Program-made: the position numbers and the translations under genes
NCBI RefSeq assembly: GCF_015477805.1
Contig: NZ_JADLQL010000001.1
Span: 744,001-808,000 of the forward strand
DNA: 64,000 bases
Reading direction: 5' to 3'
Origin: Nocardia flavorosea
GTDB taxonomy: Bacteria; Actinomycetota; Actinomycetes; Mycobacteriales; Mycobacteriaceae
Shown here: positions 1 through 64,000 of the stretch, one piece after another
Layout: each line of letters begins with the position of its first letter
How positions within the stretch are numbered: position 1 is the first letter of the stretch
The notes under the pieces: generated by a model
What the model saw: only the letters and a program-made list of their open reading frames with translations
The model's database searches: none
Told to the model about the DNA's origin: nothing

Positions 1-161
1 GCGTATCCGCAGTCCGGCCGGCAACGCTCGGATCACGTCGCACAGTGGTCGCCTCCGGCGGTGTCATCTGCGGTGCCGCCACAGTCTGGGATCTGTCGGC
101 CGGGCGGACAGGTCGCCGGCCCGGCCCCCGCCGGGCACCCGGGTTTGCACGGTCCCATCAT

Positions 162-205
162 GAAAAATGACGCCGCCCCCGACCGGGCGCGGTCGAGGGC
201 GGCGT
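162..205 (-). terminator. Intrinsic terminator downstream of glcB
   Basis: On the minus strand two nested stems form one long hairpin: an outer 9-bp stem (170-178 with 197-205) and an inner 5-bp stem (180-184 with 191-195). It is followed by TCATTTTTC, a real U-run that is uncommon in such GC-rich DNA. It lies about 20 nt after the glcB stop. The rest of 1-161 shows no supportable gene. Confidence 0.8.
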
Positions 206-225
206 ATACGGCGACAGGCAGGCAG

Positions 226-2415
226 CTAGGACCCGTTCTTCCCCGCCAGTGCCTTCGCCTCACGGCGGCGGCGGTGCAGGATCGGTTCCGTGTAGCCGTT
301 GGGCTGGGTGGTGCCCTCCAGGATCAGCTCCTTCGCGGCCTGGAAGGCGACGCTTCCGGCGAAGTCCGCAGCCATCGGCCGGTAGTCCGGGTCACCGGCG
401 TTCTGCCGGTCCACCACCGGGGCCATCCGTTCCAGGCTGGCGATCACCTGGTCGGTGGTGACCACGCCGTGCCGCAGCCAGTTGGCCATCAGCTGGCTGG
501 AGATGCGCAGCGTGGCGCGGTCCTCCATGAGCGCGATATCGGAGATATCGGGAACCTTGGAGCAGCCGACACCCTGGTCGATCCAGCGGACCACGTAACC
601 GAGGATCGACTGCGAGTTGTTGTCCAGCTCCTGCTGCTTGTCCTCCTCGCTCCAGTTCGTATCGGCCGCCAGCGGGATCTCCAGGATCTCGTCGACGCTC
701 GCGCGGGCACCGCCCTTGGCGATTTCGGCCTGCCGCTTGAACACATCCACCAGGTGGTAGTGGGTGGCGTGCAGGGTGGCCGCTGTCGGCGACGGCACCC
801 AGGCGGTGGTCGCGCCGGCCTTCGGATGGCCGAGCTTCTGTTCCAGCATCCCCGCCATCAGGTCCGGCATGGCCCACATACCCTTGCCGATCTGTGCCTT
901 ACCGGGCAGGCCCGCGGCGATACCGGTATCGACGTTCCAGTCTTCGTAGGCGAGGATCCAGCGCTGGGTTTTCATCTCGGCCTTGCGGATCATCGGGCCC
1001 GCCAGCATCGAGGTGTGGATTTCGTCGCCGGTGCGGTCCAGGAAGCCGGTGTTGATGAACACCACCCGGTCGGCGGCGGCGTTGATGCACGCCTTCAGGT
1101 TCACCGTGGTGCGGCGTTCCTCGTCCATGATGCCGACCTTGAGTGTGTTACGCGGCAGGTCCAGGACATCTTCGACGGCGGCGAACAGATCGTTGGTGAA
1201 CGCGACCTCGTCCGGGCCGTGCATCTTCGGCTTCACGATGTACACCGACCCGGTGCGGCTGTTGGTCAGCGTCACATCGTCGCGCAGCGAATGTTTGGCG
1301 ACGAGGGAGGTGATGATGCCATCCAGGATGCCCTCGGGCACCTCGTTGCCCTCGGCGTCGAGGACGGCATCGCTGGTCATCAGATGGCCGACGTTACGGA
1401 CGAACAGCAGCGACCGGCCGTGCAGCGCCAGCTCGGAACCGTCGAGCGCGGTATAGACGCGGTCCGGGTTCATGGTGCGGGTGAAGGTTTTGCCGTTCTT
1501 GGTGACCTCTTCGGCGAGATCGCCCTTCATCAGGCCCAGCCAGTTGCGGTAGCAGAGGGTTTTGTCCTCGGCGTCCACGGCGGCGACCGAATCCTCGAAG
1601 TCCATGATCGTGGTGACCGCGGATTCGATGACGACGTCCTTGACACCGGCGGTATCGGTGCTGCCGATGGGCGATTCGGGGTCGATCTGGATCTCGATAT
1701 GCAGGCCGTTGTGCTTCAGCAGGATCGCGCTGGGCGAGGCCGGATCGCCGATATAGCCGATGAGCTGGCCGGCGTCGGCCAGGCCGATGGTGGTGCCGTC
1801 TTCCAGACCGACCTCGAGCTCACCGTCGACGATCGCGTACGAGGTGGATCCGATATGCGAGCCGGTGATCAGGGTGACGGCGTCGTCGAGGAAGTTACGC
1901 GCCCATTCGATGACCTTGTCACCGCGCACCTTGTTGTAGCCGGTGCCCTTCTCCGCACCGCCGGTCTCCGGGATGGCATCGGTGCCGTAGAGCGCATCGT
2001 AGAGCGAACCCCAGCGCGCGTTCGCGGCGTTGACGGCGAAGCGGGCATTGCTGACCGGCACGACCAACTGCGGGCCGGCGGTGCTGCTGATCTCGTCATC
2101 GACACCGGTGGTGCCGATCGTGAAATCCGCAGGTTCGGGACGCAGGTAACCGATCTCGGTCAGGAACTGTTTGTAGGCCGAGCGGTCGTAGCCCGTGCCC
2201 GGGTGCTCGCTGTGCCAGGCGTCGAGCTTGCCCTGGATTTCGTCGCGTTCGGCCAGCAGGGCCCGGTTGCGCGGCGCGAACTCCTCGATGATCCGCTCGG
2301 CGCCGGCCCAGAACGCGGCGGAATCGACGCCGGTGCCGGGCAGCGCCTCGTTCTCGACGAAGTCGTGGAGAACGGTGGCAACCTCGAGCCCGCCGACCTT
2401 TTTCCGCTCTGTCAT
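226..2415 (-). CDS. glcB: Malate synthase G
   Basis: Condenses glyoxylate with acetyl-CoA to malate in the cytosol, as the second step of the glyoxylate shunt. The 729-residue product has the full length of the G isoform (the A isoform is about 530) and matches it from end to end, including the conserved stretch around [14 protein letters not shown] and the segment [18 protein letters not shown]. The ATG is preceded by a GAGG-type ribosome site. It is transcribed alone and closed by a U-run terminator. In M. tuberculosis glcB lies close to the gcv/garA block, as here (family knowledge), so acetate/glyoxylate use and glycine cleavage sit together. Nothing in the sequence suggests loss of function. 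Confidence 0.97.
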
Positions 2416-2705
2416 CTACTTGCCTCACTTCCGCGAATACCGGGTGGAAAGTCGATAGATATGTTACCGACCGGTAGTGCCGCTTCGGCCGCCGGGTGAG
2501 CTGTGTATATCGCGCCGCCTCCGGCGTCGGGGGTCGGGGCCCTGTCGACCCCTGTTCTTCACTCCTCCGCCGGCCGTTCCGGCACAGTCGAAGGCGCCGC
2601 AACGGCCCCGAAAAATGGGCCGACAACTGCTGGGGCCCTGTGCCACCATGTATTCCACCGGCCATCACAGGGGCGGCCGATGATTCTCAGGAAGGAGGAG
2701 TGGTC
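2416..2705. other. Intergenic region upstream of glcB
   Basis: Divergent control region between glcB and the small gene that follows. The first 60 bases are relatively AT-rich (GATAGATATGTTACC near 2453-2467) and probably hold the glcB promoter. I found no palindrome I would call an operator and no coding sequence. Confidence 0.4.
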
Positions 2706-2858
2706 TTGTATCCCATCGCACCGGCAGAGAAACCCGGTTCGTGTGTGCCGTCCGGGCAGTGCGCCGGCGTCGCCGAGCGGCCGATGAACGCCGAACAGTC
2801 GCGGCAGCCGAAATACGCGAACGATTCGATCGACCGGCTCCTCCCGCAGCAGCGCTGA
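2706..2858 (+). CDS. Possible 50-residue small protein
   Basis: A TTG start at 2706 is preceded by an exceptionally strong ribosome site (GGAAGGAGG, 2690-2698, seven bases away). A GTG at 2700 in the same frame is too close to that site. The product would be about 50 residues, hydrophilic, with a CVPSGQC motif near residues 13-19 and a basic C-terminus. I recognise no family. The open frame also extends upstream, so the case rests on the ribosome site and the position before the HNH gene. It could be a small cytosolic protein or a chance ORF. Confidence 0.4.
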   Translation: MYPIAPAEKPGSCVPSGQCAGVAERPMNAEQSRQPKYANDSIDRLLPQQR

Positions 2859-2912
2859 GTCGCTCACCTCGCTCCCTGTTCAAGTCCGGGCTCTCCCGGC
2901 CGTCGAAACCTG

Positions 2913-3470
2913 GTGATTCCCATGCCGTTTCCCGCTGTCACCGAACCGGTGACCATCACTGCGGACAATTGGATACACAGTCGAGTGTTGGTGCTCAATG
3001 CCAGCTACGAGGCGCTGGACCGGGTTGCCGCCGATCGGGCGGTGGTGCTGCTGATCAGCGGGATCGCCGAATCGGTAGTGGTCCGCCGGCCGCATTTCCC
3101 GATCCGGTCCCGGCATACCGAGATCATGCTGCCCGAGACCATCCGGCTGGTGCGGTACCGGTACCTGGCCCATATCGCCGTCCGGACGCCGGGCAGCCGG
3201 GCCACCCACGCCGGGGTGTTGCGACGGGACGGGAACCGGTGCGGCTACTGCGGTGACTGGGCGCCGACCGTGGACCATATCCGGCCCCGCAGCCGCGGCG
3301 GACCCAACACCTGGGAGAACCTGATCGCCTGCTGTGTCCCCTGCAACACCGGCAAGGCCGACCGCACCCCTGAAGAGGCGGGGATGCGGTTGCTGTGGGA
3401 ACCCCGGGCACCGCAGCCGCTGGCCCGTGAACAGCGGCGGGTGTGGAAACACCTGGCCGCTACCCCCTGA
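2913..3470 (+). CDS. HNH endonuclease family protein
   Basis: Predicted HNH-type nuclease of 185 residues, a family common in actinobacteria near housekeeping genes and of uncertain natural role. The C-terminal half carries the zinc pair CGYC (about 110-113), the HNH core (His122, Asn132/Asn136) and the second pair around CCVPC (140-144) followed by NTGKADRTPEEAG. The N-terminal half has the RVLVLNASYEAL opening typical of this group. The GTG at 2913 is the listed start, but an ATG at 2922 is equally possible; neither has a strong ribosome site. The whiB gene begins 27 bases after the stop, so the two are probably co-transcribed. Confidence 0.85.
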   Translation: MIPMPFPAVTEPVTITADNWIHSRVLVLNASYEALDRVAADRAVVLLISGIAESVVVRRPHFPIRSRHTEIMLPETIRLVRYRYLAHIAVRTPGSRATHAGVLRRDGNRCGYCGDWAPTVDHIRPRSRGGPNTWENLIACCVPCNTGKADRTPEEAGMRLLWEPRAPQPLAREQRRVWKHLAATP

Positions 3471-3497
3471 ACCGATCCGCGAAAGGAGGGGATCGAT

Positions 3498-3746
3498 ATG
3501 ACCGTCGAAGTGCTGGCGGACCTGCTGCCCATATCCGACAGCCGCGGATGGCACCGCGCCGCCTGTCGCGGCGACCCGAACCACGAAGCGTGGTTCCCGT
3601 ATCCATCGCAGGACTTCGAGTACGCGCGTGCGGTATGCGGCCGGTGCCCGATCCGGCCGGACTGCCGCGGCTTCGCCGAACGGACCGGCCAGTCCGGGGT
3701 GTGGGGCGGGCACGAATTCGACCGGGGAAAGATGATCCGCGAATAG
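3498..3746 (+). CDS. WhiB-family iron-sulfur transcription factor
   Basis: 82-residue Wbl protein, an actinobacteria-specific regulator that binds a 4Fe-4S cluster and usually works with the principal sigma factor. Four cluster cysteines are present (Cys23, Cys47, Cys50, Cys56), as is the GVWGG turn (67-71) followed by a short basic tail. The spacing fits a small Wbl protein, but I cannot assign it to WhiB1-WhiB7. The ATG has a very good ribosome site (GAAAGGAGGGG). It follows the HNH gene closely and is closed by a strong hairpin, so the HNH-whiB pair is likely one unit. Confidence 0.93.
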   Translation: MTVEVLADLLPISDSRGWHRAACRGDPNHEAWFPYPSQDFEYARAVCGRCPIRPDCRGFAERTGQSGVWGGHEFDRGKMIRE

Positions 3747-3762
3747 CCGGCTCGAACCGGCG

Positions 3763-3802
3763 CGACGCCGGAGGTGGTGCCGAGTGCACCCCTCCGGCGT
3801 CG
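3763..3802 (+). terminator. Hairpin terminator after whiB
   Basis: Perfect 12-bp arms (3763-3774 and 3791-3802), with an inner GGTG/CACC pairing across a one-base bulge. It lies 16 bases after the whiB stop. There is no T-run, which is usual for high-GC actinobacteria. Confidence 0.7.
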
Positions 3803-3857
3803 TGGGGTGAGCCGTCCGTGGCGCCACAATCGGTTGTCCTCCTTACACTGACTGGCC

Positions 3858-5534
3858 GTGGGTACCCATCGCAGCACCGGCTCTTCCCGGGAAATCAGCA
3901 GGGGGCCGGTGATCACCGCGGTGGTGGTCGTGGCCCTGATCGCGGTCGTCGTCGGCTGGTGGCAGTTACGCCCGGATTCGGCGAATGGCACAACGGCCGG
4001 CGGCACCTGCTCGGAGGGCCGCGCCATCCTCGATGTCACCGTCGACCCGGAAATCGCCGACCCGGTGCGCACCATCGCGGCCCGCTACAACGAGACCCGG
4101 CCGGTGGTGCTCGATCATTGCGCGGAGGTGGCGGTCACCGAACGGCCGACCGCGGATATGGTTGCCGCCTTCACATCGGGTGCCACCTGGAATCCGGTCC
4201 TGGGGCCCCGGCCGGCACTGTGGATTCCGGTATCGGGCAGGCAGATCGAGTCGATGCGGGTGCCCGGGCTGATCGAAGGCACGCCGCGTTCCATCGCGTC
4301 CAGCCCGATCGTGCTGGCCGTCCCCGAGATACTGCGCCATGCACTCGCCGCCACCCAGACGTCCTGGGCGGACCTGCCCCGGCTGCAACAGGACTCACTG
4401 GAGGCCATCGGTCTACCCGGCTGGAACGGACTCGAGCTGGCGCTGCCGCCGGGCGATACAACGCTGGCGGTGGCCGCCGCGGTGGCGGGAGCCGTCGCGG
4501 GAACCGACCCGCTCACCGCGGAGGCGGCGACCGGCGGACAAGCCGTCTCCGCGGTATCCGCGCTGGCGGCCGCGGCGCCGGAGGTCGCCGACACCTCGGC
4601 AGCGATCACGGCACTGTCGGCGGCCGCCCCGGCCGAGGCCGCGGTCCACGCGGTGCCGGTGACCCAGCGGCTGCTCGCGGCGAACCCTGGCGCCACGTTC
4701 TACCTACCGGTCGGCGCAGCACCCGTGGCCGACTATCCGGCCGCGGTGATGGCGGGGCCGTGGGTGGACAAGGCCGAGAACTTGATCGCCGGTCTGTTCG
4801 CCGAGTACCTGCGCAAACCGGAACAGCAACGTGATCTGATCGCGGCCGGCTTCGCCGCCCCGCCGGCCCAACCCGTTCCCGTCCCGCCGCGGGAAGCGCT
4901 GGACCGGCTCCGCGCTGTCCTCGACAACCCTGTCCTCGGGGTACACGCGACAGCGCTCGTGGATATCTCGGCGTCGATGGCGACCACCGACGGCGAACAG
5001 AGCCGGCTCACCAATACCGTCGGTGCACTCGCGTCCACGGTCAACGTCATGCCACCCGAATTCGGCCTGGGCATATGGACCGTCGGCGCGGACACCGGCG
5101 GCGGTAACCCGTACGAGGTGGTCGTCGGCACCGCTGCACTCACCGACGAGCACCGCGGGACACTCATGGGTTCGCTGGGCGATATCGAGGCCGCGGCCGC
5201 GGACACCGGCGAGTGTTACCCGGCGCTGCTCGCCGCCTACCGCGCCGCAGTCGAGAACTATGCCGCCGACCGCACCAATTCCCTGCTGCTCGTCACCGAC
5301 GGCCCGGAAGAAAATTCCGCCCTGAGTGGCGCCGACTTGCTGGACGCCATCGAGGCGGCAGGCGGCCCGCAGACCCCGATCCGCGTCGACGTCATCGTCA
5401 TCGGCGGTGTCGGCGCCGGCGCCGACACCCTGCGCATCCTCACCGAACGCACCGGAGGCACTTACAAGGTCCTGCCCACCAGCAACGATCTCGAATTCGG
5501 AACGGCCATGGTCAACGCGCTGACCGCCCCCTGA
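3858..5534 (+). CDS. Membrane-anchored solute-binding/VWA domain protein
   Basis: 558-residue protein with a short basic N-terminus, one membrane helix (about 17-37) and a large outer part. Residues about 50-320 resemble a periplasmic substrate-binding fold. Residues about 360-558 are a von Willebrand A domain with the metal site DISAS near residue 370 and a later LLLVTDGPEENS segment. This combination occurs in actinobacteria, but I know of no tested role; a surface assembly, adhesion or sensing function is inference only. It begins with GTG, lies about 55 bases beyond the whiB terminator, and has its own transcription unit converging on gcvP. Confidence 0.85.
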   Translation: MGTHRSTGSSREISRGPVITAVVVVALIAVVVGWWQLRPDSANGTTAGGTCSEGRAILDVTVDPEIADPVRTIAARYNETRPVVLDHCAEVAVTERPTADMVAAFTSGATWNPVLGPRPALWIPVSGRQIESMRVPGLIEGTPRSIASSPIVLAVPEILRHALAATQTSWADLPRLQQDSLEAIGLPGWNGLELALPPGDTTLAVAAAVAGAVAGTDPLTAEAATGGQAVSAVSALAAAAPEVADTSAAITALSAAAPAEAAVHAVPVTQRLLAANPGATFYLPVGAAPVADYPAAVMAGPWVDKAENLIAGLFAEYLRKPEQQRDLIAAGFAAPPAQPVPVPPREALDRLRAVLDNPVLGVHATALVDISASMATTDGEQSRLTNTVGALASTVNVMPPEFGLGIWTVGADTGGGNPYEVVVGTAALTDEHRGTLMGSLGDIEAAAADTGECYPALLAAYRAAVENYAADRTNSLLLVTDGPEENSALSGADLLDAIEAAGGPQTPIRVDVIVIGGVGAGADTLRILTERTGGTYKVLPTSNDLEFGTAMVNALTAP

Positions 5535-5955
5535 CCCGCCGACGAGGTCAGCCGACGCCGCTCACACCGTCGAGCGGGCCCAGGCCACGGGCCGGCTCTG
5601 CGGTGCGAGCGGTGGTTCCGGCGCTGGCCGCTGGGAGACTTCGTGCCCGATTACGGGCGCTACACGATCGGCGGCACAGTCGAATCCGCGGCCGACCGGC
5701 TCATCGGCGAACGGGCCCAGCACAGCGGTTCACGGAAACCGCCGCCGCGAAACGCGGGCCGAGCCTCCCCGTACCCCGTCTTCCGATACGGCACCGGACC
5801 GGCACCGCCGGCGGACGACCGAACCGCTGGTGGGACGGCCGGGTGGCTGCCCGACAACCGCCGAACGGTCGAGCCCGGAGGCGAACCCCGGCGACCGGGC
5901 AGCCGGAGCGTCGATACCGGACGGCACTGTGGTCAGCGTCTTCGGATCGAACCGC
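5535..5955. other. Convergent intergenic region, no gene seen
   Basis: 421 bases between two converging genes. The open frames here are rich in Arg, Pro and Gly and run into antisense gcvP, so I treat them as composition artefacts. Only a weak hairpin (GCCCG-ATTA-CGGGC near 5643-5656) is visible. Confidence 0.5.
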
Positions 5956-8775
5956 TCAGTCGATGTACGCCTCGGGCGGTGGGCAGGTGCACACCAGGTT
6001 GCGGTCGCCGAACGCACCGTCGATCCGGCGTACCGCCGGCCACACCTTGGCCCGGGTATGCGCGACCCCACGCGGGTATACCGCGACCTCCCGGCTGTAG
6101 GGATGATCCCATTCCGCGACCAGGCACGCCGCCGTATGGGGCGCGTTGCGCAGCGGGTTGTCGTCCACCGGCCACTCCCCCGCGGCGACCCGGTCGATTT
6201 CGCGGCGGATGGCGATCATCGCGTCGGCGAATGCGTCGAGTTCGGCGAGGTCCTCGCTTTCGGTGGGCTCCACCATGAGTGTGCCCGCCACCGGGAAACT
6301 CATGGTGGGGGCGTGGAATCCATAGTCGGCCAGTCGTTTGGCCACATCGTCGACGGTGACACCGGTGCGTTTGGTGATCTCGCGCAGATCCAGGATGCAT
6401 TCGTGGGCGACCATATCGTTGGCCCCGGTGTACAGCACCGGATAGTGCTCTCCCAGCCGGCGAGCCAGATAGTTCGCCGAGGCGATCGCGGTGAGGGTGG
6501 CGCGGCGCAGACCGTCCGCACCCATCATCCGGATATAGGCCCAGGTGATCGGCAGAATCGATGCCGAACCGTATTTCGCCGCCGATACGGCGTGCGAATC
6601 GGGGACCAGCGGATCACCGGGCAGGTACGGGGCCAGGTGTGCGCGAACGGCGACCGGGCCGACACCTGGTCCGCCGCCGCCGTGCGGAATGCAGAACGTC
6701 TTGTGCAGATTGAGATGGCTGACATCCCCGCCGAACCGGCCCGGCCGGGCCAGCCCGACCAGCGCGTTCAGGTTCGCACCGTCGACGTAGACCTGGCCGC
6801 CGGCATCGTGGACCAGCGCGCACAGCTCGGCGATCTCCTGTTCGTACACGCCGTGCGTGGACGGGTAGGTGATCATGATGCAGGCCAGCCGGTCGGCGTG
6901 GTCGGCGATTCTGGCGCGCAGATCGTCGAGATCGACATCGCCGTTGGCCCGGCATTTCACCACCTCCACCCGCAGACCGGCCATGGCCGCGGAGGCGGCG
7001 TTGGTGCCGTGGGCACTGGACGGGATGAGGCAGGTGTCGCGGCCGGTATCGCCGCGGCCGAGGTGGTAGCGGCGGATGGCGAGCAGGCCCGCGTATTCCC
7101 CCTGGCTACCGGCGTTGGGCTGCAGGCTCACCGAGTCGTATCCGGTGATGTCGGCCAGCCAGCGCTCCAGATCGCCGATCACCCGCAGCAGCCCGGGGGC
7201 GTCGCCGGCCGGCGCGTACGGGTGCAGCCGGGCGAAGCCGGGCCAGGTGATCGGCTCCATTTCCGCAGTCGCATTGAGTTTCATCGTGCAGGAGCCGAGC
7301 GGGATCATACTGCGGTCCAGCGCGATATCCTTGTCCGACAGTGCCCGCAGGTACCGCAGCATCGCTGTTTCAGTGTGGTACCGCGTGAACGCCGGGTGGG
7401 TGAGGAACTCCGAGGTGCGGTCGGCGATACCAGGGCCGACAGGTTCGGCGGGCGCGACGCCGAATGCGTCGAGCACCGCGGCGATATGGTCTTCGGTCGT
7501 GGCCTCGTCACAGGCAACAGCGATATGGTCGTCGTCCACCTGGCGCAGGTTGATCCCGCGCGCCGCGGCCTTGGCGACCACGCTCTCGGCGTGCCCGGGC
7601 ACGCGGGCCAGAACGGTATCGAAATACTTGTCGTGCACCAGGGCCTCGCCCAGCGCGGCCGCCAGCCGTTCGGCGTGCCGGTGCACACGCCTCGCGATGG
7701 CCCGTAATCCGTCGGCGCCGTGGTAGCAGGCATACATTCCGGCCAGGATCGCCAGCAACACCTGCGCGGTGCAGATATTGGAGGTGGCTTTCTCCCGCCG
7801 AATATGCTGCTCCCGAGTCTGTAATGCGAGCCGGTAGGCCGCAGCGCCGTCGGCATCCTTGGACACCCCGACCAGGCGGCCGGGCAGCTGCCGCGCGTGC
7901 GCGGTACGCACCGCGAGATAACCGGCATGCGGCCCGCCGAAGCCCATGGGCACCCCGAACCGTTGCGTGGTGCCGAAACAGACATCGGCGCCCTGTTCCC
8001 CCGGCGGAGTGATCAGGGTGAGCGCAAGCAGATCGGCGCCGGCCGCCACCAGCGCACCGCGCTCGTGGGCCTGCGCAATGGTGCCGGTCCAGTCCACCAC
8101 GCGTCCGGAAGCACCCGGCAGTTGCACCAGCACGCCGAAGAACTCGCCGTCGGGCAGCCCGGCGCCGGCCAGATCGGCTTCGACGATTTCGATACCGAGC
8201 GGTTCGGCGCGGGTGGCCAGCACGGTGCGGGTCTGCGGGAAGAGATCCCGATCGACCACCAGACGGGTACCGCGGCCGCGGCCGGCCCGGTGCATCAAGG
8301 TCATCGCCTCGGCCGCCGCGGTGGCCTCGTCCAGCATGGACGCATTCGCCACGTCCATACCGGTCAGGTCGGTGACCATGGTCTGGAAGTTGAGCAGCGC
8401 CTCGAGCCGGCCCTGGCTGATCTCGGGTTGGTAGGGCGTGTAGGCGGTGTACCAGGCCGGGTTCTCCAGCAGGTTGCGCACCAGCACGGGCGGGGTCAGG
8501 GTGTCGTAGTAGCCGAGCCCGATCATCGAAGTGGCCACCGTATCGGTGGCCGCGAGCGCGGCCAGTTCGGCCAGTACCTCGTGCTCACTCGCGGCCGGCG
8601 GCAGCCCTGCGAGGGGGTCGGAGGGGCCCGTCGGCGGGTAACTGTCCCGGATCCCGGTAGGCAGTGCGGCGGCGGCGAGTTCCTCGGCGGAGGCGATACC
8701 GATCTCGGCGAGGATATGCGCGAACCCGGCGCCGTCGGGTCCGATATGCCGGTCTGCGAAGCTCTGGGTCACCAC
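5956..8775 (-). CDS. gcvP: Glycine dehydrogenase (decarboxylating), P-protein
   Basis: Pyridoxal-phosphate enzyme that decarboxylates glycine and passes the aminomethyl group to lipoyl-GcvH. The 939-residue single chain has both halves of the long P-protein. The PLP lysine lies in [17 protein letters not shown] (about residue 691), with the glycine-rich loop behind it. It begins with tandem GTG codons about 45 bases after a glycine riboswitch, so expression should respond to glycine. It lies next to merR, DUF151, ftsR-like, garA and gcvH as in mycobacteria, but gcvT is not in this window. A complete gene with no sign of damage. Confidence 0.97.
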
Positions 8776-8820
8776 GGCTCCCTGGTAGAGCGGGCCGACC
8801 GTACGGCCGGCGCTGGACCC

Positions 8821-9016
8821 TCCCCCTCTGTCGCGGCGCCTGAGAGCTTCGGCAACCGGCCGGGGACCGGGCGCCTTTCACCATGGGCGGGTGGCCCGCA
8901 GCCACCTCTTTCCAGAGGCGCCGGTTCCCGCACGGTCCTGGTGCCTGAGAGATTGACGGGGAGGTGCTGCTCCTTCGGCGCCCGGCTCCATCGAGGATCC
9001 GGGGCTCTCCCGCACG
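8821..9016 (-). promoter_or_regulatory. Tandem glycine riboswitch upstream of gcvP
   Basis: Two glycine aptamers in a row on the minus strand. The first runs from about 9016 (GCGGGAGAGCCCC) through GCCGAAGGAGCAGC to CTCTCAGGCACC near 8940. The second runs from about 8932 through TTGCCGAAGCTCTCAGGCGCC to GACAGAGGGGGA at 8821. The paired CTCTCAGGC motifs and the terminal GACAGAGG are the hallmark of this RNA class. A short imperfect stem near 8793-8811 lies between it and the gcvP start and could act as expression platform. By analogy it should turn on gcvP when glycine is abundant. Confidence 0.93.
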
Positions 9017-9122
9017 GCTACGGCGCCCGGCTATCTTATCCCGGTGGCCGGGCGGGACGAGAACTCACCCAGAATGTGTCCTTCGCCGCACCGGAATCCC
9101 GCGAACCGGGCACAGGGCTACG

Positions 9123-9713
9123 TCAGCCGGTTTTCCGGGTCATCCGCGCTTTGCGCCGGTAGGACAATTCGTCCTCGGGCCGCTCGGTCGATTCCGCCGC
9201 GCGTTCCGCGGGAAAAGCCGCGATCGCGCCGGTGAGCTCCCGCATCGCGCTGTTGACCGCGATACCGAATACGCCTTGGCCGCCCTGCAGTAAATCGACG
9301 ACTTCTTCCGGCGAGGTGCACTCGTAGACCGAGGTGCCGTCGGAGAACAGGGTGATATTCGCCAGATCCTGCACGCCGCGGCTACGCAGATGATCGACCG
9401 CGATGCGGATGTTCTGCAGCGAAATACCGGCATCGAGCAGACGTTTCACGATTTTCAGGACCAGGATGTCCTTGAAGGAGTACAACCGCTGGCTACCCGA
9501 CCCGGCCGCGCTGCGAATGGAGGGTTTGACCAGGCCGGTCCGCGCCCAGTAGTCCAATTGCCGATAGGTGATACCCGCGACCTGGCACGCCGTCGGAACC
9601 CGGTATCCGACCAGGTCGTCGGGGACCGAATCGTCGGGGAACAATCCGGGTTGTATTTCGTAGCGCCGAGGCGGGCCCACTTCCGACCGCATATCCCGCA
9701 TATGCTCTGCCAC
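9123..9713 (-). CDS. MerR-family regulator (Rv1830 type)
   Basis: 196-residue MerR-type DNA-binding protein. The winged helix spans roughly residues 38-105 (TACQVAGITYRQLDYWARTG, then SQRLYSFKDILVLKIVKRLL), followed by a C-terminal part with a VYECTSPEEVVDLLQGGQGVFGI stretch typical of the mycobacterial Rv1830 group. No metal-binding cysteines of the MerR/CueR kind are visible. GTG start with GGGAG six bases upstream. It is the second of two MerR genes flanking the DUF151 nuclease, an order conserved in mycobacteria. Its targets cannot be read from the sequence. Confidence 0.9.
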   Translation of the reverse strand: MAEHMRDMRSEVGPPRRYEIQPGLFPDDSVPDDLVGYRVPTACQVAGITYRQLDYWARTGLVKPSIRSAAGSGSQRLYSFKDILVLKIVKRLLDAGISLQNIRIAVDHLRSRGVQDLANITLFSDGTSVYECTSPEEVVDLLQGGQGVFGIAVNSAMRELTGAIAAFPAERAAESTERPEDELSYRRKARMTRKTG

Positions 9714-9876
9714 TGAACTACTCCCTTGCTCCGCCGATCTGTGCCCATACCCGACGGCCCGGCGTCGAGTACGAGGCTACTCTTCCCATTCTCTCGGCCG
9801 CAGAGGTGCCGATCCAAACGCGACGCGCGGTAATGGTCTCGACCTGTAGTTGAGGTCTAGAAAATATTCGGGAAAC

Positions 9877-10350
9877 TCAACTGTCGGTCGCTTTGAAATC
9901 GTCCGGGGATACCGACTCGAGGAACTCCTTGAACTTTTCGACTTCGTCCTCGCGTTCATCGGGCATCACCAGACCGGCTTCCTCGAGCACGGATTCCGCC
10001 GCATAGATCGGGCAGCCCACACGGAGCGCGATGGCCACCGAATCGGAGGGGCGCGCCGATATCCGCACCTCGTTCTCGAACACCAGATCCGCGTAGAAGG
10101 TGCCTTCCTTCAGATCCACGATATGGACCTCTTCGAGAGTGTGCCCCAGATCGGCGATCAAAATCTTGATCAGATCGTGGGTGAGCGGCCGGACCGGTGT
10201 GACGCCCTCCTGTTCGAGCACTATCGCCGTAGCCTCGGCCTGCCCGATCCAGATGGGCAGATACCGCTCGCCCTCGGCCTCCCGCAGCAGCAGGACGGGC
10301 TGATTCTGTGGCTGCTCGACCCGGATGCCGATCACGCGCATTTCGCTCAT
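9877..10350 (-). CDS. Bifunctional nuclease (DUF151) family protein
   Basis: About 157 residues matching the BFN/DUF151 family along its length: MSEMRVIGIRVEQPQNQPVL at the start, then LPIWIGQAEATAI, and the acidic tail. Plant and bacterial relatives have been reported to cut both DNA and RNA; the role in actinobacteria is unclear. I chose the ATG at 10350 because GGGAGG lies eight bases upstream; an in-frame ATG five codons earlier would place that site inside the gene. It sits between two MerR genes, as in the mycobacterial locus, with gaps of roughly 160-200 bases on either side. Confidence 0.9.
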   Translation of the reverse strand: MSEMRVIGIRVEQPQNQPVLLLREAEGERYLPIWIGQAEATAIVLEQEGVTPVRPLTHDLIKILIADLGHTLEEVHIVDLKEGTFYADLVFENEVRISARPSDSVAIALRVGCPIYAAESVLEEAGLVMPDEREDEVEKFKEFLESVSPDDFKATDS

Positions 10351-10551
10351 CGCACTGCCTCCCATACTCCCCGGCCGCCCGCCCTCGCCGATGCAGGACT
10401 CGCCGTACCACGAGTCTAGGCGAATTCCGGGCGCTGCCGCGATGGCACACGGGGCTAGCGGAATCGGTGTGTTGCCACCGGCGTCGGCGCCGGCGATCCC
10501 CCCGCAGGTCAGACCGATACCGCCGCCGGGACGGCACCCGGCGCGGGCAAT

Positions 10552-11355
10552 TCAGCCGCCCAGCGAGTTGCGCACCGACGCCTTCACCAGGCTCGCGTGC
10601 AGGGTGAGCGACAGTGCGGCCAGTTCGCGCACGGTCTCCTCGGCCCGGGCGCGGGCGCCCGCGTCGCGGCTCTTCGCGATCGGCGCGGCGATCTGCGCAA
10701 CCAGCGCCGCCTCCCGGTCCGCGGCGAGTTTGAACGCCCGCAGATGCCGGGCTTCCAAACCGAATTCGGCCATCGCCTTGGCTGTGGTGGCCAAAGTCAC
10801 CGCATCGGCATCGAAGAAACCGGCGGCACCCGGGGTGATCAGATTCGCCCGGATCAGATCGGTGAGGAATTTATCGTCGATACCGGCCTGCTCGAGCAGA
10901 TCCTCGCGGGTCACCCGGATCTCGTGATCGAATTCGAGTTCGTCGGCGGTGATCCGGCCGGGCTGGACCGCCAACCGGCGCGGCGGCCGCGGTGTCAACG
11001 CGGCCTCGTCCGCCACATCCCGCCCCGCGTCCGGCCGGGCGGTGCGAGCCCGCGCACGGGCCTCACGTACCCCGAGCGTCGCGGCTCCGCTGTCGATGGC
11101 CTCGAGCTGTTCCTTGATCACCTTCAGCGGCAGATACTGGTCACGCTGCGCGGTGAGCACGAATCGGAGCCGCTCGTAATCGGCCACCGAGAACCGGCGG
11201 TAACCCGACGGGGTTCGTTCCGGCCGGATCAGGCCCTCTGCTTCCAGGAAACGGATCTTGGAGATGGTGATATCCGGAAAATCCGGCCGCAGCAGATCGA
11301 GCACGGAGCCTATCGACATCCCTCCGTGCGCCCATTGCTGCGCCGCGCCTGTCAT
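10552..11355 (-). CDS. ftsR: FtsR-like MerR regulator (Rv1828 type)
   Basis: 267-residue MerR regulator. The N-terminus (MSIGSVLDLLRPDFPDITIS) and the winged-helix part up to YLPLKVIKEQLEA are those of the Rv1828/FtsR group, whose Corynebacterium member activates ftsZ (family knowledge). The middle (about residues 85-130) is a low-complexity Ala/Arg/Pro linker. The C-terminal half (REDLLEQAGIDDKFLTDLI to the end) is the helical domain of the group. The symbol is by homology and position after garA. The first ATG is listed; Met13 also fits the relatives. Confidence 0.88.
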   Translation of the reverse strand: MTGAAQQWAHGGMSIGSVLDLLRPDFPDITISKIRFLEAEGLIRPERTPSGYRRFSVADYERLRFVLTAQRDQYLPLKVIKEQLEAIDSGAATLGVREARARARTARPDAGRDVADEAALTPRPPRRLAVQPGRITADELEFDHEIRVTREDLLEQAGIDDKFLTDLIRANLITPGAAGFFDADAVTLATTAKAMAEFGLEARHLRAFKLAADREAALVAQIAAPIAKSRDAGARARAEETVRELAALSLTLHASLVKASVRNSLGG

Positions 11356-11417
11356 GACTTGGAGTCTTTCATGCCGAAGCGCCGATCACCCGGATCGGCG
11401 CACCGATCATCACCTGT

Positions 11418-11903
11418 TCACAAACTACCGGCACCGGCGGCCGAACCGGCCTCCTGTGTCCGCGGCCCGGTGAGGAAAACCAGCCGGAACTTACCGATCT
11501 GCACCTCGTCACCGTTCTGCAGTTCCGACGAGTCCACCGGCTCCCGGTTGACATAGGTGCCGTTCAGACTGCCCACATCCACGACCTGGAAGGAGTCCTC
11601 GTCCTGCCGGAACTCGGCATGACGGCGGCTGACGGTGACATCGTCGAGGAAGATATCGCTGTCGGGATGACGGCCGGCCGAAGTGGTCGGCTGATCCAGC
11701 AGGAACCGCGAACCCGCGTTCGGGCCGCGTTTGACCACCAGCAGCGCCGCTCCGACCGGAAGACCCTCGACACCCTGCACCGGCTGTTCACCGGTCGGCT
11801 CGCCGGAGCGCGATGCGTCGACCTCGTTCAGGAAATCCGCGCGGAAGACCGACGTCGTCTCGGCCGCGGTCTCCCCGTAACCCGGGTCTTTGTTCTCGCT
11901 CAC
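11418..11903 (-). CDS. garA: GarA, FHA-domain regulator of 2-oxoglutarate metabolism
   Basis: 161-residue cytosolic protein. The N-terminal ETTSVFR motif (Thr16/Thr17) is the phosphorylation site used by PknB/PknG in mycobacteria. The FHA domain covers about residues 70-125, with GRHPDSDI, SRRHAEF and GSLNGTYVN as its phosphothreonine-binding loops. Unphosphorylated GarA inhibits 2-oxoglutarate decarboxylase and NAD-glutamate dehydrogenase and stimulates glutamate synthase; phosphorylation makes the FHA domain bind its own tail (known for the family). GTG start with GAGGAGAG upstream. Its place between gcvH and the ftsR-like gene is conserved. Confidence 0.96.
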   Translation of the reverse strand: MSENKDPGYGETAAETTSVFRADFLNEVDASRSGEPTGEQPVQGVEGLPVGAALLVVKRGPNAGSRFLLDQPTTSAGRHPDSDIFLDDVTVSRRHAEFRQDEDSFQVVDVGSLNGTYVNREPVDSSELQNGDEVQIGKFRLVFLTGPRTQEAGSAAGAGSL

Positions 11904-12053
11904 CGTTTCTCTCCTCCTCGAACCTCATAAACCATGCAGGCAGATGCCGCGGTGCGACGTGGCTCGGCGGCCCCGACTCCGGGCGGCACATCCGTTGGCA
12001 TTGACCGTACCCTGCCGGGCCGTGCCCGTGCAGGTAGAACCGGGAAGGCTGAA

Positions 12054-12452
12054 TCAGCCCCCGATAACTCCTTGATAACCTGCGGCATCGAGCAGTTCAC
12101 CGAGACTCGAGTCCAGTGCCGGAGCACTGTCGACCTCGAGTTCGAACAACCACCCGCCACCGTAGGGATCGGTGTTCAGCGTTTCCGGCTTCGCCTCCAA
12201 TTCCTGGTTCACCGCAACGACTTTCGCGCTCAGGGGAGCGTAGATGTCGGAAACGCTCTTGGTCGATTCGACCTCGCCGACGCCGTCCCCGGCGGCAACC
12301 TCGGCACCGGTTTCGGGCAACTGAACGAACACGACGTCACCGAGTTGCGACTGCGCGTAATCGGTGATCCCCACCCGGACCCGGGTGGGCTCGATCCGAC
12401 GCACCCATTCGTGTTCGGCGGTGTAGCGCAGGTCCTCCGGAGCCCGGTTCAC
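12054..12452 (-). CDS. gcvH: Glycine cleavage system H protein
   Basis: Lipoyl carrier that shuttles the aminomethyl group between P and T proteins. Lys65 in ESTKSVSDIYAP is the lipoylation site, and the TAEHEWV opening and ITDYAQSQLGDVVFVQLP core are diagnostic. I start at GTG 12452 (132 residues) because GAGGAAAGG lies just upstream and the length equals mycobacterial GcvH; a GTG at 12482 has no ribosome site. It lies about 40 bases after the phosphatidyltransferase gene and 150 bases before garA. Unlike gcvP it has no riboswitch of its own. Confidence 0.96.
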   Translation of the reverse strand: MNRAPEDLRYTAEHEWVRRIEPTRVRVGITDYAQSQLGDVVFVQLPETGAEVAAGDGVGEVESTKSVSDIYAPLSAKVVAVNQELEAKPETLNTDPYGGGWLFELEVDSAPALDSSLGELLDAAGYQGVIGG

Positions 12453-12494
12453 GTGGTGTCCTTTCCTCGTGTCGTCGTGCACGATGCAGCAACT

Positions 12495-13202
12495 CTATGC
12501 GAGCCCGCCGGGATTCGCCGCGCCGGTATCCCGACTGCGGGCGTCACCGGGGCGCGCCGGGGGCCGGGGCACCGTACGCGCGACGGCGATCGCGCGGCCG
12601 AGATACAACAGGCCGGTCCACACGTAGACCGCGGTGCCCCAGATGAGCAGCGCCCCACCGAAGGCCCGGCCGAAGCCGTCCCCGGCCCAGTCCATCTGTC
12701 CGGCCAGTAACCAGGGCAATGCCGACATGAGCGCGAACGTGGCCGCCTTGCCCAGATAGATGACCTCGGGTGGGTCGAGGTCGCGCCGGCGGTACACCGT
12801 GAGCGTGAGGGTGAGCACCAGATCGCGGCCGATCAGCAGCGCCGCCACCCACCAGGGGAGAAGACCGCGAGCGACGAACGCGGCGAGCGTGGTCACCAGG
12901 TAGAGGCGGTCCACGAACGGGTCCAGCAGCGCGCCCAGCCGCGACGACTGATCGAGCAACCGGGCGAGTTTGCCGTCCAGGAAATCGGTCAGGCCGCTCA
13001 CTACCAGCAGGGCGAACGCCCAGCCGTCGGCGCGCTCCACCAGCAGCAGCCAGAGGAACACCGGGACCCCGATCAACCGCAGCACGCTCAGCACATTGGG
13101 GACGGTGAGCAGCCGATCGGACAGCACCGCCGCCAGGGCGCCACCGGATCCGCGGCCCGCGGCCGTGGTCTCGGATCCGCCGGTTCCCGAATCACTCGTC
13201 AC
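12495..13202 (-). CDS. CDP-alcohol phosphatidyltransferase family membrane protein
   Basis: Integral membrane enzyme that moves a phosphatidyl group from CDP-diacylglycerol to an alcohol. The family signature is read as SGLTDFLDGKLARLLDQSSRLGALLDPFVDRLY (quoted in two parts: DFLDGKLAR and GALLDPFVDR). Several hydrophobic helices follow. By position before gcvH/garA it corresponds to mycobacterial PgsA2, whose product is not firmly established; phosphatidylglycerophosphate synthase is a reasonable guess. Start chosen at GTG 13202 (235 residues), close to relatives; an ATG at 13277 is the alternative. The C-terminal tail is Pro/Arg-rich. Confidence 0.88.
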   Translation of the reverse strand: MTSDSGTGGSETTAAGRGSGGALAAVLSDRLLTVPNVLSVLRLIGVPVFLWLLLVERADGWAFALLVVSGLTDFLDGKLARLLDQSSRLGALLDPFVDRLYLVTTLAAFVARGLLPWWVAALLIGRDLVLTLTLTVYRRRDLDPPEVIYLGKAATFALMSALPWLLAGQMDWAGDGFGRAFGGALLIWGTAVYVWTGLLYLGRAIAVARTVPRPPARPGDARSRDTGAANPGGLA

Positions 13203-13737
13203 ATGCCAGTGCTTACCGCACGACCTCCGCAGATGCCAGCACGCCCCCCGCACGGGCCGCGGAGACGTAACGAGCATCGAACACCCGGTACCCCCGGTAT
13301 GAGTGAGAGAAAGATCATGTCGGGTCGGCGGGGTTCGTTCCGATTCGGCCTTTCCGGTCGCACTGCCGCGCGTGAACGGCATGTCGGGTGCGGCATTCGG
13401 ATGTTGCTTCCGGCCACATCCAGGTCCTGGCCCGGGACGCTGCGCCGGACCGGCGGACCGGCGGGTGACCTCCCCCGAGCCCGGCCGGACTGTGCTCACC
13501 GGACCGCGGCACCGCCCGGCGGCGACTCTGGACAACGCGGCAGAGGCTCACCGTGACGGGGCTGCGGCCACGGCCTGACCGAGCAGTACGGCGAGTGCGC
13601 ACGGGATCCAGACCGAGAAGCCCGCACCGGCCGGAACCACTCGATTCTGTGCCGCCAGGAGCACGGGAGGGGTCCGGCATACCGAAACCTCGCTGTGATC
13701 CGGCGCGAGCCACGATCACCGTGGGTACGGTTACCCG
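13203..13737. other. Divergent intergenic region of about 535 bases
   Basis: Lies between the phosphatidyltransferase gene and the DUF2252 gene. Open frames here are the usual GC-rich shadows with no ribosome site or recognisable domain. An ATG in frame with the phosphatidyltransferase at 13277 would use the first 75 bases. No terminator or operator stands out. Confidence 0.4.
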
Positions 13738-15144
13738 GTGTCGAACAGCCGGATCCCCTTGCGCTCGTATATCCCCGCCGAGGACATGCTGGCCCGCGGC
13801 CGTGCGGTCCGCGGCCGGGTGTCGCTCACCGCACGGGATCGCGCGATCCGCACCGAGGGGCGGCCGTCGATCGTCGAATTCGTCGAGGCCACCAACAAGG
13901 GCCGGCTCGAACATCTGGTCCCGTTGCGGATCGGCCGGATGCTGGCGTCGCCGTTCGCGTTCTACCGGGGCGCGGCCGGTCTGATGGCCCGCGACCTGGC
14001 GGGCAGCCCGGATACCGGGTTCCACGCCCAGCTCTGCGGTGACGCACATGCGGGCAACTTCGGCCTGTACGGCACCTCTCGGGGCGAAATCGTCATGGAT
14101 ATCAACGATTTCGACGAAACCGTACCGGGACCGTGGGAATGGGACCTGGAACGGCTGGCAGCGAGCCTGGTCCTGGCCGGGCGGGTCGGCGGCGCGAACG
14201 AGCACGAATGCCGTACCGCCGCTGCCGATGCCGCGCGCAGCTACCGGCGCACCGCCGCGGCGCTGGCGCAGCGACCGTTTCTGACCTCGTGGTCGGCCCT
14301 GGCCGACGAATCGATTCTGGATCGCGTCGAAGCCGACGATCTGCTGGACAACTTCAAGAAGGCCGCCAAGAAGGCGCGTAAGAACACCAGCGAGAAAGTC
14401 GTCCGCAAATGGACACATATCGACGATCACGAAACGGGTATCGAAAGTCATCGCTTCGTCAGTGATCCGCCGATCCTCACCACCGTGGCACAGGAGGTGG
14501 AGGACGCGGCCATCGATGCACTGGAACGTTACGGATCGAGTCTGCGCGAATCCCGGCAGGAACTGCTGGGACGGTTCGCCGTCGCCGATATCGCGTTCCG
14601 GATCGTCGGCACCGGTAGCGTGGGTATGCACAGCTATGTCGCTCTACTGCACGGCAATTCGGGTGAAGTACTGGTATTGCAGCTCAAACAGGCCGCGCCT
14701 TCGGCCTTGGCATCGGTACTCGGGACCGCCGCACCGAAACACGAAGGCAAGCGAATTGTCCAGGGTGCCAGACTGGTTCAGACGGAAACCGATATCCTTC
14801 TCGGCTGGACCACCATGACGATTCCACAGCCCGGAGGCGGCAGCCGGGAACTGCCGTTCATCGTCCGCCAGTTCCGCAATCTCAAGGGCGGAATAGCGCC
14901 GGAAGAACTCGAACCGCACGATCTCGACGATTACGGCCGTCTCGCCGGTGCCCTGCTGGCGCGCGCCCACGCCCGTTCCCTCGATCCCCGGTTGATCAAC
15001 GGCTACCTCGGCGAAGACGCCGACTTCGACGGAGCCGTGGCCGATTTCGCGGTGCGCTACGCCGATCGCACGGAAGCCGATCACGACGAACTCGCCGCCG
15101 CGGTTCGGGCGGGGAAACTTCCGGCGGAGGAGCCGGACCGGTAG
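13738..15144 (+). CDS. DUF2252 domain-containing protein
   Basis: 468-residue soluble protein of the DUF2252 family, which has a distant kinase/phosphotransferase-like fold; biochemical function is not established. Recognisable parts are the FAFYRGAAGLMARDL segment (about 78-92), the putative catalytic strands CGDAHAGNFG (about 101-110) and DINDFDETVPGPWEWDLERL (about 121-140), and GTGSVGMHSYVALL near 288-301. GTG start; upstream 20 bases show no strong ribosome site. The next gene starts 65 bases downstream on the same strand, so they may share a transcript. Confidence 0.9.
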   Translation: MSNSRIPLRSYIPAEDMLARGRAVRGRVSLTARDRAIRTEGRPSIVEFVEATNKGRLEHLVPLRIGRMLASPFAFYRGAAGLMARDLAGSPDTGFHAQLCGDAHAGNFGLYGTSRGEIVMDINDFDETVPGPWEWDLERLAASLVLAGRVGGANEHECRTAAADAARSYRRTAAALAQRPFLTSWSALADESILDRVEADDLLDNFKKAAKKARKNTSEKVVRKWTHIDDHETGIESHRFVSDPPILTTVAQEVEDAAIDALERYGSSLRESRQELLGRFAVADIAFRIVGTGSVGMHSYVALLHGNSGEVLVLQLKQAAPSALASVLGTAAPKHEGKRIVQGARLVQTETDILLGWTTMTIPQPGGGSRELPFIVRQFRNLKGGIAPEELEPHDLDDYGRLAGALLARAHARSLDPRLINGYLGEDADFDGAVADFAVRYADRTEADHDELAAAVRAGKLPAEEPDR

Positions 15145-15208
15145 TTTCGAGAGGTGCGCCGCGCTCGGCGCCGCAGGAGTCCCGGTTCGGACGCGAAGGG
15201 CGGTCACC

Positions 15209-16099
15209 ATGCTCGTGCAGGTTCAGGACGGCACCGACAGTTTTGCCGAGCGGTCCCTCATCGATTGGCTCAGTGGGTGGGGCACGGTCGACAGTCCGCA
15301 CGGAGTGGCGATCCTCAACTGCGATCTGCGGTACGACAACGAGATCCACCACTTCGATGCCGTGGTGTGGACACCCACGAGCTGCGTTGTCATCGATGTG
15401 GCGGGCTTGCGCAGCGATCAGGGTGGCACCCTGCATGTTCCGCTCACCGGCAGGTCGACGCTCAACGGGGTCCGCGCGGACTTGGAGGCCGCCGACGACC
15501 GCTCGCTGCTGGAACGATCCCGCGAACACACTTTCGCGATGCAGAACTGGCTGGCCGCGCGCGGGTTGGGACAGCGCATGGTGCACGGTGTCGCGCTGAT
15601 CGTGCCGTTCCATCCGGTCCCGGTGCAGATCGACCAGAAAGTGCACGACCCGAGTTTCGATGTGATCGTCGGCAACGATCCCGAACGACTGCGGCACTAT
15701 TTCGGGGTCCTCGCCCAACGCGAATCGCACCGCTGGACCGCCAACGATGTGGCCGCCGCATTCCGCGGTCTGGGAATCCTGGCGTACCTCCCCGCACCCC
15801 AGCTACTGATCGACGAGGGGTTCCTCGGCCCGATCGATGTCACGCGGTGGCACGGCAGTCCCGCGCAGGCGGAGGCGGAGAAGTACGCCGAGGATCTGGC
15901 CGAGATGGAGCGGCTCGCCGGAACACGCCGGTTCCGCGCACCCTGGTACAGCCCGTGGCTGCTGTATCCCAGGGAGACCGGCGATATCGATTTCGGCCGG
16001 GCCGTTATGCGCGCGCTCTACGCGCTCGGAATCTTCGTCGCGGTGGCATGGGTCCTGTGGTTCGTGATCACGGCCTTCGTCACCTACGGGCCCGGCTGA
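15209..16099 (+). CDS. NERD-like protein with C-terminal membrane helix
   Basis: 296 residues. Residues about 10-130 look like a nuclease-related (NERD) domain: a loop DNEIHHFDAVVWTPTSCVVIDV resembling the usual D...VV...IEVK arrangement, here ending in VIDVAG rather than E-x-K. The middle is helical and charged, and residues about 268-290 form one membrane helix close to the C-terminus, so the bulk faces the cytosol. Because the key lysine is missing I would not call it an active nuclease. An ATG with AAGGGCGG upstream starts it. It is followed by a PAP2 phosphatase gene on the same strand. Confidence 0.7.
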   Translation: MLVQVQDGTDSFAERSLIDWLSGWGTVDSPHGVAILNCDLRYDNEIHHFDAVVWTPTSCVVIDVAGLRSDQGGTLHVPLTGRSTLNGVRADLEAADDRSLLERSREHTFAMQNWLAARGLGQRMVHGVALIVPFHPVPVQIDQKVHDPSFDVIVGNDPERLRHYFGVLAQRESHRWTANDVAAAFRGLGILAYLPAPQLLIDEGFLGPIDVTRWHGSPAQAEAEKYAEDLAEMERLAGTRRFRAPWYSPWLLYPRETGDIDFGRAVMRALYALGIFVAVAWVLWFVITAFVTYGPG

Positions 16100-16161
16100 G
16101 CCGTAGCCGTCGCAGCACCACGGATTACCCCGTGGCCGCCCGCGATGGATATGGTCGGCTG

Positions 16162-16929
16162 GTGAGCACCACATCCGGCGCGCCGAACCCGTATCCCGCG
16201 GATCAGCCCACCGGAGACGATCACCGCCCGGCCGAGAACCGCCCGAGGCCACCGGCGCACCTGTCCCCCGCCCACCGGGATCGGCCGCCGGGCCCGCACC
16301 CGGTTACCGCCTCGATACCGCAGGCCGCCGGCCCCCTGGGCACCGGAGTCGTCGCGGCGACCGCAGCGACGGTGGCGGCGGCGTTACCCTGGTCGTTCCC
16401 GCCAGGCGGCGGGCCCACAACCTTCGATCTGGTGGTCGGGTCGCGCGTGGACCCACGGCTGGATCCGCGGCCCTGGGTGGCCGAGGTCCTCGCGCTGGCG
16501 ACCAACACCGGAGTTGTGCTCGCGCTGCTCTGCGGTAGCGCGCTGTGGTTCACCTGGCAACGCCGGTGGTGGGAGGCGGCAACCGTGGTCCTGGCGCCGG
16601 AACTCGCGGTGGCGGTCAACACCTGGGTGCTGAAACCCTGGTGGGGGCGGCCGCTGCACGACTATCTCGCGTATCCGAGCGGCCATACCGTGCATCTCGT
16701 ATCGGTGGTCACAGCGTTGGTCCTGTTGCTGCGCTCCGCGCGGGCCCGGGCGGTGATCGTCGCGCTCGCCACGGCCGCCTGGTGTGCGGGCGCGGCCGGT
16801 ATGATCGCGCTCGACTACCACCACGCCACCGATATCATCGGCGGGGCAGCCGCAGGGATCTCACTGACCATTGCCCTCTACTGGGTCTCGGTGTGGATCC
16901 GCCGCACTTTCGGGCCGCGCCCGCGCTGA
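16162..16929 (+). CDS. PAP2-family membrane phosphatase
   Basis: 255-residue phosphatase of the PAP2 superfamily, which removes phosphate from lipid phosphates such as phosphatidate, phosphatidylglycerophosphate or prenyl diphosphate. The cytosolic N-terminus is Pro-rich and disordered (1-50). Several membrane helices follow, carrying the motifs KPWWGRP (about 157-163), YPSGHTVHL (about 170-178) and a final DYHHATDIIGG (about 216-226), which contain the catalytic histidines. GTG at 16162 gives a sensible length; the much longer open frame upstream is shadow sequence. The first motif reads K-x4-RP, shorter than the classic form. Confidence 0.87.
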   Translation: MSTTSGAPNPYPADQPTGDDHRPAENRPRPPAHLSPAHRDRPPGPHPVTASIPQAAGPLGTGVVAATAATVAAALPWSFPPGGGPTTFDLVVGSRVDPRLDPRPWVAEVLALATNTGVVLALLCGSALWFTWQRRWWEAATVVLAPELAVAVNTWVLKPWWGRPLHDYLAYPSGHTVHLVSVVTALVLLLRSARARAVIVALATAAWCAGAAGMIALDYHHATDIIGGAAAGISLTIALYWVSVWIRRTFGPRPR

Positions 16930-17287
16930 CCCCCATGCCACGGCACCGCACCATCCAGCTCATCCCTGACCGCGACGCCCGGCGCGACAGCCGCGACCAC
17001 ACCCATGACCGGCTGAGTTCGGCTGGTCGTACCCGGTTGCCCGCCTTCGCCTCGTACCCGGCGGCACCGGGCTTCGCCGCTGGTTGCCGCTTGTTTCCGC
17101 CGGGCCGACCGGGCTCCGCGCGGCCACCGCTATGCGTGACCCCCAGGACTACCGGCCCCGAACAACCGGATCCGGACCCGCCCGTAGTGGTCGAGACGGA
17201 TCCACCGACCGGTGCCATGGCGGCGTACATACATGGTCGGCGTACATATCGGAGACGCGCCCGGCTGCCTGCAAGGCCGGCGCCCCG
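16930..17287. other. Convergent intergenic region, no gene seen
   Basis: 358 bases between the PAP2 gene and the acyl-CoA oxidase-like gene, whose stops face each other. Two copies of CGGCGTACATA (near 17222 and 17238) form a short direct repeat. No convincing terminator hairpin or ORF was found. Confidence 0.4.
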
Positions 17288-19219
17288 CTATTGCCGCTCG
17301 TAGACGCTGGCGTCGTCCAGCATGGCGGCGCCCAGCATCGATTCGGGTACACCGAGTGCTTCCACCAGAGTGAGGGCATCCGGGCGGAGGCGGTCGACCA
17401 GTTCGTTCACCCCGCGCCGGATGGCTTTCGCCCGTTCGACCGAGATGAAACGGTGCATGATGAACCAGGCGGAGTTCTCCTCCAGCACGGAGTACACGTA
17501 GAGATCGCAGACGGTTTCGGCCAGCGCGCGAGCGTGCTCGTCCTCGATATCGGCGATCCCCTCGATGAACGCCTCGAGTACCAGCCGATCGATATGGGCG
17601 GACCCGGCCGCGAGGATATGGTCCTGCGCATTGTTGAATGCCTCGAAGGGCCCGGTTTCCTCGGCCCGGGCGCGCAGCCGGTGGGCGGCGGTACGGGTGA
17701 GATAGTCCTCGCGGTCGGCGAACAGCTGCAACTGGGTGGCGCGTTTACCGAGGTCGCCCTCGTCGACGGTTTCGCCGCTGCGGTCGCGCAGGGTCTGGAT
17801 CAGCTGGCGCACGCCGGAGCGTTTGCGCACCACATCGCCGGCCATGGTCGCGGCGAAGCGGACCCAGCCGAGCGCGTCCAGATCGCGTACCTCATCGGCG
17901 TACGCGGTGAGGATCTCCTTGGCGACGAGTTGGGTGAGCACCACATTGTCGCCCTCGAACGTAGTGAACACATCGGTATCGGCCTTCAGCGTGACCAGGC
18001 GGTTCTCCGTGAGATAACCGGCACCGCCGCAGGCCTCCCGGCATTCCTGGATGGCGCGGGTGGCGTGCCGCGTCTGCGCCACCTTCAAACCCGCGGCGCG
18101 TTTCTCCAGCGAGCGCTGCGCATGCGGATCCAGGTTCTGGCCCGTCTGGACCAGATGCATCCGGCGGACCAGATCGTTCTGCGCGAAGGCCAGCGCGTAC
18201 GAACGGGCCAGCAGCGGTAGCAACCGGCGCTGATGCATCCGGTAGTCCAGCAGCAGGGTTTCCCCGCCGTCGTCGGGGTTGCCGAACTGGCGGCGCTTCA
18301 GCGCGTAGCGCACCGCGATACTCAAGGCCACCCGGGCGCCGGCCGCCGCGGCGCCGCCCACGCTCACCCGGCCGCGTACCAGGGTGCCGAGGGTGGTGAA
18401 GAAACGCCGGCTGGGGTTGTCTATCTCGGAGCTGTAGGTGCCGTCGGGGGCGACATCGCCGTAGCGGTTGAGCAGATTCTCCCGCGGTATCCGTACCTTG
18501 TCGAAGACGATCCGGCCGTTGTCCACGCCCGGCAGGCCGCCTTTGCCGCCGCAGTCGGAGGTGGTGACGCCGGGCAGGTCGTTACCCTGTTCGTCCCGGA
18601 TCGGGACCAGCAGGCAGTGCACCCCGTGTGCGCCCGCCGGTGTCCGCAACTGCGCGAAGACCGCCGCCATCCGGGCGTGTTCGGCGGCACCGCCGATATA
18701 GTCCTTGCGCGCCGAAGGGGTGGGGGTGTGGATCACGAACTCTTCGGTGGCCGGATCGTAGGTGGCGGTGGTCTCCAGATTCGCGACATCGCTGCCGTGC
18801 CCGGATTCGGTCATCGCGAAACAGCCGAGCAGATCCAGCGAGATCAGCCGCCGGATATGCTCGCTGTGCCGTTCGGTGCCCAGGTTCTCCACGGCGCCGC
18901 CGAACAGACCCCACTGCACCCCGGACTTCACCCAGAGCGAGAGGTCGGCGTAGGCCAGCATCTCCAATCCCACCACGGCGGCGCCGGGCTCGCCCGTACC
19001 GCCGTGCTCGCGCCGGAAACCGCGTTCGGCGAGGCCGAGTTTCGCGATCTCGCGCATCTGGTCCAGGACCCGGGCGCGGGCGTCCTGTTGATCGAGGCCG
19101 GGATCACCGGCGAACCGCCCGTCCGCGAGTTGGGTGCGGGCCTCCTCCCGGACTTCGCGCCACGGCCCGTCCAGTGCCTGCCGTAACTCTTGTGCTGTCG
19201 CAGTGCTCCCGGTGCTCAT
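17288..19219 (-). CDS. Acyl-CoA oxidase/dehydrogenase-like flavoprotein
   Basis: 643-residue FAD enzyme of the acyl-CoA dehydrogenase superfamily. Its length and motifs (CFAMTESGHGSDVANLETTA, then a long TPSARKDYIGGAAEHARMA segment, then a C-terminal extra domain) are closer to acyl-CoA oxidases than to the 380-residue dehydrogenases. It would introduce a trans-2 double bond into an acyl-CoA; whether oxygen or ETF takes the electrons cannot be read. Start ATG 19219 has AAGGT upstream; the in-frame ATG at 19303 lacks support. Monocistronic, divergent from thrE. Confidence 0.88.
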   Translation of the reverse strand: MSTGSTATAQELRQALDGPWREVREEARTQLADGRFAGDPGLDQQDARARVLDQMREIAKLGLAERGFRREHGGTGEPGAAVVGLEMLAYADLSLWVKSGVQWGLFGGAVENLGTERHSEHIRRLISLDLLGCFAMTESGHGSDVANLETTATYDPATEEFVIHTPTPSARKDYIGGAAEHARMAAVFAQLRTPAGAHGVHCLLVPIRDEQGNDLPGVTTSDCGGKGGLPGVDNGRIVFDKVRIPRENLLNRYGDVAPDGTYSSEIDNPSRRFFTTLGTLVRGRVSVGGAAAAGARVALSIAVRYALKRRQFGNPDDGGETLLLDYRMHQRRLLPLLARSYALAFAQNDLVRRMHLVQTGQNLDPHAQRSLEKRAAGLKVAQTRHATRAIQECREACGGAGYLTENRLVTLKADTDVFTTFEGDNVVLTQLVAKEILTAYADEVRDLDALGWVRFAATMAGDVVRKRSGVRQLIQTLRDRSGETVDEGDLGKRATQLQLFADREDYLTRTAAHRLRARAEETGPFEAFNNAQDHILAAGSAHIDRLVLEAFIEGIADIEDEHARALAETVCDLYVYSVLEENSAWFIMHRFISVERAKAIRRGVNELVDRLRPDALTLVEALGVPESMLGAAMLDDASVYERQ

Positions 19220-19569
19220 ACCTTCGACCCTAATGGCGGCGGCAGGGGGAAGCCCGGCGACAAACCGCACACGATCGCGGCGCCCGCGGGCGTACATGGT
19301 CACGACGGGAGCGGGTAAGCCCGGAACGCGGAACGAGGCCGGGCGGAGTCGGCACCACAGCGGGTGGCGATGCGCCGGACGTATCGGCAGCGCGGGCGTA
19401 ACACCTGCGCGGCACCCGCCGACGCATTAGGAAAGACCTCGCTCAGCTGGGGAAACGTGCCTCTTTTTCCATTTCGAACCGGGAATAAACCGGCACGTAA
19501 CGAAGATCACATTCATCCGACCTATTTTTCGGTGGATAAGAGGGCCCTCCGGCCACTACCTTCGCGGCT
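19220..19569. other. Divergent promoter region
   Basis: 350 bases between the acyl-CoA oxidase-like gene and the ThrE-type exporter gene. The stretch 19450-19540 is clearly lower in GC than its surroundings (for example CCATTTCGAACCGGGAATAAACC and CCTATTTTTCGGTGGATAAG, read in parts), which suggests promoters there. No clear palindrome. Confidence 0.4.
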
Positions 19570-21654
19570 ATGGCTGCGCAAGGATTCCTGGAAGGAGCGA
19601 CCTCCACACCACAGATCTCTCCGGACCCGTCGGGTTACGCCGAGCACCGGCGTACTCCCCTGCGTTTGCCTGTGATCACCGGTGCCATCAAGAAATTGGT
19701 CGCCGATCGGCCCGCGACGGCCGATACGATCGTCTCCGCACCCGCCCCGTTGCAGCCGATCGATCTCACCGACGACGCCACCGTGGCCGAGGTGATGGAT
19801 CTGGCCATCCGGATGGGTGAAGTGGTGCTGGCCTCGGGTTCCGCCGTCACCGATACCGAGACCACAGTGCGTTTCATCGTCGCCACCTACGGTCTGTCCG
19901 AATGCGATGTCGAGGTCACCTACAACGCCATCCGCATCTCGGTGCATCGCGGCCGCCGGCTTCCCCCGGTCAGTTCCATGCGGGTGGTGCAGTACCGCTC
20001 ACTGGACTTCACCCGGCTGGCCGCGGTGGATCGGCTCACCCGCCGGATCCGTCGCGAAGTCGTGCCCCCGGCCGAGGCGCGCGCCGCACTCGATGCCATC
20101 ACCTCGGCGCCGCACCCCTACAAGCGGTGGACCGCCACCTTCGGCTGGTCGCTGATGGCCGCGGCGATTTCGCTGCTGCTCGGCGGCGGTGTACTGGTCG
20201 TCGCGTTGAGCTTTGTCACCACCGCCCTGATCGATCGGACCAACCGCGCCCTCAACCGGTACGGTCTGCCGTTCTTCTTCCAGCATCTGGTGGGCGGCGC
20301 CATCGCCGCCACACCGGCCGTGGTGCTGGCCGCCGTCGCCGAACCGCTGGGTATCTCGGTGAGTCCGACGCTGATCATCGCGGCCGGGATCACGGTGCTG
20401 CTCAGTGGGCTGAGCCTGGTGGGCTCGGTCCAGGACGCGATCACCGGGGCGCCGATCACCGCGGGCGCGCGAATGCTCGAACTGCTGATGATGACCGGCG
20501 GCATCATCGCCGGTATCGCGCTCACGCTGCGGGTCGGCGAAATGTTCGACGCAACGGTGCCCCTGGACCTCGGGCCCGGCCACGCGCTGACCAATCTGCC
20601 TGTGCAGGTCATGGCCGGCGCCACGGCCGCGCTCGCGTTCTGCCTCGCCTGCTACGCCGAGAAGAGGGCACTGGCCGCGGCCGCCGGGAGCGGCGCCATG
20701 GGCACTATCTGCTACCTGCTGGTGATGGCGGCCGGATTCGGGCCCGTGCTCGCCGCCGGTGCGGCGGCCGTGGTGATCGGCATGGTCGGTGGTCTGCTCG
20801 CCCGGCGGGCGCTGACGCCGCCGCTGGTCGTCGCACTCGCCGGTATCACCCCGCTGCTGCCCGGCCTGAGCATCTACCGCGGCCTGTACGGCATGCTCAA
20901 TGACGAGTTCACCCGCGGCGCGGACCAATTGCTGGCCGCGTTCGGTATCGGCTGCGCGCTGGCCGGTGGGGTGACCCTCGGCGAATGGTTCGACCGGACC
21001 GTGCGCCGCCCACCGATCCTGCGCAAGTTCGGGGCGCTGCGGCGCCCGGTGGTCACCCGCAAGCGGTTGCCTTCGGTGAACCTGGCCAAACGCCTGTACT
21101 CGGTGAACCTGGGCAAGCGCCGGGCCGCGCCGCTGGGCCGGGCCCACGGACCGGTGCTGGGGGCGCCGCCTGCCGCGGTCATGGCTTCGCCGGAAATGCC
21201 GCTGGGGTTCCCGGTCGCGGGGCAACTGCCGCAGGCGCCCGTGCCGGTCGCTCCGCCGGCACGGCGGACCACCGCACCACACGCACCCGTACCGCCCGCG
21301 CGCGGGCGGGCCACGGTATCCGGTTCCGGCTACAACGTCTGGACCCACGACCTGGATCCGGCACCGTTGAGTTCGGCGGTCTCGGCGCAGCCGCTGGATC
21401 TGTCCGATACTTCGGCCGTGGCGGCGTCGCCGGAGATACGCGAGATGCCGGTACTACCCGCAGATCTGCTGTCCCTGCCCACTGCGGCACTGGGTATGGC
21501 CGAGGATATGCTGCCCACCGCGGCGATACCGTTCGCCCCGCCGGAGCCGGTCGGTGTCGGCGCCGCGGCCGAGCCGGTAGGCGTGGGTGCGGGTGAATCC
21601 GGCCCCGTGCCGACAGAGCCGCTCCCCGCGTCCCGGCGCCCGGACGCCGGCTGA
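19570..21654 (+). CDS. thrE: ThrE-type threonine/serine exporter with long C-terminal tail
   Basis: 694-residue inner-membrane protein. Residues about 70-300 form the N-terminal ThrE domain (DUF1212) with helices, and about 310-485 the second domain (DUF3815), together about ten membrane helices. This is the arrangement of Corynebacterium ThrE, which exports L-threonine and L-serine. The C-terminal 200 residues are Pro/Ala/Arg-rich and predicted disordered; known ThrE proteins are about 490-530 residues and lack this tail. ATG start with GGAAGGAGCGACC overlapping the first codons downstream, so the exact start is less sure. A strong hairpin follows the gene. Confidence 0.88.
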   Translation: MAAQGFLEGATSTPQISPDPSGYAEHRRTPLRLPVITGAIKKLVADRPATADTIVSAPAPLQPIDLTDDATVAEVMDLAIRMGEVVLASGSAVTDTETTVRFIVATYGLSECDVEVTYNAIRISVHRGRRLPPVSSMRVVQYRSLDFTRLAAVDRLTRRIRREVVPPAEARAALDAITSAPHPYKRWTATFGWSLMAAAISLLLGGGVLVVALSFVTTALIDRTNRALNRYGLPFFFQHLVGGAIAATPAVVLAAVAEPLGISVSPTLIIAAGITVLLSGLSLVGSVQDAITGAPITAGARMLELLMMTGGIIAGIALTLRVGEMFDATVPLDLGPGHALTNLPVQVMAGATAALAFCLACYAEKRALAAAAGSGAMGTICYLLVMAAGFGPVLAAGAAAVVIGMVGGLLARRALTPPLVVALAGITPLLPGLSIYRGLYGMLNDEFTRGADQLLAAFGIGCALAGGVTLGEWFDRTVRRPPILRKFGALRRPVVTRKRLPSVNLAKRLYSVNLGKRRAAPLGRAHGPVLGAPPAAVMASPEMPLGFPVAGQLPQAPVPVAPPARRTTAPHAPVPPARGRATVSGSGYNVWTHDLDPAPLSSAVSAQPLDLSDTSAVAASPEIREMPVLPADLLSLPTAALGMAEDMLPTAAIPFAPPEPVGVGAAAEPVGVGAGESGPVPTEPLPASRRPDAG

Positions 21655-21702
21655 CGGAGATCCCCACGGGCGGTATCCGCCCGGTATCGTCGGGTTGCCG
21701 GT

Positions 21703-21741
21703 GCCGGCGGCGGCGCGGTACGAAGCCGCGCCGCCGCCGGC
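21703..21741 (+). terminator. Hairpin terminator after thrE
   Basis: Perfect 16-bp arms made only of G and C (21703-21718 and 21726-21741) around a 7-nt loop TACGAAG. It lies about 50 bases after the thrE stop and 50 before the heme oxygenase start, so it should separate the two transcripts unless it acts as a 5' UTR structure. Confidence 0.7.
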
Positions 21742-21791
21742 GGCGTGGAAGGAGCGGCGCACTGCCGCCGTGTTCGCAGGAAGGGTTTTGT

Positions 21792-22475
21792 ATGCCGCAG
21801 ACCACCGAGACCGCCGATCCGGCTGCCCCTTTCTCCACCCGGATCCGGGAGGCCACCGCGCGCGAACACGAGGAAGCGGAGAATTCCTCCTTCATCACCG
21901 ATATGCTCGCCGGCGCGCTCGGCATCGATTCCTACCGCCGCTACACCGCGCAGCTCTGGTTCATCTACCGGGCGCTGGAGGATCACAGCGCGGCGCTCGC
22001 CGACGATCCCGTAGCGGGACCGTTCATCAAACCCGAACTTGCGCGTACGGCGGAGCTGGAACGCGACCTGGCCCATCTGGCCGGGCCCGGCTGGCGCGAA
22101 CAACTGGACCCGCTACCCGCCACCGCCGCCTACGCCGCCCGGATCGAGGAATGCGCCCGGACCTGGCCGGGCGGCTATATCGCGCACCATTACACGCGGT
22201 ATCTGGGCGATCTGTCCGGCGGGCAGGTGATCCGCGGACACGCCGAGAAGCTGTGGGATCTACCGCATCGCGGTGACGGCGTCCGGTTCTATGTTTTCGA
22301 CGGTATCGGCAATCCGGCGGCGTTCAAACGGGAATACCGGGCCCTGCTCGACCGGATCGGCGCCGACGAACTCGAACAGCGCCGCATCCTGGACGAGGGC
22401 AAACGGGCCTTCGTCCTGAACCGCGCGGTGTTCACCGAATTGGCCGCCGAATTCGCGGTTCGGCGGCCGGGCTGA
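21792..22475 (+). CDS. Heme oxygenase (biliverdin-producing)
   Basis: 227-residue soluble enzyme of the HmuO/HO-1 family; it opens heme to biliverdin, CO and ferrous iron, giving iron from host or recycled heme. The proximal heme ligand is His26 in TAREHEEAE, and the distal helix carries GDLSGGQVIRG (about 139-149). Length is that of bacterial HmuO. ATG with GGAAGGGTTTTGT upstream. No DtxR/IdeR-type iron box is obvious in the 50 bases upstream, and no heme transporter is adjacent. It is followed by a hairpin and then a flavoprotein gene. Confidence 0.95.
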   Translation: MPQTTETADPAAPFSTRIREATAREHEEAENSSFITDMLAGALGIDSYRRYTAQLWFIYRALEDHSAALADDPVAGPFIKPELARTAELERDLAHLAGPGWREQLDPLPATAAYAARIEECARTWPGGYIAHHYTRYLGDLSGGQVIRGHAEKLWDLPHRGDGVRFYVFDGIGNPAAFKREYRALLDRIGADELEQRRILDEGKRAFVLNRAVFTELAAEFAVRRPG

Positions 22476-22490
22476 ACCCTGTCCGGCCGG

Positions 22491-22518
22491 CCGGCGGGTC
22501 TGATAGGTTTCCCGCCGG
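22491..22518 (+). terminator. Hairpin after the heme oxygenase gene
   Basis: 8-bp arms CCGGCGGG/CCCGCCGG around a 12-nt loop containing TGATAGGTTT, 15 bases after the stop. Probable terminator, although the downstream gene begins only 26 bases later. Confidence 0.5.
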
Positions 22519-22544
22519 TAACTACCGTGAGCGAAGGGTGAACC

Positions 22545-24242
22545 GTGTCCGAAACCTCTCCCGGTGACCGGGTATCCGACGAATATCCCGTGATCGTCGT
22601 CGGCGCCGGATTGGCCGGTCTCGTCGCCACCTACGAACTGACCCGGGCCGGGCACCGAGTTCTCGTCGTCGACCAGGAGAACCGCAACAATCTCGGCGGG
22701 CAGGCCTTCTGGTCGCTCGGCGGGCTGTTCTTCGTGGACAGCCCGGAACAGCGGCGGCTCGGAATCCGCGACTCCTACGAACTCGCCCTGCAGGACTGGC
22801 TGGGTTCGGCCGGATTCGACCGGGACGACGAGGACCACTGGGCCCGGCAGTGGGCGCAGGCCTACGTGCAGTTCGCGGCTACCGAGAAGCGGGACTACCT
22901 CTACGACCTCGGTCTCCGGGTGACGCCGCTGGTCGGCTGGGCCGAACGCGGTGGCGCCCTCGCCGACGGACACGGCAATTCGGTGCCGCGGTTCCACATC
23001 TCCTGGGGAACAGGCCCCGGCGTGCTCGAGGTCTTCCTGAACCCGGTCCTGGAAGCGGAACGCAACGGCCTGGTGCGGTTCGCGTTCCGGCACCGGGTCG
23101 ACGAACTGATCGTCGACGACGGTGCGGTCACCGGGGTCCGCGGCAGTGTGCTGGAGCCCACCGAGCTGCCCCGGGGGGTCGCCACGTCGCGCACCGTGGT
23201 GGACGATTTCGAATTCCGGGCCGGTGCTGTCCTGGTGACCTCCGGCGGTATCGGTCACAACCATGACCTCATCCGGCGGAACTGGCCGGTCGATCGGCTG
23301 GGGCCCGCGCCGCGCACCATGATCTCCGGGGTGCCCGCGCATGTGGACGGCCGGATGCTCGGTATCGCCGAATCCGCCGGTGCCGCACTGGTGAACCGGG
23401 ACCGCATGTGGCATTACACCGAAGGCATCAACAACTGGGACCCGATCTGGCCCGACCATGCGATCCGCATCATCCCCGGCCCGTCGTCGCTGTGGTTCGA
23501 CGCGAACGGTAAACGGCTGCCGGCGCCGTGTTTCCCCGGTTTCGACACCAACACCACCATGAAGGCGATCCTGTCGACCGGCCACGACTATTCGTGGTTC
23601 GTGCTGACCCAGGCCATCATCGAGAAGGAGTTCGCACTCTCGGGATCGGAGCAGAACCCGGATATCACCAGCAAAGACCGGCTCACCACCGTACGCAGCA
23701 GATTCACCAAGGGGGCGCCCGCCCCCGTGGAGGCGTTCAAGGAACACGGCGCCGATTTCGTGGTGGCCGATACCCTGCGCGAGCTGGTGGACGGGATGAA
23801 CGCGATCGCCCGCGGACCGCAGCTCGACTATGCGGATATGGAACGCCAGATCGTTGCGCGGGACCGGGAGATCACCAACAAGTTCAGCAAGGACGCCCAG
23901 GTGACCGCGATCCACAACGCGCGAACTTTCTTCGGTGACAAGACCGCCCGGGTCGCGAAACCGCATCGGATCCTCGATCCGGCGGCGGGGCCGCTCATCG
24001 CGGTCCGGCTCAACGTCCTCACCCGCAAGACGCTCGGCGGCCTGCAAACCGACCTGGACTCCCGGGTGATGCGCCCGGACGGCGCCCCCTTCCCCGGCCT
24101 GTACGCCGCGGGCGAGGTCGCCGGATTCGGCGGCGGTGGCGTGCACGGCTACAACGCGCTGGAAGGGACGTTCCTCGGCGGCTGCATCTTCTCCGGCCGG
24201 GCCGCGGGCCGCGCCCTCGCGCGGTCGCTGGACACGCCCTGA
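22545..24242 (+). CDS. FAD-binding dehydrogenase (fumarate reductase/KstD superfamily)
   Basis: 565-residue flavoprotein of the FAD_binding_2 group. The N-terminal dinucleotide fold is VVGAGLAGLVA (18-28) followed by an acidic strand end VVDQENRNNLGG. The C-terminal FAD loop is GLYAAGEVAGFGGGGVHGYNALEG, split as GEVAGFGGGG and HGYNALEG. It resembles a conserved mycobacterial group of FAD-binding dehydrogenases of unknown substrate; 3-ketosteroid dehydrogenase and fumarate reductase are distant relatives, so a steroid-like or enone substrate is possible but unproven. GTG start; GAGCGAAGGG upstream. Probably transcribed alone after the hairpin. Confidence 0.88.
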   Translation: MSETSPGDRVSDEYPVIVVGAGLAGLVATYELTRAGHRVLVVDQENRNNLGGQAFWSLGGLFFVDSPEQRRLGIRDSYELALQDWLGSAGFDRDDEDHWARQWAQAYVQFAATEKRDYLYDLGLRVTPLVGWAERGGALADGHGNSVPRFHISWGTGPGVLEVFLNPVLEAERNGLVRFAFRHRVDELIVDDGAVTGVRGSVLEPTELPRGVATSRTVVDDFEFRAGAVLVTSGGIGHNHDLIRRNWPVDRLGPAPRTMISGVPAHVDGRMLGIAESAGAALVNRDRMWHYTEGINNWDPIWPDHAIRIIPGPSSLWFDANGKRLPAPCFPGFDTNTTMKAILSTGHDYSWFVLTQAIIEKEFALSGSEQNPDITSKDRLTTVRSRFTKGAPAPVEAFKEHGADFVVADTLRELVDGMNAIARGPQLDYADMERQIVARDREITNKFSKDAQVTAIHNARTFFGDKTARVAKPHRILDPAAGPLIAVRLNVLTRKTLGGLQTDLDSRVMRPDGAPFPGLYAAGEVAGFGGGGVHGYNALEGTFLGGCIFSGRAAGRALARSLDTP

Positions 24243-24258
24243 CCGCACTGCACCGGGA

Positions 24259-24651
24259 TTACTCGGGTCCCGGGCGCTCGGCGTATCGCCGACTCGCCGT
24301 CACATGCGCGTGTACCTCATCGAAAAGTTCCCAGCCGTCGCACGGACCGGCGGTCCGTGCGACGGCTGGGAAGCCTCGCCGAACGGCCGCGTCGAGAAAC
24401 GCCCGGACCACACCCGGCTCGTTCAGGTTCAACCAGAGGTCGCGGGTCCCGACGACGCCCGCCGTGGAGACACCGCCGTCGGGTATACGGCGCTCCGCAC
24501 CCGGGCGAAAGACCAGTGTCAGGCCGGCCGGCGCCCCACGCTGCCGTATCCACAGGACCTCCTCGCAGCCATCCACGTGCCGGTGGTAGGTCCGCCAGCG
24601 GAATTGCTGACCACGCACAGTGAGAACGCGCGGGCGACGGCTGTTACGCAT
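24259..24651 (-). CDS. Small conserved actinobacterial protein of unknown function
   Basis: 130 residues, about 14 kDa. It has a basic N-terminus (VLTVRGQQFRWRTYHRHVDG), a beta-rich middle and a helical end (NEPGVVRAFLDAAVRRG). The pattern R-G-x-x-F-R-W-R ... L-N-x-P-x-V-V-x-x-x-L-x-x-A is one I associate with short hypothetical proteins of actinobacteria, so I take it as a real gene. The codons for about FPAVARTAGPCDGWELF contain a 45-nt perfect palindrome. It lies just upstream of an IclR gene on the same strand and converges on the FAD dehydrogenase. Confidence 0.65.
   Translation of the reverse strand: MRNSRRPRVLTVRGQQFRWRTYHRHVDGCEEVLWIRQRGAPAGLTLVFRPGAERRIPDGGVSTAGVVGTRDLWLNLNEPGVVRAFLDAAVRRGFPAVARTAGPCDGWELFDEVHAHVTASRRYAERPGPE
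24328..24372. repeat. 45-nt perfect palindrome (22-bp arms, 1-nt centre)
   Basis: Arms 24328-24349 and 24351-24372 pair perfectly around the single G at 24350; the left arm begins TTCCCAGCCGTCGCACGG. It lies inside the 3' part of the small conserved gene (minus strand) and 86 bases after the stop of the FAD dehydrogenase, so it could end that transcript. It is the longest perfect inverted repeat I found in the window. Confidence 0.85.
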
Positions 24652-24663
24652 GGCTTGCGGGCC

Positions 24664-25485
24664 TCATTCCCGGGAGAGCAGCCGGCCCGCTTCGGCCGCC
24701 AGCGCGCCCAGTTGGCGGGCCTGTAGTCCGGTATCGACGACCGGGCGGCCGGAGCCGATCCGGGTGGCCAGCGACAGCGCCGCCACCGCCACTCCCCGGC
24801 GTCGCACGGGTACCGCCACGCAGCCGATTCCGGCGACCGCTTCCTCGTTGTCCACCGCGACCCCTTGGCGGCTGCGGATCCGGGCCAGTTCCCGGTGCAG
24901 TTCCAGCCGGTCACCGATCGTGCGAGCGGTGAGCCTGGGCAGCTGTTCGCGTAAGGAGGTTTCCACGACACCGGGGTCCAGGCCGGCGAGCAGCGCTTTG
25001 CCGAGCGCGGTGCTGTGCGCCGGCAGCCGACCGCCGACCCGGGTGGGGACGGTGGCGCTGGTACGGCCACCGGTTTTGTCCAGATACACGACATCTCGGC
25101 CGTCGAGGACGCCGAGATGCCCCACCGAGGTGGTCCGCTGGCACAGTTCGTGCAGTAGCGGGCCGATCACGGCGCGCAGTTCGTTGTGCCCGGCCGCCAG
25201 CCCGCCCAGTTCCAGGGCCCGCAGGCCCAGGCGGTAGCCGCCGGGCGAATGCGCGAGCCAGCGCAACCTGATCATCTGGTCCAGGATGCGGTGCACCGTG
25301 GACCGGGGCAGACCGGTGCGCTCCACCAGGTCGTGCAGGGTGAGCATCGGTGTGGCGGGCGCGAACGCGTCCAGGATCGATGTCATCCGCTCGATCATCG
25401 ATACCGGTGGTGTGGGCCGGGCCGGTTGTCGCCCGCCCTGCCACGACCCGCCCGGCTCCGGGTCGGCCAGTACCTCGACCGTCAA
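24664..25485 (-). CDS. IclR-family transcriptional regulator
   Basis: 273 residues. The N-terminal winged helix covers about 30-90 (MIERMTSILDAFAPATPML, then LVERTGLPRSTVHRILDQM). The ligand-binding IclR domain covers about 95-270, with the typical GKALLAGL and VAVPVRRRGVAVAALSLA segments. The start is TTG 25485 with a perfect GGAGGTAA eight bases upstream. The stop is 12 bases before the small conserved gene, so these two may be co-transcribed. Effector and targets are unknown. No catabolic operon is divergent from it; a kinase gene lies upstream on the same strand behind a hairpin. Confidence 0.92.
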   Translation of the reverse strand: MTVEVLADPEPGGSWQGGRQPARPTPPVSMIERMTSILDAFAPATPMLTLHDLVERTGLPRSTVHRILDQMIRLRWLAHSPGGYRLGLRALELGGLAAGHNELRAVIGPLLHELCQRTTSVGHLGVLDGRDVVYLDKTGGRTSATVPTRVGGRLPAHSTALGKALLAGLDPGVVETSLREQLPRLTARTIGDRLELHRELARIRSRQGVAVDNEEAVAGIGCVAVPVRRRGVAVAALSLATRIGSGRPVVDTGLQARQLGALAAEAGRLLSRE

Positions 25486-25547
25486 GACTTACCTCCATCG
25501 TGCAGCCCGGTCAGCTTATGCGTAGCGAACCGGACGCTATCGACGAT

Positions 25548-25562
25548 GCCCCGTTCCGGGGC
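25548..25562 (-). terminator. Short hairpin after the Ser/Thr kinase gene
   Basis: 6-bp arms GCCCCG/CGGGGC with a three-base loop, 22 bases after the kinase stop. A modest stem with no T-run, so a weak candidate. Confidence 0.4.
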
Positions 25563-25584
25563 TGTGCAAACCCCCCCTAGCCGA

Positions 25585-27012
25585 TCATCCCGGCATGAAC
25601 GGGGCGTCGAACACGCTGCACAGCCACCGCCCGTCGACGAGTTCCATCACAGTGGACACCGACAGTTCCCGCGGTGTCTCCGCGGCGCCGGGTTCGGCGT
25701 TGAGGGTGGTGAGCTGCACCTGGACCTCGGCCCGGGTATCGGCCGCGCTCATCGTCGCCACACAGGTGGCCTTCTCGACCCGGGACCGTTCGGGATCGGC
25801 GGAGATGAGGACCCTGGCCATCGGCAGGACGGTTTCGGCCTGGCTCCTCCACTGCCCCGTGGCGCCGGCCTGTACTTCCTGTTCCCAGCCGGCCGGGTCC
25901 GCGTAGTCGTAGGTGCCGACCAGAGTCGTGTAGGCGCAGGCGGCCTGTTCGGCGGCGGCTTTCGCGCCGGCGGGCGGAGCCGGCGGACCGTCGGAGCCGG
26001 CGGTGCCGGTGCGCGAGATCCCGGTGAGCCAGGCCGCCGTGCCGAACACAGTCAGGGCCGTCGCGGCGGCGAGTGCCGTCAGCACCCGCCTGCCCCGCGA
26101 AGGCCGCCCCGGCAGAGGCGATGTGGAGGGCGCGATCGGCGGCACGGGCAGGCTCGCCGGCCGGGTGACCGGCGGGTCGACGAGCGCCCGGCGGGCGGCC
26201 AGCGCCAGCTCACCGCAAGTCGGGAAACGCTCGGCCGGGTTCTTCGCCATGGCCTTGGCGATCACCCCGTCGAAACCGCGGGGCACCCGGGGATCGGCTT
26301 CGGACGGTCGCGGGACCGGCGCATTGAGATGGGCGTTGATCAACGCGCCGGTGGTGGCCGCCGGATACGGCAACCGGCCGGTCAGCAGGTAGTACAGCGT
26401 GCAGCCCAGCGAGTACACATCGGCGCGGCGGTCGATATCGGGGCGCATCTCGAAGTATTCGGGTGCGGCGTAGTGGAAACTCGCGTACAACTCGCCGGTG
26501 CGGGTGAGCCCGTCGGAACGGTCGAGTGCCTTGGCGATACCGAAGTCGGACAGGTACACCCGCTGGTGCTCGCCCCAGGCCAGCAGGATGTTCGCGGGTT
26601 TCACATCGCGGTGCAGGATTCCGGCGGTATGCGCGTGGTCCAGGGCCCGCGCGGTCTCCTCGGTGATCCGTACGGCATGGTCGGGCCGGACGGGCCCGTC
26701 GCGCAGGACCGCCGCCACATCGGTGCCCTCGATGTACTGCATCGCCATCCAGAGGCGGTGCTGTTCTTCCCCACGGGCGTAGACGGCGACGATATTCGGG
26801 TGTGCGAGCCGTGCGACGGTATCGGCCTCGCGCAGGAACCGGGCCCGGACCTCCTGCTCGGCACCGGCCACCGGGTTCAGCAGTTTGAGGGCGACCGGGC
26901 GCGGCAGGTCACGATCGCGGGCCAGATACACCTGCCCCATTCCGCCCACGCCGAGAAGCCGCTCGATGCGGTAACCGGCGAAAACCGCGCCCGGTTCGAG
27001 TGCGCCGTTCAC
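25585..27012 (-). CDS. Membrane Ser/Thr protein kinase (PknF/PknD-like)
   Basis: 475 residues. The kinase domain covers about 14-265: glycine loop GVGGMGQVYLARD (21-33), ATP lysine Lys43 in VALKLL, catalytic HRDVKPANILL (about 134), DFGIAK and the APE motif in HYAAPEYFEM. A Pro-rich linker is followed by one membrane helix (about 300-322) and an outer domain of about 150 residues ending in RWLCSVFDAPFMPG, with a Cys pair that could bridge. Its GTG start overlaps the stop of the thioredoxin-like gene (GTGA), so the two are translationally coupled. The outer domain resembles no sensor (PASTA, NHL) I know. Confidence 0.93.
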   Translation of the reverse strand: MNGALEPGAVFAGYRIERLLGVGGMGQVYLARDRDLPRPVALKLLNPVAGAEQEVRARFLREADTVARLAHPNIVAVYARGEEQHRLWMAMQYIEGTDVAAVLRDGPVRPDHAVRITEETARALDHAHTAGILHRDVKPANILLAWGEHQRVYLSDFGIAKALDRSDGLTRTGELYASFHYAAPEYFEMRPDIDRRADVYSLGCTLYYLLTGRLPYPAATTGALINAHLNAPVPRPSEADPRVPRGFDGVIAKAMAKNPAERFPTCGELALAARRALVDPPVTRPASLPVPPIAPSTSPLPGRPSRGRRVLTALAAATALTVFGTAAWLTGISRTGTAGSDGPPAPPAGAKAAAEQAACAYTTLVGTYDYADPAGWEQEVQAGATGQWRSQAETVLPMARVLISADPERSRVEKATCVATMSAADTRAEVQVQLTTLNAEPGAAETPRELSVSTVMELVDGRWLCSVFDAPFMPG

Positions 27013-27467
27013 GCCGGCCGCAGACCGGGCCACCCGTAGGGATGGGGTCCGGGGACGAGCCCCGCCCGCCCGTCCGCGGGTTCGGTCACGGCGGGAGCGG
27101 TGGCCCCGTGTGACGGCTGTCCGTGCTCGCGCCGGAAGGTCTCCATATCCATCCACCGGATCTGCTGGACCAGTTCCTCGAGCTGAGCGGGCGGCAGGAA
27201 GCCGGCCTGCGAATGCACCAGCATGCCCTCGCGGAACGCCATGATCCACGGGTACCGGTCGACCTGTCCGGCCGCCGCCAGCGCGGGTTCGGCCTCGGCC
27301 TCGACCGTGGCGTGCACGATATCGCGATGTGTTTGCGAGGATGCCTCGTACACCGGCGCGAATCGGGTGCACCAACCGCACCAGGTCGCCCAGAAATCAA
27401 CCAGCACAATGTGATTGGTGGCAACTACCGTCTGGAAGTTCTGCTGGGTCAGTGGCGTCGTCGGCAT
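27009..27467 (-). CDS. Thioredoxin-like protein with C-terminal extension
   Basis: 152 residues. The thioredoxin fold has the active site WCGWC (29-33; Cys30, Cys33) in DFWATWCGWCTRFAP, and a YPWI segment in the cis-Pro position. There is no signal peptide, so it should act in the cytosol as a dithiol reductant. Residues 100-152 are an added Pro/Gly/Ala-rich tail not found in ordinary thioredoxin (about 105 residues). ATG 27467 has GGGAGG upstream; the longer frame is shadow. Its stop overlaps the start of the kinase gene by GTGA, which suggests the two products are made in fixed ratio. Confidence 0.9.
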   Translation of the reverse strand: MPTTPLTQQNFQTVVATNHIVLVDFWATWCGWCTRFAPVYEASSQTHRDIVHATVEAEAEPALAAAGQVDRYPWIMAFREGMLVHSQAGFLPPAQLEELVQQIRWMDMETFRREHGQPSHGATAPAVTEPADGRAGLVPGPHPYGWPGLRPA

Positions 27468-27673
27468 CTGTCGTCCTCCCGGCGGCCCGCGCCGACCGCC
27501 CCGCGTGCGTATCACCCGTCCGGAAATACTCCCATGAACGAGCGCCGGATGCCCGGCGAAGAAGTACTGCCGGACAGCCGTTGCCCGGCAGCCTACGCGG
27601 TCCGAGCAGCACGGGGCCGATCGGTGCTGGGCGCGCGGTACGGCCCCGGCCGGCCGCGACCACGGACCCGAAC

Positions 27674-27687
27674 GATAACGTGTTCTC
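27674..27687 (+). promoter_or_regulatory. Weak KstR-like box and -10 before the thioesterase gene
   Basis: GATAACGTGTTCTC keeps the AAC-GT-GTT core and one full half-site arm of the KstR operator (consensus TnnAACnnGTTnnA) but misses both outer bases. TAACGT (27676-27681) fits a -10 six bases before the ATG, which would give a leaderless message. I list it because two better boxes lie nearby. Confidence 0.35.
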
Positions 27688-28356
27688 ATGAGCGAAAACG
27701 AGGCCGGGAACGCACTGCCGAGCGCGGAGCATCACGAAGGCGGCTTCCGGCCGATGTCGGAGCTGATGGATCAGATCCGTTCGGTGGACACCAGCCGCGG
27801 CGGACCCCACTACGGCGATTTCATCGAACAGGTCCGCACGCTCATGGACCGGGCCCGGCTGGCGGTACCGCCGGACGATCTGGTGCAGGAAGCGGCCGGC
27901 ATCCTGGAAAAGCTCAACGACCGGCTGGCCGGGCATGTCCACGAGGAATGGGACGCCCCCGGCTGGACCCGGTTCGATCTGCCGTCGCGAGGCAATGTGA
28001 CCCTGCCGCCCTACCGTGTGGACCGGGCGAAACCGGACGGGGTGGAGGCCCGGATCACCTACCGCACCTTCCATCTGGGCGGGAACGCAGCGGCCCACGG
28101 CGGATACATCTCCCTGGGTTTCGACGATCTGATGGGTCTGGCGGGTTCCCTGTATTCCGGGTCGGTCACTCGCACGGCCTCGCTGACCGTCGACTATCGG
28201 GCGATCACACCGCTGAACAAGGAACTGCAATTGCGTGCCTGGGGGGAACGGCATGAGGGCCGCAAGGTCTGGATCAAGGCCACCCTGCACGACGGCGACC
28301 TGCTCTGCGCCGAAGCCCACGGCCTTTTCATCGTGCTGAAACCCGGCCAGCCCTGA
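27688..28356 (+). CDS. PaaI-type hotdog thioesterase
   Basis: 222 residues. The C-terminal 150 residues have the hotdog pattern of the PaaI/acyl-CoA thioesterase family: RTFHLGGNAAAHGGYISLGFDDLMG (split RTFHLGGN and AHGGYISLGFDD), then SLTVDYRAITPLNKEL and the GRKVWIKATLHDGD strand. It would hydrolyse an acyl-CoA, perhaps from aromatic or steroid breakdown. The N-terminal 70 residues are an added helical part. ATG start without ribosome site, consistent with a leaderless transcript from the TAACGT motif. It converges on the sulfotransferase operon across a 350-base gap. Confidence 0.87.
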   Translation: MSENEAGNALPSAEHHEGGFRPMSELMDQIRSVDTSRGGPHYGDFIEQVRTLMDRARLAVPPDDLVQEAAGILEKLNDRLAGHVHEEWDAPGWTRFDLPSRGNVTLPPYRVDRAKPDGVEARITYRTFHLGGNAAAHGGYISLGFDDLMGLAGSLYSGSVTRTASLTVDYRAITPLNKELQLRAWGERHEGRKVWIKATLHDGDLLCAEAHGLFIVLKPGQP

Positions 28357-28671
28357 CACTCGGCCCGGCTGCGCCGGCCGCCGCCGCGGCAGTGGGATCG
28401 ACAGCCGACGGCGGGCTCACTCCCTGAGCTGAGCCGAAGTATGCGCATCGGGCGAGGAATACCGGGGGTGCAGACCGGTGGATTCCGAGCATGGTCATCA
28501 TGGTGCAGAACAAGCTCGATCGACTCACCCGGTTGAATCCCGGTACGACGCCGCCGAAGAATACGAACCCATCGGAACGCGCAGGTCCGGGAGCGCTTCG
28601 GAGGCGCAGCGGTAACCCGTGTTGCGTCCACGGCCGGGCCTCGCACGCGGCCGGCGCGCACGCCCGGACAG
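28357..28671. other. Convergent intergenic region, no gene seen
   Basis: About 315 bases between the thioesterase gene and the terminator of the sulfotransferase operon. It starts with a GC-rich imperfect stem (near 28362-28395) that could end the thioesterase transcript. No ORF with support. Confidence 0.4.
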
Positions 28672-28703
28672 CGAGCGCCGATGCGCCCACTGTCCGGCGC
28701 TCG
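28672..28703 (-). terminator. Hairpin terminator after the sulfotransferase gene
   Basis: 9-bp arms CGAGCGCCG/CGGCGCTCG (28672-28680, 28695-28703) with a 14-nt loop, directly after the sulfotransferase stop at 28705. It closes the three-gene minus-strand operon. Confidence 0.65.
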
Positions 28704-28704
28704 G

Positions 28705-29877
28705 CTACCTGCCGGTACCGGCCGGATAGTGCTCGGCCAGGTACGGGGCGAATGCTTCGTCGACCTGTTCGGCGGTGAGACCGAAATCGGCCAGCGAGTA
28801 CTTGTGCGCGGGACGTGCGGCGCCCGAGGTGGATTCGCTGTGCAGGCCGGCCATCCGGGTGCGCGCCGCTCCGGTGAACTCGATCCCGAAGTGGTCATAG
28901 ACCCGCTCGACGGTGGCGATCGGATCGGTGACGAAGTCCTCGTAGTACACATCGCAGAACTGCGCGGCGGGATACTTCGCGCGATCGGCGAGGAATGTCC
29001 GTGCGCCGCGGGACCACAGCTCGAGCTGCGCCTGTCCCACCACCGGACCGCGGAACTTCTCCGACCAGCCGTCGGTGGCCTGTTCGTTCAGGCTGCATAC
29101 CGACGCCACGATCGTGCGTGGCTGCCGGTGCATCTGGATGATCAGCGCGTCGGGGTATACGGCGAGCAGAGCGTCGAGCGCGAACAGGTGACTCGGGTTC
29201 TTCAGCACCCACCGGCGGTCCGGATCGTTGAGCCCGATCAGTTGCAGATTGCGGCGGTGGCGTTCGTAGGCGGGTGTCCAGTCCTGGTTGCGCAGCCAGT
29301 CGGAGTAGCGCGGCAGGTAGGCCAGGCATTCGTAGGAGATCGACATCGCCGACTGCCGCAGCAGTTGCCAGCACTCCTCCACCTGGTCGGCCGAGATATG
29401 GTGCACGCCCATGAACTCCGGGTGCTCCACGTGATGTTTCTCGTAGGCCGCCTGCAACTGCTGGAACACCGGGTTGTGCTCCCAGGTCTCGCGCGGCGGG
29501 CGCGGCTGCGGCATCTCGGTCAACCACATCTCGAGGCCCTGATGGCCGGGGTCGGCGGTGAGCAGGCGGTGCACGGCCGTCGTCCCGGAACGCGGTAGCC
29601 CGGTGACGAAGATCGGGCGTTCGACTCCTACCTCGGCATGCTGCGGATACTGTTTCCAGCCGGCTTCACTCAACGCCCGGGCGATGAGCGCCCCGCGCAG
29701 GAACGCGCGGTTGACCTTGTTGCCGAACGGAGTGAGTTCGGCGTCCCGTTCGAACGATTCGAGCAGCACCGACAGTCCGGTGCGGTAGTCGTCGGCGCCG
29801 AAATCGTCCAGGCCGATCACCTTGGTGGCGGAGGCGTGCAGATCGTCGATCGTGCCGACGTCTTCCCTGCCGATCAT
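28705..29877 (-). CDS. PAPS-dependent sulfotransferase (Rv3529c-like)
   Basis: 390-residue sulfotransferase of the type-3 bacterial family. The PAPS 5'-phosphosulfate loop is TGLPRSGTTAVHRLL (92-106); the 3'-phosphate part is recognisable in LIIQMHRQPRTIVASVCSLN. It would move sulfonate from PAPS to a hydroxyl of a lipid or sterol-like acceptor; the acceptor is unknown. It is the third gene of an operon after a DUF1214 protein and an SDR (13 bases from the latter). From memory, the same trio is Rv3531c-Rv3530c-Rv3529c in the cholesterol gene region of M. tuberculosis. Here cysD and cysNC lie beside it. Confidence 0.9.
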   Translation of the reverse strand: MIGREDVGTIDDLHASATKVIGLDDFGADDYRTGLSVLLESFERDAELTPFGNKVNRAFLRGALIARALSEAGWKQYPQHAEVGVERPIFVTGLPRSGTTAVHRLLTADPGHQGLEMWLTEMPQPRPPRETWEHNPVFQQLQAAYEKHHVEHPEFMGVHHISADQVEECWQLLRQSAMSISYECLAYLPRYSDWLRNQDWTPAYERHRRNLQLIGLNDPDRRWVLKNPSHLFALDALLAVYPDALIIQMHRQPRTIVASVCSLNEQATDGWSEKFRGPVVGQAQLELWSRGARTFLADRAKYPAAQFCDVYYEDFVTDPIATVERVYDHFGIEFTGAARTRMAGLHSESTSGAARPAHKYSLADFGLTAEQVDEAFAPYLAEHYPAGTGR

Positions 29878-29890
29878 TTCTGGTTTCTCC

Positions 29891-30667
29891 TCAGTGGTGG
29901 AATTCGCCGCAGTTCACGTCGAGACAGGTCCCGGTGATCGCCCGGGACATCTCGGAGGCGAAGAAGATGACGGCATCGGCGATTTCGTCGGGTTCGGGCA
30001 GCCGGCGCAGATCGATATCGGCGGCGGTCTCGGTGTATACCTGCGCGGCCGTGATTCCGCGTTCCTTGGCGAGGTAGTCGAAATACCATTTCAGAGTGTC
30101 GGCCCAGATCCAGCCCGGCGCCACCGAATTGACCCGGATACCCCGGGGTCCCAGTTCGGTGGCGAGGCTCTGCGCCAGCGCCAACAGCGTGGTCTTGGCC
30201 ATCTTGTACGGGCCGTAGGGTTGCCGGGAGTGCCGCAGGACGGCCGAGTTGATCATCACCACCGACCCGTTGCGTTCGGCGAGCGCCGGTGCGAACAGGC
30301 GGGTAAGGCGTAGTGCGGCGAAAACGTTGGTGTCGAAACTGGCGCGCAGATCGTCGATCGCCACATCGGCGAGGTCGGCCATCGGCGGCATGGCGAACGC
30401 ATTGTTCACCAGCGCGTCCACCCGGCCGAATTCTTCGTGGGTGGCGCGCACGAGTTCCTGCGCCGCCGCATCATCGGTGATATCGGTCGGCACGACCAGC
30501 GCGTGCCCGCCCAACGCCTCGATTTCGGCGGCCACCTTGCGTAGGCGTTTCTCGGTACGCGAGGCGAGCACCACCTTCGCGCCCGACTTCGCGCTCTGTA
30601 CCGCGATGGCCTGGCCGAGCCCGGGGCCGATTCCCGAGACGACCACCACTTTGTCCCGCAACAGCAT
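29891..30667 (-). CDS. Short-chain dehydrogenase/reductase (Rv3530c-like)
   Basis: 258-residue classical SDR. The cofactor loop SGIGPGLGQA (11-20) follows the first strand; NNAF and the catalytic Ser plus YKMAK (Tyr-x-x-x-Lys, about 155-159) are in place, and the C-terminal half ends in the usual TGTCLDVNCGEFHH. It probably oxidises or reduces an alcohol/ketone with NAD(P). The ATG shares its first base with the stop of the DUF1214 gene (TGATG), so translation is coupled. It starts only after that coupling point; the longer open frame is shadow. Substrate is unknown, a steroid alcohol is a fair guess from context. Confidence 0.92.
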   Translation of the reverse strand: MLLRDKVVVVSGIGPGLGQAIAVQSAKSGAKVVLASRTEKRLRKVAAEIEALGGHALVVPTDITDDAAAQELVRATHEEFGRVDALVNNAFAMPPMADLADVAIDDLRASFDTNVFAALRLTRLFAPALAERNGSVVMINSAVLRHSRQPYGPYKMAKTTLLALAQSLATELGPRGIRVNSVAPGWIWADTLKWYFDYLAKERGITAAQVYTETAADIDLRRLPEPDEIADAVIFFASEMSRAITGTCLDVNCGEFHH

Positions 30668-31830
30668 CAGCCCAGCATCCTTTCCGCCACCGCGGCCTGC
30701 CGGGCGGCGATGCGCACCTTCCAGTCCTGCGGGGTGATCCGGGATTCCCGGTAATAGGGCAGCCGGTCCGGCAGTTCGTCGAAGGACACCAGTTCCACCG
30801 TCGGCCCGTCCTCGGGTTTCAGTTCCCGGGACAGCCGCTGCCAGCGGAACTGCAGGTAGGCACGGTCGTGGCCGGTGCGCTCGATCCAGTTGACCAGGCC
30901 GGGGTCGCGTTCGCTGATCACCAGCCGGATCATGCCGTCCGGATCCACCTTCGCCTGGTCGGCGTTGAGGCTGGTCTGGTGGTTGATGTAGTCCAGCGAC
31001 AGGTACCACATACTGCCGAGCTGGAACCCTTGGTAGGGGGCGTCGGATTTCGGCACGGTGAGGATCATGACCTGGTCGCCGGTGAGTTCGTAGTGGCCGA
31101 CCGAGGAGAACTGCGTGGACAGCCCACCGGGGGTACGCCGCGGTTCGGTCATGGTGTTGACCGGCAGATTCAGATAGAACCATTCGGGGAAGGCCAGGAA
31201 GGTCTTCAAACGGGAGACCAGCATCTTGCCGGCGACTTCGTACCGTTTGGCCATCAGGTCGGTGGTGACCGCCGGTGGCGCCGTGCCGGCGGTGTCGACC
31301 CGGCGGATCCGGACGGTACCGGCCTTCTCGTTCGCCCAGTCGCCGTAGACCTCGCGCACCGCGAGCATGGTCGAATCGGCGGCGAGCTGGATATGGTTGC
31401 GGCCGCCGGCTCCGGGGCCCAGTGTCAGTTCGTAGGTGCCGTCGGCCGCGATATCGATGGAGCGGTCGTCGAAGGCGGTTTCCCCGCCGGGCACCTCGGT
31501 CGGCGAATAGTTGCCGTTGAGCACCTGGAAGCTCAGGTCGCGGGTGGTGCCGCGGGTCCCCGTCACCACGTATTCGGCGTCGGGGCGCAGGTTGGCGTGC
31601 CAGTAGAGGGTATCCGGGTTGTCCAGGCCCATCTTCGTATAGGGGCCGGTGGAAGTCACGAAGAACGGGAAATCCTTGTCGAAGGCCCACGACATCTGGA
31701 TGGCGGCCCGGATACTTGCGGCCAGATAGTCGTACCCCTCGGCCAGATCCTGTTCGGTGCGGATATGGGGGGCGCCTTTGATGATTTCCTCGGCGGCGGC
31801 GATCGCGTCCGCGAACGGCTGAGTCAGCAC
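30667..31830 (-). CDS. DUF1214 domain protein (Rv3531c-like)
   Basis: 387 residues, without signal peptide or membrane helix. The C-terminal half (about 200-350) shows the DUF1214 pattern, including ASFQLGSMWYLSLDYINHQTSLN-type strands (here QLGSMWYLSLDYINHQ) and SERDPGLVNWIERTG. The function of this domain is not known. It is the first gene of the operon with the SDR and sulfotransferase; a GTG start with GGGAG nine bases upstream. The promoter region shared with the IclR gene carries a 19-nt palindrome and a KstR box. From memory Rv3531c is its mycobacterial counterpart. Confidence 0.85.
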   Translation of the reverse strand: MLTQPFADAIAAAEEIIKGAPHIRTEQDLAEGYDYLAASIRAAIQMSWAFDKDFPFFVTSTGPYTKMGLDNPDTLYWHANLRPDAEYVVTGTRGTTRDLSFQVLNGNYSPTEVPGGETAFDDRSIDIAADGTYELTLGPGAGGRNHIQLAADSTMLAVREVYGDWANEKAGTVRIRRVDTAGTAPPAVTTDLMAKRYEVAGKMLVSRLKTFLAFPEWFYLNLPVNTMTEPRRTPGGLSTQFSSVGHYELTGDQVMILTVPKSDAPYQGFQLGSMWYLSLDYINHQTSLNADQAKVDPDGMIRLVISERDPGLVNWIERTGHDRAYLQFRWQRLSRELKPEDGPTVELVSFDELPDRLPYYRESRITPQDWKVRIAARQAAVAERMLG

Positions 31831-31851
31831 GATACTCCCGGTGTTCCATAT

Positions 31852-31870
31852 ATGTACCGCCCTGGTACAT
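31852..31870. promoter_or_regulatory. 19-nt palindrome, probable IclR operator
   Basis: ATGTACC-GCCCT-GGTACAT: perfect 7-bp arms with a 5-nt spacer, between the divergent DUF1214 and IclR genes. Its position, nearer to the DUF1214 gene, and its symmetry fit the binding site of a dimeric regulator; the adjacent IclR product is the natural candidate. Confidence 0.65.
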
Positions 31871-31887
31871 TCTTATATCAAAAAGAT

Positions 31888-31901
31888 TAGAACCTGTTCT
31901 A
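31888..31901. promoter_or_regulatory. KstR operator box
   Basis: TAGAACCTGTTCTA, a perfect 14-bp palindrome with a 2-nt centre that matches every fixed base of the KstR consensus TnnAACnnGTTnnA. It ends 10 bases before the IclR start codon, overlapping its ribosome site (AGGAGTGG), and lies 58 bases upstream of the DUF1214 start. KstR is the TetR-type repressor of cholesterol catabolism in mycobacteria and rhodococci. Confidence 0.8.
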
Positions 31902-31911
31902 GGAGTGGTCA

Positions 31912-32823
31912 ATGGCAGCGGGCCCGGCGGAGGTGCGCGAGGTGGGACGGCGATCGGCGCCCACACAGCGCGTGATCCAGGTGATCGATTACCTCACCGC
32001 GCGGCGCGGCCGCCGCGCCGGACTCTCGGAAATAGCGCGTGACCTGGGTCTGGCCAAACCCACCTGCCTGGGAATCCTCACCGAGCTCACCGCCGCCGGC
32101 TACCTCACCCGCGACCCCCGCACCCGCGACTACGGCCCGGGTCCCGCACTCATCGCCGCGGGACGGGTCGCCCAGGACAGTTTCGCCATTGCCGGGCTCG
32201 CCCACCCCGAACTGGGGCGCCTCAGCGCGAAATATGCCACCACCTGCACCGCGTCCGCCGTGGTCGGCGAACGGATCAGCGTCTTGGACAGCGCCGGCCC
32301 GGCCATGGTGCGTGTCGGAGCGACCTATCGTTTCGCGCCGCCGGTCGGCCTGATGTACGTGCTGTGGGATACCGATGCCGCCTTCGACGCCTGGCTCACC
32401 ACCCCACCGACGGTGCCCCTGCATCAGGACGAGACCCGGCTGCGCCGACTCGTCGCGGAATGCCGCGAGCGCGGCTATCTGGTGGAGAGCATGACCGGCG
32501 CGGGCCGGCAGCTGTACTCCATGCTGGCCGGGGTCGGCGGCCACGAAATGCCGGATGAGCTGCGCACCGCCGTTGCGGAGCTGGTGACCACACTCGGCGA
32601 GCGGGTGTACCTGGGCGCGGATCTGCGTCCCCGCAAGGAGCATCCGGTGAGTCTGCTGGCCGCCCCGACGTACGACGCCGACGGCCGCCAGCAACTGGTG
32701 CTCACGATGTATGTGGGCACCTCGATCACCGGCGCGGAGATCGCCCGCCGCGGCACAGCGCTCGTGGCGGCAGCGGACGCGGTCACCGCGGCGGCGGGCG
32801 GGCAGCGGCCGCAACACCATTGA
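31912..32823 (+). CDS. IclR-family transcriptional regulator
   Basis: 303-residue IclR regulator. The helix-turn-helix region is about 17-70 (TQRVIQVIDYL, then LSEIARDLGLAKPTCLGIL). The C-terminal effector domain covers about 85-290, with GLMYVLWDTDAAFDAWL and VSLLAAPTYDADGRQQLVL. ATG with AGGAG upstream. Divergent from the DUF1214-SDR-sulfotransferase operon and only 32 bases before cysD, it probably controls one or both; the palindrome at 31852-31870 is its likely site. The KstR box overlapping its ribosome site would place it under sterol control. Effector unknown. Confidence 0.9.
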   Translation: MAAGPAEVREVGRRSAPTQRVIQVIDYLTARRGRRAGLSEIARDLGLAKPTCLGILTELTAAGYLTRDPRTRDYGPGPALIAAGRVAQDSFAIAGLAHPELGRLSAKYATTCTASAVVGERISVLDSAGPAMVRVGATYRFAPPVGLMYVLWDTDAAFDAWLTTPPTVPLHQDETRLRRLVAECRERGYLVESMTGAGRQLYSMLAGVGGHEMPDELRTAVAELVTTLGERVYLGADLRPRKEHPVSLLAAPTYDADGRQQLVLTMYVGTSITGAEIARRGTALVAAADAVTAAAGGQRPQHH

Positions 32824-32831
32824 CCGTTCAT

Positions 32832-32849
32832 AGAAACGTGTTCTAGTTT
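32832..32849 (+). promoter_or_regulatory. KstR box overlapping a -10 element before cysD
   Basis: AGAAACGTGTTCTA (32832-32845) fits TnnAACnnGTTnnA at all fixed positions except the first. TAGTTT (32844-32849), a TANNNT -10 element, overlaps its right end and stands six bases before the GTG of cysD. As cysD has no ribosome site, a leaderless transcript starting at the GTG is likely, and bound KstR would cover the promoter. Confidence 0.65.
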
Positions 32850-32855
32850 TTAAGC

Positions 32856-33788
32856 GTGAGCCAGCACACGAAGTCGGCAGCGGGCACTTACGAGCTTTCG
32901 CATCAGGCCGCACTCGAGGCCGAATCGGTCCACATCCTGCGGGAGGTGGCCGCGACCTTCGAACGTCCCGTTCTCCTGTTCTCCGGCGGTAAGGATTCGG
33001 TGGTGATGCTGCATCTGGCCACCAAAGCGTTCTGGCCGGCGCCGGTACCGTTCCCGATCCTGCACATCGACACCGGGCACAACTTCGACGAGCTGATCGC
33101 CTACCGCGACGAGGTCGTCGCGAAGTACGGGTTACGCCTGCTCGTGGGCCGGGTCCAGGACGATATCGACGCGGGGCGGGTCACCGAGGACACCGGCCCG
33201 CGGGCCAGCCGTAACCGGTTGCAGACCACGACACTGCTGCGCAGTGTGCGCGAGGGCCGGTTCGACGCAGTATTCGGCGGCGCCCGCCGCGACGAGGAGA
33301 AAGCCCGCGCCAAGGAACGGGTCTTCAGCTTCCGCGACGAGTACGGCCAATGGGATCCGCGCCGGCAGCGGCCGGAGCTGTGGAATCTCTACAACGGCAA
33401 ACACCGCCCCGGCGAGCATATCCGGGTGTTCCCGCTGTCCAACTGGACCGAACTCGATATCTGGAGCTATATCGCGGCCGAGGATATCGATCTGCCGCCG
33501 CTGTACTACGCCCATCGCCGGCCGGTGGTCCAGCGCGACGGGATGCTACTGGCCCACACCCGGTTCCTCACCCTGCTCGACGGCGAGGAACCGCGGGAGG
33601 CGCTGGTCCGGTTCCGCACCGTCGGCGATGCCACCTGCACCGGCTGTGTGGAATCCACCGCGGCCACACCGGCCGAGGTGGTCACCGAGGTCGCCACCGC
33701 CCGGATCACCGAACGCGGTGCGACCCGCGCCGACGACCGGATCTCCGAGGCCGGGATGGAAGACCGTAAACGAGAGGGTTACTTCTGA
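32856..33788 (+). CDS. cysD: Sulfate adenylyltransferase subunit 2
   Basis: Small subunit of ATP sulfurylase; with CysN it makes adenosine 5'-phosphosulfate from ATP and sulfate. 310 residues, the normal length. The PP-loop SGGKDSVVMLHLA lies near residues 47-59, followed by FPILHIDTGHNFDEL; RRDEEKARAKER and the C-terminal GCVESTA segment complete the match. The GTG start has no ribosome site and probably begins a leaderless message. Its stop overlaps the cysNC start by TGATG. The place next to a sulfotransferase operon, under a KstR-like box, suggests a PAPS-making rather than a cysteine-making role; no cysH or sir gene is near. Confidence 0.95.
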   Translation: MSQHTKSAAGTYELSHQAALEAESVHILREVAATFERPVLLFSGGKDSVVMLHLATKAFWPAPVPFPILHIDTGHNFDELIAYRDEVVAKYGLRLLVGRVQDDIDAGRVTEDTGPRASRNRLQTTTLLRSVREGRFDAVFGGARRDEEKARAKERVFSFRDEYGQWDPRRQRPELWNLYNGKHRPGEHIRVFPLSNWTELDIWSYIAAEDIDLPPLYYAHRRPVVQRDGMLLAHTRFLTLLDGEEPREALVRFRTVGDATCTGCVESTAATPAEVVTEVATARITERGATRADDRISEAGMEDRKREGYF

Positions 33789-35626
33789 TGAGCTCCCTGT
33801 TGCGCCTGGCCACGGCGGGCAGCGTCGACGACGGGAAATCCACCCTCATCGGCCGGCTGCTGTTCGATTCGAAAACCCTGTTCACCGATCAGCTCGACGC
33901 GATGGAACGCACCAGCCGCGACCGCGGCGAGGACTATCCGAACCTGGCTCTGCTCACCGACGGATTGCGTGCGGAACGGGAACAGGGCATCACCATCGAC
34001 GTCGCGCACCGCTACTTCGCCACCCCGCGCCGCAAATTCATCATCGCCGATACCCCGGGGCATGTGCAGTACACCCGGAACATGGTGACCGGCGCCTCGA
34101 CCGCCGATTTGGCACTGATCCTCGTGGACGCCCGGCACGGCGTGGTGGAACAGACCCGCCGGCACGCCTTCCTGGCCTCCCTGCTCGGCGTACCGCATCT
34201 GGTGCTGTGCGTGAACAAGATGGACCTGGTGGACTGGTCGGCGCAGCGGTTCGCCGAGATCCGGGAGGAATTCGCGGGTTTCGCGTCCCGGCTGAACATC
34301 GCCGATCTCACCTTCATCCCGATGTCGGCATTGCACGGCGACAATATCGTGCACCGCAGCGCCACCATGGACTGGTACGAGGGCACGCCGCTGCTGCACC
34401 ATCTCGAAGAAGTGCATATCGCCTCCGACCGCAACCTGATCGACGCCCGGCTGCCCGTGCAGTACGTGATCCGCAGTCACACCCCCGATTTCCGCGGCTA
34501 TGCGGGAACGATCGCCAGCGGGGTGTGGTCGCCCGGGGACGAGATCACCGTACTGCCCTCGGGGCTGTCCACCACGGTGACCGGGATCTGGGGGCCGGGC
34601 GGCAGCCCGCTGACCGAGGCTTTCCCCCCGCAGGCGGTGACGGTGACGCTGGCCGATCAGCTCGATATCGGCCGCGGCGATATGCTGTGCCGCCCGGCCA
34701 ACCGGCCGCAGACCGGCCGCGATCTGGACACCATGGTGTGCTGGTTCAGCGACGAAGCGGAGCTGCGCCCCGGCGCGTCGTACACGGTGCGGCACACCAC
34801 CCGCAGTGTCACGGCGGAGATCCGCTCCCTGGACTACCGGCTCGATGTGAACACCCTGCACCGCGACGAGAACGCGAATACCCTGGCGCTCAACCAGATC
34901 GGCCGGGTCCAGTTGCGGACCCGGCAGGCGCTGCAATTCGATCCGTATCGCCGTAACCGCACCACCGGCAGTTTCCTGCTGGTCGACGACGCCACCGGCG
35001 ATACCGTCGGCGCCGGGATGATCACCGGTCCCAGCCTGCCCGCCTCGCGGGTGGTGTGGCATTCGAGCGCGGTCGGCCGCGCGGAACGGCCCACTCGTGG
35101 TCGTACGGTCTGGCTCACCGGGCTGTCCGGTTCCGGGAAATCGTCGGTGGCGGTGGAGCTCGAACGCCGCCTGGTCGCGGCGGGGCGGCCGGCGTTTCTG
35201 CTCGACGGCGACAATCTGCGGCACGGCCTCAATGCCGATCTGGGGTTCTCGGCCGCGGACCGGACGGAGAACATCCGCCGGGTGGGTGAGGTCGCGCGAC
35301 TGTTCGCCGAGTCGGGAACGGTCGCGATCGTCTCGCTCATCAGTCCTTACCGAACCGACCGCGAAAGGGCCCGAGCGGTGCACGACGCCGCCGGTATCGC
35401 GTTCCTGGAGGTCTTCGTGGACACCCCGCTGGACATCTGCGAGGCCCGCGACCCCAAGGGGCTGTACGCCAAGGCCAGGACCGGGGAAATCCGTGGGTTC
35501 ACCGGTATCGATGATCCCTATGAACCGCCCGTGGCCCCGGCGCTCGTGCTGCGGCCGGAGGACGGCGACCCCGCGGCGATGGCCGCCGCGATCCTGGCGT
35601 TGCTGGCCAGCGAGGACGACGCCTGA
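33788..35626 (+). CDS. cysNC: Bifunctional CysNC: ATP sulfurylase GTPase subunit fused to APS kinase
   Basis: 612 residues. The CysN part (1-430) is an EF-Tu-like GTPase: P-loop GSVDDGKS (11-18), DTPGHVQYTRNM, and NKMD near 139. The CysC part (about 435-612) has its own P-loop GLSGSGKSS (about 445-453), then DGDNLRHGL and FVDTPLDICEARDPKGLY, so the product phosphorylates APS to PAPS. This fusion is the form found in mycobacteria. Its start is coupled to cysD. Together they form a complete sulfate-to-PAPS module, matching the need of the sulfotransferase encoded 4 kb upstream. Confidence 0.97.
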   Translation: MSSLLRLATAGSVDDGKSTLIGRLLFDSKTLFTDQLDAMERTSRDRGEDYPNLALLTDGLRAEREQGITIDVAHRYFATPRRKFIIADTPGHVQYTRNMVTGASTADLALILVDARHGVVEQTRRHAFLASLLGVPHLVLCVNKMDLVDWSAQRFAEIREEFAGFASRLNIADLTFIPMSALHGDNIVHRSATMDWYEGTPLLHHLEEVHIASDRNLIDARLPVQYVIRSHTPDFRGYAGTIASGVWSPGDEITVLPSGLSTTVTGIWGPGGSPLTEAFPPQAVTVTLADQLDIGRGDMLCRPANRPQTGRDLDTMVCWFSDEAELRPGASYTVRHTTRSVTAEIRSLDYRLDVNTLHRDENANTLALNQIGRVQLRTRQALQFDPYRRNRTTGSFLLVDDATGDTVGAGMITGPSLPASRVVWHSSAVGRAERPTRGRTVWLTGLSGSGKSSVAVELERRLVAAGRPAFLLDGDNLRHGLNADLGFSAADRTENIRRVGEVARLFAESGTVAIVSLISPYRTDRERARAVHDAAGIAFLEVFVDTPLDICEARDPKGLYAKARTGEIRGFTGIDDPYEPPVAPALVLRPEDGDPAAMAAAILALLASEDDA

Positions 35627-35725
35627 TACGCACGGCCGGCCCAGCGCGGAGACCCGCGGCGTTCGGGATCACGACATCCGGCCATATTTGATACTCTGGC
35701 CGCAACTTGTACCGAAAGGGTGGTT

Positions 35726-37588
35726 ATGCGGTCTACTCTGCTGTCCCGGCGTGATCTGGAGTTCCTGCTCTACGAATGGCTCGATGTCGAAAGCCTCACC
35801 CGGCGGGACCGCTATGCCGAGCATTCGCGGGAGACCTTCGATGCCGTTCTCGACCTGAGCGAGCAGCTGGCCACCAAATATTTCGCCACCCACAACAAAC
35901 TCAACGACAGCCGCGAACCGGCCTTCGACGGTGACAAGGTCACGATCATCCCGGAGGTCGGACAGGCATTGTCCGCTTTCGCCGACGCCGGGATGGTCGG
36001 CGCCACCATGGACACCGAGCTGGGCGGCGCGCAGTTGCCGGCGGCCGTCGCGCAGGCCGGTTTCGCCTGGTTCCACGCCGCGAACCCGGGCACCAGCGCC
36101 TATCCCCTGCTGACCATCGGCAATGCCAACCTGCTCGCCGCCCACGCCGAACCCGGCCTCGTACGCCGGTTCGTACCGCCGATGCTGGCGGGCCGGTTCT
36201 TCGGCACCATGTGCCTGTCGGAACCGCAGGCCGGATCCTCACTCGCCGATATCGTCACCCGCGCCGAACCCGACGCTTCCGGTATGAGCGGGCCCGACCC
36301 GGAGGCGGTAGCGGAAGGTAACCACGCAGGGCCGCCGCCCGGGCCCGGTCGTTACCGGCTGTTCGGCACCAAGATGTGGATTTCGGGCGGCGATCACGAA
36401 CTCGGTGACAATATCGTGCACCTGGTGCTGGCCAAGATCCCCGGCGGCCCGGCGGGCACCAAGGGAATCTCACTGTTCGTGGTGCCGAAATTCCTGGTGC
36501 ACGAGGACGGATCGCTCGGCGAACGCAACGATGTGGCGCTCGCCGGACTCAACCACAAGATGGGTTTCCGCGGGACGGTGAACACGGTCCTCAATTTCGG
36601 CGAGGGCCGCTGGACGCCACACGGTGCCGCGGGCGCGATCGGCTACCTGGTCGGCGAACCGCACCAGGGACTGAAATACATGTTTCACATGATGAACGAG
36701 GCACGCAACGGGGTCGGGCTGGTGGCCGCCGCCCTCGGTTACACCGGCTACCTCGAATCCCTCGACTACGCCCGCAGCCGTCCCCAGGGCCGCACCAAAG
36801 GCGCCGCCGATCCGGCCGCCCCGCAACGCCCGATCATCGAGCACGCCGATGTGAAACGGATGCTGCTGGCGCAGAAGAGCTACGCCGAGGGCGGGCTGGC
36901 CCTGGTGCTGTACTGCGCCCGGTTGATCGACGAACAGCGCACCGCCGAATCCGATGAGGAACGCCGCGCCCGCACCCTGCTGCTGGACATACTCACGCCG
37001 ATCGCGAAGAGCTGGCCTTCGCAGTGGTGCCTGACCGCCAACGATCTCGCCATCCAGGTCCTCGGCGGATACGGCTACACCCGCGAATACAACGTCGAAC
37101 AGCACTACCGCGACAACCGCCTCAACCCCATCCACGAGGGCACCCACGGTATCCAAGGCCTGGACCTGCTGGGCCGTAAAGTCACCCAGCAGGGTGGGGC
37201 AAGCCTGCGCGAACTCGACGACCGCATCCGGGCCACCCTTTCGGCCGCGCACGAACTCGGCGGTGAGCCCGCCGAACTCGCCGACCGGCTGGAGAAGTCG
37301 TGGAGTCGACTGATCACGGTCACCGGCAACCTGTTCACCACCGGGGATATCGAGGTCGCGCTGGCCAACAGCTCCGTCTATCTGGAAGCCTTCGGCCACC
37401 ACGTGGTCGCCTGGATCTGGCTGGAGCAGATGCTCGCCGCGCACGGCCGCACCGGCGATTTCTACGACGGTAAACGGCATACGGCTCGCTACTTCTTCCG
37501 CCACGAACTTCCCCGTACCGGACCGCAACTGGACCTGCTGGGCGATCTCGACACCACCACACTCGATATGGCACAGGATTGGTTCTGA
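35726..37588 (+). CDS. Acyl-CoA dehydrogenase (FadE type, long form)
   Basis: 620-residue flavoenzyme. The N-terminal helices (35-130) lead to the signature CLSEPQAGSSLADIVTRAEP (about 170), the mid-domain strand LFGTKMWISGGDHEL, and the C-terminal GGYGYTREYNVEQHYRDNRL with the catalytic-region sequence IHEGTHGIQGLDLLGRK; an additional C-terminal domain brings it to 600+ residues as in several mycobacterial FadE enzymes. It makes 2-enoyl-CoA from acyl-CoA. I chose ATG 35726 because AAGGGTGG lies just before it. It begins 100 bases after cysNC and might be read through, but I see no KstR box before it. Confidence 0.93.
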   Translation: MRSTLLSRRDLEFLLYEWLDVESLTRRDRYAEHSRETFDAVLDLSEQLATKYFATHNKLNDSREPAFDGDKVTIIPEVGQALSAFADAGMVGATMDTELGGAQLPAAVAQAGFAWFHAANPGTSAYPLLTIGNANLLAAHAEPGLVRRFVPPMLAGRFFGTMCLSEPQAGSSLADIVTRAEPDASGMSGPDPEAVAEGNHAGPPPGPGRYRLFGTKMWISGGDHELGDNIVHLVLAKIPGGPAGTKGISLFVVPKFLVHEDGSLGERNDVALAGLNHKMGFRGTVNTVLNFGEGRWTPHGAAGAIGYLVGEPHQGLKYMFHMMNEARNGVGLVAAALGYTGYLESLDYARSRPQGRTKGAADPAAPQRPIIEHADVKRMLLAQKSYAEGGLALVLYCARLIDEQRTAESDEERRARTLLLDILTPIAKSWPSQWCLTANDLAIQVLGGYGYTREYNVEQHYRDNRLNPIHEGTHGIQGLDLLGRKVTQQGGASLRELDDRIRATLSAAHELGGEPAELADRLEKSWSRLITVTGNLFTTGDIEVALANSSVYLEAFGHHVVAWIWLEQMLAAHGRTGDFYDGKRHTARYFFRHELPRTGPQLDLLGDLDTTTLDMAQDWF

Positions 37589-37662
37589 CCCGGCCGGACA
37601 CCGCACCGTATCGCGGCGCGAGCCCGGCTTCCGGACCGGCCGAACGGTTCGCGACAGACTGC

Positions 37663-37686
37663 TCCCCGGATGCAGTGATCCGGGGA
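37663..37686 (+). terminator. Hairpin terminator after the acyl-CoA dehydrogenase gene
   Basis: 9-bp arms TCCCCGGAT/ATCCGGGGA with a 6-nt loop, 75 bases after the stop. A second stem (CATCTCCG-CACC-CGGAGATG, 37729-37748) follows 42 bases later and may help or may belong to the next promoter. Confidence 0.55.
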
Positions 37687-37801
37687 ACTCGGCTCGAGCA
37701 GGCCGAACCCGGCGCCGGCCGGTGTGGTCATCTCCGCACCCGGAGATGTGGTCGGTCCCGGGACAGTGGCGCGTCGCAGACGACCGGTTAGATTGGTCGG
37801 G

Positions 37802-38320
37802 ATGAGCTGGCGCGCCCCCGATATCGACCGGATCGACACCGTACCCACCGGCCCGGAACGGCCGATGCTGCAGTCCTGGCTGGACTTCCACCGGCAGACC
37901 CTGCTCGCCAAATGCGCCGGCCTCGGCACCGCGCAGCTGAAACAGCGTGCGGTACCACCCTCGGCACTGTCGTTACACGGCTTGGTGCGCCATATGTCGG
38001 AGGTCGAGCGCGGCTGGTTGCGAATCACCGCGGCGGGACAGCGGCTCGAGTATCTCTACTGCTCCGAAACCGACCCGAACGGCGATTTCGGCAATACCGG
38101 CACCGCCGATCCGGCTGCCGATTTCGCCGTCTACCGGCAGGAGACACAGCTGGCGGACGCAGCGGTGGCCGATCTCCCACTCGACCACCGCTGCCACCAT
38201 CCGGCCGGAACCGAATACAGCCTGCGCTGGGTATATCTACATCTCGTCGAGGAGTATGCCCGGCACAACGGTCACGCGGATCTGCTGCGCGAACAGATCG
38301 ACGGCCGGACCGGAGACTGA
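37802..38320 (+). CDS. DinB/DUF664-family protein (putative thiol-dependent transferase)
   Basis: 172-residue four-helix protein of the DinB superfamily (DUF664 group), whose members are metal-dependent and include mycothiol-using S-transferases and isomerases in actinobacteria. The probable metal ligands are His64 in LVRHMSEVERGWL and the pair in YARHNGHADLLRE (about 154-158). ATG start, no clear ribosome site; the longer open frame upstream is without support. It is alone between the acyl-CoA dehydrogenase terminator and leuA, which converges on it. Substrate is unknown. Confidence 0.87.
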   Translation: MSWRAPDIDRIDTVPTGPERPMLQSWLDFHRQTLLAKCAGLGTAQLKQRAVPPSALSLHGLVRHMSEVERGWLRITAAGQRLEYLYCSETDPNGDFGNTGTADPAADFAVYRQETQLADAAVADLPLDHRCHHPAGTEYSLRWVYLHLVEEYARHNGHADLLREQIDGRTGD

Positions 38321-38388
38321 GCCCCCGGGTACGACCGGCGGCCACGCGAGCGAGCGCCGCGACGAAGCCGGACGGATTCCGCCCCCGC

Positions 38389-40149
38389 TCACCCGCGAGC
38401 GGCCGTCCCGGCGGCCCGCACCACGGCTGCCACCGCGGCCGCGTCCACCGAATCGGCGCGGGCACACGACCATCCGATCCGGCCGGCACGCCGATACTCC
38501 AGGTAGGCGATCGCCTGTCCGGCGACAGGGTGGCCGGACAGGCCGAGCACCTCGATCACGCGGCCCACCTGCCCGAGTGCCGAGACCACCGCGGATACCG
38601 GGCTGCGCTCCGCATGGGTACTCCGGTGCGGCCGGCCGTCGACCACGAGCCCCACGCTGATCACCGGGAACTCCTCCGAGCTGACGACACGCAGGTCTTT
38701 CAACTCTACGTCGGGCGGTTCCGGCGTATCCAGATAGGCCGCGTCGAACAGGGCACGCAGTTCGGCTCCGGTGACCTCCGTCCCGGAACCGTCCGTATGC
38801 CGCTGCACCTGCCGGGCGAAGTCGATCTGCAACCGCCGGGGCAGGTCCAGACCGTATTCGGTGTCGAGCAGGTAGGCGATACCGCCCTTGCCCGACTGCG
38901 AATTCACCCGGACCACGGCGTCGTAACCGCGTCCGATATCGGCCGGATCGATCGGCAGGTACGGTACCCGCCATTCGATCTCGTGTTCGGGTCGGTTCGT
39001 GCGCGCGGCCCGTTCCCGATGCTCGGCGAATCCCTTCTTGATGGCGTCCTGGTGGGTGCCGGAGAACGCCGTGTGCACCAGATCCCCGACATAGGGATGC
39101 CGTGGATGGACGGGCAGACGGGTGCAGTATTCGACGGTGCGCCGGATCTCGTCGACATCGGAGAAATCGATCATCGGGTCCACGCCCTGGGCATGCAGAT
39201 TCAGGGCGAGGGTGGCGATATCGACGTTGCCGGTGCGTTCGCCGTTGCCGAAGACACAGCCCTCCACCCGTTGTGCACCGGCCAGTACCGCCAGTTCGGC
39301 GCAGGCCACCCCGGTGCCGCGGTCGTTGTGCGGATGCACCGACAGCACGACGCTGTCGCGACGGGCCAGATTGCGGTGCATGTACTCGATCTGGTCGGCG
39401 TACACATTGGGAGTCGCGATCTCCACCGTGGCCGGCAGATTCAGGGTCACCGGGCGCTGCGGACTCGCCTGCCACAGCTCGGTGACACTGTCGCAGATGT
39501 CGAGGACGTAGCCGGGTTCGGTTTGGTTGAACACCTCCGGGGAGAACTGGAAACGCACCCGCGGCAGATCACCGGCGAGTTCGAGAACATCGCGCGCGCC
39601 GGCCAGGATCAGTTCGCGGACTTCGCGGGAATCTTTGCCCAGCACGGTATCCCGCCAAACCGGGGCGGTGGCGGTGTACAGGTGGATCACCACCTCGCCG
39701 GCCAGCCCGCGGACCGATTCCACCGTCCGGGCGATCAGGTCCCGCCGCGCGGGGGTGAACACCACGACCGTGACGTCCGGCGGGACGGTCCCGGTATCGG
39801 CCAGGACCCGTACGAAATCGAAATCGGCTTGCGAAGCCGACGGATAGCCGACCTCGATCTCCTTGTACCCCATGGCGACCAGCAGGGCGAAAAACCGCAG
39901 CTTGCGCTCGGGATCCATCGGTTCGGCCAGGGCCTGGTTGCCGTCGCGCAGGTCCACCGGGACCCACAGCGGGGCCTGCCGGATCCGGGCGCCCGGCCAG
40001 CGCCGCTCCTGCTCGGGAACCTGTACCCGATCGTGGATATCGCGATACCGGTGCGACGGCATCTGTGAGTGCCGCTGCCGGTACCAGTCCGGCGCGGCCT
40101 CGGGGAGCGCGCCGGCGGGTGTGTCGATGGTGGGGTATGTCGTGGTCAT
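38389..40149 (-). CDS. leuA: 2-isopropylmalate synthase
   Basis: First committed enzyme of leucine biosynthesis: acetyl-CoA plus 3-methyl-2-oxobutanoate gives 2-isopropylmalate. 586 residues, the long (LeuA2) type of actinobacteria. The TIM barrel has DLRDGNQALAEPMD near 67-80, VHPHNDRGTG with metal-binding His residues, and GNGERTGNVD. The C-terminal regulatory domain (about 470-586) binds leucine for feedback control. ATG 40149 matches relatives; the upstream region carries a leader peptide and attenuator. leuB and leuCD are not nearby. Convergent with the DinB gene, divergent from a GntR regulator. Confidence 0.96.
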   Translation of the reverse strand: MTTTYPTIDTPAGALPEAAPDWYRQRHSQMPSHRYRDIHDRVQVPEQERRWPGARIRQAPLWVPVDLRDGNQALAEPMDPERKLRFFALLVAMGYKEIEVGYPSASQADFDFVRVLADTGTVPPDVTVVVFTPARRDLIARTVESVRGLAGEVVIHLYTATAPVWRDTVLGKDSREVRELILAGARDVLELAGDLPRVRFQFSPEVFNQTEPGYVLDICDSVTELWQASPQRPVTLNLPATVEIATPNVYADQIEYMHRNLARRDSVVLSVHPHNDRGTGVACAELAVLAGAQRVEGCVFGNGERTGNVDIATLALNLHAQGVDPMIDFSDVDEIRRTVEYCTRLPVHPRHPYVGDLVHTAFSGTHQDAIKKGFAEHRERAARTNRPEHEIEWRVPYLPIDPADIGRGYDAVVRVNSQSGKGGIAYLLDTEYGLDLPRRLQIDFARQVQRHTDGSGTEVTGAELRALFDAAYLDTPEPPDVELKDLRVVSSEEFPVISVGLVVDGRPHRSTHAERSPVSAVVSALGQVGRVIEVLGLSGHPVAGQAIAYLEYRRAGRIGWSCARADSVDAAAVAAVVRAAGTAARG

Positions 40150-40197
40150 GGGGATTCGTCCCGAATCTTCCTGTTCGTTCGGCCGCACGGAAACGGT

Positions 40198-40255
40198 GAT
40201 CGGCCGACGACAAGACCCCACGGCGGGGCGGCCGATCGTTCAGGCCCCGCCGTGG
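40198..40255 (-). promoter_or_regulatory. leuA transcription attenuator
   Basis: On the leuA transcript a terminator stem CCACGGCGGGG/CCCCGCCGTGG (40245-40255 with 40218-40228) begins inside the 3' half of the leader peptide gene. A competing 9-bp stem GATCGGCCG/CGGCCGATC (40229-40237 with 40198-40206) uses its loop. A ribosome stalled on the leucine codons would cover the first terminator arm. The T-run after the stem is short (GGTCTTGT). Confidence 0.7.
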
Positions 40256-40281
40256 CGGCCGAGGAGAAGCTGCTGCGACAT
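40240..40281 (-). CDS. leuL: leuA leader peptide MSQQLLLGRHGGA
   Basis: A 13-codon frame with three consecutive leucine codons (CTT CTC CTC), starting with ATG 40281 and ending with TGA at 40240-40242. TACAGT (40289-40294) fits a -10 element seven bases before the ATG, so the peptide is probably read from a leaderless transcript; no ribosome site is present. The last codons form one arm of the terminator stem. This is the layout of leucine attenuators known from other actinobacteria and enteric bacteria. The peptide itself probably has no function beyond sensing charged tRNA-Leu. Confidence 0.75.
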   Translation of the reverse strand: MSQQLLLGRHGGA

Positions 40282-40325
40282 ATGGCAGACTGTACACAAC
40301 TCATCAGACAAGTAGCGAGGTTCGG

Positions 40326-40997
40326 ATGGTTACCCAGGTGCGACGCCACCCGTTGGCCGAGCAGGCAGCCGATCTACTACTGGCCCGCATCCGGGCCGGC
40401 GAATGGCCGCTCGGGCATAAGCTGCCGGGCGAGACGACGCTGGCCGCCCAGCTCGGCGTGGGACGCTCGACACTGCGCGAGGCCGTGCGCGTCCTGGCCG
40501 GTAAGGGCGTGCTCGCCAGCCGGCAAGGCGCGGGTGTCTTCGTCACGGCACTGGACATCCCTGAGGACTGGGATATCGTGCTGCGCCGGGCCACCATCGC
40601 CGCGGTCCTCGAAGCCCGGATCGCCATCGAGGCCGAGGCCGCCGCGCTGGCCGCCGCGCGGCGTACTCCGGCCGATCTGCGCGCCATCCGGCGGGCGCTG
40701 TCGGTACGGGCCACCGAGGGTGGCACGATCGCCGACCTCGTCGACGCCGATACGGCGTTCCATCGCGCCGTGATCGTGGCCGCGCACAACGACATCCTGA
40801 CCCAGCTCTTCGACACCTTCCTCCCCCGGTCCCGGGCCGCGATGATCGATATGCTGCAACTGCGCCCGATGCCCACCCCGGACGAGGACCACGCGGCGCA
40901 CGAACAGCTCGCCGAGGCGATCGCCGCGCGCGACTCCGCCGCGGCGGCCACCTACAGCCGCGCCCACCTCCACACCATCAAGGAAGCCTTCGCGTGA
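40326..40997 (+). CDS. GntR/FadR-family transcriptional regulator
   Basis: 223 residues. The winged helix is about 8-75 (LAEQAADLLLARIRAGEWPLG, read as two parts; TTLAAQLGVGRSTLREAVRVL) and the FCD ligand domain about 90-215, with DTAFHRAVIVAAHNDILTQLF and the helix carrying HEQLAEAIAARDSAAA; the FCD metal/carboxylate site residues appear present. ATG with GCGAGG upstream. It is divergent from leuA and shares its short promoter region, and lies before an ABC ATPase gene at a gap of about 100 bases. Whether it controls leuA or the ATPase is not visible; no palindrome is clear. Confidence 0.9.
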   Translation: MVTQVRRHPLAEQAADLLLARIRAGEWPLGHKLPGETTLAAQLGVGRSTLREAVRVLAGKGVLASRQGAGVFVTALDIPEDWDIVLRRATIAAVLEARIAIEAEAAALAAARRTPADLRAIRRALSVRATEGGTIADLVDADTAFHRAVIVAAHNDILTQLFDTFLPRSRAAMIDMLQLRPMPTPDEDHAAHEQLAEAIAARDSAAAATYSRAHLHTIKEAFA

Positions 40998-41094
40998 GCG
41001 TGTCACCGCGGCGGGTCACAGCGCCGGCCAGCCCCCAGAGTCACCGACGATGCCCCATCGCACAGAGCACACCCACACCTGAAGGAAAAACACA

Positions 41095-41895
41095 GTGAAC
41101 ACCACCGTTGTGGAGCTGACCGATGTCACCTTCCGGCGCGACGGCAATCCGATCATCGACGGCATCTCGCTGACCGTCCGCGCCGGCGAACACTGGGCAC
41201 TGCTCGGCCCGAACGGGGCAGGAAAGAGCACACTGCTCGGTTTCTGCGGCGCACTCACCCATCCCACCAGCGGGACGGTCCGCATCCTCGGGGAACAACT
41301 CGGGCGGGTGGAACTGCAGAAACTCCGGCGCTCCATCGGGCATGTGAATCCCCGTCATCCACTGCGGTCGCCACTGACGGTGCGGGAAGTCGCACTCACC
41401 GGGCTCACCGGCACGGTCGATTTCCCGATGCGCTGGACACCGCGCCCGGCGGATATCGATGCGGCGAACGATGCGCTCGAGGCGGTCGGCATGGCCGCCA
41501 AGGCCGGACGGACCTGGCCCACTCTCTCCCAGGGCGAGCGGGGACGCACGCTGATCGCCCGCGCGCTGATCACCGCCCCGCGGCTGCTACTGCTCGACGA
41601 ACCGACGACCGGCCTCGATGTGGCCGCGCGCGAACAACTGCTGCACACCATCGCCACCCTGGACCGGACATTGCCCGACCTCGCATCCGTGCTGGTGACC
41701 CATCACCTGGAGGAACTGCCGACGAGTACCTCCCATGCACTGCTGATCGCCGGGGGGCGGCCGGTCGCCACCGGCGCGGCGGACGAAACCATCACCACGG
41801 CAAACATTTCCGAGGCATTCGACCATCCAGTCCGCGTCGACCGCCGGGGCGGCCGCTGGTCCGCCCGATCCCCGGTGACCCAGCCGGTGGCATGA
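41095..41895 (+). CDS. ABC transporter ATP-binding protein without a neighbouring permease
   Basis: 266-residue ABC ATPase: Walker A GPNGAGKST (39-47), signature LSQGERGR (about 143-150; Gln-Gly-Glu instead of Gly-Gly-Gln), Walker B LLLLDEPTTGLD (about 162-173), and the switch histidine in VLVTHHLEEL. The group resembles soluble ATPases of the ModF/YlmA kind, which often occur alone. GTG start with GAAGGAAAAACACA upstream. No membrane partner or binding protein is in the window, so transport may not be its job. It follows the GntR gene and precedes a TetR gene on the same strand. Confidence 0.87.
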   Translation: MNTTVVELTDVTFRRDGNPIIDGISLTVRAGEHWALLGPNGAGKSTLLGFCGALTHPTSGTVRILGEQLGRVELQKLRRSIGHVNPRHPLRSPLTVREVALTGLTGTVDFPMRWTPRPADIDAANDALEAVGMAAKAGRTWPTLSQGERGRTLIARALITAPRLLLLDEPTTGLDVAAREQLLHTIATLDRTLPDLASVLVTHHLEELPTSTSHALLIAGGRPVATGAADETITTANISEAFDHPVRVDRRGGRWSARSPVTQPVA

Positions 41896-41938
41896 TCTCT
41901 ACACTCGGAGCCCGGATGACCCCAGAAACCACCCTTTA

Positions 41939-41962
41939 GATACACGGGACACTATGTGTATC
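41939..41962. promoter_or_regulatory. Inverted repeat before/at the TetR start
   Basis: GATACAC and GTGTATC, perfect 7-bp arms with a 10-nt spacer (41939-41945, 41956-41962). It covers the first possible ATG (41954) of the TetR gene, so it fits an autoregulatory operator and argues for the start at 41972. Confidence 0.6.
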
Positions 41963-41971
41963 GTAACTGGG

Positions 41972-42577
41972 GTGACCACAGCCAGCCGTACGTCCCGACC
42001 CCCCGGCCGTCCTGCCTCTGCCACCCGGGAAGAAGTCGTAGCCCTGGCCCGGCAGGCCTTTCTGGCCGGCGAACGGGTCGATATCCAGGCGATCGCCGCC
42101 CAGCTCAAATTGAGCCGCGCCTCGATCTACCGCTGGTTCGGCTCCCGCGACGGCGTCCTCGGCGCGGTCCTGTCCGGGGAATTCGAATCACTCATCGAAC
42201 GCGCCGACGCGCGACGGCGCGATACGGGCGCCCGGCGCATCCTGGCCGTACTCGACCGGGTCAACCGCTGGATGGCGGGCAACGAACCGTTCCGGCGCTA
42301 TTTCGAGAACGAACCACTGGCCGGCCTGCGCATCCTGACCTCCAGCGACGGCCCGGTCCAGCCACGCGTCCTCGCCGCGGTGCAACAGCTCATCACCCGC
42401 GCCGAAGAACAGGACGGATACGCACCGCAACTGGAACGCCCGCTGCTCGCCTACTCCCTGGTGCGACTGGGTGAGGCATTCCTCTACCACGACAACGTGA
42501 CCGGGCTCCGCGGCGACGTCGACCGGCTGTACCAGGTGCAGGCCGCGCTGCTGGGTATCGACCTACCGCAGGCATAG
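41972..42577 (+). CDS. TetR-family regulator, QsdR-like
   Basis: About 201 residues from GTG 41972. The helix-turn-helix is about 18-65 (EEVVALARQAFLAGERVDI, then QLKLSRASIYRWFGSRDGVL); the C-terminal part resembles the QsdR group, named after a regulator of lactone breakdown in Rhodococcus, but ligand identity is not implied. An ATG at 41954 in frame lies inside the inverted repeat, so I prefer the GTG, though it is not preceded by a good ribosome site. The MocA-like gene begins 12 bases after the stop, so the regulator may control the molybdenum enzyme genes that follow. Confidence 0.83.
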   Translation: MTTASRTSRPPGRPASATREEVVALARQAFLAGERVDIQAIAAQLKLSRASIYRWFGSRDGVLGAVLSGEFESLIERADARRRDTGARRILAVLDRVNRWMAGNEPFRRYFENEPLAGLRILTSSDGPVQPRVLAAVQQLITRAEEQDGYAPQLERPLLAYSLVRLGEAFLYHDNVTGLRGDVDRLYQVQAALLGIDLPQA

Positions 42578-42589
42578 GCCCCGCCGGCC

Positions 42590-43156
42590 ATGGATGCCGA
42601 AAGTTCCGGTCCGCGCACGGAAGCCGCGGGAGTGGTGCTCGCCGCCGGCGCCGGCCGCCGGTTCGGCCGGCCGAAGGCCGAGGTGCGGTTCGCGGGGGAG
42701 CGGCTGGTGGATCGCGCCGTCCGGCTGCTGCGCGACGGCGGCTGCACGCGGGTGGTCGTGGTATCGGGTGCGGTGCGGTTACAGGTCGCAGAGGCCACGG
42801 TGGTGCACAATCCCGGCTGGGCCGGCGGTATGGGTTCGTCGCTGGTGACCGGCCTGCGCGCGGTCCGGGAAAGCGCGGCGGTGGTGGTACCGGTCGATAT
42901 GCCCTGGCTGGGGTCCGGCGCCGTGCGCAGACTGCTCGATACCGGCGCCCGCCTCGCCGTGGCGACCTACGGCGACCGGACCGGGCACCCGGTGCTCCTG
43001 GGAGCCGAACACTTCCCGGCGGTGATGGCCACCGCGGTCGGCGATACCGGAGCACGCACGTTCCTGGCCGCCAATCGTGAACTGATCCACTATGTTCCGT
43101 GCGACGACACCGGTTCGCCCGATGATGTCGATACCCCGCACGACCTCATCCGCTGA
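42590..43156 (+). CDS. MocA-like molybdenum cofactor nucleotidyltransferase
   Basis: 188 residues. The NTP-binding signature VVLAAGAGRRFGRPKAEV (15-32) and VPVDMPWL (metal-binding Asp) identify the MobA/MocA family. Members of this branch attach CMP to molybdopterin to give the cytosine dinucleotide used by xanthine/CO-dehydrogenase-like enzymes. The molybdenum hydroxylase genes downstream make that role likely. It starts 12 bases after the TetR gene (ATG; no strong ribosome site, so coupling is possible). Its 3' end overlaps the converging XdhC gene by 67 bases. Confidence 0.87.
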   Translation: MDAESSGPRTEAAGVVLAAGAGRRFGRPKAEVRFAGERLVDRAVRLLRDGGCTRVVVVSGAVRLQVAEATVVHNPGWAGGMGSSLVTGLRAVRESAAVVVPVDMPWLGSGAVRRLLDTGARLAVATYGDRTGHPVLLGAEHFPAVMATAVGDTGARTFLAANRELIHYVPCDDTGSPDDVDTPHDLIR

Positions 43157-44238
43157 TCCCCGGACCGCTCCACCGCCGCGACCGGCGCGTGAATCGGCCG
43201 GGTGGTGGCCGACAGCGAACGCGCCGAACCACCGTGCCGATGCGCGATGATCTCCGCGCCGATGGCGACCGCCGTCTCCTCAGGGGTCCGGCCTCCCAAT
43301 TCGAGCCCGATCGGGGAATGCAACCGGGCGAGTTGGGCCGCGGTGACACCGGCCTCGCGTAACCGGGCCCGGCGCTCGATATCGGCTCGGCGCGACCCCA
43401 TCGCGCCCACATAGGCGACCGGCAGCCGGAGCGCTTCGACCAGAACCGGGATATCGAATTTCGGATCGTGGGTGAGCACGCACAACACGGTCCGCGAATC
43501 CACCTCGGTGGTGCGCAGATAGCGGTCCGGCCATTCGGCGACCACCTCGACGTACTCCGGATATCCGCCGCGGTCGGCGAAAACCGGTCGCGCCTCGCAG
43601 ATCGTGACGCGGTAGCCCAGTAACCGGCCCACCCGGGCGAGCGCATCGGCGAACACAGTGGCACCGAAGACGATCATCCGCGGTGGCGCGGTGAAGGATT
43701 CGGCGAACAGTTCGCGGGCCGATGCTCCGCATCCGATCGTCCGAATTCCGCAGACGCCCTGTTGCGCCGCGGAGCGGGCGAACGCCGCCATCGACTCCGG
43801 CGGGTCACCACCTGATCCGATCACCGACTCCGGTGTCACGGCCACTGTTTCCCCGGTCGCGAGATCGCGGACCAATGCCGCGGAGCCGCGCGCGTTCAGG
43901 GCGGTTTCGAGCACCGGCCGCTCGGCCGCGCCGATCCGCTGGACGAAAACCTCCAGTTCACCGCCACAGGTGAGGCCGACGGCCAACGCGTCGGAATCGC
44001 TGTACCCGAAGCGCTGCCGGACCGGCACCCCGGAGGCCAGCACCGCGGTGCACAGATCGTAGACGGCGCCCTCGACACATCCGCCGGACAGGCTGCCCCG
44101 GACCGCACCGGAGGCGTCCACCGCCATACTCGCCCCGAGCGGTAGCGGCGCGCTTCCCCGGATGTCCACCACAGTCGCCAGGGCGTACTCGACCTCCTCG
44201 GCATGCCAACCGGCCAGGTGTGCTGCCAGCTCGCGCAT
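43090..44238 (-). CDS. XdhC/CoxI-family molybdenum hydroxylase maturation protein
   Basis: 382 residues. The N-terminal XdhC/CoxI domain (about 1-90) has ATVVDIRGSAPLPLGASMAV and SLSGGCVEGAVYDL; the C-terminal Rossmann domain begins at IVFGATVFADALARVGRLLGY (about 190) and includes THDPKFDIPVL and the YVGAMGSRRADIERR motif. The family holds and sulfurates the molybdenum cofactor before insertion. ATG 44238 has AGGAGATGG upstream; the frame extends upstream without support. It is divergent from the hydroxylase genes and overlaps the MocA-like gene end to end. A TTGCAA/TATTAT promoter lies upstream. Confidence 0.92.
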   Translation of the reverse strand: MRELAAHLAGWHAEEVEYALATVVDIRGSAPLPLGASMAVDASGAVRGSLSGGCVEGAVYDLCTAVLASGVPVRQRFGYSDSDALAVGLTCGGELEVFVQRIGAAERPVLETALNARGSAALVRDLATGETVAVTPESVIGSGGDPPESMAAFARSAAQQGVCGIRTIGCGASARELFAESFTAPPRMIVFGATVFADALARVGRLLGYRVTICEARPVFADRGGYPEYVEVVAEWPDRYLRTTEVDSRTVLCVLTHDPKFDIPVLVEALRLPVAYVGAMGSRRADIERRARLREAGVTAAQLARLHSPIGLELGGRTPEETAVAIGAEIIAHRHGGSARSLSATTRPIHAPVAAVERSGDQRMRSCGVSTSSGEPVSSHGT

Positions 44239-44290
44239 ACACCATCTCCTCACCGCGACGGTAGCGGGAAACCCCGGATCACATGCGAGA

Positions 44291-44318
44291 ATAATACTGT
44301 CCAAAACCGATATTGCAA
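44291..44318 (-). promoter_or_regulatory. Promoter of the XdhC gene
   Basis: On the minus strand TTGCAA (44313-44318), 16 bases, then TATTAT (44291-44296), about 50 bases before the XdhC start. This is a good match to a primary-sigma promoter in otherwise GC-rich DNA. Confidence 0.5.
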
Positions 44319-44342
44319 TTCTTTGAATCGGCATATCCTGTA

Positions 44343-44372
44343 TTGACACTGCCGAGAGGCCGGTGCTAAACA
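44343..44372 (+). promoter_or_regulatory. Possible promoter of the molybdenum hydroxylase genes
   Basis: TTGACA (44343-44348), 18 bases, then TAAACA (44367-44372). The -35 is perfect, the -10 weaker. It would leave a 5' UTR of about 185 bases, whose content I cannot interpret. The surrounding 44239-44562 holds no gene. Confidence 0.4.
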
Positions 44373-44562
44373 AGTGCTCAGCATCGGCGTGCCGAACCCC
44401 GTAACGCCACCGGGCCCGACCGGCCGAATCGGGGACCACACAGCGGTCCGGGCGTCCGCACGCCGGTACCCGCGATATCCCGCGAACGGAGGAACGCCGG
44501 ATGGGTCGACACAGACTGTTCCGCAGCGCCACACCCCCTGCCCCGACGCGACGGAGCCGACG

Positions 44563-46908
44563 ATGAGCACCACCGAGAAAACGACCGCGGTCGGCGCACG
44601 GATCCCCCGGATCGAGGATCTGCGCCTGCTCACCGGCGCCGGCACCTTCGTCGACGACATCACCCGCCCCGGCATGGTCCACGCGTGTTTCGTCCGCAGC
44701 CCGCTCGCCCGGGCGCGGATCACGGCGATCGACACCACCGAGGCCGCCGCGCTCGACGGTGTCGTGGCGATCTACACGGCCGCCGAACTCAACCCGCTCG
44801 TCACCGAGATCTCCTACGCCCTGGACACTCCCGGCTTCCCGGAGGTACCCCGGCCGCCGCTGGCCGAGGGAGAAGTGCGTTTCGTCGGCGACCCGGTGGT
44901 CCTGGTGGTTGCCGCCGACCGCTACATCGCCGAGGACGCCGCTGAACTCGTGGTGATCGACTACGAACCGCTGGACCCCGTGGTCGACTACGAAACCGCC
45001 GGTACCGCGACCGGACTCGTTCATGCCGAACACCCCGGCAACTCCGCGGGCGGGCTGGCCGGGCGGGCTCCCGCCGATCTCGCCCCGGTGTTCGAATCGG
45101 CCCCGCATGTGGTGCGTCAGACCGTGCACCAGCAGGCCTACGCTCCGGTCCCGCTGGAAACGCGCGGCATCGTCGCGGAATGGACCGCCCCCACCGGCGA
45201 GATGACCGTCTGGACCTCCACCCAGTCACCACACGAGGTGCGAGGCTTCTGTTCCCGGCTGCTCGGCGTCGACGAGCACCGGGTGCGAGTTATCGTGCGC
45301 GACACCGGCGGCGGATTCGGCCAGAAAGTGGCCCCCCAGCGGGAGGAAACCTGCGTGATGCTGGCCGCCCGTACGCTGCGGCACGCCGTGAAATGGATCG
45401 AGGACCGGCAGGAGAACCTGATGGCCGCCGGCGCCGCCCGCCACGAACACGGCGAGGTCGCCATGGCTTTCGACGACGACGGCCGCATCCTGGCCGCCAC
45501 CATCGAGCATGTGCAGAACGTGGGGGCCTACCCGATCCCCTCGCCGCTCACCTCCTCGATCGCGGTCGGGATGCTGTTCCCCGGCCCGTACCGGGTACCG
45601 GAAGCCGGATTCAGCACCGCCTCCTACTACTCCAACACCGTCGGCCGGGTGGCCTACCGCGGTCCCTGGCAGTTCGAATCGGTATCCCGCGAACTACTTC
45701 TGGATACGGCCGCCCGCCGTCTCGGTCTGGACCCGGTAGAACTGCGGCGGCGGAATATGCTCAGCCGCAGGGAAATGCCCGTCGCCAATCCGAACGGTAT
45801 GCCCTACTCCGACGCCTCGCCGCTGGAGACCTTCGAACAAGCGCTGCAGATCCTCGACTACGACGCGTTCCGCGCCGAACAGGCCCGGGCCCGTGCGGAA
45901 GGCCGCTACCTGGGGGTCGGAACCTGCACCTATGTGGAACCGACCACCGGCAGCACCCCGTTCCTGAGCACCGAGGGCGCCACCATCCGGATCTCGGCCA
46001 CCGGCAAAGTGAACGTCTACCTTTCGGGCGGGTCGGCGGGTAACAGCCTGGAGACCACCGCCGTCCAGCTCACCGCCGACGCGCTCGGCGTGGATCTCGC
46101 CGATGTGCAGACCGTGCAGGGCGATACCGCCGTGGCCCCGCAGGGTGGCGGCACCAACGGCAGCCGATCCGGTTCCATGGCCGCCGGCGCCATCGCGCAG
46201 ACGGCCGCGATACTGCGGGACCGGATCGTCGCCATCGCGGCGCATCAACTAGGGGTCCCGATCGAGGACGTCGAGTTCGCACATGGTCGCGCGGAGGTGA
46301 CGGGGACCGGGAAATCGCTGTCACTGGCCGAGATAGCGCAGATAGCGTACTTCCAGACCGAACTCCTTCCGGCGGGAGTCACGCCCGGGCTCGAGGCCAC
46401 CGGACGGCACCGCGCCGATCAGATGATGATCTGGGCCAACGCCACCCACGTCTGCACCTGTGAGGTCGATATCGACACCGGTGCGGTGAAACTGCTGCGG
46501 TTCGTCGTCAGCGAGGACGTCGGGCCGATGATCAATCCCAACGTGGTGGAGGGCCAGATCTACGGCGGCACCGTGCAGGGTATCGGCGGCGCGCTCTACG
46601 AGCATCTGGCCTACGACGACGACGGGAACCCGGTCGCCACCACCTTCCTGGACTATCTGCTGCCCACCGCGACCGAGGTCCCGGTGATCGAACTCGGTCA
46701 TGTCGAAACGCCGAGTTCCGGGCCGGGCGGGTTCAAAGGGGTCGGCGAGGGCGGCGCGATCGGCTCGACACCGGCAGTGCTCAACGCCGTCGCCGACGCG
46801 CTGGCGCCGTTCGGCGTGCAGATCGACCGGCTCCCCCTCTCCCCGGCCCGGATCGTGGAAATGATCGAGACGGCCCGCGCGAACCGGAACCCGGAGGTGA
46901 CCGCATGA
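44563..46908 (+). CDS. Molybdenum hydroxylase large subunit (CoxL/XdhB-like)
   Basis: 781 residues; the molybdopterin-cytosine-dinucleotide subunit of a three-part hydroxylase. Seen are RIEDLRLLTGAGTFVDD at the start, DTGGGFGQKVAPQREE, QGGGTNGSRSGSM and the C-terminal GVGEGGAIGSTPAVLNAV with the catalytic Glu. The position of the CO-dehydrogenase motif AYRCSFR reads AYRGPWQ, so CO is not the expected substrate; an aromatic N-heterocycle or aldehyde is more likely. ATG 44563 has GGAG upstream. The stop overlaps the FAD-subunit start (ATGA). Confidence 0.94.
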   Translation: MSTTEKTTAVGARIPRIEDLRLLTGAGTFVDDITRPGMVHACFVRSPLARARITAIDTTEAAALDGVVAIYTAAELNPLVTEISYALDTPGFPEVPRPPLAEGEVRFVGDPVVLVVAADRYIAEDAAELVVIDYEPLDPVVDYETAGTATGLVHAEHPGNSAGGLAGRAPADLAPVFESAPHVVRQTVHQQAYAPVPLETRGIVAEWTAPTGEMTVWTSTQSPHEVRGFCSRLLGVDEHRVRVIVRDTGGGFGQKVAPQREETCVMLAARTLRHAVKWIEDRQENLMAAGAARHEHGEVAMAFDDDGRILAATIEHVQNVGAYPIPSPLTSSIAVGMLFPGPYRVPEAGFSTASYYSNTVGRVAYRGPWQFESVSRELLLDTAARRLGLDPVELRRRNMLSRREMPVANPNGMPYSDASPLETFEQALQILDYDAFRAEQARARAEGRYLGVGTCTYVEPTTGSTPFLSTEGATIRISATGKVNVYLSGGSAGNSLETTAVQLTADALGVDLADVQTVQGDTAVAPQGGGTNGSRSGSMAAGAIAQTAAILRDRIVAIAAHQLGVPIEDVEFAHGRAEVTGTGKSLSLAEIAQIAYFQTELLPAGVTPGLEATGRHRADQMMIWANATHVCTCEVDIDTGAVKLLRFVVSEDVGPMINPNVVEGQIYGGTVQGIGGALYEHLAYDDDGNPVATTFLDYLLPTATEVPVIELGHVETPSSGPGGFKGVGEGGAIGSTPAVLNAVADALAPFGVQIDRLPLSPARIVEMIETARANRNPEVTA

Positions 46909-47780
46909 AACCCGCGGCCTTCGACTATCACGCCCCCGCCACCGCGGACGAAGCAGTGGCCCTGCTGACGAACCTCGGCGACGAGGCCAAGATCATCGCC
47001 GGTGGCCAGAGCCTGGTCCCGATGCTGGCGCTGCGCCTCGCCGTCTTCGACCATCTCGTCGACCTGCGCCGCGTCGACGAACTGCGGGGTATCGAAACCC
47101 GCGGCGATTCGATATGGGCCGGGGCCGGCACCACGCACGCCGCGGTGGGGCGGTCCGCGGAGATCCGCCGCGATATCCCGCTGCTGCACCGGGCGACCCC
47201 GCTGATCGGCCATTTCCAGATCCGCAACCGCGGCACCCTCGGCGGTGCGATCGCCCATGCCGACGCCGCCGGCGAATACCCGGCGGTCGCGCTGACCCTC
47301 GACGCGCGGATGCACACCCTCTCGCCGCGCGGCCGGCGCGAAATCGCGGCGGCGGACTACTTCACCGGAATGTGGAGCACCGCCATGGAGCCCGACGAAC
47401 TACTCACCGGGATCACCTTCCCGGTGTGGCGGGGACGTACCGGGTTCGCGATCGAGGAATTCACCCGCCGGGCCGGTGATTTCGCCATGGCCGGAGCGAC
47501 CGTCGCGGTCCGGTTGAACGCGGACTCCCGGGTAGAGCAGGTCGCACTGGGACTGTTCGGCCTGGCACCGACACCGGTGCGGGCCACCGCCACAGAATCC
47601 GAGGTGCTCGGGCGCCCGGTCGCCGAGATCGACCCCGCGGAAGTCGGGCGGTCCGCTACCGCGGCTCTGAACGCTGTTCCCGCCGATATCCACGGATCCG
47701 CCGAGTACCGGCGCCGGATCGGGGCGGTCATGGTCGCGCGGGCCTGGACTCGCGCGGTAGAGGAGGCGAGCAATGACTGA
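46905..47780 (+). CDS. Molybdenum hydroxylase FAD-binding subunit (CoxM-like)
   Basis: 291 residues. The FAD pyrophosphate loops AGGQSLVPMLALRL (about 33-46) and RNRGTLGGAIAHADAAGEYP (about 108-127) are those of the medium subunit, which carries electrons from the iron-sulfur clusters to the final acceptor. ATG overlaps the stop of the large-subunit gene, and its end overlaps the 2Fe-2S gene by 8 bases. Length is normal. The acceptor cannot be told. Confidence 0.95.
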   Translation: MKPAAFDYHAPATADEAVALLTNLGDEAKIIAGGQSLVPMLALRLAVFDHLVDLRRVDELRGIETRGDSIWAGAGTTHAAVGRSAEIRRDIPLLHRATPLIGHFQIRNRGTLGGAIAHADAAGEYPAVALTLDARMHTLSPRGRREIAAADYFTGMWSTAMEPDELLTGITFPVWRGRTGFAIEEFTRRAGDFAMAGATVAVRLNADSRVEQVALGLFGLAPTPVRATATESEVLGRPVAEIDPAEVGRSATAALNAVPADIHGSAEYRRRIGAVMVARAWTRAVEEASND

Positions 47781-48273
47781 TATCGAGATCTCGGTGGTGG
47801 TCAACGGGGTTCGGCGCCGGGACCGGATCCCGCCCCGGCGCACCCTGGCCGACTACCTGCGCGAGACCTGCGGTCTCACCGGCACCCACCTCGGCTGCGA
47901 GCACGGCGTCTGCGGTGCCTGTTCGGTGCTGCTCGACGGCGCGGCGGTGCGCGCCTGCCTGGTTTTCGCGGTCCAGGCCGACGGCGCCGAGGTGACCACA
48001 GTCGAAGGTCTGGCCGAACCCGACGGCCGGCTCTCCCCGGTGCAGCAGGCATTCCGCGACCACCACGGCCTGCAGTGCGGTTTCTGCACGCCGGGGTTCG
48101 TCGTCTCCGCCACCGCGTTCCTCGCGGAAAATCCCGACCCCGGTGACGACGAGATCCGCGAGGCGCTGTCCGGGAACATCTGCCGGTGCACCGGCTACCA
48201 GGGCATCATCCGGGCCGTCCGGGACGCCGCCACCACGATCGCCGCCGAAACCCCCGCGACCCCGCATGCCTGA
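47773..48273 (+). CDS. Molybdenum hydroxylase 2Fe-2S subunit (CoxS-like)
   Basis: 166 residues. The plant-type ferredoxin cluster is bound by GCEHGVCGACSVLLDG with a fourth Cys in VRACLV; the second cluster by QCGFCTPGFVVSA and ICRCTGYQGI. Thus both clusters of the small subunit are complete. It is translated from an ATG inside the end of the FAD-subunit gene. The order large-FAD-2Fe2S differs from the classic coxMSL order but is common in related clusters. Confidence 0.96.
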   Translation: MTDIEISVVVNGVRRRDRIPPRRTLADYLRETCGLTGTHLGCEHGVCGACSVLLDGAAVRACLVFAVQADGAEVTTVEGLAEPDGRLSPVQQAFRDHHGLQCGFCTPGFVVSATAFLAENPDPGDDEIREALSGNICRCTGYQGIIRAVRDAATTIAAETPATPHA

Positions 48274-48300
48274 CCGGCCCACCGAAGCCAAGGACCGCGA

Positions 48301-49041
48301 ATGAAACTCGAGAACACTTTCCAGATCCCCGTTCCGGCCGACCGGGCCTGGCCCGTTCTGCTCGACCTCGAGCGGCTCGCGCCGTGCGTTCCGGGAGCCA
48401 CCCTCACGTCCCGGGAGGGCGACGATTTCCACGGCAAGATCAAGGTGAAACTCGGACCGGTCGGGCTCACCTACAACGGTGTCATCAAGATCCTGTCCCA
48501 GGACGCGGACGCCAGAATCGCGGTCCTCGAAGGTGGCGGTCGCGAAACCCGCGGCAACGGCACCGCGAAGGCGGTGATCACCTGCCGCCTGGTGGAATCC
48601 AGCGGGGTCACGGATGTCTTCGTCGACACCGAACTGGCGATCACCGGTAAACCGGCCCAGTTCGGCCGGGGCGCACTGGCCGATGTGGCGGGTACGTTGA
48701 TCGGCGCCTTCGCCGACAACCTCGCCGCGGAGATCACCTCGTCGGCGGGCGGGGTCGCCCACGACGAGGTATCCGATGCGGCGAGCAGTGCGGCTACGGC
48801 CGACGCCACCGAACCCGCCCCCGCCGACGCCACCGAACCCGCTGGATCCGCACCGGCCGGCTCGCCGGCACCGTCTCGATCGCCCGCGCCGACATCTGTC
48901 GCCGCGCGGCCCGCCGCCGAACCCATCGACCTGATGGCGGCCGCCGGATTCTCCGCCGATCGCCGACTCCTGCTCGCGCTGGGCGCGGCAGCGCTGGTGA
49001 TCCTGTTCCGGCTGTCCCGGAATCGGCGGGAGTACGGGTAG
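48301..49041 (+). CDS. coxG: CoxG-like SRPBCC protein with C-terminal membrane anchor
   Basis: 246 residues. Residues 1-145 form a CoxG/SRPBCC domain (KLENTFQIPVPADRAWPVL; FHGKIKVKLGPVGLTYNG). A disordered Ala/Pro/Thr-rich linker with ATEPAPAD repeats follows, then one membrane helix (about 218-237) and a short basic end. In CO-oxidising bacteria CoxG anchors the dehydrogenase to the membrane and helps it feed quinone (family knowledge), so I expect the same for this hydroxylase. ATG 28 bases after the 2Fe-2S gene. Last gene of the operon. Confidence 0.9.
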   Translation: MKLENTFQIPVPADRAWPVLLDLERLAPCVPGATLTSREGDDFHGKIKVKLGPVGLTYNGVIKILSQDADARIAVLEGGGRETRGNGTAKAVITCRLVESSGVTDVFVDTELAITGKPAQFGRGALADVAGTLIGAFADNLAAEITSSAGGVAHDEVSDAASSAATADATEPAPADATEPAGSAPAGSPAPSRSPAPTSVAARPAAEPIDLMAAAGFSADRRLLLALGAAALVILFRLSRNRREYG

Positions 49042-49194
49042 GCGCGCCTCGCACGGCCCACAACCCGAACACCTTCACGCGATCCGGACGGAGCCTCCTT
49101 CGCACGCTGTTTCCCCGCCGGCCCGGGCGAGCGGCCTGTCACCCGCAAAGCCGGCGCCGGTGCACGCCAGGGCCCAAGCACCGTGGGCGCATCG

Positions 49195-49224
49195 GTGTAC
49201 GTTTGTCCATGGACAAACGTACAC
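49195..49224. promoter_or_regulatory. 30-bp perfect palindrome, operator of the SMR-TetR operon
   Basis: The half-site GTGTACGTTTGTCCA is followed directly by its exact reverse complement, with no spacer. It ends 19 bases before the SMR start codon. Length and perfection fit a site taken by two TetR dimers, as in QacR-type systems. Confidence 0.8.
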
Positions 49225-49243
49225 ACTACGGAGGGACCGGGCC

Positions 49244-49567
49244 ATGGCACTGGTTATGCTCGGACTGGCGATCGTCGCCGAAATCGTCGGAACGAGCCTG
49301 CTCAAGGCCACCGAGGGATTCACCAGGCTCTGGCCGACCGTCGCTTCGCTGGCCGCGTACACCGTCGCCTTCGTCCTGCTGGCCCAGGCGATCGCACGCG
49401 GAATGCAGGTGGGGTTCGCATATGCGGTGTGGTCGGGTCTGGGCACCACCCTGATCGTGATCGTCGGCGCGCTGTTCCTGGGCGAATCACTAGGCCCCGC
49501 CAAGATCGCGGGGGTGGCGCTGGTGGTCGCCGGTGTGGTCACCCTCAACCTGGCGGGCGCGCATTGA
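49244..49567 (+). CDS. Small multidrug resistance (SMR) efflux protein
   Basis: 107-residue inner-membrane protein with four helices. The conserved membrane glutamate is Glu13 in LGLAIVAEIVGTSLLK; GFAYAVWSGLGT (about 58-69) and the last helix complete the family pattern. It works as an antiparallel dimer exchanging protons for cationic compounds. ATG 49244 follows GGAGGGACCGGGCC. The stop overlaps the TTG start of the TetR gene, so pump and regulator are one operon under the 30-bp palindrome. Confidence 0.95.
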   Translation: MALVMLGLAIVAEIVGTSLLKATEGFTRLWPTVASLAAYTVAFVLLAQAIARGMQVGFAYAVWSGLGTTLIVIVGALFLGESLGPAKIAGVALVVAGVVTLNLAGAH

Positions 49568-50256
49568 CACCCCGGGACCCGCACCGGCGCCGCCGCATAC
49601 TCGACGCCACCCGCGCCCTGATCCCCCGTCACGGGATCGCGGGAATCACCCATCGCCTGGTGGCGGCCGAAGCCGGCGTGCCGGTCGGCTCGACAACCTA
49701 CTACTTCGCCGACCTGGCCGAGCTCACCGAGACAGCGCTGGCCGAAACCGCCGCGGCCACCCGTGCGGCCCTGGCGGACTGCGCCGACCGACTGGCCGGC
49801 GGCGCCGATCTGCCGGCCACGCTGTCGGCGCTCACCGCCGGCTACCTCGATCACCCGGAGCAGATGCTCACTGTCAACGAGCTCTATCTCGCTGCGACCC
49901 GCCACCCCGAACTCCGCCCGCTGGCCCGGGTGTGGTTCGACGGACTCGTCGATATCCTCACTCCGCACACCGGTGCCACCGCCGCCCGGGCGATCGCGAT
50001 GTACCTCGACGGGGTACTGCTGCACGCCCTGTCCAACGATTCCACGATCGACACCGCCGCGATGACCGCGGCTCTGACAGCCCTCACCACGCTCGGCGAC
50101 GAACCGACCTCCGGCCGGGCCGGAAACAGGATGACCGGGATCGCCACCGGCCGCGAACAGCACGCCCCGCCCGGGGGAACCCCTATGCCGTTTCAGCTTC
50201 CGCCCGCGGTTCACCGCAACGACAACCCCGCTACCCGGCGAAACCGCACCGGGTAG
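49564..50256 (+). CDS. TetR-family regulator of the SMR pump
   Basis: 230 residues from a TTG overlapping the SMR stop (TTGA). The helix-turn-helix is in the first 50 residues (ILDATRALIPRHGIAGITHR; AEAGVPVGSTTYYFADLAEL), followed by a helical ligand domain to about residue 180 and a Pro/Arg-rich tail of about 45 residues with no similarity I know. By position it should repress the operon at the upstream palindrome and be released by pump substrates. The tail overlaps the terminator that follows, so the last part may be a run-on of the gene. Confidence 0.88.
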   Translation: MTPRDPHRRRRILDATRALIPRHGIAGITHRLVAAEAGVPVGSTTYYFADLAELTETALAETAAATRAALADCADRLAGGADLPATLSALTAGYLDHPEQMLTVNELYLAATRHPELRPLARVWFDGLVDILTPHTGATAARAIAMYLDGVLLHALSNDSTIDTAAMTAALTALTTLGDEPTSGRAGNRMTGIATGREQHAPPGGTPMPFQLPPAVHRNDNPATRRNRTG

Positions 50257-50260
50257 CGGG
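50227..50260 (+). terminator. Terminator overlapping the TetR stop
   Basis: Perfect 12-bp arms CCCGCTACCCGG/CCGGGTAGCGGG with a 10-nt loop; the TetR stop codon lies in the right arm. Confidence 0.7.
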
Positions 50261-50360
50261 CCCGTGACTGCGCCCGATATCCCCGGAACGGCGCGGCCTG
50301 GACACAGCCGGGTCGCCTGCTCCGAACGCACGCTCGAACCACGGCATCCCGGAAACCGGC

Positions 50361-50398
50361 GAGGTGACCCGGCCCGCCGAATACGGCCGGGTCACCTC
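50361..50398 (-). terminator. Terminator after the DUF305 gene
   Basis: Perfect 14-bp arms GAGGTGACCCGGCC/GGCCGGGTCACCTC with a 10-nt loop, six bases after the stop of the minus-strand DUF305 gene. With the previous hairpin it separates two converging operons. Confidence 0.75.
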
Positions 50399-50404
50399 AC
50401 TCGC

Positions 50405-51034
50405 TCAGCCTTCCAGGATCGCCCGCATCTCCTCGATTTCGGCCTGCTGGGCGTCGATGATCTCCTGCGCCATGGTCCGGGCCTGCGGATCGCTGCCCTC
50501 GGCCAGTTCGGTCTGCGCCATCTGGACCGCGCCTTCGTGGTGGTCGATCATCATCGTCAGCCACATCCGGTCGAATTCCGCACCCTGCGCCGCCTCGAGT
50601 TCGGCCATCTGCTCATCGGTCATCATGCCCGGCATACCTTCGTGATGGCCGCCGGAATGACCGGTGCCCTCCGGTACCGGGGCACCCCACGCCTGCAGCC
50701 ACCCCGTCATCGCGGTGATCTCGGGATCCTGCGCCTGCTGGATGCGGGCGGCGAGATCGATCACCCGGGGGTCGGTCGAATGCGAGGGCACCAGCGCCGC
50801 CATCTCCACGGCCTGCCGGTGGTGCGGGATCATTTCCTGCGCGAAGCGGATATCGGCATCGTTGTGCTCGCCCTCCGCCGGCGACGTACCCGACGGACCC
50901 GCGACCGCGGAGGTGGTCATCGCACCACTCGCCGGCCCGGTGCCCGATTCGCCGGTGTCGTCACCGCAGGCGGTCAGCACCACGGCCGAGGCGAGGAGGG
51001 CGAGCGCGGATGCGGTCAGCGACTTCGTGTTCAT
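50405..51034 (-). CDS. DUF305 lipoprotein, His/Met-rich
   Basis: 209-residue exported protein. The signal peptide (SLTASALALLASAVVLTACG) ends in a lipobox LTAC (Cys about 23). Two DUF305 repeats follow: DIRFAQEMIPHHRQAVEMA and DRMWLTMMIDHHEGAVQMA, with a His/Met-rich bridge (GHSGGHHEGMPGMM). DUF305 proteins are ferritin-like and often linked with copper or metal handling at the cell surface. ATG with AAGGAGAACGC upstream. It follows the DUF6153 gene at 82 bases on the same strand, a pairing frequent in actinobacteria. Confidence 0.92.
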   Translation of the reverse strand: MNTKSLTASALALLASAVVLTACGDDTGESGTGPASGAMTTSAVAGPSGTSPAEGEHNDADIRFAQEMIPHHRQAVEMAALVPSHSTDPRVIDLAARIQQAQDPEITAMTGWLQAWGAPVPEGTGHSGGHHEGMPGMMTDEQMAELEAAQGAEFDRMWLTMMIDHHEGAVQMAQTELAEGSDPQARTMAQEIIDAQQAEIEEMRAILEG

Positions 51035-51116
51035 ATTTGCGTTCTCCTTGAGTGTCGGTTGTCGTGACTGGCGCGGCAGCGCCGCGACCCGGAACACCGG
51101 GCCCGGCGGGCGTCCG

Positions 51117-51572
51117 TCACAGCCGCAACACACCCAAGGAAGCCAAACGCCGGGCAAGTGGTGGCGGGGGGCGCGCCCAGCCGATCGGGGCGGGCGGGAT
51201 GACCGTCACCGGTGTGTACCCGTCCATGCCGTGGGCGACGACGAACAACGCCAGCACGATCCCGGCCAGTGCGGTCAGGACGGCCAGGCACAGATGCAAC
51301 AGTTCGTGGCCGGCACCATGGCCGCCGGGAACGTCGTGCGCGGGGTCCGACGCGACCGCGGCCGGCGTGGTGCAACAGCGTGAGTTTGCCGGATCGGACT
51401 GCGTACCGGCTGCCGGAAAACCGGTTCCCGGGACGGTGGACAGCAGCAGCTCATGGTGCGCCGGGGCGGCAGCGGGATCGCCGGCGGGGAGATGATGCAT
51501 GCCCAGCAGTGCCACCGCCAGAAAGGCCGGCAGCATCCACCGAACGAACGTTCCCGCGATGCCGGAGTGCAC
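51117..51572 (-). CDS. DUF6153-like small membrane protein
   Basis: About 151 residues with two membrane helices: about 8-25 (VRWMLPAFLAVALLGM) and about 90-112 (LLHLCLAVLTALAGIVLALF). The outer loop holds HH, CC and a GGHGAGH stretch that could bind metal. It matches small proteins annotated DUF6153, which often stand next to DUF305 genes. Function is not known; a role in copper handling is inference from the partner. The GTG at 51572 is listed; ATG 51536 is also possible. Confidence 0.72.
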   Translation of the reverse strand: MHSGIAGTFVRWMLPAFLAVALLGMHHLPAGDPAAAPAHHELLLSTVPGTGFPAAGTQSDPANSRCCTTPAAVASDPAHDVPGGHGAGHELLHLCLAVLTALAGIVLALFVVAHGMDGYTPVTVIPPAPIGWARPPPPLARRLASLGVLRL

Positions 51573-52120
51573 GGAACCGAATCTAGCAACCTGCTCCGCA
51601 CCCGGCCGTCACGGGCATTACCGTCCCCATTGCTCACCCGTCTATGCAGTTCCCACGTCTACGCGGCCCGTTCCGGCGGAGGCTCGACGCGGCAGCGGAG
51701 GCCGCGGTCGCTGTTCTCCGGTCGGCTCCCGAGGCGCCGACCGGAACCGGCCGCGGCCCCGGAGCCACGATCCCCCGCGATCACCCGGCCGCCGGTAGCC
51801 GGTGCACTCTGCGGTACCCGGCGTTCTCGAGGGCAGAGCACCCACGCCGTACACGAGACGTCGAACGGACCCGGCACCGCGAGCGCCACGGCAGCGGCGA
51901 TCCCGGACCGACAGTACCGAGACCCGACCGACCCACGTGATGGCGATAGTCGGCGTCGAACAGGGCGGCAGGCCCTCGCCGCCCCTGGGCGGCCCCTGCC
52001 CAGACCGCCGGCAATTCCACGTCGCGGTTCCCGCCTGCGTCGGCAACGTCCGGTTCGCGTTCGACCGGCTCGACGTCCGCCGGTAACCCGTCCGGGCCGT
52101 TCGCCGGACCCCGAGTCGCT

Positions 52121-52140
52121 GGACCCGGGTACCCGGGTCC
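52121..52140. repeat. 20-bp perfect palindrome
   Basis: GGACCCGGGTACCCGGGTCC reads identically on both strands. It lies in the gene-free low-complexity region, away from any start codon, so it may be composition rather than an operator. Confidence 0.6.
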
Positions 52141-52258
52141 TGGAACCGGGCCCCCCGAACCGCTGGATCCCGGAACCCGCGGGCCGCGGAATCCGGACCG
52201 CCCTGACCGGCTGCGCCGGAGCCGTGGAGCGTTGAGCCCCGTCGAGCCATCGAGACCC

Positions 52259-52354
52259 ATATAGCCATATAGCCGTGGAGCCGTGGAGCCGTGGAGCCGT
52301 GGAGCCGTGGAGCCGTGGAGCCGTGGAGCCGTGGAGCCGTGGAGCCGTGGAGCC
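52259..52354. repeat. Octanucleotide tandem array
   Basis: Two copies of ATATAGCC (52259-52274) are followed without a break by ten perfect copies of GTGGAGCC (52275-52354). Looser relatives (GTCGAGCC, ATCGAGAC, GTGGAGCG) precede it from about 52222. The unit is not a multiple of three. Confidence 0.95.
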
Positions 52355-52366
52355 TAGCGGACCAGC

Positions 52367-52406
52367 CCCTGGCGACCGCGATTCCGGGGGATCGCGGTCG
52401 CCAGGG
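52367..52406 (-). terminator. Strong hairpin beyond the small membrane protein gene
   Basis: Perfect 16-bp arms (CCCTGGCGACCGCGAT and its complement) with an 8-nt loop. It lies 94 bases after the stop of the minus-strand gene at 52500 and 12 bases from the octamer array. Confidence 0.65.
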
Positions 52407-52499
52407 AAGCCCATGCCGACTGAAACGCCGGTGACGCCAACCCGACATCGCGGTGGACGGGTCCGGCCGATGCCGTGGCTGTGGAGCCGGTGGGACCGG

Positions 52500-52814
52500 T
52501 CAGCCGCCCATGATGGCGTTCATGATCGTTCCCGCACTGGTGGCGACCGCACCGCCCATCATGGCGCCGGCGATCTGCTTCGGCGCGGTGAGGGCGCCGC
52601 CGTTCCATTTCTCCCAGGCGAACTTGCCGCCGCCGAACATGATCGCGGTGACGCCGGAGAGCAGGACGAACCAGGTCAGATACCGGGTCATCTGGGTGAT
52701 CTTGTCCGATAGCGGTGGCGCTTCGGGGGTGGGATTGCCGACCTGGGCGAGCGTCGTATAGCTGTCGTGCAGCGCCGGAAGGCCGTCGTGCAGTGCGGTG
52801 AGGATCATGCTCAT
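52500..52814 (-). CDS. Small two-helix membrane protein, VirB2/TrbC-like in layout
   Basis: 104 residues with two hydrophobic segments: about 43-61 (RYLTWFVLLSGVTAIMFGGG) and about 80-103 (QIAGAMMGGAVATSAGTIMN), joined by a short charged loop KFAWEKWNGG. This resembles pilin-like subunits of actinobacterial conjugation systems, but there is no signal peptide and no transfer gene nearby. ATG with GAGAGGGG about 12 bases upstream, which supports translation. It may be a remnant of a mobile element or a stand-alone membrane protein. I cannot assign a function. Confidence 0.62.
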   Translation of the reverse strand: MSMILTALHDGLPALHDSYTTLAQVGNPTPEAPPLSDKITQMTRYLTWFVLLSGVTAIMFGGGKFAWEKWNGGALTAPKQIAGAMMGGAVATSAGTIMNAIMGG

Positions 52815-53123
52815 TGTGGTCGTGCCCCTCTCGGATGCCGGTGTATCCGGTGGCGGACGAATGCCGTTTCCGTAAAGCCGAACCCGATCGGTTATTGAAG
52901 CGCAATCGACCCCTTCATGGGGAGAGACTCGCCGAATTCTTCTGGTCAGCGCCGTAAATCACGGCGTGTCGCCGATACGACACGCGGGGGCCACTACCCG
53001 GCCGGCGGCCGGCCGGCATCCGGTGTGCCCGGGGCAGCGCGGCCGTGAAGCCATACGGTCACCGGGGCGTTGCGGTTCTGCGACAGTTGCCTCACAGGCT
53101 GTGCGGTGGGGTGGCTGATCGGG
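52815..53123. other. Intergenic region with a hairpin
   Basis: 309 bases between two minus-strand genes. GCGTGTCG-CCGATA-CGACACGC (52964-52985) is a perfect 8-bp hairpin that could end the acyl carrier protein transcript or bind a regulator. The part 52860-52960 is lower in GC and probably contains the promoter of the small membrane protein. Confidence 0.45.
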
Positions 53124-53372
53124 TCAGGAGGCCGGCGCCGCGGACACTCCGAGCAGCTCCATCAGTTCGGCGAAGGTCCGCGCGCCGGCCACTTGCCGGT
53201 CCGGTAGTTCGATACCGTACTTCTTCTCGACCAGCACGATGATCGACAGCACGGTGAGCGAATCCAGGCCGAGTTCGGCCGGGGTCGCCTGGGGTGCGAT
53301 GGTGTCGAACTCGAGATCGCAGTGGGTACGCAGGAATTCGGCGATGTAGTCGCGGATCGGCATATCGGACAC
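53124..53372 (-). CDS. Stand-alone acyl carrier protein
   Basis: 82-residue carrier. The phosphopantetheine site is Ser38 in ELGLDSLTVLSIIV. The acidic helix II typical of ACPs is present, but the DSL is followed by TVL rather than VEL/IEL. It is not the main fatty-acid ACP (no fab genes nearby), so it may serve a small secondary-metabolite or lipid pathway. GTG 53372 is chosen; ATG 53363 is the alternative. It lies 170 bases downstream of the alcohol dehydrogenase gene on the same strand, possibly as a third gene of that operon. Confidence 0.87.
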   Translation of the reverse strand: MSDMPIRDYIAEFLRTHCDLEFDTIAPQATPAELGLDSLTVLSIIVLVEKKYGIELPDRQVAGARTFAELMELLGVSAAPAS

Positions 53373-53543
53373 GGCGGCCGGCCCTTTCCCCGGTGCCCGG
53401 CACCGGTCAGCAGATGGGCATTGGTCGGCCCGGTAACCGACCTGCACAGGGTCGCCCACCGAGACGACCACCGGATGACTGCCGGGCGAACGGGATTCGT
53501 CCACCGGCCGACGGGTTCGGCGAGCCCCGTAGCCGATGCCGTC

Positions 53544-54632
53544 TCACCAGGTGAGTACGGGTTTGATCACCGATCCCGCATGTTGGGCGGCGAGGGCCGC
53601 GGCGATCTCGGTATGGGGGAAACGGGTCACGAGCCGGTCCACCGGCAACTTCCCGTCGGCGTAGAGGCCGAGCAGGTGCGGGATGAAGCCGGCCGGTTCC
53701 GCATCGCCTTCGAGGCAGCCGCGGATCGTCTTGCCCTGCAGCACCATATCGCGCACGTCGATGGGCGGCACCCCGGTGCCGAGGCCCACCGCAACCACCG
53801 TCGCGCCGGTGGTGAGCGCCGCGAACGCATCTGCCAGCACGGCCGCAATCCCTGTGGTGTCCAAGGCGTGCGTGGCCCCGCCACCGGTGATCTCCCGAAC
53901 CGTTTCCGCAGTTCCCGCCCCGGCCGGATCCAGGACGATATCGGCACCCAGTTCCGCTGCCAGAGTACGCCGCGCCGCGGAGGTTTCCACCACGACGGTG
54001 CGCACGCCCGGTACGGTACGCGCGGCCAGCAGCGCGGCCGAGCCGACCGCTCCCCCGCCGTAGATCGCCAGCCAGGCCCCGGATTCGGGCCGCAGGGCGT
54101 TGAGTACCGCGCCCGCGCCGGTCTGGAAACCGCAGCCGAAGGAGGCCGCGACGGCGGGGTCCACCGCCGGGTCGACGACGACGGTGTTGTCCGCGGTCGC
54201 CAGTGCGTACCCGGCGAAACTGGATTGCCCGAAGAAGCCGTCGCGCACCGGGGCGCCGTCGACGGTGACGCGCGGCGATTTATCGGCGCGGCGTCCGAAA
54301 TGGTTGAGCGCGGTGGAGTGCCGGCAGTAGGCGGGCCGGCCGGTCGCGCAGTTCGGGCAGGCGCCACAGTGCCGGAACGTGAGCACCACATGGTCGCCGG
54401 GGGCCACCGAGGTCACCGACGCACCGACCGCAGTCACGACTCCGGCGCCCTCGTGACCCAGCAGAACCGGCCGGTCGGGTTTGCCCGCCGCCCGGTTGAC
54501 CAGATCGGTATGACAGATTCCCGAGGCAAGGATGCGTACCAGGATCTCGTCGTCGCGGGGGCCGTCGAGTTCGACCGTTTCCGCGGTGAACGGTGCCGCC
54601 GGATCGCGGGACAGAAGCGCCGTGGTCCGCAT
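53544..54632 (-). CDS. Zinc-dependent alcohol dehydrogenase
   Basis: 362-residue medium-chain dehydrogenase of the class III-like (AdhC/FrmA-related) kind. Catalytic zinc ligands are Cys40 in SGICHTDLV and His in LLGHEGAGVV; the structural zinc is held by CGACPNCATGRPAYC. The NAD fold is YGGGAVGSAAL (about 180). It oxidises an alcohol to an aldehyde with NAD. ATG 54632 lies two bases after the stop of the DUF4334 gene, so both are coupled. It is divergent, with that gene, from a TetR gene carrying two operators. Confidence 0.95.
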   Translation of the reverse strand: MRTTALLSRDPAAPFTAETVELDGPRDDEILVRILASGICHTDLVNRAAGKPDRPVLLGHEGAGVVTAVGASVTSVAPGDHVVLTFRHCGACPNCATGRPAYCRHSTALNHFGRRADKSPRVTVDGAPVRDGFFGQSSFAGYALATADNTVVVDPAVDPAVAASFGCGFQTGAGAVLNALRPESGAWLAIYGGGAVGSAALLAARTVPGVRTVVVETSAARRTLAAELGADIVLDPAGAGTAETVREITGGGATHALDTTGIAAVLADAFAALTTGATVVAVGLGTGVPPIDVRDMVLQGKTIRGCLEGDAEPAGFIPHLLGLYADGKLPVDRLVTRFPHTEIAAALAAQHAGSVIKPVLTW

Positions 54633-54634
54633 CG

Positions 54635-55102
54635 TTACGCCCGTTCCAGCAGGAAATAGAAGTACTCGCCACCGGCGAGGACCAGTTCCGGGCGGCCGTT
54701 CATGATGCCCATCAGGGTGGTGTCGTCGAGCCATTTGAAGTGGTCGAACACCGCACGGCCGTCGTAGACCATGGTGGCGGTGACCTCGCCGCGGAACTCG
54801 ATATTCCACAGGGTGGCCTCGCCCCCGCCGAGTTCCACATCGGAGAACAGCGAACCGTCCTCGGCCCGGCAGATCAGCGGTTTCGCATCGTCGAGCGCAT
54901 GGAAGGTTTTGCCGTACCAGCGGCTCTTGGGGAGCGCCCGGCATAGTGGATGGCCGGTCTGGAAGGCGGCACCGCGCCATTCGCCCAGGATGTCCTCGGC
55001 GCGCGCGGGCCGCAGCCGCGCCCAGAGATCGTCGAGTTCGGCGACCGAGACCCCCTCGGTCTGCTCCCGCAACTGCTGCCACCGTGGTGTATCCGCGCTC
55101 AC
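54635..55102 (-). CDS. DUF4334 (GXWXG) domain protein
   Basis: 155 residues. The N-terminal GXWXG part is seen in LGEWRGAAFQTGHP (about 40-53), followed by WYGKTFHALDDAKPLICR, and the DUF4334 part in ATMVYDGRAVFDHFKWLDDTTLMGIMNG (read in pieces). The function of the family is not established; members occur with dehydrogenases and detoxification genes. GTG start with GGGACAGAT upstream. It is the first gene of the operon with the alcohol dehydrogenase and is divergent from the TetR gene. Confidence 0.88.
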   Translation of the reverse strand: MSADTPRWQQLREQTEGVSVAELDDLWARLRPARAEDILGEWRGAAFQTGHPLCRALPKSRWYGKTFHALDDAKPLICRAEDGSLFSDVELGGGEATLWNIEFRGEVTATMVYDGRAVFDHFKWLDDTTLMGIMNGRPELVLAGGEYFYFLLERA

Positions 55103-55125
55103 ATCTGTCCCATCGACCGGTTCGG

Positions 55126-55141
55126 CGAACCATCTGGTTCG
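55126..55141. promoter_or_regulatory. TetR operator, first copy
   Basis: CGAACCATCTGGTTCG: a perfect palindrome with 7-bp arms and a TC centre, between the DUF4334 and TetR genes. Confidence 0.75.
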
Positions 55142-55157
55142 GCAACGAACATAGTTC

Positions 55158-55173
55158 CGAACCATCTTGTTCG
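55158..55173. promoter_or_regulatory. TetR operator, second copy
   Basis: CGAACCATCTTGTTCG: identical to the first copy except one base in the right arm. The centres are 32 bp apart, three helical turns, so two dimers would bind on the same face. It ends 20 bases before the TetR start. Confidence 0.75.
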
Positions 55174-55192
55174 GCAAGCTACGATTCACCGT

Positions 55193-55759
55193 ATGCGTGC
55201 GGCAGGCCAGGCGACCCGGGACCGGATTCTCGCGGCGGCCAGAGCGGAGTTCGCCGAGCACGGCATCGCGGGCGCCCGGATCAACCGGATCGCCGCGGCC
55301 GCGCGGGCCAGCAAGGACCGGCTCTACGCCTACTTCCCGGGTAAATCGGACCTGTACGCCGCGGTCACCGAACAGTGGACCGCGCAGACCACCGCCGAAA
55401 CCGCCCTGCGGGCCGACGACCTGCCCGGCTACGTGGGCCGGCTGTTCGACCATTTCCGCACCCACCCGGAGAACGCACGATTACAGGCGTGGGCAGACCT
55501 GGAACCGGCCGACGAGCGGATTGCGCAGGTATTGCGCCGCGCCGTCGACCCCAAACTGGCCGAGATCAGACGCGGTCAGCGTGCGGGGGCGATCACCGCC
55601 GATATCGCCGCCCCGACCCTGTTGCGCATGCTCACCGAACTGGCCCGCAGTACCGCGGTCCACAGCGGCGCGGGACCGGCCCGCCGGGTCGCCGAGCAGC
55701 GGGCCGCCGTCGTACTGGCCGCGCGCCGGCTTGTCGAGCCGGGGCCGGCGGACCGATAG
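55193..55759 (+). CDS. TetR-family regulator
   Basis: 188 residues. The helix-turn-helix region is ILAAARAEFAEHGIAGARIN and AAARASKDRLYAYFPGKSDLY (about 12-55). The C-terminal domain (about 70-185) resembles that of TetR_C_6-like repressors. ATG 55193 follows a weak ribosome site. It shares a promoter region with the DUF4334-alcohol dehydrogenase operon, and the two palindromes there are its likely targets. It converges on a second TetR gene with only seven bases between stops. Confidence 0.9.
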   Translation: MRAAGQATRDRILAAARAEFAEHGIAGARINRIAAAARASKDRLYAYFPGKSDLYAAVTEQWTAQTTAETALRADDLPGYVGRLFDHFRTHPENARLQAWADLEPADERIAQVLRRAVDPKLAEIRRGQRAGAITADIAAPTLLRMLTELARSTAVHSGAGPARRVAEQRAAVVLAARRLVEPGPADR

Positions 55760-55766
55760 CTCCCCC

Positions 55767-56417
55767 TCAGGCCGGGCCTGCCGGGGCGTCACCGTAGACC
55801 ACCAGCCAGATCGAGCGGCCGAGCGCCCGGGCGAGTTCCGCATCGGATATGCCGGTGCGCACGGCGAATGCCGTGCTGATGGACCGCTCCACCATGGCCG
55901 CCAGCACCAGCGCCGTCGCGGCCGGGTCCAGTTCGGGCGCCACCCGGCCGGCGGCGCGGTCGGCCTCGAGCCGTTGGCGTACCAGATCGACGAAACCGGC
56001 GACCCGGCCGCGCCAATAGGCGCCGACGTCGCGGTCGTAGGCGGCGAGTTCACTCAGCGCGAGCAGCAGGAAGCGGTGCCGGCGAAAGCCCGCGATCATG
56101 GCGCTCATCGCTTGCCGTACACCGGCTTCGCGATCGGTGTGCTCGGCGTTCCACCAGCGTTCGGCGGCGGCGAACAGATCACTGGTCGCCAGTTCCGCCA
56201 TCCGGATGAGCAATCGGCTCTTGTCCGGGAAGTAGCGGTAGAAAGTGGATCGCGCCACCTCGGCGGTCGCGGCGATCCGCTGCACCGCGATCTCGGTGAA
56301 CGGGGTGCCGTCGGCGAGTAGATCCTCGACCGCGCGCAGGACCCGCTGCTCGAATTCGGCCCGGCGATCGTCGTCGGGCTTCCGGGCGGGCCGGGCGGCG
56401 CGGGTCAGCGAGGGCAT
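55767..56417 (-). CDS. TetR-family regulator next to a flavin monooxygenase
   Basis: 216 residues from ATG 56417; the in-frame 56552 start would add a Trp/Arg-rich stretch without similarity. The helix-turn-helix is about 30-75 (AVQRIAATAEVARSTFYRYF). The C-terminal part contains RWWNAEHTDREAGVRQAMSAM and the ending DAELARALGRSIWLVVYGD, typical of a TetR group near oxidoreductase genes. Divergent from the monooxygenase gene; the palindrome at 56566-56582 in the gap is its probable site. Ligand unknown. Confidence 0.88.
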   Translation of the reverse strand: MPSLTRAARPARKPDDDRRAEFEQRVLRAVEDLLADGTPFTEIAVQRIAATAEVARSTFYRYFPDKSRLLIRMAELATSDLFAAAERWWNAEHTDREAGVRQAMSAMIAGFRRHRFLLLALSELAAYDRDVGAYWRGRVAGFVDLVRQRLEADRAAGRVAPELDPAATALVLAAMVERSISTAFAVRTGISDAELARALGRSIWLVVYGDAPAGPA

Positions 56418-56565
56418 CCGGGGACCGCCGTATCGCTCGACCACTGTGGTGGGTGTCCGCTCGCAAGGTCCATGGGCCCATTGTGCCCGCAGTTCGGCGT
56501 GGAAAACTGTGCGGGACAGTGTGGCCCGGACGGTTGACAACCTCGCCACCACACCGCACCATCAA

Positions 56566-56582
56566 TCGGACATAGTGTCCGA
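56566..56582. promoter_or_regulatory. Operator palindrome before the monooxygenase gene
   Basis: TCGGACA-TAG-TGTCCGA: perfect 7-bp arms with a 3-nt spacer, directly before the monooxygenase start (56589). Probably bound by the divergent TetR protein. Confidence 0.7.
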
Positions 56583-56588
56583 GACTCG

Positions 56589-57977
56589 ATGACCGAGGCG
56601 GTTCGTATGGCTGGCTTCCCCGCCGCGGTCGAACAAGCCGATGTCGTGGTCGTCGGCGCCCGCTGCGCTGGTTCCGCGACCGCGGCCACACTCGCCCGGG
56701 CCGGGCGCCGGGTAATCGTCCTGGACAGCGCCCGATTTCCGTCGGATACCCTGTCCACCCATCTGCTGTGGCCGGCCACGGTCGCCGAACTGTCCCGGCT
56801 GGGCGCGCTGGACGCGGTATCGGCACTCGGCGCTCCCGCCCTCACCCATGCCTTCGCGGCGGGCTCCGGGTATACCATCGCGACACCGTTTCCCGAGGTG
56901 GACGGCATCGGCTACACCCTGTGCGTCCGCCGGACCGGCCTCGATCACGCGCTCGTCCGCACAGCCACCCGTGCGGGGGCCGAGGTACGCCAGCACTGCC
57001 GGGTCACCGAACTGGTCTGGGACGGTGTGCGGTGCGCGGGCGTCCGGTACACCGGACCCGATGAACGCACCGTCGAACTCCGCGCCGCCCTGGTGGTCGG
57101 GGCGGACGGCCGGCGCAGTACCGTCGCGCGGCAGGTTGGTGCGGAAACGCCGTACGAGGCCGAAGCCAGTGGTCGCGACTGCTATTTCGCGTATTGGCGC
57201 GACAGCGCCGCCGAATGGCGCTCGACCGCCGCGCAATGGCGGGTGGGAGCCGATCTCGGCACGGCTTTCCCGTGCGACGACGGACTGGTGCTGTGCCTGG
57301 TCCAGCCGCCGGCCGACACCGGCAAACTCCGTCCCGGCGATGCCGGACGCCGCTACGCCGCCGCCCTGGACCGGATCCCGCCGCTGCGCGAACGTCTGCG
57401 CGGCTGCGAACAGGCCGGGCGGGTACGGGCGGCCACCAGGATCGCCTCGTACTTCCGGCGGTCGAGCGGGCCCGGCTGGGCGTTACCCGGCGACTCCGGG
57501 CATTTCAAGGATCCGGTGACCGCTCAGGGCATTCGCGACGCCCTGCACTACGGCCGCCTGCTCGCAGAAGCGGTGGCCCCGGTCCTCGACGATCCCGCGC
57601 GGCTGGACCGTGCGGTCGCCGCCTGGGAACGGCGCCGCGTGCGCGAATGCCGGGAGATCTACCACTGGACCAACCGGCTCGCCCGCGGAACCGCGATGAG
57701 CCCGCTCGAGGTCGAGCTGTATCGCGCCGCGACCACCGACCCGGAGCTGGCGGCTGTCACCACCGGGATCTTCTCCCGCACCAGACGTCCCGCCGAGCTC
57801 TACACACCGGCCCGGATGGCGCGGCTCACGGCCGGCGCACTGTGGCGGCACCGCCACGATCCACGGCCGGTCCTGGGCGATATCGCGCACGAACTCGCCG
57901 TGGCCGCCCGTGAATTCCGTACGTCGTGCACCACGCTGCGCGGCACCCCACCCGTCACCGGCACTTCAACCGCTTGA
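56589..57977 (+). CDS. FAD-dependent aromatic-type monooxygenase
   Basis: 462 residues. FAD fold VVVGARCAGSATAATLARAG (20-39), the DG motif VVGADGRRSTVAR (about 166), and the GD motif GDSGHFKDPVTAQGIRDAL (about 304-322) place it in the group A flavin hydroxylase/halogenase superfamily; the sequence lacks the halogenase WxWxIP motif. It would hydroxylate or epoxidise a hydrophobic substrate with NAD(P)H and oxygen. Two starts are possible: ATG 56589 (leaderless-like) and ATG 56607, which has GAGGCGG upstream. Divergent from a TetR gene and 13 bases before the next flavoprotein gene. Confidence 0.9.
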   Translation: MTEAVRMAGFPAAVEQADVVVVGARCAGSATAATLARAGRRVIVLDSARFPSDTLSTHLLWPATVAELSRLGALDAVSALGAPALTHAFAAGSGYTIATPFPEVDGIGYTLCVRRTGLDHALVRTATRAGAEVRQHCRVTELVWDGVRCAGVRYTGPDERTVELRAALVVGADGRRSTVARQVGAETPYEAEASGRDCYFAYWRDSAAEWRSTAAQWRVGADLGTAFPCDDGLVLCLVQPPADTGKLRPGDAGRRYAAALDRIPPLRERLRGCEQAGRVRAATRIASYFRRSSGPGWALPGDSGHFKDPVTAQGIRDALHYGRLLAEAVAPVLDDPARLDRAVAAWERRRVRECREIYHWTNRLARGTAMSPLEVELYRAATTDPELAAVTTGIFSRTRRPAELYTPARMARLTAGALWRHRHDPRPVLGDIAHELAVAAREFRTSCTTLRGTPPVTGTSTA

Positions 57978-57990
57978 CCAGGAGAGCACC

Positions 57991-59784
57991 ATGTCGGATC
58001 AGCTGCCGAAGAAGTCAGCCGCGATCGACCGTCGTACCGCGCTGCGCGGGGCACTCGCCGGCGCCGCCGTACTCGCGGCCGGACCGGGAATCGCCACCGC
58101 GGCCCCCGCGCGCCACCGAACTCCCGGTTTACGTACCGGCGGTAAGGAGGTCGCGATCTTCGGCGGCGGAATGGCCGGTTTGTCGGCCGCCCACGAACTC
58201 GCCGAACGCGGTTTCCGGGTGACCGTCTACGAACCGTCCTATCTGGGCGGAAAGGCGCGCAGTATGGGTGTTGCGGGCACCGGCACCGGCGGACGCGCCG
58301 ATCTGCCCGGCGAGCACGGTTTCCGGTTCTTCCCGGGCTGCTATCAGAACATTCCCGACACCATGCGCCGGATACCGTTCCCCGGCAATCCGAATGGAGT
58401 CCTGGACAATCTGACCCGCGTGGAGGGCACCGTGGCCGGTTTCCGCGACCGGCCGCCGATCTTCGTGCCCGTGGAGATCGCCGGCCTGGACCAGATCACC
58501 CCGGAACGCCTGCAGAACAGCATTGTCAGCGCATTCGGCTTCATCCCGGAACTGCCCCCGCACGAACTGGCCTTCTTCGGCAAACAGATGCTGATGTGGT
58601 TCACCTCGAGCACCGAACGGCGGTTCGGGCAGTGGGAGTACCTGACCTGGGAGCAGATCATGCGGGCCGACGGTAAATCCGCGGCCTACCGGACGTATCT
58701 GGTCAATGCGCTGACCCGTATCACGGTGGCCGCCAAACCACATCTGAGTTCGGCGCGCACGATCGGCACAATCGGCGAGGCCCTGGTGCTCGCCGGGACG
58801 GGATTGATCCCGGAGTTCGCCGGCGGTGTGGACCGGATCCTGAACCGTCCCACGAACGCCGCGTGGATCGATCCGTGGGTGGCCTATCTGCAGTCGCTCG
58901 GCGTGCGATTCGTCATGGGGCAGCGCGCGAGCCGGTTGTCCTGTACCGACGGCCGGATCGACTCCGCCACCGTCACCGACGCGCAGGGTACGGCGACGCC
59001 CGTGGTCGCGGACTACTACGTCTGTGCCATGCCGGTGGAGAAAACGGTGCCGTTGCTGAACAACCGGATCCTCGAGGCCGATCCGCACCTGGCCGGGATG
59101 CGGGAACTGCTCACCGATTGGATGGTCGGTATCCAGTTCTATCTGCGCCGCGCCACCGAGATCCCCGAGGGGCATATCGCCGCCCTGGGTTCACCCTGGG
59201 CACTCACCGCGCTGCGCCAGGCGCCGATGTGGGTCGGCGATTTCGCCGGTCGGTACGGCGACGGTTCGGTGCGGGAATGCTTCTCGGTGGATATCTCCGA
59301 TTGGGATACCCCGGGGATCGTGCACCGCCGGCCGGCCAGACAGTGCACCGCGGCGGAGATCGCGGCCGAAGTATGGGCGCAACTGAAAATATGGCTGAAT
59401 ACGGGGACCGGCTGGTTGCGCGACGAGGATATCCACTCCTGGCATCTGGATCCGGGGATCACCTGGTCCGGCGGCGTCACCCACAACGAGACACCCCTGC
59501 TGGTCAATACCGTCGGTTCCTACGATCATCGCCCGCACGCGCATTGCGCGATCCCGAATCTGTTCTTCGGCGGTGACCATGTACGCAGCCATATCGACCT
59601 CGCGACCATGGAGAGCGCCAACGAATCGGGCCGCAGCGCCGCCAATGCGATCATCGACGCCGCCGGTGATCCTGCCCCGCATGCCCCCGTGTTCCCGTTG
59701 GTCGCGCTGCCGGCGTTCGAGGCGGCCAAGCAACTCGACGCCGACCGGTTCCGGGCGGGGCTACCTCATATCCTGGATATCTGA
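57991..59784 (+). CDS. Tat-exported FAD-dependent amine oxidase/desaturase-like protein
   Basis: 597 residues. A twin-arginine signal (DRRTALRG, 13-20, then a hydrophobic Ala-rich run and AAPA) sends the folded flavoprotein across the membrane. The FAD fold is FGGGMAGLSAAHEL (57-70) and LGGKARS; HGFRFFPG follows, a pattern seen in carotenoid desaturase and hydroxysqualene dehydroxylase relatives. The C-terminal FAD part is FFGGDHVRSHIDLATMESANESGRSA (read in pieces). ATG with AGGAGAG upstream, 13 bases after the monooxygenase gene: one operon. Substrate unknown, probably a polyene or other lipid. Confidence 0.9.
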   Translation: MSDQLPKKSAAIDRRTALRGALAGAAVLAAGPGIATAAPARHRTPGLRTGGKEVAIFGGGMAGLSAAHELAERGFRVTVYEPSYLGGKARSMGVAGTGTGGRADLPGEHGFRFFPGCYQNIPDTMRRIPFPGNPNGVLDNLTRVEGTVAGFRDRPPIFVPVEIAGLDQITPERLQNSIVSAFGFIPELPPHELAFFGKQMLMWFTSSTERRFGQWEYLTWEQIMRADGKSAAYRTYLVNALTRITVAAKPHLSSARTIGTIGEALVLAGTGLIPEFAGGVDRILNRPTNAAWIDPWVAYLQSLGVRFVMGQRASRLSCTDGRIDSATVTDAQGTATPVVADYYVCAMPVEKTVPLLNNRILEADPHLAGMRELLTDWMVGIQFYLRRATEIPEGHIAALGSPWALTALRQAPMWVGDFAGRYGDGSVRECFSVDISDWDTPGIVHRRPARQCTAAEIAAEVWAQLKIWLNTGTGWLRDEDIHSWHLDPGITWSGGVTHNETPLLVNTVGSYDHRPHAHCAIPNLFFGGDHVRSHIDLATMESANESGRSAANAIIDAAGDPAPHAPVFPLVALPAFEAAKQLDADRFRAGLPHILDI

Positions 59785-60092
59785 CCTCCCGATCGGCGAG
59801 CGCACCGGCGGGAACGGGCGCGGCCACAGCACAGCCGGTGTCACGCCGGAGCCGACCTCCACCGCGCGTCGTCCGGGACACGCCGGTATAAGAAAGCGCA
59901 CGAACGGCAGTGAATACGCACGGTTCGCCCCACGCTCGTGAAACGGCCCCGCATCCGTGCGGCGTGTCGGAGTCAATCGACGCGAAAGCATTGTCTGTCG
60001 TAACCGGTTCCTCGAGAATGGGTTTCGGGCCGAGATCCGGCCGTTGGGGACCGCCGGCGTAGCCACGCCGGCAGAACGAGTGGGGAAACACC
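59785..60092. other. Intergenic region before a secreted protein gene
   Basis: 308 bases. AT-richer stretch 59880-60020 likely holds the promoter. GCCGGCGT-AGCC-ACGCCGGC (60053-60072) is a perfect 8-bp hairpin ending 20 bases before the next ATG; it may protect the message or end read-through from the flavoprotein operon. Confidence 0.4.
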
Positions 60093-60644
60093 ATGAGAAT
60101 CAAGCACTTCGCCGCGACCGCGCTGATCTCCATCGCAGCGTTGGGGGCGGCCACGGGCACCGCACACGCCGATCCGCAGACTGCCGAGGTGGCCGTCCGC
60201 GGCGCCGAGCATGGGGTGGGCTACGTGGTCGCGCCGAACGAGACGGGTACAGCGGTAGTCGCGACGCTGGACAGCGGCAGTTTCCGGCTCACCGCGGACG
60301 GGGCCGCGGTGAGCCTGGCCGACGCGTCGGGGCATACGCTCACCGCCGTGCCGCTCGGGCTCGCCGCCGGCGCAACCACCGCACCACTGGCGGCGGCGAT
60401 CTCCGCGGACGGCCGGACCCTCACCCTCACCCCGGATGCCGCCTCACCGGCGGGCAAGCATATCGCCCAGCTGGTCGCCGATCCGGAAACCGAAGCCCGC
60501 AAGATGCACAACGCCGGAATCGGCGCGCTCATCGGCGGCGGTATCGGCGCGGTACTCGGTTTCTTCCTCGGCGGCGTCGGCGCCTTGATCACCATCCCGA
60601 TCGGTGCGGGTATCGGTGCGTTGATCGGCTATTCCACTCCGTAA
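60093..60644 (+). CDS. Exported protein with a glycine-rich C-terminal helix region
   Basis: 183 residues. A Sec signal peptide (RIKHFAATALISIAALGAAT, cut after AHA near 26) is followed by a beta-rich domain of about 100 residues (30-135). The C-terminal 45 residues are a Gly/Ile/Leu-rich hydrophobic double helix (GALIGGGIGAVLGFFLGG; ITIPIGAGIGALIGY) like a glycine-zipper. This layout is common in Nocardia surface proteins of unknown function. ATG with GTGGGGAAACACC upstream. No partner gene. Confidence 0.75.
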   Translation: MRIKHFAATALISIAALGAATGTAHADPQTAEVAVRGAEHGVGYVVAPNETGTAVVATLDSGSFRLTADGAAVSLADASGHTLTAVPLGLAAGATTAPLAAAISADGRTLTLTPDAASPAGKHIAQLVADPETEARKMHNAGIGALIGGGIGAVLGFFLGGVGALITIPIGAGIGALIGYSTP

Positions 60645-60899
60645 CAGCGGGGCTCGGCCGTGCTCCGTCCTCGCGACAGTGCACGGCCGAGCCGGCCCGG
60701 CACGAACGTTGCGCCGATTCCGTTGCCGCCGAAGCGATATGGGCACCGCATCCGTTCGTGCACCATCGCGTCGCGGAGCTGTTTCTGTCATACCCCCGCA
60801 GTAAAATGGTGCAGGTAGGACACAGTCGGAGAGTAAGCCGCGATCGGCCGACCGATCGCGGCGGATACGCTCCGGCGCAACGGAACCGGGGGTTCTGTG

Positions 60900-61883
60900 A
60901 TGAGTGAATTCGGACAACAACCACTGCTGCCGCCGCGTCAGCACGGCACATCGTGGCGTGAATCGGAGTATCGGACCATCGTGTCGCAACTCCGAGCCGG
61001 TAAGAATCTGCCCGAGATAGCCGATGAGCTCGGCCGCACCCCGTCCGCGGTGCGGGCCGCGCTGCGCAATTTCATACCCCCGCAGGAAAGAGTCCGCGCC
61101 GCCGAACGCGCCGGCTGGATTCGGGATCGGCTGGCCACCGAGCCGGAGTGGGATTGGTGGGCGGTCGTTGTGGACAACCACCGCCACGGCCCGTCCGCGC
61201 TGTGGTTCACCGACCACGAGCATCTCGCCCGGCAGGCGTGGCGCGAGCGTACGCCGATGCCGGTTCTGGCCCAGCGGCTCGGCACCGCGGAGATCGAGGT
61301 GGCCGGATTCCTGCGGGCCCTGGGGCTGGCCGAAAGCCTGGCCGAGGTGGCCGACCGGCTCGGCGCCACGCCGGGGCAGGCGCTGGCCAAACGAGTGAAC
61401 GCGGCCCGGGACCAGGATCTCTCCGGCGGCTGGGTACTGGTCGTCGACGGTGCGGCAGGCACCGTGCAGCATCGGAGTGCGCCGATACGGCGGCATGTTT
61501 CGGTGCACGAGAGCCGCGCGGCCGCCGAGGACGGTCGCGATCGGGTGCTGCACCGCCACCGCCGGACCGTCGGCGACAGTTCCGCGCCGGTGTGGTGGAC
61601 CATCGCCCACCGCGGGATCGGCGATGCGGCCGGCCGCACCTACTGCGGGGTGTACAACCCGCAGGCGGCGCCCAGCGGTGTCCGTGCCGATGCTCTCGGA
61701 GTCGGCGACCGAATCCGCATCGCCGGATCGGATGGCCGGCCGGTGGACGCGATCGTCGAATCGCTGACCCGGCGCGGCGAGGTGGTACTCGCAGATCTCG
61801 GCCCGGTCGGCGACTCCCGGGTTCACCAGGTGATCGAATTCGAGGCCGGGGAACGGGTGGAGGTGCTCGGCCGCGAGGCGTAG
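60900..61883 (+). CDS. Unknown protein with several helix-turn-helix-like repeats
   Basis: 327 residues, soluble. The N-terminal half seems to hold three helix-turn-helix-like units: IVSQLRAGKNLPEIADELGR (about 28-47), RTPMPVLAQRLGTAEIEVAG (about 118-137) and SLAEVADRLGATPGQALAKR (about 147-166). The C-terminal half is beta-rich and contains a PVWWTIAHRGIGD segment. I recognise no family. It may be a DNA-associated regulator of a lineage-specific kind. ATG 60900 is preceded by GGGG; a GTG one codon earlier is also possible. Convergent with the MFS exporter gene. Confidence 0.7.
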   Translation: MSEFGQQPLLPPRQHGTSWRESEYRTIVSQLRAGKNLPEIADELGRTPSAVRAALRNFIPPQERVRAAERAGWIRDRLATEPEWDWWAVVVDNHRHGPSALWFTDHEHLARQAWRERTPMPVLAQRLGTAEIEVAGFLRALGLAESLAEVADRLGATPGQALAKRVNAARDQDLSGGWVLVVDGAAGTVQHRSAPIRRHVSVHESRAAAEDGRDRVLHRHRRTVGDSSAPVWWTIAHRGIGDAAGRTYCGVYNPQAAPSGVRADALGVGDRIRIAGSDGRPVDAIVESLTRRGEVVLADLGPVGDSRVHQVIEFEAGERVEVLGREA

Positions 61884-61902
61884 CCGCCGCGACGCCGGGC
61901 CG

Positions 61903-63315
61903 CTACCGGCCGGATCCGGAGCGGCCCGGCATGAGGGCGCCCGCACCGACGATGGCCACCGTCATCACCAGCACCGCCACGAATACCAGGTGCACGCCCT
62001 CGGCCAGCGCCGCGGGCGTCGGTACGGCCGCGTCACCGACCCGTGAGTTGACCAGTGCCCCGAACACGGCCACGCCGACCGCGCTGCCGATCGACCTGGC
62101 GAACATATTCGCCGACGTCACCACGCCGCGTTCGTTCCAGGAGGTGGCGGTCTGCGCGGCGATCAGAGTCGGACTGGCCACCAGGCCCATCCCGAGGCCG
62201 ATCAGGAAACAGGTGGCCGCGATCTGCCCGATCGACGATCCGGCGTCGATGAACAGCGTGGCGGACGCGCCGATGGTGGCGAGAACACCGCCGAGGACGG
62301 CAGTGAAGCGGAAACCGATCCGCAGGTACACCCGGCCGGATTGGGAGGCCGAGATCGGCCATCCCAGAGTGAGCGCGCCCACGGTCAGCCCACCGACCAG
62401 GGCACTCGCGCCCAGCACCCCCTGGGTGAAGGTCGGGACGTAGGAAGTCAGGCCGAGCAGAAGCGCGCCGACCAGTAGCGAGATCGCCGAACTCGCCAGC
62501 ACCACTCGCCGGGTGAAAAGCCACAACGGCAGGATCGGATTCGCGGCCCGGCGCTCCACGAGGACGAACACCACCAGCGCGGCCACGCCGCCGGCGAAGA
62601 TCCCGATACCGGCCGGCGAACCCCACGCCCACGACCGGCCGCCTTCGAGCAGGCCCAGGATCACCGCTCCCGCGCCGGTGGTCAGCAGGATCGCGCCGGG
62701 ATAGTCGAGGCGGGTCCGCTGCCGGGGCACGGTTTCGGTGAAATGGCGGGCCAGCATCCAGGCCGCCCAGGCCGATAGCGGCAGATTGATCAGGAATATC
62801 CAGCGCCAGCCGAGGTAGTCGGCGAATACCCCGCCGAGCAGGGGCCCGGCCACCGAGGACAGGGCCCAGACTCCGGCGATATATCCCTGGGCTTTCGCGC
62901 GTTCGGCGAGGGTGTAGATATCGCCGGCGATGGTCATGGTCATCGGCTGGATGGCGCCCGCGCCGATGCCCTGGATTCCCCGGAAAACGATGAGCCACAT
63001 CATGTTCCCGGCAAGCCCGCACAGCAGCGAACCGAGCGCGAATACCGCGATACCGAACAGGATCACCGGTTTGCGGCCCACCATATCCGCGACCTTGCCG
63101 TAGATGGGCACGGTGACCGCCTGCGCGAGCAGGTAGATGGAGAACAGCCAGGGGAACTGAGCGAAACCGCCGAGGCTCGAGGTGATGGAGAGCACCGCGG
63201 TCGCGATGATCGTCGAATCGAGCGCGATCAGCCCGGTGGCAAGCATCAGGGAGCCGAGTATCGCGCCGCGGTCGGAGCGAAGCCCAACGCCGGCCTTTGC
63301 GGTATCCGCCACCAC
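61903..63315 (-). CDS. MFS drug-efflux transporter, DHA2 (EmrB/QacA) family
   Basis: 470-residue, 14-helix major facilitator. Motif A is GKVADMVGRKPVILFG (about 72-87), motif C GVWALSSVAGPLLGGVFAD (about 152-170), and the N-terminal LDSTIIATAVLSI is the DHA2 signature. Exports drugs or lipids by proton exchange. GTG 63315 has GAGGAGAGGAG upstream; the track of sequence before it lacks a second site. Divergent from a lipoprotein gene with a strong inverted repeat between them; no TetR/MarR regulator is adjacent. Confidence 0.93.
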   Translation of the reverse strand: MVADTAKAGVGLRSDRGAILGSLMLATGLIALDSTIIATAVLSITSSLGGFAQFPWLFSIYLLAQAVTVPIYGKVADMVGRKPVILFGIAVFALGSLLCGLAGNMMWLIVFRGIQGIGAGAIQPMTMTIAGDIYTLAERAKAQGYIAGVWALSSVAGPLLGGVFADYLGWRWIFLINLPLSAWAAWMLARHFTETVPRQRTRLDYPGAILLTTGAGAVILGLLEGGRSWAWGSPAGIGIFAGGVAALVVFVLVERRAANPILPLWLFTRRVVLASSAISLLVGALLLGLTSYVPTFTQGVLGASALVGGLTVGALTLGWPISASQSGRVYLRIGFRFTAVLGGVLATIGASATLFIDAGSSIGQIAATCFLIGLGMGLVASPTLIAAQTATSWNERGVVTSANMFARSIGSAVGVAVFGALVNSRVGDAAVPTPAALAEGVHLVFVAVLVMTVAIVGAGALMPGRSGSGR

Positions 63316-63451
63316 CGGCGTACTCCTCTCCTCGGACAACAGACAGGCCAACACGGCCGTCCGGTCACGCTATTCCCGCACCGCCCGGCCCGGCGCCGGG
63401 ATTTCCACATAGTGGAAGAGTTGCTGCCGCGATACCGGCGGAAACCGGCTT

Positions 63452-63479
63452 GTGCCGCGACGCAACAGCGTCGCGGCAC
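63452..63479. repeat. 12-bp inverted repeat between divergent MFS and lipoprotein genes
   Basis: GTGCCGCGACGC-AACA-GCGTCGCGGCAC: perfect arms with a 4-nt loop, 137 bases before the MFS start and 61 before the lipoprotein start. A hairpin in a 5' UTR or an operator; a smaller copy (GTGCCGCAGCAC) follows at 63506-63517. Confidence 0.65.
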
Positions 63480-63539
63480 CCCTGTGAGGGCCCACAGATA
63501 CCCTGTGCCGCAGCACAACCCGCGGCTAGCATCCGCGGA

Positions 63540-64000
63540 ATGACGAAATCGACAGCCGTCCCGGGCAGCCTCGTTCGCCACCGGCTGCTGTGGTGCGTTC
63601 TCGCCGCCGCGCTCGGGACCGGAGCCTGCGGACCGGCGGATGTCACGGATCCGGCCGCGGTATGGGACCCCTGTGACCTGCCCGCCGATCTGATCGCCGA
63701 GGCCGGGTTCCCGGCCGGATCGCAACGCCGGGATGTCGCCGCGGAGCCGGGCTGGGCGGGGTGTGGCTGGAGCAGCGGCGAGGCCGTGGTGCGGGTGCTG
63801 TTCACCACCGCCGGGTCCCCGGCGGACGTAGGCGGCGCCGGTGCCACCCACACCGAGATCACCGTGGCGGACCGAGCCGGGCAGCGAGTGCAGCCGGCAG
63901 CCGCCGATCCCGCGGTGACTTGCACGGTGGTATTGCCCACCGAGGACGGCGGCCTTATCCGGGTCCGGCTGGACAGCGCCGGCCCCGGAACCGGCGGCGA
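63540..64000 (+). CDS. DUF3558-family lipoprotein (cut by window end)
   Basis: At least 153 residues, with no stop before the window ends. Signal peptide with lipobox GTGAC (Cys30), then WDPCDLPADLIAEAGF, the usual opening of DUF3558 mycobacterial-type lipoproteins, with a Cys-Gly-Trp pair (AGCGWSSGE) further on. These are surface lipoproteins of unknown role, abundant in Nocardia and mycobacteria. ATG 63540 is supported by the fit of the signal peptide; upstream GGCTAGCATCCGCGGA holds no strong ribosome site. Confidence 0.85.
   Translation, partial: MTKSTAVPGSLVRHRLLWCVLAAALGTGACGPADVTDPAAVWDPCDLPADLIAEAGFPAGSQRRDVAAEPGWAGCGWSSGEAVVRVLFTTAGSPADVGGAGATHTEITVADRAGQRVQPAAADPAVTCTVVLPTEDGGLIRVRLDSAGPGTGG

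Follow-up and report, generated by a model that had tools for sequence, protein, structure and literature searches.

KstR, the TetR-type repressor of sterol catabolism, is released by a cholestenoyl-CoA-type ligand. Its regulon in Mycobacterium is one of the described systems closest to the locus analyzed here. In that genus a KstR-binding site precedes Rv3531c, and loss of kstR raises MSMEG_5932 expression 6-fold (Kendall 2007, PMC1995591). The KstR site in front of the mycobacterial Rv3531c unit is already known, and its link to sulfation is hardly explored: a literature search, which covered few subscription papers, found no relevant paper that connects KstR to either a sulfotransferase or cysDN. 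Two other described systems are relevant, namely the assimilatory cysDN/cysNC operons and the M. tuberculosis sulfotransferase of PDB entry 2zq5. The searched PDB text calls the latter only a putative uncharacterized protein; we take it to be Stf1, probably Rv3529c.

The window, by which we mean the whole stretch of 64,000 nucleotides that was analyzed, contains on its minus strand a unit that matches the Rv3531c-Rv3529c unit of M. tuberculosis. The first gene of this left operon (30667-31830) encodes a DUF1214-like protein of 387 aa, and it is followed by the genes for a short-chain dehydrogenase (SDR) of 260 aa (29891-30673; NF005909, 397 bits, above the cut-off) and a PAPS-dependent-type sulfotransferase of 390 aa (28705-29877; PF13469, 212 bits). 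The DUF1214-like protein matches PF06742 only below the cut-off; a fold search with it gave a match to 6ANS (E 1e-31), and all its matches were uncharacterised DUF1214-type proteins. Its orthologues are present in 98 of 98 genomes of the genus and in 113 of 151 genomes of the family. The sulfotransferase matches 2zq5_A with 545 bits over 374 residues and shares its PAPS-binding motif, here GLPRSGTTA; residues G93, R96 and G98-T100 are invariant. It is the only PF13469/PF00685 member detected in the genome, and its predicted PAPS-dependent activity agrees with the Sulfotransfer_3 domain, the motif and a genomic source of PAPS.

On the plus strand, an IclR-type regulator gene (31912-32823; 303 aa; PF09339 HTH_IclR, 35.5 bits) is divergent from the DUF1214-like gene and is followed by two genes for sulfate activation: cysD, the sulfate adenylyltransferase small subunit (32856-33788; TIGR02039, 461 bits, above the cut-off), and cysNC, a fusion of the large subunit with an APS kinase that makes PAPS (33788-35626; NF004035, 944 bits; PF01583, 226 bits). 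CysNC is the sole strong APS kinase match in the genome, the other match being one of 42 residues exactly at the threshold. CysD and the CysN-CysC fusion are shared with assimilatory cysDN/cysNC operons; unlike those, the copy in the window has a sulfotransferase gene and a KstR box as neighbours, and the genome keeps a separate cysD-cysN pair without an APS kinase domain (L213:2616-5489; G000:C22:226115-228988). This second pair adjoins a weak CysD/PAPS-reductase-like match and is probably the assimilatory copy. On the simplest reading, the PAPS of the locus is made chiefly for the one detected sulfotransferase.

Like the Rv3531c and MSMEG_5932 sites of the Mycobacterium regulon, the locus combines the KstR palindrome with a DUF1214-like first gene, and in genus g29 the SDR and sulfotransferase genes follow with a box just upstream of the unit. 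It differs in that the unit lies outside the ring-degradation genes, in that an IclR gene separates it from cysD-cysNC, and in the presence of two further sites, another KstR box and what is probably an operator for IclR. The MSMEG_5932 primers of PMC1995591 translate to TSLNGT and KGYLQF, both of which occur exactly in four DUF1214 proteins of g29. In named genomes, the exact 20-mer of the Rv3531c site was found only in Williamsia and Mycolicibacterium/Mycobacterium records, never beside the unit. The named link therefore consists of these primers together with Tsukamurella tyrosinosolvens, which has the same six genes and both boxes.

The palindrome itself, box 1 (TAGAACCTGTTCTA), was described in a sequence-only reading as a perfect and fully symmetric match to the KstR consensus between the DUF1214 operon and the IclR gene, and both points were confirmed at exactly positions 31888-31901. 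This predicted KstR site, to which we assign no strand, has two perfectly complementary arms of six bases around a 2-base spacer and agrees with TnnAACnnGTTnnA at every fixed base. The site is part of the iclR leader, with 57 bases between it and the start codon of the DUF1214 gene, and is directly followed on its 3' side by AGGAG, so that it touches the ribosome-binding site of iclR. We built a symmetric KstR matrix from 47 published sites (Kendall 2007, PMC1995591), which score 14.7-28.3 bits with a median of 23.8. With 25.5 bits, box 1 exceeds that median and is the top hit in the 64-kb window; none of 150 second-order Markov shuffles reached its score. Letter for letter, its 14-mer recurs in M. 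tuberculosis between Rv3520c and Rv3521, at a site that KstR binds (PMC1995591). Two other matches in the window, at 48309 (with a broken GTT half) and at 226, were dismissed as KstR sites.

The earlier reading gave box 1 alone, and the matrix revealed a second predicted site. Box 2 (AGAAACGTGTTCTA; 32832-32845, no strand assigned) is separated by 10 bases from the GTG start codon of cysD downstream of it and, with 19.0 bits, ranks second in the window, where 0.013 such sites are expected per 64 kb. It lacks one fixed base of TnnAACnnGTTnnA, the first T, and is identical in 18 of 20 bases to the KstR-binding Rv1894c site (PMC1995591). The last bases of box 2 form the TA of a -10-like TAGTTT (32844-32849), and in the sequence no obvious ribosome-binding site could be seen between the box and the GTG; TAGTTT is plausibly the -10 element of a leaderless cysD transcript. 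A weak third candidate (GATAACGTGTTCTC; 27674-27687, no strand assigned, within CGATAACGTGTTCTCA at 27673-27688) scores 15.3 bits and does not match the outer T and A of the motif. It sits just before the start of a gene for 222 aa on the plus strand (27688-28356), downstream of the sulfotransferase gene, and is kept in close relatives only, decaying in others; its status as a KstR site is uncertain.

An assignment to KstR presupposes that the genome encodes the repressor and that equally good boxes are not scattered at random. A profile search of the genome found kstR at L004:1597-2241, with 334.7 bits against NF033703, for which the curated cut-off is 280. Its product is close to the solved KstR structures 5ua2/3mnl, and a perfect box lies in its own promoter, the intergenic region between kstR and an acyl-CoA dehydrogenase gene. 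The exact pattern TAGAACNNGTTCTA occurs at five sites genome-wide, compared with about 0.03 expected from base composition in 6.39 Mb. Allowing one mismatch adds 16 sites, whereas a reversed-letter control pattern gave one perfect and nine single-mismatch places. The excess disappears when two mismatches are allowed (97 sites genome-wide versus 157 for the reversed control), and therefore only near-perfect sites are meaningful. Of the 21 boxes with at most one mismatch, 19 stand just upstream of a likely gene, and many of these are steroid genes. Single-mismatch boxes precede hsaA (690 bits, cut-off 450), kstD for 3-ketosteroid dehydrogenase (863 bits, cut-off 788) and the gene of an Rv3520c-type F420 enzyme (504 bits, cut-off 335) that has a ChsH2-like OB-fold neighbour; other boxes of this quality are found before an SDR gene, a SnoaL-type gene and further genes.

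The boxes are also conserved. In the arrangement of the window, which we call layout A, box 1 is kept in all 56 and box 2 in 55 of the 56 loci fetched as a sample from the genus. Across 35 distinct sequences from the genus, 12 of the 14 columns of box 1 are invariant, the variation being confined to the two spacer bases, and AGGAG comes directly after the box. Other genera with the IclR gene have box 1 in 44 of 49 loci and box 2 in 31 of 40. Where the IclR gene is absent, and leaving aside genera in which the unit belongs to an hsa operon, box 1 is found in seven of ten loci, including all three such loci of g29; in g29 as a whole a KstR box is present in 7/7 loci, with or without IclR. One might suppose that box 1 is a chance palindrome, and the lack of excess of two-mismatch versions over the reversed control could be taken in that sense. 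Yet hardly any perfect site is expected by chance, and box 1 is kept in every layout A locus while its neighbouring bases vary, a conservation that refutes this explanation and makes it vanishingly unlikely.

Taken together, the TnnAACnnGTTnnA palindrome, a kstR gene with its own box and a promoter or leader site kept at orthologous places lead us to propose, with a probability of about 0.88, that boxes 1 and 2 are operators of KstR, encoded elsewhere in the genome. The regulator encoded next to the palindrome deserves consideration too, since box 1 forms part of the iclR leader, shows strict conservation together with iclR and has a second copy after that gene; it might be an autoregulatory operator of the IclR-type protein that merely resembles a KstR box. 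What makes this improbable is that the boxes outlive the gene. In two genomes of genus g6, G132 and G151, a genome-wide check (which covered G132, G151, G139 and G163) found no IclR orthologue. In both, cysD itself is the divergent neighbour of the DUF1214 gene, yet boxes of 20-22 bits remain; loci of g29, g23 and g27 without IclR likewise keep box 1. Because the boxes persist where the gene is absent, we conclude that they are not the IclR operator, and the occurrence of the same motif before kstR, hsaA and kstD argues in the same direction. Moreover, a separate inverted repeat, TGTACC-N5-GGTACA (31853-31869, no strand assigned), does track the IclR gene. It is invariant in 14 of 17 columns, takes the form GGTACAAATATGTACC...GTGGTAG in those other genera that have the gene, and was not found, with two mismatches allowed, in the two g6 loci that lack it; it is the probable operator of the IclR-type regulator. 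Within its arms are TACAT sequences resembling a -10 element for each of the two divergent promoters. With one repeat that follows IclR and boxes that are independent of it, the divergent region is therefore probably composed of two operators for two regulators.

A different TetR-type repressor with a near-identical motif, such as a KstR paralogue, could occupy the boxes instead. A second KstR-like protein, scoring below the cut-off, does exist in several genomes of g23, g27 and g29; the genome analyzed here, on the other hand, has one NF033703 match at that threshold, and in it kstR itself and ring-degradation genes carry this motif. We regard a repressor other than KstR as very improbable.

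Assuming that KstR is the cognate repressor, the locus may work as follows. Without sterols, a KstR dimer would occupy both boxes. On box 1 it would block iclR through its leader, and on box 2, which lies over the presumed -10 element, it would block cysD-cysNC. KstR would probably also dampen the DUF1214-SDR-sulfotransferase operon on the other strand, and IclR may tune this operon further through the TGTACC-N5-GGTACA repeat. Since box 1 lies in the iclR leader and touches the ribosome-binding site, its nearest target is iclR; it is placed for that gene rather than clearly over the DUF1214 promoter, and an effect on the latter is what we infer. Control of the sulfotransferase unit by box 1 may thus be direct, through IclR, or both. 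A sterol-derived acyl-CoA would release KstR, and PAPS (from CysD-CysNC) and the sulfotransferase that uses it would then be made together with the ring-degradation enzymes. The regulated set appears to include cysD-cysNC as well, via box 2.

It had been suggested from the sequence that the sulfotransferase unit is derepressed along with cholesterol catabolism. Its membership of the KstR regulon gains support from the conservation of the box in the family and its persistence without a neighbouring IclR gene, and also from the mycobacterial counterpart, a published KstR target. In addition, the unit is present in 113 of 120 family genomes that bear kstR and in none of the 31 that lack it, a co-occurrence that is partly due to shared ancestry and is inflated by relatedness; within g6, g19 and g23, single species lack both kstR and the unit. 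Lastly, in five genera (g4, g9, g11, g13 and g19) the unit follows hsaA-hsaC, and two KstR boxes lie between this group and a kshB-like gene that is transcribed away from it. In L129, a locus read in detail, an HsaB-like reductase gene lies between hsaA-hsaC and the unit, and in the g29 loci L117 and L202 the unit adjoins hsaE-hsaG-hsaF. The suggestion needs qualification, in that iclR is the target closest to box 1 and the boxes have been lost from part of the genus.

As for the substrate, the module would most likely O-sulfonate a hydroxyl or phenol group derived from the steroid, close to the 3-HSA/catechol step, a guess from synteny that we hold tentatively. With the same reserve we consider it possible that sterol catabolism in mycolic-acid actinobacteria includes a so far unrecognised branch of PAPS-dependent sulfonation, in which KstR would switch on PAPS synthesis and a sulfotransferase capping a phenolic or catecholic secosteroid or another hydroxysteroid, for detoxification, export or storage. 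A real possibility, if somewhat short of even, and one compatible with KstR operators, is that the sulfation genes are not directed at steroids and that KstR ties the making of a general sulfated product, a lipid or a cell-wall component, to growth on sterols. The products of other mycobacterial sulfotransferases are sulfated glycolipids or sulfomenaquinone, which fits such a role, as does the arrangement described below that mostly lacks the box; the position of the unit after hsaA-hsaC in five genera and the failure to find it without kstR speak against it. The two KstR boxes tie the unit to the genome's only strong APS kinase and its only detected sulfotransferase, and they appear to place both under the control of steroids. 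In other genera the unit follows genes for making and cleaving the steroid catechol, and the finding bears on an uncharacterised unit inside the cholesterol gene region of M. tuberculosis.

Of the 98 genomes searched in the genus, 55 have a close IclR orthologue (at least 71% identity) beside the DUF1214 gene and 43 (about 44%) are without one. In a second arrangement within the genus, layout B, cysD-cysNC-DUF1214-SDR-sulfotransferase form one run, all in one direction, with another, distant and divergent IclR gene (25-31%). A KstR box is kept in only 2 of 12 sampled layout B loci, and KstR control is therefore not essential to the sulfation module. Layout B loci (L102-L107, L109-L111 and L137-L139) have a strongly conserved block around GTGTCACATNATCGAACNATAGCGTCGAATATTCGACA before cysD, which is perhaps the operator of the layout B IclR. 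In one layout B genome, G025, the DUF1214 gene is split in two (L139:4454-5616), possibly a pseudogene or a sequencing error.

Follow-up and report, generated by a model that had tools for sequence, protein, structure and literature searches.

A probably leaderless LEU-element leader and a probable GntR/FCD operator before a divergent leuA paralogue of Nocardia flavorosea

Background

In a 64-kb stretch of the genome of Nocardia flavorosea (6.39 Mb in 27 contigs), called the window throughout this text, a gene for a 2-isopropylmalate synthase is preceded by a short reading frame with a run of leucine codons, which raises the question of how such a frame might govern the gene behind it. The preliminary description of this DNA had placed a leucine leader peptide and an attenuator before leuA at 40198–40294, that is, from a -10-like hexamer through to the end of a second stem. 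In our analysis the leader, both RNA helices, the family membership, the codon bias, the promoter geometry and the co-migration of a palindrome with a gntR gene and an ABC gene were computed. As a whole, the locus is best explained, with a probability of roughly 60%, by a leaderless LEU-element leader with stalling-controlled translation of the synthase gene, to which a probable repression by a GntR/FCD protein is added.

Results

The gene behind the leader

38389–40149, minus strand: leuA2, divergent 2-isopropylmalate synthase paralogue, 586 amino acids

By sequence comparison, the gene in the window is not the canonical leuA but a divergent paralogue of it. Its product contains HMGL-like and IPMS_D2 domains and has its closest named relative in Nocardia carnea (87%). 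A canonical gene is found elsewhere in the same genome and is 53% identical to the window copy; the names leuA1 for the canonical gene and leuA2 for the window copy were coined in this analysis. When scored with the equivalog model TIGR00970 (leuA_yeast, cut-off 697.4), leuA1 passes with 961.1 bits and leuA2 fails with 629.7 bits, the latter passing the broader 2-isopropylmalate synthase subfamily NF002991. An extension of leuA2 to a GTG start at 40221, which would overlap the LEU element, was considered and rejected, because in most loci the homology of the relatives begins at residue 1–5 of the ATG form.

The leader frame and its start

40289–40294, minus strand: -10-like hexamer TACAGT, separated by 7 nt from the ATG of the leader, from sequence and promoter comparison
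40240–40281, minus strand: leader peptide frame MSQQLLLGRHGGA plus stop, 13 codons, ATG at 40281, probably leaderless
40261–40269, minus strand: Leu run CTT CTC CTC, the putative sensor codons, from the frame and the family codon bias

The frame MSQQLLLGRHGGA is the sole ATG-started frame of 8–25 codons with LLL on either strand of the window, and its stop codon TGA occupies 40242–40240 on the minus strand. The leader with three consecutive leucine codons that had been proposed at this place is confirmed at 40281–40240, and leader frames with a Leu run and an RHGGA-like tail are present in 100 of the 109 leuA2 loci with upstream DNA (one cut locus and one leuA1 locus excluded; some places occur twice, from two collections). 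The canonical leuA1 of the same genome carries the same leader.

Among the nine exceptions, the leader of locus L077 is intact and was missed by the search pattern. In L075 and L094 the leader ends right after the Leu run (MRSNEFLLL and MRSIEFLLL, each followed by the stop) and the RNA element is retained, suggesting that the leucine codons and the RNA, rather than the peptide tail, are the conserved part. In both of these loci the pseudoknot sequence (L075:2887–2973 and L094:2887–2973) persists past the early stop, a natural separation of the peptide tail from the RNA. In L096 the RNA is kept and the Leu run is broken, and the LEU element is gone from five of the 109 loci (L066, L090, L098, L112 and L113), in which the palindrome described below is kept.

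In 83 of 100 loci a hexamer of the form TANNNT precedes the start of the leader by 5–10 nt; in the remaining 17 it is absent within 18 nt upstream of that start, which counts against the leaderless reading. The palindrome core begins 29–39 nt before the leader start, with modes at 31 and 33. In four of the loci without the element (L066, L090, L112 and L113) the ATG of leuA2 itself lies 31 nt from the palindrome core and thus occupies the usual place of the leader ATG, so that leuA2 is probably leaderless in these loci as well. From the spacing of the -10 hexamer and from these natural alleles, leaderless translation of the leader appears well supported by comparison in the window, in agreement with the preliminary description. 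The latter had also regarded such a start as an unusual variant; this does not hold, since the leader peptide LeuL1 before leuA of Streptomyces lividans is reported to be leaderless (PMC8079986). In Corynebacterium diphtheriae, transcription is likewise reported to start at the beginning of the ilvB leader (PMC5784534).

The leader RNA is a LEU element with a conserved pseudoknot

40245–40255, minus strand: 5' arm of helix 1 (pseudoknot stem 1), within the leader frame; pairing in 96.4% of cells, two-sided changes in 3 of 11 pairs
40218–40228, minus strand: helix 1, 3' arm, from the covariation alignment
40231–40237, minus strand: 5' arm of helix 2 (pseudoknot stem 2), located in the helix 1 loop; pairing in 98.7% of cells, two-sided changes in 3 of 7 pairs
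40198–40204, minus strand: helix 2, 3' arm, from the covariation alignment
40198–40269, minus strand: full LEU element as matched by covariance model R1 (78.6 bits, with the window's own row in the training set)

The leader folds more stably than its dinucleotide shuffles (z -2.5), with 2 of 200 shuffles equally stable. For the alignment, which runs from the Leu run onward, 77 of the 91 non-identical elements were used and 14 similar ones were left out. It contains two interlocking helices, the loop of helix 1 pairing further downstream, which corresponds to an H-type pseudoknot. Over both helices 97.3% of the cells are paired, compared with 95.4% in shuffles and 36–59% in slid structures. Changes on both sides affect 6 of the 18 pairs and 28 cells as against 5.1 in shuffles, and 28 was reached in none of 500 shuffles, the rows being related sequences and helix 1 overlapping coding sequence. 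That helix 1 is kept as RNA is suggested by the two loci in which the frame stops before it. The covariation that the preliminary description had proposed to look for upstream of leuA in relatives is therefore present in both helices, and the second stem, said to use the loop of the first, proved to be the pseudoknot partner (40237–40231 with 40204–40198), itself covarying.

The covariance model R1 was built from leuA2 leaders only. In the genome of the window it also picks up the leader of leuA1 (76.9 bits), and each of 118 genomes examined (that of the window and 117 relatives) contains at least one match at E<=0.01, most genomes of the genus having two or more. In Rfam no family matched the leader, either at the gathering score in the window or at E<=1 in 211 nt, and an assignment to a described riboswitch or leader family of that database was rejected. 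Elsewhere in the window, the minus strand has tandem glycine riboswitch aptamers at 8818–9022, which score 64.1 and 41.3 bits. By its sequence features the leader RNA is the LEU element, a known actinobacterial leucine leader, here placed before leuA2: the frame with a Leu run, the pseudoknot and, in Nocardia and the mixed other genera, the leucine codons facing a Shine-Dalgarno box, all without a terminator, are the features published for it (PMC1262725).

The missing terminator bears directly on classical transcription attenuation, in which the role of intrinsic terminator would fall to helix 1 and that of antiterminator to the alternative stem. Such a reading accommodates a strong G+C-rich stem over the leader stop codon and a leucine leader in front of a leucine gene. 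However, only 0–4 T per 8 nt follow helix 1 in all 77 aligned sequences, and a terminator scan found nothing at helix 1 on the minus strand. Moreover, helix 2 is compatible with helix 1 and both covary, although an antiterminator should exclude helix 1. Of the preliminary proposal, the stem overlapping the leader frame thus stands (40255–40245 with 40228–40218, beginning inside the frame), but its identity as an intrinsic terminator was rejected for want of a T-run. Classical attenuation is unsupported because the intrinsic terminator is absent, and we consider it unlikely.

Leucine codons and the ribosome-binding region of leuA2

40167–40172, minus strand: candidate Shine-Dalgarno sequence of leuA2, AGGAAG, 17 nt before the ATG, which is unusually far

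A small inverted repeat GATTCG-GGA-CGAATC, which not all close relatives retain, lies between this candidate and the leuA2 ATG at 40153–40167 and might shorten the effective spacing.

In the leaders of 91 loci the leucine codons are CTT in 143 of 321 cases and CTG in 36 of 321; the leuA2 genes there have 55 CTT and 2586 CTG among 4324 leucine codons. One tRNA reads both CUU and CUC, and the two codons are complementary to AAG and GAG, as found in Shine-Dalgarno boxes. The Leu runs pair with their own ribosome-binding regions at -6.63 kcal/mol as against -5.87 kcal/mol for permuted partners, the best of 20 permutations giving -6.08. Permutations within groups, with the pseudoknot left out of the folding, matched this pairing in 2 of 200 cases for Nocardia, in 2 of 200 for mixed other genera and in 167 of 200 for Mycolicibacterium, and the stem between leucine codons and Shine-Dalgarno sequence is accordingly unsupported in the Mycolicibacterium loci. 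The predicted unpaired fraction of the Shine-Dalgarno sequence, likewise computed without the pseudoknot, is 0.31 in the free RNA, 0.45 when a ribosome covers the leucine codons and 0.32 when it sits on the stop codon. These values come from 98 of 101 loci, among them leuA1, and the Wilcoxon p values are about 2e-7 and 5e-7, for rows that are related. The Shine-Dalgarno sequences for this comparison were picked automatically and are doubtful in some rows including that of the window, for which AGGAAG was redone by hand. There the unpaired fraction is 0.30 free, 0.45 stalled and 0.28 at the stop, a small shift, and the best duplex of the window's own Leu run is formed elsewhere than at AGGAAG.

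The likeliest mechanism, on the basis of these models, is that a stall on the leucine codons frees the ribosome-binding site of leuA2, a suggestion supported across the family and weakly in the window. It rests more on the family than on the window because the shift in the window is small and AGGAAG is 17 nt away from the start codon. Transcription would begin at the leader ATG or within about two bases of it, and the 13-codon peptide would be translated from a leaderless message. With ample charged leucine tRNA the ribosome would pass the leucine codons and depart at the stop codon; helix 1 would then be closed by its 5' arm, the pseudoknot would form, and the ribosome-binding region of leuA2 would be sequestered, in part by pairing with the leucine codons. 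When leucyl-tRNA for the CUU and CUC codons is scarce, the ribosome would stall on the Leu run and cover both the 5' arm and the leucine codons, and the open ribosome-binding region would allow leuA2 to be translated. Ribosome stalling, the direction of the response, the opening of the Shine-Dalgarno sequence in vivo and the binding and repression by the GntR protein are what we infer from the computed features. Mutations in S. coelicolor, as cited in PMC1262725, stand against translational control.

Translation of the leader might alternatively gate Rho-dependent termination by masking or uncovering a Rho entry site, one possibility raised for actinobacterial cys leaders in PMC1262725. This would leave unexplained the conservation of both helices, as well as the bias towards CTT and CTC and the pairing with the ribosome-binding region, and we regard it as improbable.

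Equally improbable in our opinion is a pseudoknot bound by a regulatory protein, with orthologues of M. leprae ML1624 as the candidate and the leader peptide as a secondary feature. Protein binding to the LEU-element pseudoknot was proposed and argued for in 2005 (PMC1262725), and the persistence of the RNA in the two loci with an early leader stop is in line with it. In these same loci (L075 and L094), however, the Leu run is intact as the last translated part, the choice of leucine codons is extreme, and the leader frame with its Leu run is kept in the large majority of the loci (100 of 109), all of which speaks against a secondary role of the peptide.

The palindrome and the divergent gntR gene

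40299–40321, no strand assigned: hyperconserved palindromic site of 23 bp, consensus ACYYCTCTACTTGTCTGAGGAGT, candidate GntR operator, from promoter and genome comparison
40326–40997, plus strand: divergent GntR-family regulator gene, GntR helix-turn-helix and FCD ligand domain matched
41095–41895, plus strand: orphan ABC ATPase gene downstream of gntR, with homologues elsewhere that have their own copy of the palindrome

In the window the palindromic site lies across the -35/spacer region of the promoter of leuA2, and 4 nt separate its end from the start codon of gntR. Many columns of the 23-bp site are nearly invariant in 91 sequences, these being the ones within 3 substitutions of the palindrome motif among 95 non-identical promoters, and in some loci a clear inverted repeat is seen, ACTCCTCA and TGAGGAGT being separated by 7 nt. 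A GntR homologue is present in 104 of the 109 loci and absent from the DNA fetched for L032, L076, L079, L100 and L107; in the case of L100 this DNA lacks the palindrome too and retains the LEU element. In Amycolatopsis orientalis (L076:1871–2800) a LysR regulator is divergent from leuA2 in place of GntR, and the palindrome is still there. Nine neighbouring frames beyond gntR were considered in eight loci as candidates for a conserved gene that might reveal the signal: five are without a Pfam match (some of them may be spurious) and the other four encode an ABC ATPase, a LysR regulator, an SBF transporter and a Trp-operon-associated membrane protein.

The genome of the window contains a single exact match to the palindrome, and a role as a genome-wide motif was rejected on that ground. 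A 14-base core of it occurs in 61 of 117 genomes, that of the window included, mostly at leuA2; the reversed pattern, used as a control, occurs in 3. Ten further sites were fetched, and seven of them stand directly before an ABC ATPase gene homologous (55–65%) to the one behind gntR in the window, its start codon being 29–31 nt from the palindrome core. In L143 and L146 the palindrome lies beside gntR in a stretch without leuA2, with the ABC gene behind gntR in L146, and in L147 it lies near a partial ABC gene only.

Since the site follows gntR and the ABC gene when they leave leuA2, it is best read as a candidate operator of the neighbouring GntR protein, and it is probably the operator of a small regulon in Nocardia. 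The GntR/FCD protein would then form an independent layer, probably repressing the leuA2 promoter through the palindrome over the -35/spacer region. A sigma-70 -35 box was also considered for the palindrome and rejected, because just 11–12 nt lie between TTGTCT and the -10 hexamer and because the palindrome moves with gntR and the ABC gene when they are apart from leuA2. The control scheme of the preliminary description thus holds for the leader peptide, the two interlocking stems and the leaderless start, fails for the terminator, and is incomplete, both the paralogue status of the gene and the probable second layer of GntR and palindrome having escaped it.

The view that the GntR/FCD repressor is the main control of leuA2 and the LEU element a relic of the leuA duplication would fit the near-invariance of the palindrome and its presence in the five loci without the element, but it is very improbable in the face of the covariation, the codon bias and the near-universal retention, which point to continuing selection, and of the element retained in L100.

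Loss of the allosteric domain in some LeuA2 proteins

The LeuA allosteric domain is matched with 106.6 bits in leuA1 and with 23.6 bits in the LeuA2 of the window, which is slightly below the cut-off (24.9). LeuA2 ends before this domain in 9 of the 16 Nocardia loci compared (L122, L123, L124, L125, L129, L130, L131, L134 and L135), a proportion that is no frequency, as the 16 loci were chosen mostly for short-looking LeuA2 matches; for L131 the absence of the domain was checked by Pfam. An R1 match lies beside leuA2 in all nine genomes with a short LeuA2. A tentative suggestion, to which we give somewhat less than even odds, is that these genes belong to an undescribed module with two switches, a GntR/FCD protein acting on a palindrome common to leuA2, gntR and the orphan ABC ATPase gene, and, on the message of leuA2, a leaderless leader of the LEU-element type, and that the leader RNA may have taken over leucine feedback from the protein where LeuA2 has lost its allosteric domain.

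Discussion

Ever since the mutations in S. coelicolor and the comparison of 2005, the mode of action of the LEU element has been an unsettled matter, and the pair of leuA1 and leuA2 offers two copies of one RNA type per cell. As natural alleles exist in which the leader is missing, is stopped after the Leu run or stands without GntR, each step of the proposed control is separable. In the palindrome the GntR protein would have a defined target, and an uncharacterised ABC ATPase would be linked through it to leucine metabolism. If the suggestion on the allosteric domain is true, it would mean that feedback is shifting from an enzyme to its message. An arrangement of leuA2, gntR and the ABC gene, or a leuA paralogue with a leader or GntR, did not turn up in searches of the open-access literature.

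Among known systems, we know of no LEU-type pseudoknot in the cysteine translation attenuators of M. smegmatis. As cited in PMC13236596, they are similar in that stalling in a leader frame unmasks a downstream Shine-Dalgarno sequence, and they differ in responding to another amino acid. The mycobacterial ilvB1 leader (PMC13236596) also has a leader frame with codons for branched-chain amino acids; in contrast to the element in the window, it has a Rho-independent terminator with a U-tract and works by transcription attenuation.

The Corynebacterium leuA leaders, in the parts of PMC4046766 and PMC5784534 that deal with them, share a Leu run before leuA, and the C. diphtheriae peptide MNRANLLLLRRGGSQA resembles LLL..RHGGA; a start site could not be assigned in C. 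diphtheriae, and these parts make no mention of a GntR layer. LeuL1 of S. lividans TK24, as described in PMC8079986, is likewise a short peptide with a Leu run before leuA, leaderless and without a typical Rho-independent terminator. The peptide is a different one, and its start was determined by RNA-seq, whereas that in the window is deduced from comparison.

The closest system is the LEU element (Seliverstov et al. 2005, PMC1262725), which comprises a leader with a Leu run, a two-helix pseudoknot and leucine codons partly complementary to the ribosome-binding region of leuA, with no terminator described there; R1, derived from leuA2 leaders, matches leuA1 leaders. The element studied here differs from the one portrayed there in its position, with the divergent paralogue leuA2 behind it and a palindrome and a divergently oriented gntR gene next to it, and in the weakness of the window's own stem between leucine codons and Shine-Dalgarno sequence. 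The RNA type is already known as the LEU element, and the two-layer module around leuA2 is apparently undescribed.
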